37,743 nucleotides of DNA from positions 1-37,743 of the forward strand of contig JAGGXZ010000020.1 in NCBI GenBank assembly GCA_021162805.1, in the 5' to 3' direction. How positions within the stretch are numbered: the stretch's first letter is position 1; every line of letters starts with the position of its first letter. A program made the translations under genes and the position numbers. The DNA is from Candidatus Poribacteria bacterium (lineage in GTDB: Bacteria > Poribacteria > WGA-4E > B28-G17). The notes under the pieces were generated by a model. That model was not told the DNA's origin. It ran no database searches and saw nothing but the letters and a program-made list of their open reading frames with translations. Positions 1 to 37,743 of the stretch are shown here, in pieces.

Positions 1-818
1 GGATCAGCGTAGGCAACGAAGCAGTGAAAGCCCTCGGTCGCCCGCCAAGTGAACGTGAAAGGAACTTCCTTCATAGAGGGGATGTCGGCTGTCTTTGACC
101 CGATGACCTTGCCGTCAACCTTCAACTGAACCTTCACCCGTTTCGCATCCAGAGCGCCTGCGTTTCTCACCCTTACCGTTATCGTTACCCTATCCCCTGG
201 CTGAGGATTTCGGGGCTTGAACGAGATCTTCTTCCAGTCATCGTAAAATCCGAGTTCCTGATAACAACCGGCGTATTCAAAGAGTCGGCGAATCTGAAGG
301 TTTGCTATCGGCTGGAGCTTGCCTCGGAAGCTCCACTCACAAAAATCCTTCGCTCCGTAAGCAGGTCTGAGGGCGAAGCCATTACGAAATGCAGGAAGGG
401 GAGCAAAATCCCAAAACCACGGTTTTACATCCTTCCCCACCCACTTCCCCTTCAAAGCAACTTCGCCTCCATTCAGCTCTCTGACCCTGATGTTTCCAAT
501 TTCAAGTATGGGGTCGCCGGCCTTCTTAGGAAGTCTGAATGAGATGGTCACATTTTCGGGATTTTCTACCGAGAACTTAACCTGCACGTTCCAGAAGGGG
601 CCCGAGGAGAGGTCAATACGATAAACCTCCTTGCCATCAACCAGCACGTGGAGAAAATAGGCACCTTTCAAGCGAGGGTATCTCTTTACCAAGCCTTCAT
701 AGCGGTTTCGCTCTTCAAAGGAAAGCACGTACTCTTTCGCTTGAAGGGACGGGGTTAGCATCAGCAGGAGAGATGCCCAGATGACAAGGCAGGCTGATAC
801 CCATGACCTTACCAGCAC
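1..818 (-). CDS. Secreted CARDB-domain protein (3' end beyond window)
   Basis: The minus strand is open from a GTG at 818 to the window edge: 272 codons without a stop, so the C-terminus is missing. A GGGAGG ribosome site lies 8 bases before the GTG. The first 25 or so residues form a signal peptide (hydrophobic run ACLVIWASLLLMLTPSLQA). The middle (about residues 30-150) looks like a beta-rich carbohydrate-binding or jelly-roll region, but I cannot name it. From about residue 205 the pattern PGDRVTITVRVRNAGALDA, followed by a VDGKVIG strand, is typical of CARDB, an immunoglobulin-like fold of bacterial surface proteins. Probable role: exported surface or polysaccharide-binding protein (inference). 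An in-frame ATG inside the signal peptide is a less likely start because it would remove the positively charged n-region. Confidence 0.75.
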   Translation of the reverse strand, partial: MLVRSWVSACLVIWASLLLMLTPSLQAKEYVLSFEERNRYEGLVKRYPRLKGAYFLHVLVDGKEVYRIDLSSGPFWNVQVKFSVENPENVTISFRLPKKAGDPILEIGNIRVRELNGGEVALKGKWVGKDVKPWFWDFAPLPAFRNGFALRPAYGAKDFCEWSFRGKLQPIANLQIRRLFEYAGCYQELGFYDDWKKISFKPRNPQPGDRVTITVRVRNAGALDAKRVKVQLKVDGKVIGSKTADIPSMKEVPFTFTWRATEGFHCFVAYAD

Positions 819-846
819 CGCCGATTACCTCCCGAATTTAGGAGGC

Positions 847-903
847 AGGGCAGGAGGAGTCTCTAAGTTGATTGAGGAATGATCGGCAAACAGCTCCTGC
901 CCT
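847..903. repeat. Perfect 10-bp inverted repeat between DegT and CARDB genes
   Basis: The arms AGGGCAGGAG (847-856) and CTCCTGCCCT (894-903) are perfectly complementary across a 37-base loop. The repeat lies between the stop of the DegT-family gene and the GTG of the CARDB gene, which point the same way. No U-run follows on the minus strand, so it is not a classic intrinsic terminator; it could be an attenuator or mRNA-end stabiliser. The rest of this 140-base spacer holds only the CARDB ribosome site. Confidence 0.4.
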
Positions 904-959
904 TTCCCCCTTCGTTTTGGGGTGTTATGATGTCTCAAATCTTCGTCGCCTGTGACCAC

Positions 960-2237
960 TCAATCGTCCTTGAGAAGCTCATCGGCGTTCTCGGCGACCT
1001 TGCGGAACGCAAGGGCGTGTTCCTCTATGACTTTCGGATAGAACTTCTTGAACCAGGGGATGCTGAAGATGCGCGAGGGCAAAGACTCCGTCACCGGCAA
1101 GCTTCCCTTCGGTTGTCTGACGTCCCTCGATGCGTTCGCTATCCTTGTGGGTTTGCCATGACCGTATACATCCGCCTCGTTCAGCATCGGATGCAGATGA
1201 AGCGGGAAGTTCGCCCCCGGATTACAACTGCTGACACCTTCCGCCCTCACGGCCTCGCAGAACCTCTCAACGCTCAGCCCACCGAGCTCCTCGGGGACAT
1301 AGAGCCCGTGCGGCGCATACCATCCTCCCATCGTGCTTCCCGAGTCCTTAGGCGGACGGTGCGCCCTTATGCCCGGAACACTCTCGAGCAGGTCCCAGAA
1401 GTAGTTCATCGCCCTCTGTATCTCCTCCATCCTCTCCCTGTAGTATTTCAGTTGCACCCTCGCAACAGCCGATGAGATCTGATGCATCCTGTATTTGTAG
1501 CCGCCAAGCGGCAGACCGGCGAACCGCTTCAGCTCGGGTATGGTCAGAACCTCATGCGTCCTCTCATAGTGCCCGAACGCGACCGCCCTCTCGTATATCT
1601 CCCTGTCGTCGGTGATCAGTATCCCCCCTTCCCCTGCGATCAGGGATTTGCCGGACATAAGCGAAAAGGCGGCCACGTGCCCGATCGTGCCGACCAGCCT
1701 TCCCTTGTAGAGTCCGCCGTGGGCATGGGAACAGTCCTCTATGACCTTGATGCCGTGTCTTTCGGCTACCTCCATTATGGGGTCCATGTCGGTTGGATAA
1801 CCGCAGTAGTGGACTACGACTATAGCCTTGGTCCCGTCGGTTATCCTCCTCTCCACGTCCTTGGGGTCGAGAGTTAGAGTGTTGGGATCGACCTCGGCAA
1901 AGACAATCGTGGCGCCGAGCGACAGCGCCGGCAGAGCGGAAGCCCAGTATGTGAGGCTCTGGCAGATTATCTCGTCGCCGACTCCGACCCCGCATCCGAA
2001 CATGGCCGCATGAAGTGCGGCTGTGCCGTTGTTGTGGGCAAGGGCATACTTCACCCCATGCCACTTGGCGAACTCCTCCTCGAACTTCCTGGTCACATCG
2101 GTCCCGGACATCTTCCCCGCCCGCAACACCTCAAGCGCTGCCTCCTCGTCCTCCTTTGTTATGATGGGCCATGAGAAGATGTCTCCCGGGTCGGTCTGGA
2201 CGGCTTTCGGTCCGCCTTTTATCGCCAGCTTGCTCAT
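960..2237 (-). CDS. DegT/DnrJ/EryC1/StrS-family PLP-dependent aminotransferase
   Basis: 425 aa, fold-type I PLP enzyme of the sugar-aminotransferase family. Visible hallmarks are the N-terminal phosphate-cup segment NNGTAALHAA (69-78), the cofactor aspartate in EDCSHAHGG (167-175), and the Schiff-base lysine K197 in LMSGKSLIAGEGG. Members transfer an amino group from glutamate to a keto-sugar nucleotide, or in some subgroups dehydrate or reduce sugars; the substrate is not readable here. I chose the ATG at 2237 because AAAGGAGG lies 9 bases upstream. A start 10 codons earlier would place that ribosome site inside the coding region. It has its own promoter and stands alone, followed by the CARDB gene. 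The variants near the active site and the length are ordinary for the family. Confidence 0.9.
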   Translation of the reverse strand: MSKLAIKGGPKAVQTDPGDIFSWPIITKEDEEAALEVLRAGKMSGTDVTRKFEEEFAKWHGVKYALAHNNGTAALHAAMFGCGVGVGDEIICQSLTYWASALPALSLGATIVFAEVDPNTLTLDPKDVERRITDGTKAIVVVHYCGYPTDMDPIMEVAERHGIKVIEDCSHAHGGLYKGRLVGTIGHVAAFSLMSGKSLIAGEGGILITDDREIYERAVAFGHYERTHEVLTIPELKRFAGLPLGGYKYRMHQISSAVARVQLKYYRERMEEIQRAMNYFWDLLESVPGIRAHRPPKDSGSTMGGWYAPHGLYVPEELGGLSVERFCEAVRAEGVSSCNPGANFPLHLHPMLNEADVYGHGKPTRIANASRDVRQPKGSLPVTESLPSRIFSIPWFKKFYPKVIEEHALAFRKVAENADELLKDD

Positions 2238-2272
2238 CTTCCTCTTCCTCCTTTCTTTCGGCCTCACATATA

Positions 2273-2302
2273 AGATTAGCCCATCGAGGGGGGATTTGTC
2301 AA
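2273..2302 (-). promoter_or_regulatory. Sigma-70 type promoter for the DegT-family gene
   Basis: Minus-strand -35 TTGACA (2297-2302), 18-base spacer, -10 TAATCT (2273-2278). The start codon is at 2237, giving a leader of about 30 bases that contains AAAGGAGG. Confidence 0.65.
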
Positions 2303-2338
2303 GATATTTTGTAAAGTAGATCTTAAACTAACTTTCAC

Positions 2339-2664
2339 TCACAACAGCAGCCTTTGACCTGTGTCCATCTCAAGTGCGCGTCGTTTGTACTCGTAGTCAA
2401 ATCGCTCAGGCTGCCCCGGCTTGGATGGCAGAGGCTTGCGAGTCATGGCTTGAGCCCTTTTTTCAACACCTGGCGCACGGTCTCATGCGAGATGCCCTCT
2501 ATCACTTTCAGCTCCACTAACCTGTCGGCTAACAGTTGCAGGGTCCAGCACTTGCGACCCTCAGGCGGTTCACCTCTGGCTAAGGTTTCCAGGATAGCTT
2601 CTCCTCTCCCATCCAGTTTCTTACGAGCTCCAGGGCGTGGGTCTTCATTGAGGGACCAAGGCAC
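2339..2664 (-). pseudogene. IS630-family transposase remnant, internally deleted and frameshifted
   Basis: Two pieces of one IS630/Tc1-type transposase. The first (2664-2443) carries the end of the N-terminal helix-turn-helix region, including RKCWTLQLLADRLVEL and ISHETVRQVLKK. It stops where the family normally continues LKPW. Overlapping it in another frame (2446-2339, 35 codons) is a piece resembling the region after the first catalytic Asp, with KPLPSKPGQPERFDYEYKR. The segment between them, holding the first DDE residues, is gone, as are the C-terminal half and the N-terminus. No terminal inverted repeats or target duplications were recognised. It cannot encode an active transposase. Confidence 0.75.
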
Positions 2665-2722
2665 ATGGCATGACCTTGATGATGCAGGATCTGATTTTAC
2701 CTCCGGCGACGCGATTTGGAGG

Positions 2723-4000
2723 TTAAATCGGGATCAGATCGCCATGCGCTTCGAGAAGCTCATCCAGGATCCTCCTGGCCGCCTGAGGGGTCGGCACCAA
2801 CGGGTCCGCCATCATTGCCTGAAGGGCGAGCTTATAGCTTCTCTTTGCGGCCGCTTCGGCGATCAACTCCTGCTCGTAGATACGAGGCGCTATGAGCGAG
2901 GCTATGCCCTCGGGGATCTCTCCCACCGATACCCCCTTAACGCCGAACCAGCCGACAACGGCCGGAACCTCAACCACTCCGATCTCCGGCAGGTTCCCTA
3001 TCAACCCTGCATTGGGGAGATTGACGGCATCGAAAAGCCGAGGCGAGCCCTCTACCATCGAGGCTATTATCTCGATCGCCTCCTCGCCGGAGGGACGGAG
3101 GTATTTATCCAGCGGGAACGGCTCCGACTCTGCATCCCTTCTCACCTCCTCCCAGTACTCCCTGCTCTGACCGTAGGGTTTCATGGGCGTGAATCCATAT
3201 CTTCGTATCATATCCCCCGACGTGAGATAATGTGGTAGGAACTCAACTATGTGTCTGTCCCCCGGCACCGGTATGGCGTCGTATATCTCGAAAAGCTCGA
3301 ATGTCACTCGCATCCAGTCCGGGGTTCCCTCAGAACGGATCTTCTCCCTGAGCATATCAAACCCGTTATCCCCATTCACCATGAACCTCAGTATCCAATT
3401 GAAATGGTTTATTCCGGCGGCGAAGACACTGGTCCGTTCTACAGGCACGCTCAGAAATTGAGCCAGAGCTCCCTGTGTGCCCCTGAGGCCGTGGCATAGC
3501 CCTATGGTTTTGATCCTGCTCCCCTTGATGGCCGCCATACAGACCGGTGTGAGGGGGTTGGAGTAGTTTATGAGCCAGGCCTCCGGACAGAGCTCCTCCA
3601 TATCGCGGCATATGGCGAGCGTATGAGGGATAACCCTTAGGGCCCGGGATATCCCCCCTGGCCCCATCGTATCGCCGACCGTTTGGAGTACTCCGTGTTT
3701 CAGAGGTATCTCTATGTCCTTTTCCCATGCCTCTTTGCCTCCGATGGCGATCGTCTGGATGACGAAATTCGCTCCCGGCAGCAGATCTCTCCTCTCGGTT
3801 GAGCTTTCGATCTCGATCTCCGAGTTGCTGTGCTCGGCCATCCTGTGGGCCAAGGCGGATATCAGCTCCAGCGCCTCCTCATCTATGTCGCACAGACCGA
3901 CCGTGAATCCCCTGAGCTTTTCGTTGAGTATGATGTCCGATATCAGTCCTCTTGAGAATACGATGCTTCCGGCACCTATAATGACTATCTTACCCGACAT
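2723..4000 (-). CDS. Glycoside hydrolase family 4 (alpha-glucosidase/galactosidase-like)
   Basis: 425 aa. GH4 enzymes cleave glycosides by an unusual oxidation-elimination mechanism that needs NAD+ and a divalent metal. The N-terminal Rossmann motif is VIIGAGSIVFSRGL (6-19), the acidic residue after beta-2 is in LCDID (36-40), and the family blocks INYSNP (144-149), LCHG (168-171, metal-ligand Cys) and GINHF (196-200, metal-ligand His) are all intact. Substrate (alpha-galactoside, galacturonide or 6-phospho-glucoside) cannot be assigned by eye. The ATG at 4000 follows GAGGTGG by 5 bases; a GTG three codons upstream overlaps that site and is less likely. It lies 10 bases after the short DUF5694-like gene, so the two are probably co-transcribed. 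Confidence 0.9.
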   Translation of the reverse strand: MSGKIVIIGAGSIVFSRGLISDIILNEKLRGFTVGLCDIDEEALELISALAHRMAEHSNSEIEIESSTERRDLLPGANFVIQTIAIGGKEAWEKDIEIPLKHGVLQTVGDTMGPGGISRALRVIPHTLAICRDMEELCPEAWLINYSNPLTPVCMAAIKGSRIKTIGLCHGLRGTQGALAQFLSVPVERTSVFAAGINHFNWILRFMVNGDNGFDMLREKIRSEGTPDWMRVTFELFEIYDAIPVPGDRHIVEFLPHYLTSGDMIRRYGFTPMKPYGQSREYWEEVRRDAESEPFPLDKYLRPSGEEAIEIIASMVEGSPRLFDAVNLPNAGLIGNLPEIGVVEVPAVVGWFGVKGVSVGEIPEGIASLIAPRIYEQELIAEAAAKRSYKLALQAMMADPLVPTPQAARRILDELLEAHGDLIPI

Positions 4001-4010
4001 GTTGTCCACC

Positions 4011-4280
4011 TCAACTATTAGATTTCAGATATTTCAAAGGGCTTTCCAAGATGTAATACCCGGATTCCTTTGCAAACTGCTGAACCAACCAGACATGGCC
4101 AGCCCCAATAATCAACAGGATACGATCGCCCGGCTCCGTGATCCAGGTCAGATTTACGAAGATCTTGAGATTCCTGCCGTACCAGTATTGAACCCAATCC
4201 GCTCCAGGATACAGGTCATCTTTCCCAAATTCGGGCATATGATAGCTGCCTAGGATCATAAATCTAGGTTTTCTAACCAT
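4011..4280 (-). CDS. Short DUF5694-like protein, apparently internally deleted
   Basis: 89 aa. The N-terminal 15 residues (KPRFMILGSYHM) resemble the first beta-strand of DUF5694 proteins. The last 60 or so (RNLKIFVNL, GDRILLIIGAGH, then a leucine-rich end with ESPLKYL) resemble the C-terminus of the same family, which has a TraB/PrgY-like GxxH core. Full family members are about 250 aa, so roughly 160 residues in the middle appear to be missing while the frame is kept. Start ATG 4280 has GGGGGAAG in front. It is followed after 10 bases by the GH4 gene. It may be a decaying gene rather than a functional protein; the family assignment is from memory of the motif pattern. Confidence 0.5.
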   Translation of the reverse strand: MVRKPRFMILGSYHMPEFGKDDLYPGADWVQYWYGRNLKIFVNLTWITEPGDRILLIIGAGHVWLVQQFAKESGYYILESPLKYLKSNS

Positions 4281-4395
4281 GATCTTCCCCCTATCTGTTT
4301 CTGTTTATCCCTGTCTCACATCTGAAGTTACCTCAGAAGCACGGCCGGTTTGAGCGACCATGCGAGCAGTTGTGTAAGTCGCCGGACCATAGGTT

Positions 4396-4779
4396 CTAAC
4401 CATATCTGCCGGGATGAAGCGCGGGCATCTTCACCGCCCCTACGCTCTTGCCATACCGCTTACTTAATTCCCTATAGCTCTCACCGCTTAACCGACCCCA
4501 CAGCATCCCTCTATCATCCTCACACAATCCCTCCATCGCATCATAAAATATCTCCTCCGCTTCCCTCCTCAAAAGCTCATCCTCAAATGACCTCTCATCC
4601 GGTATCTCCTCTTCCAGCTCCTCTATCGAGATGACCTGGAGATCCCTTCTCCTTCTGAGCGACCATCTTCCTGGCTGGGATCGTTTCGGGATACCGGTAG
4701 GATTAAAGGCGATATCATCGGTCCTGCATTGGAGGAAGGGGAATGGGAGATCATGACCGATGAGGCTCCTTCCGGACAC
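4396..4779 (-). pseudogene. ECF/sigma-70 region 4 remnant
   Basis: 127-codon open frame. From about residue 40 it reads like the linker and region 4 of an ECF sigma factor: RRRRDLQVISIEEL, then a helical acidic stretch, then LSGESYRELSKRYGKSVGAVKM, the recognition helix-turn-helix that binds the -35 element. Region 2 (core binding and -10 recognition) is absent, replaced by unrelated sequence. The expected Arg-rich end after GAVKM is also lost. The only upstream start is a GTG at 4779 without a clear ribosome site. It sits in a cluster of other broken genes and element remnants, so decay is the simplest reading. Confidence 0.5.
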
Positions 4780-4890
4780 TCACATTTTCATCTGGGGCCT
4801 TATAGGAACCTGAACGGTTAAGTTCTCGAGTGGCTGAGGCGGGCGAGTAACGTATAAGGTGCTTTTCCCCATCGCTGCTCGCCCTGTCTC

Positions 4891-5137
4891 TGACATCCTC
4901 CCACGGCTAAAGCACGTGGGGTTCCCACAGGGAACTTTAAAGGTTGGGGGTTAACTATACTCCGTCGAAGTATAGTCCTTTACCCCATCGGGCCGGGAAC
5001 CGGCGTTCCCAGTCTGGCCATTAGGCCGGGCGGTATCAGGCCCCCCTTGCCGCAAGAGACATGCTCCTACGGCAGCGATGTTAATAGCTGCATTGCGGTC
5101 CGCTGCATACTTTCATCCCACCCTTAAAAGGATGGGC
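4891..5137 (-). mobile_element. IS200/IS605-type element remnant (3' end and hairpins)
   Basis: The minus strand carries the C-terminal end of tnpB followed by the GGAACCCCACG...CGTGGGAGGATGTCA arrangement typical of the right end of these elements. Its hairpin has arms CCCACG/CGTGGG at 4900-4920. On the other side, 5117-5136 forms a second near-perfect hairpin (9-bp arms with one G.U pair, TT loop). Almost the whole tnpB frame is missing between them, so this is a deletion derivative. The 110 bases beyond it (4780-4890) hold only a 7-bp inverted repeat, GGGCGAG/CTCGCCC (4841-4847 and 4878-4884). In intact elements the right-end region specifies the guide RNA used by TnpB. Confidence 0.65.
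4951..5112 (-). pseudogene. tnpB: tnpB C-terminal fragment
   Basis: 53 codons, opened by a stop at 5113-5115 and ended by TAA at 4951. It begins KYAADRNAAINIAAVGACLL, matching the last RuvC block of TnpB (D-R-x-N-A-A-x-N-I) where the final catalytic Asp sits, and then has the Gly/Pro/Thr-rich tail these proteins often carry. The rest of TnpB, including the zinc-binding CxxC pairs and the other RuvC acids, is missing. Confidence 0.65.
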
Positions 5138-5166
5138 TTTCCCGGCGGCTCTCGTAACGGTGAGGA

Positions 5167-5466
5167 TTAAGCCTCCTCGGCCTCCTTCTCCAGCTCCTCC
5201 TTGGTCTTTTTAAACGTCTCCTTCCCCGCCTCGACGGCGGCCTTGACGGTGGTCTTGATCTCGTCGACCGCCTCCTCTAAGGTCTCCTTGGCGGTCTCTA
5301 CCTTGTTGATCGCCTTCTCCTTAACGTCGAGGGTCGTCTCTTTGATCTTTCTACGCGTCTCCCCGCCGGAAGATGGGGCGAACAGCAGGGTTAATCCTGC
5401 CCCGATCAGTCCGCCGGCGATAAATGCGATGAATATCGCCGTGCCACATCCCTTTCCCTCATCCAT
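5167..5466 (-). CDS. YtxH-domain membrane protein
   Basis: 99 aa. One N-terminal membrane segment (GTAIFIAFIAGGLIGAGLTLLFAP, about residues 8-31) is followed by SSGGETRRKIKE, the pattern of the YtxH/GvpP family, then a long charged amphipathic helix rich in Lys and Glu to the end. These proteins are stress- or envelope-associated with no enzymatic activity known. ATG 5466 is preceded by GGAGGTG; a GTG five codons upstream overlaps that site. Its ATG comes one base after the stop of the DUF948-like gene, so the pair is translated together. Confidence 0.8.
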   Translation of the reverse strand: MDEGKGCGTAIFIAFIAGGLIGAGLTLLFAPSSGGETRRKIKETTLDVKEKAINKVETAKETLEEAVDEIKTTVKAAVEAGKETFKKTKEELEKEAEEA

Positions 5467-5467
5467 A

Positions 5468-5932
5468 TCATTCACCTCCACCTTTCCTTTTTGCCCTTAT
5501 TTTGGAGATCTCCTCTGCCACGACCGATCCGCCGGCCTTCAACGCCCTCCAGAAGCTGATGATCTCCACGGCCGGTTCGAACAGCTTATCCCTGTAGAAC
5601 TTGGCTTTATCTATCGTTTCGTCCGAGAACTGGGCGGCCTTTTCGGCGGTCATCTCGATCCTGCTGACAACCTCCCCAATCCGTTCCGTCATCTGTCTGA
5701 GGTTCCCCGCCATGGGCTCCACCTGAGCCGATATAGCTGAGATGGTCTCGTCGACGTTTTTAATGGTCTCCTCGACCTTCGGTATCTCCCCCTTGATCTC
5801 CTCAACGGTCTGCCGCACGGAATCGATCGTGTTTTTTATCCTGGGCAACAGGGCCAAGGTGAGATAGAGCACAAGCCCTATTAGCGCCAAGAGGCACAGT
5901 ATAGCGCATACTATCAGGATACCGATTAGCAT
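5468..5932 (-). CDS. DUF948-like single-pass coiled-coil protein
   Basis: 154 aa. A strongly hydrophobic N-terminal helix (residues 2-29) is followed by a long heptad-like helix with repeated TVEEIKGEIPKVEETIKNVD-type segments (about 35-115), like DUF948 and chemoreceptor-type coiled coils. The C-terminus is basic (KIRAKRKGGGE). Probably a membrane-anchored structural or stress protein; no catalytic motif is visible. GGGAGAGTGAG precedes the ATG. It is paired with the YtxH gene (one-base gap), a combination often seen in Firmicutes and other phyla. Confidence 0.7.
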   Translation of the reverse strand: MLIGILIVCAILCLLALIGLVLYLTLALLPRIKNTIDSVRQTVEEIKGEIPKVEETIKNVDETISAISAQVEPMAGNLRQMTERIGEVVSRIEMTAEKAAQFSDETIDKAKFYRDKLFEPAVEIISFWRALKAGGSVVAEEISKIRAKRKGGGE

Positions 5933-5953
5933 CTCACTCTCCCAAATCCTTTT

Positions 5954-5999
5954 AGCTCTCAGCTATTAGCTACCAGCTTTAACTGAATGCTGATAGCTG
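5954..5999. repeat. Degenerate AGCT 'phrase' repeat
   Basis: The spacer between alaS and the DUF948-like gene repeats AGCT every 7-10 bases (AGCTCTCAGCTATTAGCT, then CCAGCTT and ATAGCTG). Part of it can fold: on the minus strand GCTATCAGC pairs with GCTGGTAGC with one wobble. No promoter was recognised in the spacer. Confidence 0.5.
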
Positions 6000-6026
6000 C
6001 CGATCGCTCTTTAATATTATTTCGGC

Positions 6027-8687
6027 TCAATCGCCGGATCTGATAAGCCTGCGCAGGATCTGCGGCGCGGCCTCCAGGGCCTGGGTGAGCTTCGAGGGGT
6101 CTCTCCCTCCCGCCTGCGCCATCTCGGGCCTGCCTCCACCGCCGCCGCCGGTTATCTTGGCTACCTCCCTGACGATATCACCGGCTTTGATGCCTCTCCT
6201 CACCAGATCAGGGGTGACCCCGGCGACGAAGACGACCTTCCCGCCCAGGTCTGATCCCAGCACCGTCACGACCGATCCCATCCGGTTCTTGATCTCGTCC
6301 ACCATGCTCCTCAGCCTCTCAACGGGCACCCCGGAGAAAGCGTGTGTGACCAATTTGACCCCTTCTATCTCCTGGACTGAGCCGAGAAGCTCACTCACCT
6401 GGGAGGAAGCCATTTTCGACTCCAGCCGCGATATCTCCTTGCGCAGTTCCCTGGTCTCCTCCAGCAGCCTTTCAACCCTCCCGACCACCTCCTCGCGTTT
6501 GACTTTCAGGAGTTCAGCTAATCTGCCGAGCTGGAGATCGATCTCCCGTTGCAGCAGATACGCCTTTTCGCCTACGACGGCCTCGATGCGTCTGATTCCG
6601 GCGGCGATGCTTCCCTCGGAGACGATTTTAAAGAGCCCTATCTGTCCTGTCCGTCTGAGGTGGGTTCCGCCGCAGAGTTCTGAGCTTATGTTCCCTATGG
6701 TTATAACCCTGACCATCTCCCCGTATTTCTCGCCGAACAAGGCTATAGCGCCTTTCTCCCTCGCCTCCTCCAACCTCATCACACTGGCGTTCACCGGCAT
6801 ATCCTGCATTATCCATCGGTTGACCGTCCTTTCGATCTCGAAGAGCTCCTCCTGGGATAGAGCTTCGTAATGCGAGAAGTCGAACCTCAACCTTCCGGGC
6901 TCGACGAGCGATCCAGACTGCCTCGCGTGCTCGCCTAGAACCTTACGCAGGGCGGCATGCAGTAGATGAGTGGCGGTGTGAGCCCTGGCGGTCTCCAAAC
7001 GATCCCACTCGTTAACCTGTGCCTTAACCTCATCTCCGGCCAAGAGTTCGCCTTCGAGAATTCTGCATCTATGAACGATGAGATCAGGCGACGGCCTGAA
7101 GGCATCGATCACCTCGATGACGGCCCTCTCGGAGATCATTCTTCCCTTATCGCCCACCTGTCCTCCTGCCTCGCCGTAGAACGGGGTTCTATCGAGGACG
7201 ACCTCCACCTCCTTACCCCTGGAAGCTGAGGAGATCATCTCGCCTGAACGTATAAGCGCCACGACTTTTGCCGTCGCGTTGAGGGTTTCATACCCGATGA
7301 ACTGTGTTGGGCCGAACTCCTTGAGCACGTCGGCGTAAACTGAAGCCTTTGTGTAATCCACATCCCCCCGCCATGACGCGCGTCCTCTCTCCCTCTGTTC
7401 GTCCATCGCCCTTCTAAAGCCCATCTCGTCCACCACAAAACCCCTTTCACGCGCTATGAGCTGTGTCAGATCCAGGGGGAAACCATAGGTGTCATATAAC
7501 TCAAACGCCTTCCTGCCCGGTATGACCTTTCCGCCTTCAGCTTTAAGCCTCTCCAGCTCCTCCTCCAGGATCTCCAACCCTCTGTCCAGGGTTCTGTGGA
7601 ACCTCTCCTCCTCGGATTTGATGATCCTCTCTATAAACTCCCTTCGTTCCCGTACCTCGGGATAGGCATCACCCATGATGAGTTGAATCGGCTCGACCAA
7701 TCTCCATATGAAGGGTTTATCCATACCGATCCTCTTGCCGTAGAGGATAGCACGTCGGATGATCCGTCTGATCACGTATCCTCGCCCTTCGTTGGACGGC
7801 ATGACCCCATCGGCGATGGCGAAGGCCGCGCATCTGGAGTGATCAGCCAGAACGCGATGCGGCGTGCCCCGGCTGTCGCTGTGATACTCATATCCGCTCA
7901 ATTCACAGATCATCTCCACGATCGGCATGAAGAGATCGGTGAGATAATCATCCCGTCTATCCTGCAACACGGCAACAATCCTTTCGAGCCCCATTCCCGT
8001 GTCCACGTGCCTTTCAGGCAGCGGTTCGAGTTCGCCCCTCTCGTTTCGATTATACTGCATGAAGACGAGGTTCCAAAGCTCAACGAATCTTGGACATCCG
8101 GTATTGACACCGCACACGTGGTCTGGATCGTCATTCTGACAGGCGTCAGGGCCGAGATCTATGTGGATCTCGGAGCACGGCCCGCAGGGACCCGTCTCAC
8201 CCATCTCCCAGAAGTTATCCTCTGCCCCGAACCTGAGCACCCTGCCTTTCAGGATATCGGTCTCCTGATACCAGTATTCCTCCGATTCATCATCCTCCTC
8301 ATAGACAGTTGCCCAGAGCTTCTCCTTGGGTATCTTCCACACCTCCGTCAACAGCTCCCACGCGAACTGGATCGCCTCCCTCTTGTAGTAATCCCCGAAG
8401 GACCAGTTGCCGAGCATCTCAAAGAAGGTGTGATGATAGGTGTCATGTCCCACTTGTTCCAGATCGTTATGCTTCCCGCTGACGCGGATGCACTTCTGCG
8501 AGTTCGCGGCTCGCCTGTAGCTCCGTTTCCCCGTGCCGAGGAAGACATCCTTAAACTGATTCATCCCCGCGTTTGTGAAAAGCAGAGTCGGATCGTTTGC
8601 CGGTATGAGCGAGTCGCTCGGGACGATCGTATGTCCTTTTGATCTGAAAAAATCAAGGAAGCTCGATCTGACCTCGTTTCCCTTCAT
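6027..8687 (-). CDS. alaS: Alanyl-tRNA synthetase
   Basis: 886 aa, full length for bacterial AlaRS. Attaches alanine to tRNA-Ala in the cytoplasm and edits mischarged serine or glycine. The class II core occupies residues 1-245, with FTNAGMNQFKDVFLG (37-51) and the motif 2/3 region ending DTGMGLERIVAVLQ. The editing domain has the metal-binding pairs H570/H574 (HTATH) and C672/H676 (CGGTH). A coiled coil (about 705-750) leads to the C-terminal DHHA1 domain with the glycine-rich GGGGGGRPEMAQAGG. All key residues are present. Its ATG overlaps the recX stop as ATGA, so it is translationally coupled to recX and probably read from the recX promoter. Confidence 0.98.
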   Translation of the reverse strand: MKGNEVRSSFLDFFRSKGHTIVPSDSLIPANDPTLLFTNAGMNQFKDVFLGTGKRSYRRAANSQKCIRVSGKHNDLEQVGHDTYHHTFFEMLGNWSFGDYYKREAIQFAWELLTEVWKIPKEKLWATVYEEDDESEEYWYQETDILKGRVLRFGAEDNFWEMGETGPCGPCSEIHIDLGPDACQNDDPDHVCGVNTGCPRFVELWNLVFMQYNRNERGELEPLPERHVDTGMGLERIVAVLQDRRDDYLTDLFMPIVEMICELSGYEYHSDSRGTPHRVLADHSRCAAFAIADGVMPSNEGRGYVIRRIIRRAILYGKRIGMDKPFIWRLVEPIQLIMGDAYPEVRERREFIERIIKSEEERFHRTLDRGLEILEEELERLKAEGGKVIPGRKAFELYDTYGFPLDLTQLIARERGFVVDEMGFRRAMDEQRERGRASWRGDVDYTKASVYADVLKEFGPTQFIGYETLNATAKVVALIRSGEMISSASRGKEVEVVLDRTPFYGEAGGQVGDKGRMISERAVIEVIDAFRPSPDLIVHRCRILEGELLAGDEVKAQVNEWDRLETARAHTATHLLHAALRKVLGEHARQSGSLVEPGRLRFDFSHYEALSQEELFEIERTVNRWIMQDMPVNASVMRLEEAREKGAIALFGEKYGEMVRVITIGNISSELCGGTHLRRTGQIGLFKIVSEGSIAAGIRRIEAVVGEKAYLLQREIDLQLGRLAELLKVKREEVVGRVERLLEETRELRKEISRLESKMASSQVSELLGSVQEIEGVKLVTHAFSGVPVERLRSMVDEIKNRMGSVVTVLGSDLGGKVVFVAGVTPDLVRRGIKAGDIVREVAKITGGGGGGRPEMAQAGGRDPSKLTQALEAAPQILRRLIRSGD

Positions 8688-9325
8688 TCCTCCTCTTCCT
8701 CCAGGACCTCATCGATGACTTTTTTCACCAGCTCAAGCTCAAAGCCACGTCTTGTCAGGAAGCCGTAAAGCCTTCTCCTGGCCACGACCTTATTGAGTTT
8801 GGAATAATGCTTTCTCGCCTGAGCCCTGGCGGCTTTGAGAGCAGCCTGATATTCGGTGGACTCATCTATCTCATCCAGGACCCTATCGACTGTGGATTTG
8901 TCTATCCCCCTTCTGAGCAGCTCGGCCTTGAGAAGCGATCTCCCCCTCGGATTGTTTCTGAGCCTGGACGAGACCCAGTTTCGGGCATATCGTTCATCCC
9001 TGATATAACCCATTCTTTTGAGGGCATCGATCGTCGTGTTGATGGCCTCGGTGGAGAACCCTTTGCTCGCCAGCTTTCTGGTCATCTGGCGGGCCGTGTA
9101 ATCCCGGCAGACGAGGAGATCGAAGGCATAATTCTTCGCCCTGTGCAACTCGTCCTCACGTGCCACCTCACGAATGGCATCGGCATCTATCTCCACCCCC
9201 ACTCGCAACCCATGTTTAACCATGAGGTTCTCGTCCAGATTGAACCGGCTGCCGTCCTCCAGGGTGATCATCCAGCGTGATCTATGCCTTGGGTCGGGCT
9301 TGATCTCGACGATCTTGATACCCAT
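8684..9325 (-). CDS. recX: Regulatory protein RecX
   Basis: 213 aa. RecX binds RecA filaments and restrains recombination and the SOS response. The protein is built of repeated three-helix units: RDYTARQMTRKLASKGFS with IDALKRMGYIRDERYARNWV, then RGRSLLKAELLRRGID, and a third unit ending LTRRGFELELVKKVIDEVL. The N-terminal 60 residues form a small beta domain often seen in longer RecX proteins. I start at ATG 9325, not the ATG 17 codons upstream, because a strong promoter lies across that segment. There is no ribosome site before 9325 and the predicted leader is only a few bases. It is ATGA-coupled to alaS. Confidence 0.9.
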   Translation of the reverse strand: MGIKIVEIKPDPRHRSRWMITLEDGSRFNLDENLMVKHGLRVGVEIDADAIREVAREDELHRAKNYAFDLLVCRDYTARQMTRKLASKGFSTEAINTTIDALKRMGYIRDERYARNWVSSRLRNNPRGRSLLKAELLRRGIDKSTVDRVLDEIDESTEYQAALKAARAQARKHYSKLNKVVARRRLYGFLTRRGFELELVKKVIDEVLEEEEE

Positions 9326-9335
9326 AGCAAAGGAT

Positions 9336-9364
9336 ATAATATAAGAACTGAGCGGAAAAGTCAA
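9336..9364 (-). promoter_or_regulatory. Strong sigma-70 type promoter, near-leaderless, for recX-alaS
   Basis: Minus-strand -35 TTGACT (9359-9364), exactly 17 bases, -10 TATTAT (9336-9341). Only 10 bases separate the -10 from the ATG at 9325, so the mRNA would begin about 4 bases before the start codon. Confidence 0.75.
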
Positions 9365-9408
9365 GCGTATTCCCATGAGGAGACAGGGGACGGTCTCATA
9401 GCGGACAC

Positions 9409-10461
9409 CTACCGATCGCCTTTCCCTTTTAATTTCGCCTTGGTCGATTGTAGGAGCGAGTAAAATCTTCTCAGATCAGGCTCGATTCTCTCCCATACCC
9501 TCTTTTTGGCCGGCGAGAAGACCTTATGATAGATCTCGAAATCAAATCTCACCGCCCCCCATTCCTCTTTGAAGGCCACCAGTCCTCGGTTTTCGGGAGG
9601 CGACGCGCCGAAATCGACCCACTCGTATCCGTTCTGGCAGCCCCACTTTATCACCTCGTTGAAGATCAGGTTGTTGGGCCTATAGGATCTGAACTCACGC
9701 AATGAGGCTCCACACCAGAGCGTTATGGTCTTGCCGAAGGTCAGAAAGAGCAATCCGGCGATGACCTTCCCCTCCACCTCGGCGACGATCAGATCGCCTA
9801 TCGGGCTGGTCTGGACGTATCTGAGCAGCTCATATGGCTTGGGTGGACTTCTGAATCGAAGCATCGCCTTCAGATATATCCTATAGAACTCCCTTAATTT
9901 ATCTTCGGATTTCGTCCTAGACCACCTTACGCTGAGCCTGTTCGCCTTTCTAACGGCGGTTCTAACCCTAGGGTTATATGATCTCCATATCCTCTCGAAA
10001 TCGGGATCAAGCCTGAGGAGATGTGTGAATTTCCCCTCCGATTGATCCGCCCACCTCTGAAGTTCCGTCCTTAAGCTTTCAAGAGAAAGCGGCGGTCTTG
10101 TGATGATAAGCTCATATGCCCCGTTTTGACGGGCGATCCGCTCCATCGCGGCGATCGAGGATCGGATCAGATCCGTATCTTCAAGCAGGTCTCCCCTCAC
10201 CATCGGCCCGCCGAAGAGGTTCCATGGCATGGAGAGGGCCGATTTGAAGGTTGGAAACGGACGGAAGAGGAAGATCGGTATGGCGACAAGGTTTTCACCG
10301 TTACCCCTCATGAGGAAATAGTACGGTACCATGCCGACGAACCGTTCCGACAACGCGCATCGCCATGACCAGGAGTTGAAGGGCGTGGAATAGGGACACA
10401 TCCGGACGAATCCATCCCACGTTTCCCTTTTCTCGATTTCAACCAGATCGTATCCTCTCAT
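9409..10461 (-). CDS. FemAB/GNAT-fold acyltransferase-like protein
   Basis: 350 aa. Two GNAT-like halves of the FemAB / BioF2-like type. The second half shows RTAVRKANRLSVRWS, then FRSPPKPYELLRYV, then DLIVAEVEGKVIAGLLFLTFG and ASLREFRSYRPNNLIFNEVIKWG. This is the arrangement of proteins that add amino-acyl or acyl groups to peptidoglycan precursors or exopolysaccharide. The exact acceptor cannot be read. It overlaps the upstream flippase-like gene by 23 bases and is the last gene of the USP operon, which fits a cell-envelope role. Confidence 0.75.
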   Translation of the reverse strand: MRGYDLVEIEKRETWDGFVRMCPYSTPFNSWSWRCALSERFVGMVPYYFLMRGNGENLVAIPIFLFRPFPTFKSALSMPWNLFGGPMVRGDLLEDTDLIRSSIAAMERIARQNGAYELIITRPPLSLESLRTELQRWADQSEGKFTHLLRLDPDFERIWRSYNPRVRTAVRKANRLSVRWSRTKSEDKLREFYRIYLKAMLRFRSPPKPYELLRYVQTSPIGDLIVAEVEGKVIAGLLFLTFGKTITLWCGASLREFRSYRPNNLIFNEVIKWGCQNGYEWVDFGASPPENRGLVAFKEEWGAVRFDFEIYHKVFSPAKKRVWERIEPDLRRFYSLLQSTKAKLKGKGDR

Positions 10462-11407
10462 GGTCGATCAACCTTCTCATCGTAAAACCGAGTCCACCGC
10501 ATATCAACGAGTATCCGATGATAATGCCGTGAAGGCTGAACCCCGATGCGATCGCTCTCCCGCTTTCCTCGCCGAGGCTGACGAGGGCCCAGCTCCACGG
10601 CGCCTCTACCGTCCCCAACCCGGCTATGCTTTGAATCGGGATGAGGTTGAGAAACCCGGTGAACGACAAAGCAAAGATGACCTTCAGCCATCCGAAGTTA
10701 AATTTCATCCCATCTACCAGATAACATTGGAGGAAAAGTCTGATCCCGAGGGCGACCGATGAGATCGGCGCTATCCCAAGCAGGATCTCGCGCGATCGAA
10801 ACCGACCGATCTCCTCCAGTAGATCCGCTATCCTATCGAAAACCATCCTCGATGGCCATCTCCTATCCCTGAACCACATGGCCAGCTTAGCCCCCTTAAC
10901 CCAAAGCAGGCCGAGCGATCCGAGAAGAAACAGAACGAAACCCAGGGGGATGATGAAGAGCGTCGCCAGGGAGGCAGCCTCCTCAAGTTCACCCACGAAA
11001 TAGAACCCCAAAGCCAACAGGAGCATCAAATTCAGCGATGCGTCCACCACGCTGCCGATGAGTAGTGATGAGAGACCTCTTGTAAGCTTGATTCCATTTC
11101 CGGCTTTGACCATGTAGAGATAGGATAGGTCGCCCGCTCTCATCGGCAACAGATTCGACCAGAAACTGTAGAGCAACATCACGGGGAAGAGCCTCGCCGG
11201 CGAGATCTCCCTCTTCAATAACAGGCTGAACCTGATCGCCTTAACCATATTAAGGGTGAGATAGATCAGAAGGCCGAAGAAAGCAGTGGTCAGGGAAAGT
11301 GACCTGAAGGCTCTCGCGATCTCCCCGAATTGAACCTTCGATACCAAAAAGGCGGCTAGAGCTAAGGCTAATACCGCTGTCAGAAGCCTTAAAGGTTTTA
11401 CTTGCAC
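10439..11407 (-). CDS. LPG-synthase TM-region / flippase-like integral membrane protein
   Basis: 322 aa with about eight membrane helices, matching the lysylphosphatidylglycerol synthase transmembrane (UPF0104/AglD2) family: an N-terminal LLTAVLALALAAFLVSKVQFGEIARAF, the charged NMVKAIRFSLLL segment, PVMLLYSFWSNLLPMRAGDLSY with the conserved R-x-G-D, and an IPIQSIAGLGTVEAPW C-terminal loop with the GxG-T-E pattern. The soluble aminoacyl-transfer domain of MprF is absent, so it is a flippase-type member. Start is GTG at 11407, inside the USP stop region (10-base overlap). The downstream FemAB-like gene overlaps it in turn, so all three are coupled. Confidence 0.85.
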   Translation of the reverse strand: MQVKPLRLLTAVLALALAAFLVSKVQFGEIARAFRSLSLTTAFFGLLIYLTLNMVKAIRFSLLLKREISPARLFPVMLLYSFWSNLLPMRAGDLSYLYMVKAGNGIKLTRGLSSLLIGSVVDASLNLMLLLALGFYFVGELEEAASLATLFIIPLGFVLFLLGSLGLLWVKGAKLAMWFRDRRWPSRMVFDRIADLLEEIGRFRSREILLGIAPISSVALGIRLFLQCYLVDGMKFNFGWLKVIFALSFTGFLNLIPIQSIAGLGTVEAPWSWALVSLGEESGRAIASGFSLHGIIIGYSLICGGLGFTMRRLIDHERIRSG

Positions 11408-12168
11408 ACCAATACCGCTCTGTTAGCCAGCTTCGCCACCGTGTCGGTGGTGCTGTTGAAGATCGCCTCATAGAGCTTGCCGCGCCGGCTGGCCCCAAGG
11501 GCGATCAGATCACACTCTTTGCTATCGGCCGTCTCGATTATGTTGGCCACTGTGAAGCCCAGCTCCGTATCAACCTCGACATCGATCCCTCTGAATCTGA
11601 AATACGTGAGCATATCTTTGGCGATGCTGTTCGATTCCGGGACGGTATCGGCGATGGCAAGTCCCGTCAGTTCGACGCCGAGCCTTTCGCTGAGCTCCGT
11701 TGCGAGTTCCAAAGCCCTATCCGAGTAATTATCTCCCCTGTGCACGATCAGGGCGCGCGTCAGTTCGAGGCAGCTCTCATGAACCACCAGCACCGGTTTG
11801 CTGCTGTCGATCAAGATCTCATCTATTTCGTTATAGACCAGCTCTAATCCTTTGGTCTTTATCTCCTCCGGCATTCCGACCACGATCAAATCTACCATCC
11901 TGCCCATACGGCAGATCTCCGGCGCTCGCTTTCCTGGAACGACGGTTGTCTCGAACCTGACGCCGGCTTCTTGACATTCCTCCCTGACGGTCACGAAGGT
12001 TTCCGCGGCTAGGAGATCGGGATTAAAGTTCTCTTCATCATCAATCTCGCCCGGAAAGGCAACGCATACCAAGAAGGCGTTTAATCCTTTCGCCAGGTTT
12101 AAGGCGTATTCGAAAGCGGCCACCTCATGTTTAGCATTACCGACAGATACCAATATGCTTCTGATCAT
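11398..12168 (-). CDS. Tandem universal stress protein
   Basis: 256 aa with two UspA domains (about 1-135 and 138-256). The second ends in the nucleotide-loop pattern ALGASRRGKLYEAIFNSTTD and AVLVCK, close to the G-x2-G-x9-G-S/T ATP-binding signature of the family. The first domain lacks a clear copy of that loop (IVVGMPEEIKTKG), so it may only be structural. AGGAGGT lies 10 bases before the ATG. It is first in an overlapping operon with the flippase-like and FemAB-like genes. Cytoplasmic; the sensed signal is unknown. Confidence 0.85.
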   Translation of the reverse strand: MIRSILVSVGNAKHEVAAFEYALNLAKGLNAFLVCVAFPGEIDDEENFNPDLLAAETFVTVREECQEAGVRFETTVVPGKRAPEICRMGRMVDLIVVGMPEEIKTKGLELVYNEIDEILIDSSKPVLVVHESCLELTRALIVHRGDNYSDRALELATELSERLGVELTGLAIADTVPESNSIAKDMLTYFRFRGIDVEVDTELGFTVANIIETADSKECDLIALGASRRGKLYEAIFNSTTDTVAKLANRAVLVCK

Positions 12169-12198
12169 TATCCCATTTACCTCCTGATGTCTTTGTAT

Positions 12199-12382
12199 CG
12201 CTCATATTACCGTTAAGTGTAGCGGAGATCTGAGAGGTCAGAAGTGCTTATTTCTCAGGGCGAAAAGGAACGAGGAACCGGGATGGAAAACGTTACAACG
12301 TTAAACGTTGAACGTGCAACGGATTTCCCTTCTCCTCGCTCCTACTCATAGATAACCGCTACACTCAAGGGGAATATGAGCG
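12199..12382. mobile_element. MITE-like long imperfect hairpin element, copy A
   Basis: The ends 12199-12235 and 12346-12382 are inverted copies: 30 of 37 positions match, with exact blocks CGCTCATATT and AGTGTAGCGG. The inner parts are also inversely related (GGAACGAGGA near 12268 and TCCTCGCTCC near 12333), so the whole 184 bp folds into one long hairpin with the AACGTT phrase repeat at the tip. No coding capacity. A related copy lies at 36647-36764. A target duplication was not recognised. Confidence 0.65.
12289..12322. repeat. AACGTT 'phrase' repeat at tip of MITE-like copy A
   Basis: Four AACGT-type units at 8-9 base spacing (AACGTTACAACGTTAAACG, then TTGAACGTGCAACGG). It occupies the loop of the surrounding hairpin. 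Confidence 0.6.
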
Positions 12383-12588
12383 TTTTGTATTATTTAGGAT
12401 ATCCCAGATCCCAGGAAAAGTCAATGTGAGCTCTCGAGTTCTTGGAGATGTTGCGCTTGACGTAGTCCTCGCTCCTGTGTTACGATAAAGTTTGCCATAG
12501 ACGCCGGGCCCGGAGGAGGTTTCTCTTTCAACGCCATAACGGCGTTTCTGACGATAATGTTAGGCTAGCCTTTGCCTTACAAAGGGGC
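12383..12588. other. Spacer upstream of the esterase-like gene
   Basis: No gene seen. It holds a small hairpin AACGCC/GGCGTT with a 5-base loop (12530-12546) and a 10-bp palindrome CCGGGCCCGG near 12504. A weak promoter-like pair (TTGACG, 18 bases, TACGAT, near 12453-12484) is present but not convincing. No riboswitch was recognised. Confidence 0.4.
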
Positions 12589-12618
12589 TTGATATATCGA
12601 TCCAAATTGTGGTATATT
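12589..12618 (+). promoter_or_regulatory. Sigma-70 type promoter for the esterase-like gene
   Basis: -35 TTGATA (12589-12594), 18-base spacer, -10 TATATT (12613-12618). The start codon is 34 bases beyond, with GGGAG in the leader. Confidence 0.6.
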
Positions 12619-12651
12619 ATCCGACGCTTAAAGATCCTTGGGAGAGGCTAA

Positions 12652-14718
12652 ATGGAAGGCGATTATCCCCTCGAAGTCCTGGGTGAACCGGACGGAGAGG
12701 TGATGCCCAGATATTTCAGAAAGCTTATGAAGCTTTTCGCCTCCGAATTTGTCCGGGTCAAAACCAAGGAGGATTGGGATAGACATCGCGAGAAGTTAAG
12801 ATCCTATCTGCTTCTGTCATTGGGGGAGCTACCGGATGAGCGGACATCGCTCGAACCGAGGATCTTGGGGGAGATAAGGAGGGATGGATATCTGATTCGC
12901 AAGCTTATCTTTCAATCCCGCCCGAACCTATTCGTTACGGCTAACCTGTATCTGCCGATCGACCTACACGCCCCTGCGCCCGCCATCCTTAGCGTACATG
13001 GCCACTTCAACGGCGCTAAAACTAACCCTATCGTTCAGACGCGAAACATCGCCCTTGCCAAAAGGGGATATGTCGTCCTATGCCTCGATTCGATAGGCTC
13101 CGGAGAGAGAGCATATCGTGGGATAACGTATCACGGCGTGCAGCTCGGCGCTCAGGTTTTCCCCGCGGGGATGACATTACAGGGAATGCAGGTGTGGGAT
13201 AATATGCGAGCGATAGATTATCTCCGGTCACTTGACGAGGTCGATCCCGAGAGAATCGGATGCACGGGAGCTTCCGGCGGGGGCAATCAGACCTATTATC
13301 TGGCCGCACTGGATGAAAGGATTAAAGTTGCCGTGCCTGTATGCGGTGTTGGAAGCTATGAGGGTTATCTGGACGGCCCCTGTTGCGTGTGTGAGATGGT
13401 CCCCGGAGTGATGAGATACGCCGAGCAGGCTGACATCCTCTCCCTGATAGCCCCCAGACCTCTCCTCATAGTGAGTGCTGTCCACGATCAAGCATCACAT
13501 TTCAGATTTAAGGATGTCGTGGAGAAAACCTTCCCGAAGGTGAAGGAGATCTATGAACTACTAGGGGCGGGCGATAGGATCGAACTTTATCCGGTTGAAT
13601 CGGAGCACGGATACAACAGAGAGATGCGGCAGGCGATGTACGCCTGGTTCGATAGATGGCTTAAAGGGATTCAACACCCCGATCCTTCAGAACCCCAGAT
13701 CACCCCTGAGGAGCCCAAGATGCTCCTGTGTCTCGACGATCAGGGTATGCCCCCGAACGCGGAGAGCCTTCCCTCCCTGGCATATAAAACGGCCAAGATC
13801 AACATATCGAAGATCGGACCACCTCCCAACGGGTCGATCTGGCTGAGACAGCGCGAGCTTATGAGGGATCAAATCATCCATGAGGTGTTCAGGGGATTCC
13901 CCAGACGATCAAGGCTTAACGTCAGGCTGGTAGACAGGGTGAGCTTTGAGGGATATGTGCTCGAGAAGATGACCTATAACAGCGAAGGTGGGGTGATCAT
14001 ACCCGTCCTGCTCCTCATCCCCAAGCGAAGACGAAAGCCCAGGCCGCTCGTCGTTCAGATCCACCACGAGGGTAAGGAAGCGGCCTTTAGAAGTGGGCTG
14101 CCGGAGAAACTCGTCGAGAACGGGCATATCGTTATGCTCTTAGATCAAAGGGGAGTTGGAGAGACCAGGTGGGAGAAAGCGGAGGCGGTTGGGGTTGAGG
14201 ATTATCAGTATTTCCAGAACTCCACCTTCCTCGGGAAACCCTACTTAGGGATGTGCGTGTGGGATGTGCTTCGTGGAATCGATTATATGGTCAATCAGGT
14301 GAGGATCGATCCCAACAGAATTGCCTGCATCGGGGGAGGCATCGGCGGACTGATCGCCTTGTTTTGCGCCGCATTGGATGAGAGGATAACAGCCGCCGCA
14401 TCCTTGGACATGCTGGGTAGCTTCCTATACCCCGATAAGTTCTCGGATGTCTTCCCGATGTCCGTCTTTCTCCCCAATATCACGCGGCATGCGGATATAC
14501 CACACGTGGCTTCCCTGTGTGCGCCGAGACCCCTCCTTTTGATGAACCCTCTCAACGGAAGCGGTGCTCGGATGAGCGAGGAGGAGGCAGAGGAGATCTT
14601 CTTCTGGACAAGGGAGACGTACAGATCGCTGGAGTCTCAGAATAACTTCAAGATATGGATGGGCGATGATGGACGTGACGAATTCCTGGTGAGGTGGATC
14701 TACAGGAGCCTTGATTGA
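12652..14718 (+). CDS. Double alpha/beta-hydrolase (acetyl-xylan-esterase-like), second domain inactive
   Basis: 688 aa with two alpha/beta-hydrolase domains in tandem. Domain 1 (about 60-335): oxyanion region SVHGHFNG (114-121), nucleophile S208 in GASGG (206-210), probable acid D279 (AVHDQ) and base H319 (ESEHG). This gives a complete triad, as in dienelactone-hydrolase / acetyl-xylan-esterase-like enzymes. Domain 2 (about 430-688) repeats the layout (VVQIHHEG, DQRGVGET, YLGMCVWDVLRGIDY, VRIDPNRI), but the nucleophile elbow is GGGIGG (561-566) with Gly in place of Ser. The Asp position reads LLLMNPLNG, and no His follows at the expected place. No signal peptide, so probably cytoplasmic. Ester substrate unknown. 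Single-gene unit. Confidence 0.85.
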   Translation: MEGDYPLEVLGEPDGEVMPRYFRKLMKLFASEFVRVKTKEDWDRHREKLRSYLLLSLGELPDERTSLEPRILGEIRRDGYLIRKLIFQSRPNLFVTANLYLPIDLHAPAPAILSVHGHFNGAKTNPIVQTRNIALAKRGYVVLCLDSIGSGERAYRGITYHGVQLGAQVFPAGMTLQGMQVWDNMRAIDYLRSLDEVDPERIGCTGASGGGNQTYYLAALDERIKVAVPVCGVGSYEGYLDGPCCVCEMVPGVMRYAEQADILSLIAPRPLLIVSAVHDQASHFRFKDVVEKTFPKVKEIYELLGAGDRIELYPVESEHGYNREMRQAMYAWFDRWLKGIQHPDPSEPQITPEEPKMLLCLDDQGMPPNAESLPSLAYKTAKINISKIGPPPNGSIWLRQRELMRDQIIHEVFRGFPRRSRLNVRLVDRVSFEGYVLEKMTYNSEGGVIIPVLLLIPKRRRKPRPLVVQIHHEGKEAAFRSGLPEKLVENGHIVMLLDQRGVGETRWEKAEAVGVEDYQYFQNSTFLGKPYLGMCVWDVLRGIDYMVNQVRIDPNRIACIGGGIGGLIALFCAALDERITAAASLDMLGSFLYPDKFSDVFPMSVFLPNITRHADIPHVASLCAPRPLLLMNPLNGSGARMSEEEAEEIFFWTRETYRSLESQNNFKIWMGDDGRDEFLVRWIYRSLD

Positions 14719-14719
14719 C

Positions 14720-14743
14720 GCGGCCGGCTTTGAGGCCGACCGC
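14720..14743. terminator. Bidirectional hairpin between convergent genes
   Basis: The arms GCGG-C-CGGC and GCCG-A-CCGC (one mismatch) enclose a 6-base loop, between two convergent stop codons (14718 and 14754). The T-tract is poor on both sides, so factor-independent termination is only plausible. Confidence 0.45.
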
Positions 14744-14753
14744 ATCGATGTGA

Positions 14754-15743
14754 TTATCTTTCAAAGGCGGCATCAAAGGCAACTCTGGACGGCTCGAAGT
14801 CCAACCTCCTGACAAATTCACAGGCTTCCTTGGCGCCGTGTTCTCGATCCATGCCGCTATCCTCCCATTCCACGGAAAGCGGCCCATCGTATCCGATCTG
14901 ATTCAACGCCCTGATGATCTCCTCAAAGTTGATCTCACCTCTTCCCGGCGATCGGAAGTCCCATCCCCTTCTGGGATCTCCAAAATTGAGGTGAGAGGAA
15001 AGTATACCGCTGTATCCGTCGAGGGTTACCTTCGCGTCCTTGACATGGACGTGATAAATCCTATCGCTGAACTTTTTGATGAACTTGACCGGATCGACGC
15101 CCTGCCAATGTAGGTGACTGGGATCGAAATTGAAACCGAACTCCGGCCTGTAATTGAGGGTTTCAAGCGCTTTCTCCGCCGTGTAGAGGTCGAAGGCTAT
15201 CTCAGTCGGATGTACCTCCAGGGCGAACTTCACATCGCATTCCTTGAACACGTCCAGGATGGGGTTCCACTTCTCGGCCAGCATCTCAAACCCCGCCTCA
15301 ATATCGGCCGGATCAACGGGCGGGAAGGAGTAGATGAGATGCCATATGGGTGAGCCGGTGAATCCGTTGACGACCTTAACACCCAGGTTCTTGGCAGCTA
15401 CGGCCGCTTTCTTCATATGTTCTATCGCCCACTCCCTTTTTTTCTCCGGATCGCCCTTGCACTCATCCGGAACCCAGTCATCTGACCGTTTGTCATTGGG
15501 ATCGAGGACCATCTGTCCGGTGAGATGATTGCTTATGGCCCACACCTTAAGACCGTATTTGGCCAGGAGTTCCTTTCTCTGTTCACAGTAGCTTGGATCT
15601 TCGGCGGCCTTTTCCACATCGAAGTGGTCTCCCCAACAGGCGAGTTCCAAACCGTCATATCCCCACTCGCTCGCCTTTTGGGCGAGCTCCTCGAGCGGCA
15701 TGTCGGCCCACTGGCCGGTAAATAGCGTCACTGGCCTTGCCAT
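14754..15743 (-). CDS. Xylose-isomerase-like TIM-barrel sugar isomerase/epimerase
   Basis: 329 aa, AP-endonuclease-2/xylose-isomerase-like barrel. Metal-site residues are visible in order: Glu in [13 protein letters not shown], Asp/His in [14 protein letters not shown], His in YHVHVKDAK, and the final Glu in [10 protein letters not shown]. The barrel starts [20 protein letters not shown]. Members isomerise or epimerise sugars, inosose or hydroxypyruvate; substrate is not readable. GGAGGGAGG precedes the ATG. It lies 58 bases downstream of the Gfo/Idh gene on the same strand, a pairing typical of inositol or rare-sugar catabolism. Confidence 0.9.
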
Positions 15744-15801
15744 TTCCTCCCTCCTTAAGGTTTTCCTTGCGCTAAGATTATATCACCTCTCGATTTCCGG
15801 T

Positions 15802-16830
15802 TCAAGATGTCCTCTTCTTCGGCCCCACCACGCCCGATTCGAGCATAGAGAGCAGAGGCGAATCTTCGATATCCAGAGGCAGATAGATCCGTGCCCTTCT
15901 CCTGGCCGATTCATATGTGGCAAAGATCAGCTCGGTCGCCTGGAGAGCCTTCCTTCCGCTGAGCTCCGGTTCACGGCCGGTCTTAAGAGCATCTATAAGG
16001 TCCAGAACCGAAAGCACCGTGGCGTTGTGAGGCGGTGTTATGCCGCTAAGGTCCGGAACAACCCATTCCTTACCCTCGCTTAACACCCTTAGGGCCGGCC
16101 CTTTGGGCGCCCCGACCTCTATAACCCCTTTGGTTCCGATGAGTCTGTTCTGACAGATACCGCTGCCATCGCCTCCTGTTACAAGTAGCCCTGTCAACCC
16201 GTTCTGCCACACGATGTAAGAGAGACCGTATCTCTCAACCGGAACGCCGAAGACCTTCCTCACCTCAGAGCAGTCTATCTGCCCCATCACCCATTTTGCG
16301 GGCTGATCGTCATTGTAGAAGAAGAACATATCGAACCAGTGTGTGCCCCAGTCGAAGAGGTTGGAACAGTATCCTTCCACCCTGTAGAGTTGTCCTATCG
16401 TTCCGTCATGGGCCAGTTCCTTGGCCCTGATAAATCGGGCCTCAAACCGTCTCTGATGGCAGAAGGTTATCATGACGTTGTTGGATTTACACCTCTCGTA
16501 TATCGCCTTCGATTCGCCCCATGTGGGTGCCATCGGTTTTTCAGCATGGATTGCTCTGACACCGGCATCGACGGCGTCGAAGATCATCCGTGCATGAAGT
16601 CCCGTCCACGTGCAGACGCTGACGATATCGGGCTTCTCCTTATCCAGCATCTGGCGGTAATCCTCGTAGATATGCGGTATGCCGAATTTCTCGGCCATCG
16701 CCTCCGCCTTCTCGCGGACGGGATCGGCGCAGGCGACGATCTCGACATCATTCGAAGCCTTATATCCCTGAGCATGGGCGTTCCCTCGACCGCCGCACCC
16801 GATTATCCCGACTTTGAGCTTTCTCGACAT
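15802..16830 (-). CDS. Gfo/Idh/MocA-family NAD(P)-dependent oxidoreductase
   Basis: 342 aa. N-terminal Rossmann fold VGIIGCGGRGNAHAQGY (7-23), then the acidic strand end VACADP, and the signature HAEKPMAP with E97-K98-P99. A C-terminal alpha/beta dimerisation domain carries CHQRRFEARFIRAKEL and FDWGTHWFDMFFF. The last helix bears the DxxxH-type His (WGTHWFD). Oxidises a sugar or inositol hydroxyl, probably in the same pathway as the downstream isomerase. ATG 16830 follows AAGGAGG by 7 bases; a start seven codons upstream would put that site inside the frame. Driven by the minus arm of the divergent promoter at 16866-16894. Confidence 0.9.
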   Translation of the reverse strand: MSRKLKVGIIGCGGRGNAHAQGYKASNDVEIVACADPVREKAEAMAEKFGIPHIYEDYRQMLDKEKPDIVSVCTWTGLHARMIFDAVDAGVRAIHAEKPMAPTWGESKAIYERCKSNNVMITFCHQRRFEARFIRAKELAHDGTIGQLYRVEGYCSNLFDWGTHWFDMFFFYNDDQPAKWVMGQIDCSEVRKVFGVPVERYGLSYIVWQNGLTGLLVTGGDGSGICQNRLIGTKGVIEVGAPKGPALRVLSEGKEWVVPDLSGITPPHNATVLSVLDLIDALKTGREPELSGRKALQATELIFATYESARRRARIYLPLDIEDSPLLSMLESGVVGPKKRTS

Positions 16831-16865
16831 TTGAACCCTCCTTACCATCATGTTGACAGACGCTT

Positions 16866-16894
16866 ATGTTACATCACCTCTAAACGGATTTCAA
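16866..16894 (-). promoter_or_regulatory. Promoter for Gfo/Idh - sugar isomerase operon
   Basis: Minus-strand -35 TTGAAA (16889-16894), 17 bases, -10 TAACAT (16866-16871). It abuts the promoter of the kinase operon, the two -35 boxes being 2 bases apart. Confidence 0.6.
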
Positions 16895-16896
16895 CC

Positions 16897-16925
16897 TTGA
16901 CCTTTTCCTCAGTTTCAGGTATCTT
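16897..16925 (+). promoter_or_regulatory. Promoter for the histidine-kinase / c-di-GMP operon
   Basis: -35 TTGACC (16897-16902), 17 bases, -10 TATCTT (16920-16925). The ATG at 16969 is about 37 bases past the predicted start of transcription, with AAAAAGG 7 bases in front of it. Confidence 0.6.
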
Positions 16926-16968
16926 AATATCGTCATTTCACAGCTTGAAGGCTGAAAAAGGTTAAAGG

Positions 16969-18546
16969 ATGATTTATGAGCTGAGGGTTAGAGGCTATAA
17001 GCTTCGGCTTTTGCTGTTCGGGGTTACGACCTCGCTGTTTATCTTCATTTGGATCGCCGTCACAGAGCTGAGATGGTGGGAGTTGGTCGCTTTTGCCCTC
17101 GTGAATGGTCTTTTCTGGCTGGTTCATCCCCGCGTTAGGGAGAGGAAGGACCTGGCCAGATCCCTTTACGCCGTTCATTTGGTGGGGCTTGTAGGGTTAA
17201 CATGGTCCTTTGGAGCCGAAACCAGGCTGTTTTATTATATGGTCTTTCCGCTGTTGGCGATGGGAGCGTTAGATTACGGAGTGCGAGGGAGCTTCACGGC
17301 GGCGTTCGTATCCGTCCTTCTCTATCTCCCCTTCTGTCTTCCGGGGGAGATCGGGCTTTACATCCAACGATCGGCGATCGCCGTCATATCCTCCTTTTTC
17401 TTAGGCCTTATAGGGGAGGAGAAGCGAAGGGTAGAGGTCGAGCTGGCCGATATGGAGGATTATGCGGATCTACTCGTCAACAGCATAAAGAGTGGGATGA
17501 TAGTGACCGATATAGAAGGAAGGATGAAGTCTATGAATGAATCGGCCGAACAGATCTTGGGATACACCGCCGAGGAGCTGAGGGGGTTGAAGATAGATGA
17601 GCAGATTCAGATCCATCAGGGTGAAAGCCCTCTCCTCAAAGCGATCAAGGAACGCCGACCGGTTGAGCGAATAGACATAACTGTAAAGACGAAATCGGGC
17701 GAGGAGATACCGGCGGGGGTGAGCGTTTACCTGATTCAGGGGAAATCAGGTGGTGAGGTGCTCGGAGCCGTTGAGATCTTCAGGGATATGAGCGAGATAA
17801 AGGAAAGGGAAGCTCTGCTGCAACGGCAGGAAAGGCTGATCGCTATGGGTGAGATGGCCGCCGAGGTGGCTCATGAGATCAGAAACCCGCTGGGAGGGAT
17901 AAAGGGGTTCGCCTCTCTCATACAGAGAAGGGCCCAGGATGAATCGATCAGACGACACGCGGAGTTTATCATCGAAGGGGTGAGCAGCATCGAGAAGATC
18001 GTCAACGACTTTCTGGCCTATGCCCGCCCGATCAAACCGGTCTTTATGAAAGCCGACCTTCACACGTTGATAAAAAGCTGCATCCTCACATCATTAGAGG
18101 GATTTGAAAACATAAACGTGGAGACGGACTTCTCAGATCGTATCGGCGAGGTGGAACTGGATGTCGAGCAGATGAAACAGGTCTTCAGGAACCTCCTTAT
18201 CAACGCCGCCGAGGCCATGCCCGACGGCGGAACGATATTCGTCAGGACATATCCGTGGAATAAACCCTTCAAATCGATATTCGAAGGTCGCCAGATGCTT
18301 CTCCCTCCCGGGGAAACGGTCGTCGTGGAGATCTCAGACACCGGGCCGGGCATACCGGATGAGGTGAAGGAAAGGATCTTCAATCCCTTCTTCACGACGA
18401 AAGACACGGGCACGGGATTAGGTCTGGCGATCGTCCACCGTATAGTTGAAGCTCATGGCGGAACTATATCGGTCAGGGACCGAAAGGGCGGCGGAGCCAC
18501 CTTCGTGTTGAAGCTTCCCATCATCCATGGAGGTGAATCGGGATGA
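16969..18546 (+). CDS. Membrane PAS-domain sensor histidine kinase (NtrB/AtoS-like)
   Basis: 525 aa. The first 150 residues hold about five membrane helices without a large periplasmic loop, so it may sense within the membrane. A PAS domain follows (165-275; SIKSGMIVTDIEGRMKSMNESAEQILGYT). HisKA has the phosphoacceptor H302 in AEVAHEIRNPLGG. The ATPase domain is complete: N box NLLINAAEAMPDGG (N412), G1 DTGPGIP (457-463), F box FNPFFTTK and G2 GTGLGL (481-486). It is first in a five-gene operon and its stop overlaps the next ATG (ATGA), so the NtrC-type regulator is its obvious partner. Confidence 0.95.
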   Translation: MIYELRVRGYKLRLLLFGVTTSLFIFIWIAVTELRWWELVAFALVNGLFWLVHPRVRERKDLARSLYAVHLVGLVGLTWSFGAETRLFYYMVFPLLAMGALDYGVRGSFTAAFVSVLLYLPFCLPGEIGLYIQRSAIAVISSFFLGLIGEEKRRVEVELADMEDYADLLVNSIKSGMIVTDIEGRMKSMNESAEQILGYTAEELRGLKIDEQIQIHQGESPLLKAIKERRPVERIDITVKTKSGEEIPAGVSVYLIQGKSGGEVLGAVEIFRDMSEIKEREALLQRQERLIAMGEMAAEVAHEIRNPLGGIKGFASLIQRRAQDESIRRHAEFIIEGVSSIEKIVNDFLAYARPIKPVFMKADLHTLIKSCILTSLEGFENINVETDFSDRIGEVELDVEQMKQVFRNLLINAAEAMPDGGTIFVRTYPWNKPFKSIFEGRQMLLPPGETVVVEISDTGPGIPDEVKERIFNPFFTTKDTGTGLGLAIVHRIVEAHGGTISVRDRKGGGATFVLKLPIIHGGESG

Positions 18547-19889
18547 GCGAGGAACGGATACTGGTGGTTGACGATGAGAAGCTGATGAGGGAGTATCTCA
18601 AGGAGCTCTTGGAGCCCGAATATCGAGTGGATACGGCCGCATCCGCTTTAGATGCCCTGAAGATGTTAAGGGATGAGGTCTACGATCTGGTGATCACCGA
18701 TCTGAGAATGCCGAAGATGGATGGCATAGAGCTTTTAAAGCATGTAAACGACATATCCCCCGGCACACAGGTGATAGTCCTGACCGCTTACGGCAGCGTC
18801 GAATCCGCCGTTGAAGCTATGAAACTGGGGGCGTATGATTATATAGGTAAGCCGATCCAGTCACCCGATGAGATGGAGCTTAAGGTCAGAAGGGCGATCG
18901 AACGCGGGAGACTGATCAGAGAAAACCTGTATCTGCGGAGGGAGCTGGAGAAAAAACTCAGATATAACATCGTCGGCAAAAGCCCTAAGATGCAAGAGGT
19001 GTTCGACAAGATAGCGGCGGTGGCGAAAAGCGATATCACAGTCCTTATAACGGGGGAGACGGGAACCGGCAAGGAACTGGTAGCAAGGGCGATTCACGAG
19101 AACAGTCATCGTAAGGACGGCATGTTCGTCCCCGTCAATTGCGGCGCAATACCGGAAAATCTCCTCGAAAGCGAACTTTTCGGACATGAAAAAGGCGCAT
19201 TCACAGGAGCCTACAGGCGAGAGATAGGAAGCTTTGAGATGGCGAACGGCGGAACCATATTCCTGGACGAGATCGGAGAGATGTCTCCCCATCTTCAAGT
19301 TAAACTGCTGCGCGTGTTGCAAAACGGGGAGTTCCAAAGGGTCGGTAGCCCGAAGGTGCTGAAAACCGATGCCAGAGTTATAGCTGCTACAAATACCGAT
19401 CTGCAAAGGGCCGTCGAGGAGGGGAGGTTCAGACAGGATCTGTACTACAGGTTGAACGTGGTCAACATCAAACTTCCTCCCCTGAGGGAGCGTAAGGAGG
19501 ATATACCGTTGCTCGTTCACCACTTCCTGCGGAAATACGGTCCGAATAAGGAGGTGACACCTGAGACGATGAAGATCCTCCTCTCCTACGATTGGCCGGG
19601 CAACATCAGAGAGCTTGAAAACGTGATAGAGTCAGGTTGCGTGCTGAGCAGGACAAATCTTATAACGCCCGATGATCTGCCGGATTATCTGATAGAAACG
19701 GGCAGACAGAAACGCCGGCTGCCGCCAAGTGGGGATATGTCACTTGCTGCTATGGAGAGAGAACATATAAAATACGTGTTAGACCAAAACGGCTGGAACA
19801 TAACCAGATCGGCTGAGATTTTAGGAATAGATAGGGTGACGCTATATAACAAGATCAAAAAATACGGCCTTAAAAAGCAGTCCGGGTGA
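18543..19889 (+). CDS. NtrC/AtoC-family sigma54-dependent response regulator
   Basis: 448 aa. Receiver domain with phospho-acceptor D53 (VITDLRMPKMDG), then an AAA+ domain with Walker A GETGTGKE (171-178), the sigma54-contact loop GAFTGA (218-223) and Walker B GTIFLDEIGE (237-246). A C-terminal Fis-type helix-turn-helix (WNITRSAEILGIDRVTLYNKIKKYGL) ends the protein. All hallmarks intact, so it should activate transcription with RpoN when phosphorylated. ATG overlaps the kinase stop by 4 bases. I did not find a clear -24/-12 RpoN promoter in the window, so its targets probably lie elsewhere. Confidence 0.95.
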   Translation: MSEERILVVDDEKLMREYLKELLEPEYRVDTAASALDALKMLRDEVYDLVITDLRMPKMDGIELLKHVNDISPGTQVIVLTAYGSVESAVEAMKLGAYDYIGKPIQSPDEMELKVRRAIERGRLIRENLYLRRELEKKLRYNIVGKSPKMQEVFDKIAAVAKSDITVLITGETGTGKELVARAIHENSHRKDGMFVPVNCGAIPENLLESELFGHEKGAFTGAYRREIGSFEMANGGTIFLDEIGEMSPHLQVKLLRVLQNGEFQRVGSPKVLKTDARVIAATNTDLQRAVEEGRFRQDLYYRLNVVNIKLPPLRERKEDIPLLVHHFLRKYGPNKEVTPETMKILLSYDWPGNIRELENVIESGCVLSRTNLITPDDLPDYLIETGRQKRRLPPSGDMSLAAMEREHIKYVLDQNGWNITRSAEILGIDRVTLYNKIKKYGLKKQSG

Positions 19890-19901
19890 AGGAGTCCAAC
19901 C

Positions 19902-20828
19902 ATGGCCAGGATCCTGGTGGTAGATGACGATAAATTGGTGCTTCAACTGTTCATCGAGACGCTGAGCGAAGAGGGATATAATGTGGATGGAGCCTCCAGC
20001 GGAACTGAGGCTTTGGACCTCCTCAGGAGAAATCAATATGAGGTCATACTCACCGATCTTAAACTGCCCGAGATGAGCGGGATCGAGATACTCAAAAAGG
20101 CGAAGTCGAAGGATCCAAATGTCGAGGTTATCATCATAACCGCCTATGGCACGATAGATCTCATAGTAGAAGCCGTTAGAGAAGGCGCTTATGACTTCAT
20201 AGTTAAGCCGGCTGAACTGAGCCGGATATCCCTGGCGGTCAAGAACGCTCTCACCAAACGGTCGCTCGAAAGAGAACTAAAGGAAGCCATCAGGAAACAT
20301 CAGGAGCTCTACGAGATGGCGGTAAGAGATCCCCTCACCGGCCTCTACAATCAGAGATACTTCCGGGACCTTATGGGACGGGAGATAAACAAGGGCGGAA
20401 CGCTATCGCTGGTGATGTTCGATCTGGATAACTTCAAATATTACAACGACACACATGGACACCTGAAAGGCGATCAACTGCTCAAGGATATAGCTAAAAT
20501 CCTTGAAAGTAACAGACGCAGCACCGATATAGTCGCCAGATATGGGGGTGATGAATTCACTATTATCCTCCCAGGAACGACGAAGGAGAACGCGGAACGG
20601 TTCGCCTGGAGATGTGTGAGGGAGGTGGAAAACCATCACTTTAAGGGCGAGGAGGTGATGCCTAAAGGGAAGGTGACGATGAGTGGTGGCGTAGCCTCCT
20701 TCCCCGAGGATGCCATCGGGGCGGAGGAACTGGTCGAAAAGGCCGATAAAGCGTGCTATTGGGCCAAAGAGATGGGCAGAAATAGAGTTATGGCCTATGA
20801 AAGGAGAGAGGAAGAGGATGAGGGATAG
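19902..20828 (+). CDS. REC-GGDEF diguanylate cyclase
   Basis: 308 aa. Receiver (D52 in ILTDLKLPEMSG, K102 in VKPAE), a short helical linker (115-140), then a GGDEF domain starting DPLTGLYNQRYF. It has an intact active loop RYGGDEF (213-219) and the RxxD product-inhibition site RSTD (206-209) exactly five residues before it. So it should make c-di-GMP from GTP on phosphorylation, with feedback inhibition. The ATG lies 12 bases after the upstream stop with AAGGAG in front. Same operon as the kinase and sigma54 activator. Confidence 0.95.
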   Translation: MARILVVDDDKLVLQLFIETLSEEGYNVDGASSGTEALDLLRRNQYEVILTDLKLPEMSGIEILKKAKSKDPNVEVIIITAYGTIDLIVEAVREGAYDFIVKPAELSRISLAVKNALTKRSLERELKEAIRKHQELYEMAVRDPLTGLYNQRYFRDLMGREINKGGTLSLVMFDLDNFKYYNDTHGHLKGDQLLKDIAKILESNRRSTDIVARYGGDEFTIILPGTTKENAERFAWRCVREVENHHFKGEEVMPKGKVTMSGGVASFPEDAIGAEELVEKADKACYWAKEMGRNRVMAYERREEEDEG

Positions 20829-22773
20829 GATTCTGATCGTTGAGCCCGAACCCAGCGTCCGAGAATCCCTCAGGTTGATACTTCGGGATGATCACGAGAT
20901 CGAAACTGCCGGGGAGATGGACGAGGCAAAGGAGATGCTATCCAAAGGGCGGTTCGATCTGGTGATGGTTGACCTAACCGAGGGGGACCTCGCCCCGTTG
21001 ACCGACCTGATGTCCAGAGTTGAGGGAATACCCGTGATAGTCATCTCATCCTTCAGAGATCCCAGCCTCATCGTTAACGCCATGAAGCTCGGCGTGGCCG
21101 ACTACATACTTAAACCGTTCGATGTCCATTCGCTGAGGGATTCCGTCGAGAAGGCGATCCGAAAGTCCAGGGAGACACGAGCCGCCATGTCCGCCGAGGA
21201 GGAAAGAGAGGTCATCGTGGACGCGGTGCTGTTCAGAGGATATTTCTACTATCTCGAATCGATCCGTTCTTTCGGCCGATCGGTCAACACCGCGCCGGAC
21301 ATGGAGTCCCTTGTCCGTAGGATGATACAATCGGTTATGACGTCGCTCGGCGTAGGTCAATGTATGATCTTCCTGCCGGAGGATGACGGATTCGCCCTGA
21401 AAAGTTATTCCCCTATGAGTCAATCCGTTCAGAACATACTTACCGTCCCTCGCTCGCATCCGCTCTTCCAGTTCTTGGAAAAAGAAGGAAGGATAGCATT
21501 CGAGAGGGAGCTGAAAGCCCACATGCCTGAAGATTCACGCGAGCTTATCTCCAGACTCAGTGGATTAGGTGTGTATCTATACGCTCCAATGCTGGTCGAG
21601 GAGAAACTGATGGGGGCGATAGTCGTCGGTGATAAGCTCTGTGGCACGAGATTTGTCCCCGGTGAGCTCGATCTGCTTTCAACCCTGGCCTTACAGGGGG
21701 CTTGGGCGATCAGGGCCATAACCTCGCGCCAGAGCGTAGAGGGGATGAACAGATTCCTGAAAGATCTGCTGGATAACCTCACCAGCGGAGTCATAGCGAT
21801 CGACGTTGAGGGCAGAATACTGATCTTCAACAGCTACGCTCAAAAACTTACGGGATATGACCCGGATCAAATTCTGGGCCAGAATATCTCCAAGCTGGGC
21901 GATGAGTTCTCGTCCATGGTCATGCGCTCGCTCGGGATGGATGAACCTCAAAAAAGAGTCGAAGTTCGTTTGACTTCGGCCAAGGGTGATGAAATCCCCA
22001 TCGGCATGAACATATCCATCCTGAAGAACCCCTCCGGCGAAAAGATCGGCGCGGCGATGATATTCGCCGATCTCTCACATGTCCAGCGTATCGAAGCGAA
22101 GAGGAGGTTATCGGATAAGCTCGATATATGGCTCGCCGTCGCCGCCGAGCTGGAACATCTCTTCAGAAATCCTCTCGTTTCCATCAAGACGTTCGCCCAG
22201 CTTCTTCCGGAGAAATACGAGGACGAGGAGTTCAGAACGAAGTTTTACAGGTTGGTGGGCGATGACGTGGACTTCATGAGCAGCCTCATCGAAGAATTCA
22301 CTGCCTTCTCACACCCCTTACACCTTGAAAGGAAACCGGCCGATCTTAATCTCATCATCTCAAAGGTTATATCAAAGCTGAAGGGAGAGATGGAGGGGAT
22401 CGAACTTGATCTCGAATATGATGAGAAACTCGGTCAGGTTATACTCGATTCGGATCTTTTTTCCAAGGCACTGGAAAACGTTCTCACAAATTGCCTGGAT
22501 GATCTTGACCCGGATAGACGCAGGATTTCGCTGAAAACCGGATCGATACAGGACATATGGAACGGGGGGAAAAAGGCGATCGTGGAGATATCATATCCAA
22601 GGGTCGAGGATTATGTTAGACCTTTGAAAGGCGCGGGAACGATCCAGTTTGCCATCGCCGAGCGCATCATAGCGGAACACGGAGGATTGATCTATATGGA
22701 GGAGAAGGAGGGCAAGATGATATCGCTCAGGATCGAGCTACCTATGGAGGATGAGAGTGGCTCAAAGGCCTAA
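20818..22773 (+). CDS. REC-GAF-PAS protein with degenerate histidine-kinase core
   Basis: 651 aa. Receiver (D52 in MVDLTEGD; K99 in ILKPFD), GAF-like domain (about 155-305), PAS (about 312-425), then a HisKA-like segment ELEHLFRNPLVSIKTFAQLL. H447 is in register with the phospho-His, but the usual neighbouring Glu is Leu. The ATPase-like end keeps an N-box Asn (NVLTNCLDDL, N558). It has no DxGxG G1 motif (ISYPRVEDYVRPLKG instead), and the G2 box reads GAGTIQF rather than GTGLGL. Catalysis therefore looks lost, and it may act as a scaffold or signal integrator. I start at ATG 20818, which overlaps the cyclase stop by 11 bases and follows GAGGAAGAGG. Confidence 0.85.
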   Translation: MRDRILIVEPEPSVRESLRLILRDDHEIETAGEMDEAKEMLSKGRFDLVMVDLTEGDLAPLTDLMSRVEGIPVIVISSFRDPSLIVNAMKLGVADYILKPFDVHSLRDSVEKAIRKSRETRAAMSAEEEREVIVDAVLFRGYFYYLESIRSFGRSVNTAPDMESLVRRMIQSVMTSLGVGQCMIFLPEDDGFALKSYSPMSQSVQNILTVPRSHPLFQFLEKEGRIAFERELKAHMPEDSRELISRLSGLGVYLYAPMLVEEKLMGAIVVGDKLCGTRFVPGELDLLSTLALQGAWAIRAITSRQSVEGMNRFLKDLLDNLTSGVIAIDVEGRILIFNSYAQKLTGYDPDQILGQNISKLGDEFSSMVMRSLGMDEPQKRVEVRLTSAKGDEIPIGMNISILKNPSGEKIGAAMIFADLSHVQRIEAKRRLSDKLDIWLAVAAELEHLFRNPLVSIKTFAQLLPEKYEDEEFRTKFYRLVGDDVDFMSSLIEEFTAFSHPLHLERKPADLNLIISKVISKLKGEMEGIELDLEYDEKLGQVILDSDLFSKALENVLTNCLDDLDPDRRRISLKTGSIQDIWNGGKKAIVEISYPRVEDYVRPLKGAGTIQFAIAERIIAEHGGLIYMEEKEGKMISLRIELPMEDESGSKA

Positions 22774-23791
22774 ATTGTTGATCGTCGATGACAATATAGG
22801 ATTTTCCGAATCGATCAGGCTTATCCTTCAGGATGAGTATGAAATTCAACTGGCTCACAGCGGATTTGAGGCGCTAGAAAAGGCGAAATCGAACCTCTTC
22901 GATCTGATACTTCTGGATATAAGATTGCCGAGGATGGATGGCCTGGAGACCCTCAAACGGCTCAAGACCATCTCGCCTGAGAGTGAGGTCATAATGATAA
23001 CCGCCTACGGCGATGTGAGGACGATCAAGAGCGCCCTCAGACTGGGGGCTGTCGATTACCTGGAGAAGACCGGATTCCTGGCTCACGAGATAAAGGAGAC
23101 CCTAGGGAGGGCTATGAGGGATAGAAGAGCTCGCCTGGCAAGGAGAAGAAGGTTAGAGGAGCTCAGAAGTGAAAACAAAGAGCTAATCGCCAATTTATAT
23201 ATCATAGAGACTGAGATAGAAAAGCATAGGAATCTAGGATATGCTGATGTGGTGAAGGCCATCTCGACCGCCTTGAACGTGAGGGATGATATTGTAACGA
23301 TCTACGCCCGGTCTGTCGAAGAATACGTGCTTCCGGTCGCTCGTAGACTTGATCTTCCTCAGGATGAGGAGATAAACTTGAGGGTGGCTGCCGCCTTACA
23401 TGACGTCGGGATGCTGGCGATAAGCGAGACGATATTATCCAAGCCCGGACCGCTTACCCAGGAGGAATGGAAAACCGTGAAGCGTCATCCCGATGTCGGA
23501 GCGAGCATAATAAAAAGCCTCGGCAGATGGCCATTGGCGGCGGAGATCGTGCTCTATCACCATGAAAGGATGGATGGAAGTGGGTATCCGTTCCATCTGA
23601 AGGGCGATCAGATACCTCTAGCGGCGAGGATAGTGGCGGTCGCCGATGCTTATGACGCTATGATATCTGAACGCCCCTATAGGAGAGCTCTCTCCAAGGA
23701 AAGGGCGATCCAAGAGCTTATGAGAGACAGAGAGAAATTTGGCCCTGATGTAGTTGATCTTTTCTGCGAATCCCTACAATCCTTACGTTGA
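22751..23791 (+). CDS. REC-HD-GYP phosphodiesterase-like response regulator
   Basis: 346 aa. Receiver (D56 in LILLDIRLPRMDG), a coiled helix (about 115-165), then an HD-GYP domain. Metal-site residues are present: HD at 217-218, H246 in KRHPDVG, H270-H271 in YHHERMDGSGYP (GYP 278-280) and D299 in VADAYDAM. The usual HDxGK lysine is Met (HDVGM, M221), and the receiver's KP cis-proline is replaced (EKTGF). HD-GYP proteins hydrolyse c-di-GMP, so this is the degradative partner of the GGDEF protein in the same operon. The start overlaps the preceding gene by 23 bases. Its end overlaps the convergent DAC gene by 9 bases. Confidence 0.9.
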   Translation: MRVAQRPKLLIVDDNIGFSESIRLILQDEYEIQLAHSGFEALEKAKSNLFDLILLDIRLPRMDGLETLKRLKTISPESEVIMITAYGDVRTIKSALRLGAVDYLEKTGFLAHEIKETLGRAMRDRRARLARRRRLEELRSENKELIANLYIIETEIEKHRNLGYADVVKAISTALNVRDDIVTIYARSVEEYVLPVARRLDLPQDEEINLRVAAALHDVGMLAISETILSKPGPLTQEEWKTVKRHPDVGASIIKSLGRWPLAAEIVLYHHERMDGSGYPFHLKGDQIPLAARIVAVADAYDAMISERPYRRALSKERAIQELMRDREKFGPDVVDLFCESLQSLR

Positions 23792-24727
23792 CCCGTCCTC
23801 CTCCGGTGGCGGTTCGTTGTTCCCTCCATTCATATCGTTCCGTAGAAGCTGTAGGATCTCCTCGCGGAGCGTCTCTTTGTCCGCATACGGATCATAGGAT
23901 CTCATAAACTTCCCGTCCCTGAACATTGTCACCTCGCTTGTCTCTTCGCTGACCACGATCGATACCATGACCTCATCGAGCGAGGAGGCATATATGGCGG
24001 CGGCGTGTTTAGCGTTCCCCTTGAGCAGTTTTTCAACCTTATTGTAGACCTTATGTGTCCGAACACCCTCCACCATAACCCTGGTTTTGAAAGCTATGCC
24101 TTTGAGATTGATCAGAACGGCCCCATCTCGCTCCTCATGCCCCGTCACCTCGCCGGATTCATCCACGATCTCCACCCTCTCGCCCATGAAGTTAAACACA
24201 TCTTCGATCTTGGGCGAGAAGATATGCGGCAGGTTGTCTATCCCCTTGTACAGGTTTTGATCCAGATATTCCACCTGTCCTTCATGGAAGTCGGAGAAAT
24301 TCTCCCTATCCATATTCCTTTCATCGACAAGGATCAGGAAAAGTCCCCTGTTTTTGCGTATCCTCTTATTCTCCAGGGCGAACTTTCGGGCGAGGGAGTA
24401 AAGCTTCTCGATGTACAGCTCTATCAGCTCCTGCCGATCGGCCAGCATCTGCTCGTATTTTCTCTTATCTATCCCCAGCTCCCGAACTCTCTCCTCAACC
24501 TCTCTATTGACTTCCTCCTCAAATTGTCTGAGCTTCTCCTCATATTCCCTGGAGAGATCCTCGTATTTCTCCCTATACCCCTCTAGTTCGGCCACCTTGG
24601 CCAACAGCTCCTCGTTAGAAGAGAGAAGCTGCTGGTTTTGGGTCTCATACCCTCTTATCTTTCTCCTCAGGTCGTTAAGCTCCGATAATAATGCTCTATA
24701 TCTCCTCCTACTTATTATCCTGAACAT
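23783..24727 (-). CDS. Coiled-coil protein with diadenylate-cyclase (DAC/DisA_N)-like domain
   Basis: 314 aa. Residues 10-125 form a long, highly charged coiled coil. The C-terminal 180 residues align by eye with the DAC domain of CdaA/DisA: GLFLILVDERN, then the catalytic DGAVLI (DGA at 201-203), then NAKHAAAIYAS where DAC enzymes have TRHRAAVGIS, then SIVVSEETSEVTMFRDGKF. The DGA motif is intact, but the ATP-binding RHR motif reads KHA (240-242). It may make c-di-AMP, bind a nucleotide, or be inactive. There is no membrane anchor. I start at ATG 24727 because a promoter -10 overlaps the ATG 16 codons upstream. It is tail-to-tail with the HD-GYP gene. Confidence 0.75.
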   Translation of the reverse strand: MFRIISRRRYRALLSELNDLRRKIRGYETQNQQLLSSNEELLAKVAELEGYREKYEDLSREYEEKLRQFEEEVNREVEERVRELGIDKRKYEQMLADRQELIELYIEKLYSLARKFALENKRIRKNRGLFLILVDERNMDRENFSDFHEGQVEYLDQNLYKGIDNLPHIFSPKIEDVFNFMGERVEIVDESGEVTGHEERDGAVLINLKGIAFKTRVMVEGVRTHKVYNKVEKLLKGNAKHAAAIYASSLDEVMVSIVVSEETSEVTMFRDGKFMRSYDPYADKETLREEILQLLRNDMNGGNNEPPPEEDGST

Positions 24728-24763
24728 CTTAGAGGCCGCCTTCCGTGAGATTATCCAAAATAT

Positions 24764-24792
24764 ATTATACATCAAATTTTCGAAACTGTATA
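24764..24792 (-). promoter_or_regulatory. Promoter for the DAC-like gene
   Basis: Minus-strand -35 TATACA (24787-24792), 17 bases, consensus -10 TATAAT (24764-24769). It predicts transcription starting near 24757, 30 bases before the ATG at 24727, with GGAAGG in the leader. Confidence 0.65.
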
Positions 24793-24868
24793 GACCTTTT
24801 TGCTCCCCTTGAAGTCGCGCTCAGGATATGGGAAAATTTAGGTGAACGAAATTCCCGGAGGTGAAGGG

Positions 24869-25255
24869 ATGGACGCTAAGAGGAAGGTCTTGGTTATAGA
24901 CGATGATCCTGATTTCGTCAAAGGCATCGCCGCTATCCTGGAAGGACATGGATTTGAAGTGATGACCGCTCCCGACGGCAAAACGGGATTCAAAGCGGCC
25001 AAGGAGGGGAAACCGGATCTCATCCTGGTGGATATCATGATGGAAACGTGGAGCGAGGGATTAAGCCTGGTGAATAGGTTCAGAGAGGAGGATGAGACGA
25101 AAGATATCCCGCTTCTTCTCGTTTCCTCGATGGATATCAGAGGCCGAGAGACGCCCTACCCCGGGGAGTTCTGGCTTTCAGAGAGGTTCATTCTCACCAA
25201 GCCGATCTCCGAAGAGGAACTGATGAAAGCCATAGAGAGAGCGATGGGAGCCTGA
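24869..25255 (+). CDS. Stand-alone receiver-domain protein (CheY-like)
   Basis: 128 aa, a single REC domain: acidic pocket DDDPDF (11-16), phospho-acceptor D55 in LILVDIMMET, Ser in LLLVSSMD and Lys in ILTKPIS. The Asp is followed by MMETWSEGLSL, as in receivers with a longer beta4-alpha4 loop. No output domain. ATG 24869 has GGAGGTG 5 bases in front. It is 18 bases before the SecA-like gene and likely in its operon, an unusual neighbour for a secretion motor. Confidence 0.9.
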   Translation: MDAKRKVLVIDDDPDFVKGIAAILEGHGFEVMTAPDGKTGFKAAKEGKPDLILVDIMMETWSEGLSLVNRFREEDETKDIPLLLVSSMDIRGRETPYPGEFWLSERFILTKPISEEELMKAIERAMGA

Positions 25256-25273
25256 GCGGCAGGGGGATAAGCT

Positions 25274-27892
25274 GTGAGCGGCCCGCCCGGAAGATATCTG
25301 AGACTGCTGAAGGAGGTCGGGGGATACGGCGAGGATCTGGCACATATGAGCGACGAGGGGATTCGAGATCTGTTCCGCCGCGCGCGCCGATCGCCCCGAT
25401 CCATCACCCTCCCCCGTCTTCTGACGGCCATCCGCGAGGCGGCTCGACGAGGCGTAGGGCTTCACCCCTTTGACGTCCAGATCCTAGGCGCCATAACGGT
25501 CATCGACGGATGTATAGCCGAGATGAAGACCGGAGAGGGCAAGACGTTGGTGGCGGCCATGTCAGCATGCGTCTGGGCGATCAGGGGGATGAGGACCTAT
25601 ATCGTGACGATCAACGATTACCTCGCCCGCCGTGACGCCGAATGGATGAAACCCCTCTTCGAGGTATGCTCGCTTAGCGTCGGCTGCATCACCTCCCAGC
25701 TTTCCCGTTTCGAACGAAGGAGGGAATACTCCCGAGACGTGATCTACTGCTCAAATCACGAATTGGCCTTCGACTATCTGCGTGATAACCTTGCTCTATC
25801 AACCCGTGAGGTGGTCCAGGGAGAACTTGAGGCGGCCATAATCGATGAGATAGATACGGTGTTGATAGACGAGGCTCAAACCCCGCTCATAATCGCGGGG
25901 ATCGAAGAGCCAAGATCGGGCGAGATGTCCAGGGCCAGATGGATCGCCTTGGAGATGATGAGGGTTCAATCCGAAAGGGTCAAAAAGGTCCTGGATGAAA
26001 TCGAATCGGGAGAAATGGAGGATAGGGATCTCGCCCTCGCCATTGCTAGGTTGAGGCGTGCCGATCCGTCCAATCCCAGGCTGCTCAAGGTCCTGGCCGA
26101 GCGGCCCGAACTTTCCAGAATGAGCTCCCTCCTTGAATCGAGGCTCCGGATAGAGGGGAGGGGAGGGGCTTTGGAGGAGGGATTGCTGTATGGGCTGGAT
26201 GAGAGGACCAGATCGGCCTGGCTCACAGCGGAGGGGGACGAGTTCGTCGCTACCCACGGTGTAAGGTTCGATCGGCTCTCCGGAGGATGGAGGTTATACA
26301 GGAACATCGTCCAGCTCATCCGCGCCTTTAAGCTCTTCAGGCGCGATGTGGATTACATCGTCCGAGACGGCAGGGTAGTCGTGGTGGATGAGTTCACCGG
26401 CAGAACGGCGCCGGACAAACGCTTCGAAGGTGGATTGCACCCTGCCCTGGAGTGTAAGGAGAACCTCCCCATCAGACCCGATCAGAGGATCAGCGCGAGA
26501 ATAACCTATCCCGCCCTCTTTAAACTCTTCGGGAGATTGGCCGGATTGACCGGGACGGCATCTCCAAATGCCGAGGAGTTCCACAGGCTTTACGGACTTA
26601 AGGTGGTGAAGATCCCGACCAATCGCCCTGTTATCAGGGCCCAGCTCCCCGACGCGACGTTCAAAACCGAATCGGAAAAGCTCCGCTCGGTGGTGGAGGA
26701 GATCGAGAGGTTCCATCGGCTCGGCGTTCCGATACTGGTCGGAACGAGATCGATCGAAGCATCGGAGAAGATAAGCCGCATGCTGAGGGAGAGGGGGTTA
26801 AACCACGCTGTGCTCAACGCCAAGAACCATGCCGCCGAGGCCCAGATCGTCAAACATGCCGGCGAGCCTTACAGGATCACCGTCGCCACCAACATGGCCG
26901 GACGGGGCACGGATATCAAGCTCCATCCGAACCTCTTCGAGGTCGTGACCGATAACTATATCGAAGAGATAAAAGAGGCTATCGAGGAGGGATGCACCGT
27001 CAAGGTGGAGATCTTCTCGGAGTTCGAGGGGGGAAAGCTCAAAAAAAGGCTCTCCGAGGAGGGAATCCCGTTCAGCGATGAGGGCGATCTAATCGTGGTA
27101 AGGGGGAGTGGGGGTGAGGAGCGAAGGATCAGGTTTCATCTGGGGCTATACGTGATCGGCACGGAGAGACATCAGGCGCGGCGAATAGACGACCAACTGG
27201 CTGGCCGCTCCGGCAGACAGGGCGATCCCGGCGTATCTAGGTTCTTCACATCGCTCGAGGATGAGCTGGTCAGGCTATACGGAGGGAACATCGGAGGTGA
27301 TGAGGAGATATCCCGGATCTTTAAGGCTCAGCGGGCCGCCGAGGAGGCGGGATTTGCGGCCAGAAGGGCCGAGATGAGATATGACGGGGTGATTGCGCCT
27401 TATAGGGAGCGTTTCTATTCGATGCGACGCCGGATACTTACGGCCGAGGATATATCCCCCGAGATCACACGGATCATCGAGGGATGCTCCGAGCTGTTGC
27501 TCGGTGATCCGCGCGAGAAGGTGATGGGGGAATTCCTTATGACGCTCGATGAGACGAAGGACCTGAAGGCCACCCTCTGGGGAAGGTGGGAGGAAATCCG
27601 GCGAAGATATGATGAGGCGGCCGATGATATGGTGAGGAGACTCCTGCTTGAATCATACGACAGGGCGTGGTCTGAGTTCCTGGCTTTGGCGGATGAGGTG
27701 GCGCTGAGCCGAATGATCCAGCCGGTGGATATCTTCCATCCCGGCGCCGATCTGATCCTGCGACTCTCCGGGATTTTCGACGATCTGATCAGATGTGCTG
27801 AGATGGAGTTTCTAAGGGAGCTCTCCCTTTCGGCGATGCCCCACCATCGAAGGGTTGTGATAGACCTGAATTCGGAGAGGAGGCAAGGATGA
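25274..27892 (+). CDS. secA: Divergent SecA-family preprotein translocase ATPase
   Basis: 872 aa. Drives proteins through SecYEG with ATP. Walker A MKTGEGKT (84-91), DEID box DEIDTVLIDEAQTPLIIAG (191-209), FTGR and GGLHPALECKE of the preprotein cross-linking region (374-396), GTASPNAEEF, TNMAGRGTDIKL (539-550), and IGTERHQARRIDDQLAGRSGRQGDPG (628-653). Between the last two blocks sits a 70-residue stretch (551-622) longer than in standard SecA. The C-terminus ends without the Cys-rich zinc/SecB-binding tail. Start is GTG at 25274 with AGGGGGAT before it. It could be the only SecA or an accessory SecA2; the divergence and operon favour a paralogue. Confidence 0.88.
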   Translation: MSGPPGRYLRLLKEVGGYGEDLAHMSDEGIRDLFRRARRSPRSITLPRLLTAIREAARRGVGLHPFDVQILGAITVIDGCIAEMKTGEGKTLVAAMSACVWAIRGMRTYIVTINDYLARRDAEWMKPLFEVCSLSVGCITSQLSRFERRREYSRDVIYCSNHELAFDYLRDNLALSTREVVQGELEAAIIDEIDTVLIDEAQTPLIIAGIEEPRSGEMSRARWIALEMMRVQSERVKKVLDEIESGEMEDRDLALAIARLRRADPSNPRLLKVLAERPELSRMSSLLESRLRIEGRGGALEEGLLYGLDERTRSAWLTAEGDEFVATHGVRFDRLSGGWRLYRNIVQLIRAFKLFRRDVDYIVRDGRVVVVDEFTGRTAPDKRFEGGLHPALECKENLPIRPDQRISARITYPALFKLFGRLAGLTGTASPNAEEFHRLYGLKVVKIPTNRPVIRAQLPDATFKTESEKLRSVVEEIERFHRLGVPILVGTRSIEASEKISRMLRERGLNHAVLNAKNHAAEAQIVKHAGEPYRITVATNMAGRGTDIKLHPNLFEVVTDNYIEEIKEAIEEGCTVKVEIFSEFEGGKLKKRLSEEGIPFSDEGDLIVVRGSGGEERRIRFHLGLYVIGTERHQARRIDDQLAGRSGRQGDPGVSRFFTSLEDELVRLYGGNIGGDEEISRIFKAQRAAEEAGFAARRAEMRYDGVIAPYRERFYSMRRRILTAEDISPEITRIIEGCSELLLGDPREKVMGEFLMTLDETKDLKATLWGRWEEIRRRYDEAADDMVRRLLLESYDRAWSEFLALADEVALSRMIQPVDIFHPGADLILRLSGIFDDLIRCAEMEFLRELSLSAMPHHRRVVIDLNSERRQG

Positions 27893-29307
27893 AGGGTAAG
27901 ATACGATGTGCCATCTGCGGCATAAGACATGAGACGAACACCTTCTCGACCCTGAGGACGGAGCTTGAAAGCTTCCGCGTCCGACGGGGTGAGGAGATAC
28001 TTCAAGATGGGCTTTTTAGCTCCTTTGAGGAGGTCGAATGGGTTCCGACGCTTTTGGCAGGAGCTTCACCTCACGGATTGGTGAGCAGGGAGACCTATCT
28101 CAAGCTGAAGGAGGAGCTCCTCGACCGGCTATCCAATGCGTTGCCCCTTGACGGCGTTTATATGCCGCTACACGGGGCGATGGAGGTGGAGGAGATCGGG
28201 GATGGCGAAAGCGATCTCGTCGGGAGCGTGCGAGAACTCATCGGGGAGGAGGTCCCGATCGTCGCGAGCCTGGACCTCCACGGCAACATAGCTCCGGCCT
28301 TCGCGAAGAAGGCAAATCTCCTCACCGCCTATCGCACGACGCCCCATGTGGACGGGTTCCAGACGGGAATGCGGGCGGTGAGACATCTGATAAGATGTGT
28401 GAAAGAGGAGATACGACCGGTTAACGTCTTGGTTAAGATCCCTCTCCTTCTGCCGGGGGAGTACGCCATCACGGACGTCGAACCCTCCCGTTCGCTTTAC
28501 GCCTCCCTGCGGGAGGTGGAGTCCGAGGATGGGATCATGGACGCGTCGATCTTGATAGGATGTGCCTGGACGGATTCGCCACACACCTCAGTTAGCGTCA
28601 TCGTCGTGGCCGAAGGTGAAGGAAGAGTTCAAAGGGCGCGTGAGCTCGCGTTTGGTCTTGCGCGTGAGATCTGGAACCGGCGATGGGAATTCGGACCTGA
28701 GGTCGAAACCCTCCCCGTGGAGGAGGCCATAAGGGAAGCTATGACGGCGAAGGAACATCCGGTCGTCATATCCGACTCAGGCGACAACGTGACGGCTGGC
28801 GGCGCAGGGGATATGCCGATCCTTCTGGAGAGGCTGCTGGAGTTGGGGGCGACCGACGCCGTGATCGCCGGGATCACGGACCCAGATGCCGTGGAGAAAT
28901 GTATTCAGGCCGGAGTAGGCTCTGAGGTCACGTTGAAGGTGGGCGGGAAGCTCGACGGGGTCAACGGATATCCGATCGAGATAAAGGGTATCGTCGAAAA
29001 CGTCGATTCACCCTCCCTTGTTCTCCTGAGGGTGGAGGGCGTGAGGGTTATGCTGATACCGGACCGCCGACCGATCGTAACACGGGATGATTTCGATCGT
29101 GTGGGGATAAATCCTCTGGAACAACAGATCATAGTAGTCAAGCTCGGCCTCCTTTTCTCCGAGATCAGGGGAATCGCCCGCAGGTCGATCATGGCTCTAA
29201 GCCCTGGATTTACGAGCCTTCGCCTGGATCAGCTCCCTTACAGACGCATCAGGCGACCTATTTTCCCCCTTGACGGCGATTTCGAGTGGGATCACGACGG
29301 GACGTAA
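27889..29307 (+). CDS. M81-family metallopeptidase (MlrC/microcystinase-C-like)
   Basis: 472 aa, full length. Family blocks: IRHETNTF (12-19), YMPLHGAMEVE (91-101), ASLDLHGN (126-133), and TAYRTTPHVDG (146-156), which supply the zinc ligands, plus the C-terminal VISDSGDNVTAGGAGD. M81 members cleave small or cyclic peptides; the true substrate in most organisms is unknown. The ATG overlaps the SecA-like stop as ATGA, so it is translationally coupled. There is no signal peptide, so the enzyme is cytoplasmic. A substrate-uptake gene is not in this operon, but a DUF6785-type membrane protein lies just downstream on the other strand. Confidence 0.92.
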   Translation: MKGKIRCAICGIRHETNTFSTLRTELESFRVRRGEEILQDGLFSSFEEVEWVPTLLAGASPHGLVSRETYLKLKEELLDRLSNALPLDGVYMPLHGAMEVEEIGDGESDLVGSVRELIGEEVPIVASLDLHGNIAPAFAKKANLLTAYRTTPHVDGFQTGMRAVRHLIRCVKEEIRPVNVLVKIPLLLPGEYAITDVEPSRSLYASLREVESEDGIMDASILIGCAWTDSPHTSVSVIVVAEGEGRVQRARELAFGLAREIWNRRWEFGPEVETLPVEEAIREAMTAKEHPVVISDSGDNVTAGGAGDMPILLERLLELGATDAVIAGITDPDAVEKCIQAGVGSEVTLKVGGKLDGVNGYPIEIKGIVENVDSPSLVLLRVEGVRVMLIPDRRPIVTRDDFDRVGINPLEQQIIVVKLGLLFSEIRGIARRSIMALSPGFTSLRLDQLPYRRIRRPIFPLDGDFEWDHDGT

Positions 29308-29358
29308 TTCCGTCTGCCGGGTTGATGAGCGAGGTGTATACCGCTTTAGGTTAAGGGG

Positions 29359-31275
29359 TTATATCCAAAATATCCTGTTCCCCCTGCCTCCGGCCAGGAT
29401 ATCGATGATGATCCACGTCCCGTTACAGACGAATTGTCCCAGGATAAGCCCGAGGAAGATAGGTCTGACGGATCGATATGTTTTCAACCCGCCCCACCTG
29501 ACGACGGCGAATTTGATCATCCAGGCGAGAAAGCAGGTAAACCAGATCTGATCCATTATCCATATCGGTCCTATGGCGAACCCTATAGGGTGGAAAGGCC
29601 ACCATAGAAACCGTGCCCTGAGAAAGGTTAACATGGCCATGATCCCGGCTCCTATCCCCTTGATATACCATCCGGCTATATTCGGTCCTTCGGGATGGAT
29701 CATCTTCGAGACGATGTAGTTATAAGGGGCTTTGGCTCCCCCGCCGAAGAACCAGTCATTTCCGTTCAATCCTCCATGTATGTAGGCCAGGCGCATAATC
29801 ATCCATACCGCCGCCACACCCGTCACGATTATAGAGCCGAGCACCCCCCAAAATACCGGCCTTTTCTTAATGCTTTTGTCATCGATAACTTTGAGCCCGT
29901 TGGTACAGGAGGCCATCACGAAAGTTCTGACATCTGCCGACCAGACGTACGTCATCGCCATCGATGTGAGCCCCTCAGGTCCTAGCACCCTCGTGCCGAA
30001 ACCCGATACGACGAAGGAGGAACCTATGGTCGAGGCGACGGCCTCCGCCATACCGCTTTCGGCTACTATCCTGGTCAGTCCGATGAATATGATGAAGGTA
30101 GCGGTCAGGAATATCGGGACGATCCATCCGGGCATTCCGCTAGCATTGAGCCAGAATCCCATATAGGCTAGGGCGAGGATTAAGATCCAGAAAGCCGCTC
30201 GATAGGAAAGTATCTCGTCTGAATCGTCCACATCGTTTGCGCCCCAAAGCGCCTTACGGAGGATATTCCAAAGGTGCCTGCGGGCGTTCCAGAAACCCAT
30301 CACGACGAGAACCGTTATGGCGCCCATTCCCAGATGCGCGAAAAGCGGCGATCTGGCGCCGTAGATGCCGAGGTTCTCGGTGAACCTGATCCCAAAATAG
30401 GTCATGAAACCGCGAACTATGAGGCTGAGAAGGTTGAAAAACCAGAGGCTGAAAGCCACGTCGAGGTGGACGAGATAGAAGAAGCCCAGCATAGGGAAGC
30501 TGAGCCTGAAGATCAACGTCTGAGTGTGCCGGAAGATGGGGATATATCTGACGAGCTGAACCTGAGGGACGATCGGGAAATAGTGGTGAAGCCCGTTGAT
30601 GCTGCTGACGATAAAGGCGAGGGCAAATCCCAGCCACATCAGCCCGTTTCGATATATCGTCCCCTCCGCCATCTCAATGGGAAGCTGAGCGAGCGGATAA
30701 ACGAGCCTTTCATGTTCCATCCATTGCTTTCTGAGTATCACGCTGATCGAGATCATCACGAGGTAGAGCGCTATGAGAAAGGTGGCCCACATTCCAAGCG
30801 GTTTGATCCAGACCATCCAGGGTATTCCGGTCTCCCAGCTCGGAAGCCCCTCATAGAAGTATTTGATCGCCATCTTGTTCTGTGGGACGAGCCAGGGTTT
30901 GATATAGGGATGAATCAGCTCGGCCCAACTGTTTTCAGGGAGAGCATAGTAGAAGGGTGAAGTGAGGATAGGCAATATCTGAGCGGCCATCCCCATCGTC
31001 GGCAGCGCACATGCCACAACCAGCATCATGTAGATCACCTTCAGCTCGGAAGGGGAAAGGGCAAGTCTGGGGCTCAAAAGCCCAAGGGGAGGATTGATAC
31101 AGAAGGTGAGCAGAAAGAAGAGAAATATGGCAGCGGCCGCGCTGAAATCGATCGCCATATACGAGCCGTGAATGACCATCAGGTTATAGGTCGTCCCAAC
31201 GGCCAATATAAGGCAAAAGGCCAAACCGATGAACAGCGACCTCGCCGTAAAGCCTTCTTCGATCCTCTCCTTCAT
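29359..31275 (-). CDS. Large polytopic membrane protein, DUF6785/OPT-like
   Basis: 638 aa with about 14 predicted membrane helices and little soluble sequence. The start (SLFIGLAFCLILAVGTTYNLMVIHGSYMAIDFS), the segment FFLLTFCINPPLGLLSPRLALSPSELKVIYMMLV, and WMEHERLVYPLAQLPIEMA recall the DUF6785/DUF6784 proteins common in Poribacteria and Planctomycetes and distantly like OPT oligopeptide transporters. Transport substrate unknown. The first ATG (31275) follows the SDR stop by 2 bases; a GTG two codons upstream overlaps that stop. Probably co-transcribed with the SDR gene from the promoter at 32027. Confidence 0.8.
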   Translation of the reverse strand: MKERIEEGFTARSLFIGLAFCLILAVGTTYNLMVIHGSYMAIDFSAAAAIFLFFLLTFCINPPLGLLSPRLALSPSELKVIYMMLVVACALPTMGMAAQILPILTSPFYYALPENSWAELIHPYIKPWLVPQNKMAIKYFYEGLPSWETGIPWMVWIKPLGMWATFLIALYLVMISISVILRKQWMEHERLVYPLAQLPIEMAEGTIYRNGLMWLGFALAFIVSSINGLHHYFPIVPQVQLVRYIPIFRHTQTLIFRLSFPMLGFFYLVHLDVAFSLWFFNLLSLIVRGFMTYFGIRFTENLGIYGARSPLFAHLGMGAITVLVVMGFWNARRHLWNILRKALWGANDVDDSDEILSYRAAFWILILALAYMGFWLNASGMPGWIVPIFLTATFIIFIGLTRIVAESGMAEAVASTIGSSFVVSGFGTRVLGPEGLTSMAMTYVWSADVRTFVMASCTNGLKVIDDKSIKKRPVFWGVLGSIIVTGVAAVWMIMRLAYIHGGLNGNDWFFGGGAKAPYNYIVSKMIHPEGPNIAGWYIKGIGAGIMAMLTFLRARFLWWPFHPIGFAIGPIWIMDQIWFTCFLAWMIKFAVVRWGGLKTYRSVRPIFLGLILGQFVCNGTWIIIDILAGGRGNRIFWI

Positions 31276-31277
31276 CT

Positions 31278-31979
31278 TCACACGTTCGGGTGCATCACAA
31301 TATCCTCCACCCTTGCCCTCTCGGGCAATGAGAGGAGGAACATGACCGCTCTGACGACATCCTCGACCTCAAGCATCAGCTTGCTCGCGGCAGGGCTATG
31401 GGGAAAGGGCGTATCGACGGTGCCGGGACAGATGACGTCGACGCGGATGTTATGCGGTTTAGCCTCAGCGGCCAACGATCTGGAGAACCCTATCACCCCC
31501 CATTTCGACGCACAATAGGCTGATCCTGTGGCGAATCCTATCTTGCCGGCAACGGAGCTGATGTTGATTATCCTACCCCTCCTCCGCTCCATCATATGGG
31601 GCATAACCGCCTTACAGCAGATAAAGGTGCCGGTCAGGTTGGTCTCGATCACCGTCCTCCAATCGTCCAGATCCATCTCCGCCACAGGTGCATATCTGCC
31701 TGTTCCAGCGCTGTTCACGAGTATATCGATCCCATCGAAGGTCGATATGATCTCCTGGACGACCTCTCGGATCTTGCTCTCATCCCTCACATCGGCGCTG
31801 AAGGTGAGAACCCTTATGCCATATTCCCTGAGCTTGGAAGCTGCCCGCTCCAATCTGAGGGGATTTCGAGCGATGATCGCCAAATCGGCTCCCTCTTGGG
31901 CGAAGGCACGCGCTATACCCTCGCCTATGCCCGAGCTACCTCCCGTGATCAGAGCGATCTGCCCTTCCAGAATTCCCAT
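31278..31979 (-). CDS. Short-chain dehydrogenase/reductase
   Basis: 233 aa, classical SDR. Cofactor motif TGGSSGIGEGIA, NSAG in place of NNAG, catalytic Ser in ISSVAG, and YCASK for Tyr/Lys. The segment ARNPLRLERAA after beta-2 has an Arg at the position that usually marks NADP(H) preference. ATG 31979 is chosen because GGGAGGTG lies 6 bases upstream; an earlier start would read through it. Its substrate is not evident. The C-terminus is a little short for the family, ending VEDIVMHPNV. Followed with a 2-base gap by the DUF6785-type gene. Confidence 0.9.
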   Translation of the reverse strand: MGILEGQIALITGGSSGIGEGIARAFAQEGADLAIIARNPLRLERAASKLREYGIRVLTFSADVRDESKIREVVQEIISTFDGIDILVNSAGTGRYAPVAEMDLDDWRTVIETNLTGTFICCKAVMPHMMERRRGRIINISSVAGKIGFATGSAYCASKWGVIGFSRSLAAEAKPHNIRVDVICPGTVDTPFPHSPAASKLMLEVEDVVRAVMFLLSLPERARVEDIVMHPNV

Positions 31980-32026
31980 ATAGCACCTCCCGAATTGGAC
32001 TCTCAGCATTCCGGTTTGACCTGAAT

Positions 32027-32055
32027 AGATTACCAGAACACCTGTCGTATGTCAA
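32027..32055 (-). promoter_or_regulatory. Promoter for the SDR - DUF6785-type operon
   Basis: Minus-strand -35 TTGACA (32050-32055), 17 bases, -10 TAATCT (32027-32032). It lies about 40 bases before the SDR start, with the leader carrying GGGAGGTG. Confidence 0.7.
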
Positions 32056-32126
32056 CTTAGGGTGCATAAGAAGTTCGTTGGTAGAGGCAATCCCCTAAGC
32101 AATAGCTAGAAAACTCTTTATGTTTT

Positions 32127-33890
32127 TCATCCTCCCCCAGTCTCTCCCATTACCGGAACGGAGACATCCGTCATAAGTAGGCTGCAGCGGGTATAGAAAC
32201 GCCCTCGATTTCCAGGGGATCGTCTATCACTACTCCCCTCGGATTGCGAAAAATAGAGCTTCTTCTCCCCAGCAGGTTGTCTCAGCAATATGCCGAGAGA
32301 GCAAAGGCGATCTTCATTCCGATCGGAGCCGATCCAGGAGATCCAATACAGGTTCTCCACCTCACGGTAGCTCAACAGCAGGTGGGTGACATGATGGGTT
32401 TTGAGGAACTCAAGAGCCTCCCTCTCGCTTTGGGCACAGAAGAGATGTCTCGACATCAGGTGTATCCAGTATGGGATGAAATGATCCTCATCGACAACCG
32501 TCCCTTTGTGGGCAAGGACGTTTATCATGCTTCCGTAATGCCACCATGCAGCCACCACGGCATCATCTGGGAGGTTATCCCTCATCCACTCCATTGCTTC
32601 CCTCCATTCAGGTGAAAGGAGAGGGCGTGATGTCCCGATCACTCTGAACCCAGCTCTGCCGTTTGAGACGATCAGGAATCCCAAGGCGATGCAGACGCAG
32701 ATGAGAAGGGGTATCTTGATGTAGGGAGATCGAAGATGAGATCTTATCGCCCTGAAAGCCTCGATGAAGGCAAAACTCGTGAAGATTAAAGCCGATGGTG
32801 CGAGGAAGAAATGCCACCTCTGTGCCCCTCTGGCTATAAGCAACATGACCGAAAACCAGCATAAGGCGAGAAGATAGGCATCGGGTATACCTTCCCCTTC
32901 AACATCCGATCTGATCCTTGAGAGGATCAAAAACAGGATGATCAGAGTGATGGATGAGATGTAGATCGCCTGGGAAACCCTCTCAGGCATCGGGAACCTG
33001 GTGTAGATCACCCCTATAAGGAAGATCTCCCATACCGAAAGTGAGAGCCATATGTTGAGGCCGATGGATTTGCAGATACGATACAGTGACAGAAGCGTTC
33101 CGTTGGAGAATGCGAGGAAGGCTATCCCATACCAGCTTATCCAATCGAATGCCGAGGGGAAGTATAGCTCGCTGATGGTTTTATTCAGCCTGTCTCTGCC
33201 CAGAGGGGATGTGAAGTTCTCCCACAGCAGGAGAAGCCTGTTTGAAGTGAGAGAAGGGGCGATCAAAGACAGCATAAGTAGAGCAAGCGATATCAGGAAT
33301 ACTCCCGCTCCCAGGGAGAGGAGTCCCATGGGGAGGTGGGTCATCACTTTGAAACGCCGGATGAGAAGATGAAGCAGACAGGTGAGGAGAAACCAGATCG
33401 GGAAACCCCATGCTAGAAGGGCGAAGGGTTTCAAGAAGAAATAGGTTCTGGTGAGAGAGAATGCTCCCGTTAGAGATGGAAGGATATAGAGGGCGAAAGA
33501 GAGGATGTCCTCCTTGGAGAGCCTGTCCCAGAGAAGCTTCAGGATGAGGAAGAGGATGATGATGGCGCTGAAGATACCGCTCCCCTCCCATGAAAGAAGG
33601 AGGAGCATTTGGAGCAGCCCTGAGGAGAAGGCGAGGATGTATCGCCTGATCCCTGAGGATCGGATGGTCTTGAGGAAGAGTAGGAGCGATCCTGTGGAGA
33701 GCGCCAGGCAGAGGGAGTCACGGTCTGAAAAGCCGGCCATGCTCCTGGGAAGGAGCAACGGTGAGAAGGAGGCCAGGAAGGTTGAGAGCAGGGCGACGGG
33801 CCTGAAAAGCGGCTCCGCCGGATTGATCCCCAGAGCCTTCCTCGTAGCTTTCAGTATTCTCCCTGTTCTCCCCGGCGGTTTCCCCTTCAT
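32127..33890 (-). CDS. STT3/PglB/AglB-like oligosaccharyltransferase, N-terminally truncated
   Basis: 587 aa. It has about ten membrane helices and a short C-terminal soluble part. Family signatures: GFSDRDS (53-59; the GFxDxD acidic motif), TISE (238-241; the TIxE substrate loop), and WWHYG (449-453) where STT3 has WWDYG. The WWDYG motif binds the Ser/Thr of the N-x-S/T sequon, and its Asp is His here. The first 150 or so residues of STT3, with the first DxD-type metal ligand, are missing. The frame begins at ATG 33890 without a ribosome site and is preceded by a stop nine codons upstream. It overlaps the end of a single-pass membrane protein frame. It may be non-functional, or expressed by coupling to that gene. 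Confidence 0.7.
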   Translation of the reverse strand: MKGKPPGRTGRILKATRKALGINPAEPLFRPVALLSTFLASFSPLLLPRSMAGFSDRDSLCLALSTGSLLLFLKTIRSSGIRRYILAFSSGLLQMLLLLSWEGSGIFSAIIILFLILKLLWDRLSKEDILSFALYILPSLTGAFSLTRTYFFLKPFALLAWGFPIWFLLTCLLHLLIRRFKVMTHLPMGLLSLGAGVFLISLALLMLSLIAPSLTSNRLLLLWENFTSPLGRDRLNKTISELYFPSAFDWISWYGIAFLAFSNGTLLSLYRICKSIGLNIWLSLSVWEIFLIGVIYTRFPMPERVSQAIYISSITLIILFLILSRIRSDVEGEGIPDAYLLALCWFSVMLLIARGAQRWHFFLAPSALIFTSFAFIEAFRAIRSHLRSPYIKIPLLICVCIALGFLIVSNGRAGFRVIGTSRPLLSPEWREAMEWMRDNLPDDAVVAAWWHYGSMINVLAHKGTVVDEDHFIPYWIHLMSRHLFCAQSEREALEFLKTHHVTHLLLSYREVENLYWISWIGSDRNEDRLCSLGILLRQPAGEKKLYFSQSEGSSDRRSPGNRGRFYTRCSLLMTDVSVPVMGETGGG

Positions 33891-34089
33891 CGGATGTCTC
33901 GTAGCTCTGTTTCTCTCTCAGGTGATGACTCTTTTCGGGTTTGTAGAGCCTGACATCGGGGGAGGGTGGCGTTTCGGGTTGGACTACCCTGCTTTCCTGC
34001 CTTTCTGAGAGTTTCTCGTTTATGATCATGCTCATCCAAACGGCCAGAGCAAGTATGGCTAATCCGGCAAGGATCAGTGCTTTTTTCAT
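33718..34089 (-). CDS. Single-pass membrane protein whose 3' half overlaps the STT3-like gene
   Basis: 123 aa. The first 25 residues are a membrane anchor ending in AVWMSMIINEKL, close to the AxxxVW...IINEKL start of the protein at 36591-35914. An acidic, Ser/Glu-rich linker follows. From about residue 85 the sequence runs over the STT3-like frame and looks like out-of-frame translation of it, so the natural C-terminus is probably lost. ATG 34089 has GGGAGG in front. Likely a chimera made by a deletion that joined an anchored protein to the truncated STT3-like gene. Confidence 0.55.
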   Translation of the reverse strand: MKKALILAGLAILALAVWMSMIINEKLSERQESRVVQPETPPSPDVRLYKPEKSHHLREKQSYETSDEGETAGENRENTESYEEGSGDQSGGAAFQARRPALNLPGLLLTVAPSQEHGRLFRP

Positions 34090-34110
34090 CCCTTTCACCC
34101 TCCCTCACAG

Positions 34111-34142
34111 TTTCTCATTTCAGCGTCTCAGCAACTCAGCAT
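34111..34142. repeat. CTCAGC 'phrase' repeat
   Basis: TCTCAGCAACTCAGC (34126-34140), preceded by TTTCTCATTTCAGCG. It lies upstream of the 123-aa membrane protein. The adjoining spacer to 34183 shows no gene. Confidence 0.45.
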
Positions 34143-34183
34143 AGACATTAGAACTTCTCCTATCCTCATGCCTCTCTTCACTG

Positions 34184-35014
34184 TCACTCCTCACGCCAGA
34201 CATCCCCTCTCAAATCCTGGGGATACTCGCTCAGATCTGCCCAACCGATCACCCATCTGCGCACCGTGCCGTCCGGCTTGGTCACACAACGAATCAGGGC
34301 TCCATCCACTCGTCGATAATACACAAGTTTAGTCCCATCCGGAAGTATACGACCTTTACTAGGAGTCAGTGTGTATCCTCGACCTAGCACCTGACGCATG
34401 CTCCGTTCGTGAATCGCCTTGTCCTCCTCCAACAACTCCTTATAATGAGCTAGGTAATCTGGATGGACGTAAACGGTCTCGTCGGGGTCAACATCCATAG
34501 GAACATATCCTGCTTTCCATTTATGGCTCAAAAGTCCCTGCCCAGCCGCTTCACGCATCTCCTCCTCTGTCTCCTGAAGCCGTTGCCGGTCTGCCTCCGT
34601 CGGCTGAAACACTAACGTCGTAGCCTCATAATACTGGGGAATACCTATCATTTCCAGTGGGACACCTCGGTTCATGATCTCATCGTACTCTGAGTAATCC
34701 TCCTCATCCTGCTCTCCAACCCCGGTTTTCCTTGGGCTTGCCTCGGATATCTCCTCCACTTTGCTGGCTTGAGCTTCTGAATTATCTATCTTTTTCAGCT
34801 CTTGTTGCTTAGCAAACTTCCCATTTGTTGCTGCAGTGAGTCTCCTCCGGTTGACAGTAGCCCTGGCCTCTCGATGAGTCAGATCGGATGGTGGGGACGC
34901 TATCTTCCCCTTCGAAGTCATAGGATTATCGGTGTTTTTCTCTACTCTGAGCCAAAATATCCAACTGATGAGGGCCAAAAGCGCTATGGATATCAATACA
35001 CGCTGTTTTTTCAT
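34184..35014 (-). CDS. Membrane-anchored protein of unknown function
   Basis: 276 aa. The N-terminal MKKQRVLISIALLALISWIF is a membrane anchor; the rest is a charged, probably extracytoplasmic body. The first 100 residues look disordered (Lys/Glu/Ser rich). From about 130 there is an ordered part, with EEEMREAAGQGLLSHKWK, VHPDYLAHYKELLEEDKAI and a C-terminal beta-like stretch (DGTKLVYYRRVDGALIRC, DGTVRRWVIGW). I do not recognise a domain. Its anchor resembles those of its neighbours at 34089, 35180 and 36591. GAGGG lies 10 bases before the ATG. Confidence 0.65.
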   Translation of the reverse strand: MKKQRVLISIALLALISWIFWLRVEKNTDNPMTSKGKIASPPSDLTHREARATVNRRRLTAATNGKFAKQQELKKIDNSEAQASKVEEISEASPRKTGVGEQDEEDYSEYDEIMNRGVPLEMIGIPQYYEATTLVFQPTEADRQRLQETEEEMREAAGQGLLSHKWKAGYVPMDVDPDETVYVHPDYLAHYKELLEEDKAIHERSMRQVLGRGYTLTPSKGRILPDGTKLVYYRRVDGALIRCVTKPDGTVRRWVIGWADLSEYPQDLRGDVWREE

Positions 35015-35048
35015 CGTTGTCTATCCCTCTCGCTTTTGAAATCACATC

Positions 35049-35180
35049 TCATATTACATTGACACATCTGTATGTGCCATCTCTGCCGCCTGGAGGGGTA
35101 TCTATGAGACCCTTTACACAAAATTCTTGACAGACCCAAACAGCAATCGTCAAACCGAAAAGAATAATAGGTTTCCTCAT
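35049..35180 (-). CDS. 43-aa single-pass membrane protein coupled to the GT2
   Basis: A 43-codon frame with an N-terminal membrane segment (MRKPIILFGLTIAVW) then a short, Cys-containing C-terminal part ending GTYRCVNVI. The ATG overlaps the GT2 stop as ATGA, which argues it is translated. The start resembles the AVW of the 123-aa neighbour's anchor. It is followed by a 34-base gap before the 276-aa anchored gene. No family recognised; a decayed member of the anchored-protein set is an alternative. Confidence 0.5.
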   Translation of the reverse strand: MRKPIILFGLTIAVWVCQEFCVKGLIDTPPGGRDGTYRCVNVI

Positions 35181-35902
35181 TCCTTATCACCTTTGTTATT
35201 CAAAGATAACCCTAACCGTCTCGTAAACCAACATTCAAGGACGATTTTGATAGCTTTAAATCCATCCCATACCTTCAACTTCTTACCCTCGTTTATCCCC
35301 CTCTGCTCATACATCACCGGAATCTCTCTCACCCTCAACCCCATTCCCAATCCCTTGCACACAAGCTCGAAATCTAGGTCAAACCCATCGCACCTCAATC
35401 CCATCCTCTCCATATCGTTCCTCTTCAAAGCCTTGTAACAACAAGCAACATCCCCAAGTTTCACCCCGTAAAGCAAGCTTACAAAAGCGGATATCAGCCT
35501 CCCTCCCCACAGATACCTCCTCATCTTCCTTCTCAACACCACCCTCTTTCCTATCACCATATCGGCTTTCCCGCTGATTATCGGCTCAACCAGCTTCGGT
35601 ATCTCTTCGGGGAAGTACTCTAGATCGGCATCCTGTATCACCACTATCCTGCCTTTTGCCTTCTTCAAAGCTTTCTTCACACAGGCTCCTTTTCCCTGGT
35701 TGGAGGGATTGAAAATCAATCTAAACGTTCTCGGTCTAATCGAAGAAAGCATCTCCCTTGTCCCGTCAGTTGAGCAATCATCAACGACAACGATCTCGTG
35801 GGGGATGTTAATCTGCGCCACCCTTCCGATTATCTCCCCTACGGTTTTGACCTCATTAAAAACGGGTATAATGATGGAAAGGATTGGTTTATCATTTCTC
35901 AT
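35177..35902 (-). CDS. GT2 glycosyltransferase, DPM1/polyprenyl-phosphate-mannose-synthase-like
   Basis: 241 aa. GT-A fold: SIIIPVFNEVKTVGEII at the nucleotide-binding start, VVVDDCSTDGT (38-48), the metal DxD in IQDADLEY (D91, D93), and a DVACCYKALKR acceptor loop followed by CDGFDLDFELVCKG. No membrane tail. This is the pattern of enzymes that load a sugar from a nucleotide donor onto polyprenyl phosphate. In this locus it would supply the STT3-like protein with lipid-linked sugar (inference). 11 bases after the stop of the 225-aa gene. Confidence 0.9.
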   Translation of the reverse strand: MRNDKPILSIIIPVFNEVKTVGEIIGRVAQINIPHEIVVVDDCSTDGTREMLSSIRPRTFRLIFNPSNQGKGACVKKALKKAKGRIVVIQDADLEYFPEEIPKLVEPIISGKADMVIGKRVVLRRKMRRYLWGGRLISAFVSLLYGVKLGDVACCYKALKRNDMERMGLRCDGFDLDFELVCKGLGMGLRVREIPVMYEQRGINEGKKLKVWDGFKAIKIVLECWFTRRLGLSLNNKGDKE

Positions 35903-35913
35903 CAGATGCCTCT

Positions 35914-36591
35914 CTACTCTCCTCCCCGACGATAATACTCATCCTGCCAGTTCACATTATGCCACTTCTCCGGTTCCTTTGTTATAAGAACGCCCCTTAT
36001 ATGAACACAAGGCCTTGTGGCTCTCCTCTTCAGCTCCTCAAGCTCAACTTTGAGCTTTTCCCTCTCCAAGGGAGATGTTGAAGGATCCTGAAGACGCTTT
36101 ATGATCCGGTCAAAGCGTCGCATCTCCTCCATGGTGGGATTAAATTCCATCTTCACCACCTTCTCGAAGTACGGCTCATCGTATTTTAAATGCAAAACCT
36201 TGCCGTTGTATATGACAATGTTATCTCCTCCAGCTCTCTTCAGGTGAGTTTCCCGGGTCTTTTGATTCTCCTGGGTAGCTTGATAAGCATTTTGACTTGC
36301 CAGGAGTTCCTTGACTTCCACAGTCTTCTGTTCCGATTTTTGATGATGACGGAGATCCTCTATCTCTTGAATCTTCCCAATGGCTTCTTCCTCAGATGAA
36401 GGGAAAGAGGGCTCTTTTATCCCTTCACCGCGGTTTACGCTTTCGCCCGCTGATTTGGTAATGGAAGAAGCAGGGATATCCGTCTGAATTATGACAATCC
36501 TGTTTAATTTCTCGTTTATGATCACACCCGTCCAGACACCGACCATGAAGATAGCCAAAGCTACAACCGGCAAAACTATCCTCTTCCCCAT
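35914..36591 (-). CDS. Single-pass membrane protein with helical C-terminal domain
   Basis: 225 aa. Membrane anchor (residues 4-26, LPVVALAIFMVGVWTGVIINEKL) nearly identical in style to the 123-aa protein at 34089. A disordered Glu/Gln/Ser-rich linker (40-115) follows, then a structured part: DNIVIYNGKVLHLKYDEPYFEKVV and a helical MEEMRRFDRIIKRLQD...REKLKVELEELKRR segment. GAGGTGG precedes the ATG by 5 bases. Unknown function; the shared anchor and locus suggest a surface component. GT2 follows 11 bases downstream. Confidence 0.7.
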   Translation of the reverse strand: MGKRIVLPVVALAIFMVGVWTGVIINEKLNRIVIIQTDIPASSITKSAGESVNRGEGIKEPSFPSSEEEAIGKIQEIEDLRHHQKSEQKTVEVKELLASQNAYQATQENQKTRETHLKRAGGDNIVIYNGKVLHLKYDEPYFEKVVKMEFNPTMEEMRRFDRIIKRLQDPSTSPLEREKLKVELEELKRRATRPCVHIRGVLITKEPEKWHNVNWQDEYYRRGGE

Positions 36592-36646
36592 TTTCCCACC
36601 TCGCAGATATTAGTTGAGACCACCTATCTTGGAAGAGTCCCGCCAT

Positions 36647-36764
36647 CGTTCATATTATCGCAGGGTGTAGCAGAAGGAGACCGGAAACCGGAGGCCGGTA
36701 TATCACATCCCCGTACTCTGGTCTCCTCTCAAAGATAACCACTACGCTCAAGGAGAATAAGAGC
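36647..36764. mobile_element. MITE-like long imperfect hairpin element, copy B
   Basis: The left end CGTTCATATTATCGC (36647 on) and GTGTAGCAGA match the left arm of copy A at 12199. The right end (36734-36764) matches the right arm at 12352-12381, including GATAACC, CTAC and CTCAAGG. Inside, GGAGACC and GGTCTCC pair. The core is shorter (118 vs 184 bp) and holds ACCGGAAACCGG instead of AACGTT repeats. Confidence 0.6.
36677..36698. repeat. ACCGG 'phrase' repeat inside MITE-like copy B
   Basis: GAGACCGGAAACCGG followed by AGGCCGG, three CCGG units at 7-8 base spacing within the hairpin. Confidence 0.45.
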
Positions 36765-36768
36765 AATT

Positions 36769-37212
36769 TCACTTGACCTGAAGGTATTCCTTTTTCCTGT
36801 CATTGCCGGAGCCATGTGTGACGGTCCAGGACATATAGCAGTTATGGGTATAGCTACCGCTTGATAGGTTCTTAACTACGGAATCGAAAGCGATAACGCT
36901 ATCAGCATTGACACAGTCCGTGCTAGTTATCAACTTGCTGGCATTGCCCTCTAGATAGGCGATGGAAACACCGGATTTTGTGAAGCTATCATTACCATAG
37001 ACGCTCGCGTAACTTGGTGATCCAGCACTAGCCATTGCTTGCAGACACCAGGAACATTGTACTACATAGCTTCCAGAATTTATAGTACCAGTAGGACCGG
37101 GGTCAATTTCATGGGAGCAATGATAAGTTGTTGCTAGCAAAACCGTCACGAACGATGCTACAAATAGAGTCGAAATCGCTAGGAATATCAGCTTAGGGAT
37201 TAAGTTTCTCAT
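36769..37212 (-). CDS. Secreted Cys-containing protein with three N-x-S sequons
   Basis: 147 aa. Signal peptide (LIFLAISTLFVASFVTVLLA, cut expected before TTYHC). The mature part (about 120 aa) has five Cys (HCSHE, QCSWC, DCVN, HNCYM), is Ser/Gly/Thr-rich and probably beta-rich with disulfides. It has three Asn sequons: GNDS, GNAS (preceded by Glu, so it fits the D/E-x-N-x-S bacterial form) and KNLS. GGAGGTG precedes the ATG. No family recognised. It sits in the STT3-like/GT2 locus, so it could be a glycosylated surface protein (inference). Confidence 0.7.
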   Translation of the reverse strand: MRNLIPKLIFLAISTLFVASFVTVLLATTYHCSHEIDPGPTGTINSGSYVVQCSWCLQAMASAGSPSYASVYGNDSFTKSGVSIAYLEGNASKLITSTDCVNADSVIAFDSVVKNLSSGSYTHNCYMSWTVTHGSGNDRKKEYLQVK

Positions 37213-37236
37213 CCTTACACCTCCCAGTTATAATCT

Positions 37237-37356
37237 CTAAGGGAGATATAAAATGAATCCTCTTTGGATAGCCACCTTGGCTTCCCCTACGCACCTTGCA
37301 AGCGTTTTTGCCTCGTTGAGGCACGGCATGACGACCGATAGCAGCATCGCCATCAT
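37237..37356 (-). pseudogene. GT2 glycosyltransferase N-terminal fragment
   Basis: About 32 codons resembling the start of a GT2: LLSVVMPCLNEAKTLARCV and GEAKVAIQRG, ending in a stop after FILYLP where the family would continue through the nucleotide-binding strand. The rest of the enzyme is absent. Upstream in frame (to 37482) nothing resembles GT2. Little else of note to 37213 except the ribosome site of the 147-aa gene. Confidence 0.55.
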
Positions 37357-37362
37357 CTCCCA

Positions 37363-37392
37363 GGAAGTCCGAAGTCCAACGTCCAAAGTCCG
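37363..37392. repeat. AGTCC 'phrase' repeat
   Basis: GAAGTCCGAAGTCCAACG followed by TCCAAAGTCCG: four xxGTCC units at 7-8 base spacing, just before the GT2 fragment. Confidence 0.6.
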
Positions 37393-37494
37393 AGAGCATC
37401 CTGAAAGATGCTTCACCATGATATAAGCAACTTTCATGCCAGATCGTGAACCCCCATAATTCTTTATTTCCCGATCCACCACATACCCCTCAAC

Positions 37495-37512
37495 TGATAA
37501 CTACAGTTATCA
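37495..37512. promoter_or_regulatory. 18-bp palindrome, copy 1
   Basis: TGATAACTACAGTTATCA: perfect 8-bp arms around AC. Identical to copy 2. The spacer 37513-37562 to copy 2 shows no gene. Confidence 0.6.
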
Positions 37513-37562
37513 CCTAGATGGGCGAAAAGCGGAAAATCCCTCTTGATATAAGGATTCTCGAC

Positions 37563-37580
37563 TGATAACTACAGTTATCA
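37563..37580. promoter_or_regulatory. 18-bp palindrome, copy 2
   Basis: Identical to copy 1, flanked in both by ACTGATAA on the left and ATCACC on the right, so similarity extends to 22 bases. Confidence 0.6.
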
Positions 37581-37584
37581 CCCC

Positions 37585-37602
37585 TGATAACCACAGTTAT
37601 CA
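37585..37602. promoter_or_regulatory. 18-bp palindrome, copy 3 (one mismatch)
   Basis: TGATAACCACAGTTATCA, one base from copies 1 and 2 and only 4 bases from copy 2. It contains the stop codon of the regulator fragment on the minus strand. Confidence 0.55.
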
Positions 37603-37743
37603 CCTATCATCCCTCAGGCGCCTTATCCCCAGATTCTTCATCTTCTTCATTAACCCCGTACGGCTCATCCCTATCCTATCCGCCGTCTGTGTTATGTTCC
37701 AACCCGTCTCATCCAACACCCTCAGGATCAGATCCCTCTCGAA
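37600..37743 (-). CDS. C-terminal end of an NtrC-family (Fis-type HTH) regulator, cut by window edge
   Basis: 47 codons, open to the window edge, ending TGA at 37600. The sequence LILRVLDETGWNITQTADRIGMSRTGLMKKMKNLGI is a Fis/NtrC-type DNA-binding helix-turn-helix, very close in layout to the end of the sigma54 regulator at 18543. The start and AAA+ domain lie beyond the window, so the family assignment rests on this domain only. Three palindromes abut its 3' end. It points the same way as the surface/glycosylation locus. Confidence 0.75.
   Translation of the reverse strand, partial: FERDLILRVLDETGWNITQTADRIGMSRTGLMKKMKNLGIRRLRDDR

Follow-up and report, generated by a model that had tools for sequence, protein, structure and literature searches.

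We identified a distinct subfamily of diadenylate cyclase (DAC)-fold proteins in Poribacteria whose members carry a long N-terminal coiled coil and which, judging from sequence comparisons and structural models, most likely act as c-di-AMP synthases. The representative studied here is encoded in the window, i.e. the whole stretch of 37,743 nucleotides of Poribacteria DNA that was analysed. Its open reading frame spans positions 23783-24727 (-) and encodes 314 amino acids plus a stop (coding part 23786-24727, -). In the alignment, the ATG start codon at 24727 agrees with that of the sister-genus orthologue, which begins MFRIIS. The gene comprises an N-terminal coiled coil followed by a DAC-fold domain.

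Residues 7 to 123 (24359..24709, -) are predicted to form a long helix or coiled coil, with AlphaFold2 placing helices at residues 7-84 and 88-123. Hydrophobic residues recur with a coiled-coil-like, heptad-type periodicity of 3.5 residues between positions 8 and 96, a signal reached by only 2 of 2000 shuffled sequences. The DAC-fold domain follows at residues 127-290 (23858..24349, -). No CdaA_N, DisA-linker, HHH or DacZ_P hits were obtained. The coiled-coil N-terminus put forward in the preliminary description is supported. In the DAC domain, 85 synonymous and 26 non-synonymous codon differences separate the gene from its sister gene, indicating purifying selection. Based on this and on an open reading frame that is intact in 20 genomes, we rejected the possibility of a pseudogene. 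A role as a defence gene was likewise set aside, PADLOC yielding one weak match that was confined to the coiled-coil part (E 0.01). Upstream of the gene lies a weak promoter-like site (TATACA-17-TATAAT, 24764..24792, -), with 1 such site found versus 1.1 expected by chance.

The assignment of the C-terminal domain to the DAC fold rests on several searches. The Pfam DAC profile (PF02457) aligned with residues 200-273 of the window protein at 21.7 bits, below the cut-off of 27 bits, while four orthologues, in G013, G011, G022 and G048, scored above it (values reached: 30.8, 28.8, 28.1 and 27.3 bits). AlphaFold2 models of the full-length protein and of the domain only had pLDDT values of 83.4 and 84.7, and for both models all 50 of the 50 Foldseek matches listed were solved diadenylate cyclases with a probability of 1.00 (best E 1.8e-6 for the full-length and 1.2e-5 for the domain-only model), confirming the fold that had been suggested from the sequence. 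With TM-scores of 0.52 (by query) and 0.63 (by target), the similarity of the domain model to DACs is moderate, perhaps as a result of the inserts specific to the family. Searches of PDB sequences returned DAC proteins only at E 0.06-0.16 and weaker. Using hhalign, where each E-value counts one comparison, a profile of the 20 family members matched DacZ-type DACs over 143 columns (probability 96.5, E 8.7e-10) and CdaA-type DACs over 86 columns (probability 95.6), with no match to the DisA-type set from Poribacteria (probability 0.8). Taken together, the fold and profile evidence led us to reject a chance occurrence of DAC-like motifs.

Full-length members were found in 20 of 85 Poribacteria genomes, distributed over families f1 and f3-f8 but not f2. 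Two weak matches in f2 genomes (G038 and G065) covered the coiled-coil part alone and were excluded from the count. A search across 84,980 species yielded 17 relatives, all of them from Poribacteria, and a wider set of 387 genomes contained no full-length member outside the phylum, the weak outside matches including canonical DACs. The subfamily is thus Poribacteria-only as found so far, within the limits of genome sampling and completeness. In the tree, the family forms one clade (support 100/99) whose stem branch carries 4.02 changes per column, which bears out the earlier proposal of a separate subfamily. Owing to the long branches, the placement of this clade among the DAC classes, also relative to DacZ, is not secure.

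We compared the ATP site with that of CdaA, in which, according to PMC7288161, side-chain ligands are contributed by the Leu of GALI, the Asp of DGA, the Thr, Arg and His of GxRHRxA, the Ser and the final Glu of SEE. The counterpart of GALI, whose role is taken from the same study, is by alignment RGLF at residues 127-130 (24338..24349, -). The DGA motif (residues 201-203, 24119..24127, -) is retained, as had been noted, with D201 and G202 present in 20/20 members and invariant in other classes and A203 in 19/20. SEE at residues 260-262 (23942..23950, -), which provides phosphate and metal ligands in CdaA (PMC7288161), is found in every member. At residues 240-242 (24002..24010, -) the window protein carries KHA instead of RHR. 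Of the 20 members, 13 have R and 7 have K at the first position, 19 have H and 1 has R at the second, and 17 have N, 2 have A and 1 has S at the third. The GxRHRxA motif is hence absent from the window protein and replaced by ARHN in most orthologues. The reported KHA therefore stands for the window protein and its sister genus, the only ones to share it, but is not typical of the family. Of the CdaA-type ligand residues, D201, S260, E261 and E262 are present in all 20 members, H241 is missing once and the Arg position is always R or K. The window protein departs from CdaA by Lys for Arg and Ala for Thr while retaining Asp, His, Ser and both Glu residues.

The alteration of RHR had been taken to point to a new ligand, a reading that is weakened by our comparison. 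The third Arg is not on the list of CdaA ATP ligands (PMC7288161), and it is present in only 1 of 22 DacZ-type proteins collected (two of which match Pfam DacZ_P above cut-off). It is also replaced by Q in the DisA-like L066 and by L in the CdaA-like L057. Because it is missing in 21/22 DacZ-type proteins, L057 and L066, the third Arg does not define the DAC superfamily. The DacZ class includes members reported active (PMC6741144), and those of its proteins that lack the third Arg are presumably active as well, the enzymes assayed being those of H. volcanii and M. jannaschii. As the residue is neither a CdaA ATP ligand nor common in DacZ-type proteins, its loss says little and is weak evidence of inactivity. 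The unusual changes are Lys for the first Arg (7/20) and Ala at the Thr-ligand position (19/20, and also 9/22 DacZ-type proteins); within RHR, only Arg to Lys touches a ligand residue. Activity is abolished by R203A in CdaA (PMC12974146) and by changing RHR to AAA in DacA (PMC3328451) and CdaS (PMC4568413), substitutions that do not speak to Lys at the Arg position.

The exchange of the Arg and Thr ligands for K and A in the window protein and its sister, together with the long stem branch, would also be expected of a catalytically dead DAC homologue that senses ATP or c-di-AMP and relays its state to partners via the coiled coil. We consider such a sensor possible though clearly less probable than an active synthase. 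The conservation of the D, H, S, E and E of the site despite the long branch argues against it, as does the Arg kept in 13/20 members. In the window's genome, c-di-AMP would be supplied by a co-occurring CdaA, a point in favor of a sensor, but 16 member genomes contain no other detected DAC that could act as a source of c-di-AMP.

The c-di-AMP machinery of the member genomes was surveyed for the phosphodiesterase PgpH, the CdAMP_rec receptor and the ydaO riboswitch. At a threshold of E 0.001, no other DAC-domain protein was detected in 16 of the 20 genomes, 12 of which are at least 90% complete, and a DacZ-type query likewise found no further DAC there. A CdaA- or DisA-type DAC co-occurs in the other four (G000, G004, G005 and G042). 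The window's own genome encodes a canonical CdaA, located beside a gene for a pterin-binding enzyme, as well as PgpH. The CdaA-like DAC of G004 mentioned above (L057, contig C257), which has RHL for RHR and SAE for SEE, is possibly a degraded canonical cyclase accompanying the coiled-coil DAC of that genome. On an outer branch of the phylum, G041 combines a DacZ-like DAC domain (L068, contig C27) with a CdaA-type DAC. A PgpH-type c-di-AMP phosphodiesterase with an intact HD motif is present in 4 of the 16 sole-DAC genomes (G003, G007, G011 and G013, all from family f3), whereas the other 12 gave no PgpH match. Among the 85 genomes of the phylum, CdAMP_rec had no match and no member genome contained a ydaO riboswitch; the only one detected (85.5 bits) lies in G040 (L102, C156:1331-1502), a genome without the coiled-coil DAC. 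As PgpH, ydaO and CdAMP_rec matches are all missing, use of c-di-AMP in those 12 genomes is putative.

The general scarcity of PgpH and of the c-di-AMP receptors searched for in member genomes leaves some room for a DAC-fold enzyme with a different nucleotide product. Specificity would then come from two segments whose conserved residues do not vary among the members but are missing or different in other DACs: FSxFHxxQ at residues 144-151 (24275..24298, -; F144, S145, F147 and Q151 in 20/20, gaps in 42/42 other aligned DACs) and MVEGVRT at residues 218-224 (24056..24076, -; M218, E220, G221, V222 and R223 in 20/20, different in other classes). A further family-specific insert at residues 181-196 (24140..24187, -) contains a beta hairpin according to the AlphaFold2 strands, with M181 and G192 in 20/20 members and gaps in other classes. 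We regard a different product as unlikely, given that PgpH is found in all four f3 genomes carrying the family and that the ribose, phosphate and metal ligands are the same as in c-di-AMP synthases. Similarly doubtful is a broader version in which a Poribacteria-specific cyclase with its own inserts and a product other than c-di-AMP uses the coiled coil as a scaffold, mostly together with an adjacent PEGA-domain protein. A PEGA-type protein of about 560 amino acids is encoded directly upstream of the DAC gene on the same strand in 12/20 genomes (L018:6136-7821, L017:1027-2712 and relatives), with a PEGA domain in most copies examined and a hydrophobic segment near the end. Such proteins occur throughout the phylum, including genomes without the coiled-coil DAC, and the window's genome encodes one elsewhere (G000 C171:19478-21022). 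Their N-terminal part appears caspase-like by eye; Pfam gave no confirmation.

The preliminary description had also placed the gene tail-to-tail with c-di-GMP genes. In the window, the DAC gene is indeed convergent with a receiver and HD-GYP gene, their 3' ends overlapping by 9 bp, and it seems conceivable at first sight that it belongs to the adjacent c-di-GMP operon and couples c-di-AMP to c-di-GMP signalling. We judge this highly improbable, since convergent genes do not form one transcript. The convergent neighbour in the sister genus resembles the HD-GYP protein in its receiver part only (residues 2-118), and the gene after it encodes a homologue of the histidine kinase found in the window. 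Other relatives, including those in other families, have different and unrelated neighbours. The tail-to-tail arrangement thus stands while the functional tie was rejected, the association not being conserved. The signalling run itself (16969-23791, +) encodes a histidine kinase, a sigma-54 response regulator, a receiver-GGDEF, a receiver-GAF-PAS-kinase and the receiver-HD-GYP protein. At 25274-27892 (+) the window further encodes a SecA homologue of 872 amino acids (289.4 bits) which, in view of a second, higher-scoring SecA on contig C108 (426.6 bits), may be an accessory SecA.

Among the known classes, DacZ/CdaZ proteins (Pfam DAC plus DacZ_P) give the best profile match, which spans the whole DAC domain, and share a usually non-Arg third RHR position, an Ala or Ser preceding the Arg and a comparable VxxFxxG stretch following the SE motif. 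The family differs in having SEE instead of SES, three segments of its own and a coiled coil instead of DacZ_P; no Pfam hit to DacZ_P or a PK_C-like domain was obtained for the window protein, where only the helix precedes the DAC domain. With membrane-bound CdaA/DacA it has the DAC fold, DGA and SEE in common, but GTRHR is replaced by ARHN or KHA, DGA is not preceded by His and the helical coiled coil takes the place of the CdaA_N transmembrane domain. CdaS is likewise soluble and has a helical part at its N-terminus, which is needed for oligomerisation and activity (PMC4568413). However, the coiled coil of the window protein is much longer, and the NCBIfam CdaS hit is weak (14.3 bits, cut-off 225). 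Only the DAC fold is shared with DisA, whose linker and HHH domains are missing. DAC architectures have been catalogued in a published census (Galperin 2023, cited in PMC12974146). A literature search for the name DACNV found nothing.

An active c-di-AMP synthase is favoured because of the DAC fold, the homology to DacZ, the retained ligand residues and purifying selection, and because the protein is the sole detected DAC in 16/20 genomes, four of them with PgpH. On the other side stand the Lys in place of an Arg that is essential in known enzymes, the Ala at the Thr ligand, the CdaA and PgpH already present in the window's genome, the 12 sole-DAC genomes that gave no PgpH match, the absence of ydaO and CdAMP_rec matches from every member genome and the moderate TM-scores. 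Fold, homology, conservation, distribution and the predicted helix come directly from the computations, and from them we infer an activity, product, oligomerisation and mode of regulation as follows. The N-terminal coiled coil would join two or more chains, and each DAC domain would bind one ATP, with Asp201 contacting the ribose, Lys/Arg240, His241 and Ser260 the phosphates and Glu262 the metal. Facing DAC domains would then join two ATP molecules into c-di-AMP. The coiled coil would thereby replace the membrane helices of CdaA or the DacZ_P domain of DacZ and set both the oligomeric state and the cellular location of the enzyme.

If correct, this would extend the known DAC classes by one whose N-terminal architecture we did not find described. 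It would further imply that the usual RHR motif is stricter than the DAC superfamily requires, and the family would constitute a natural test of an Arg to Lys exchange in the ATP site.
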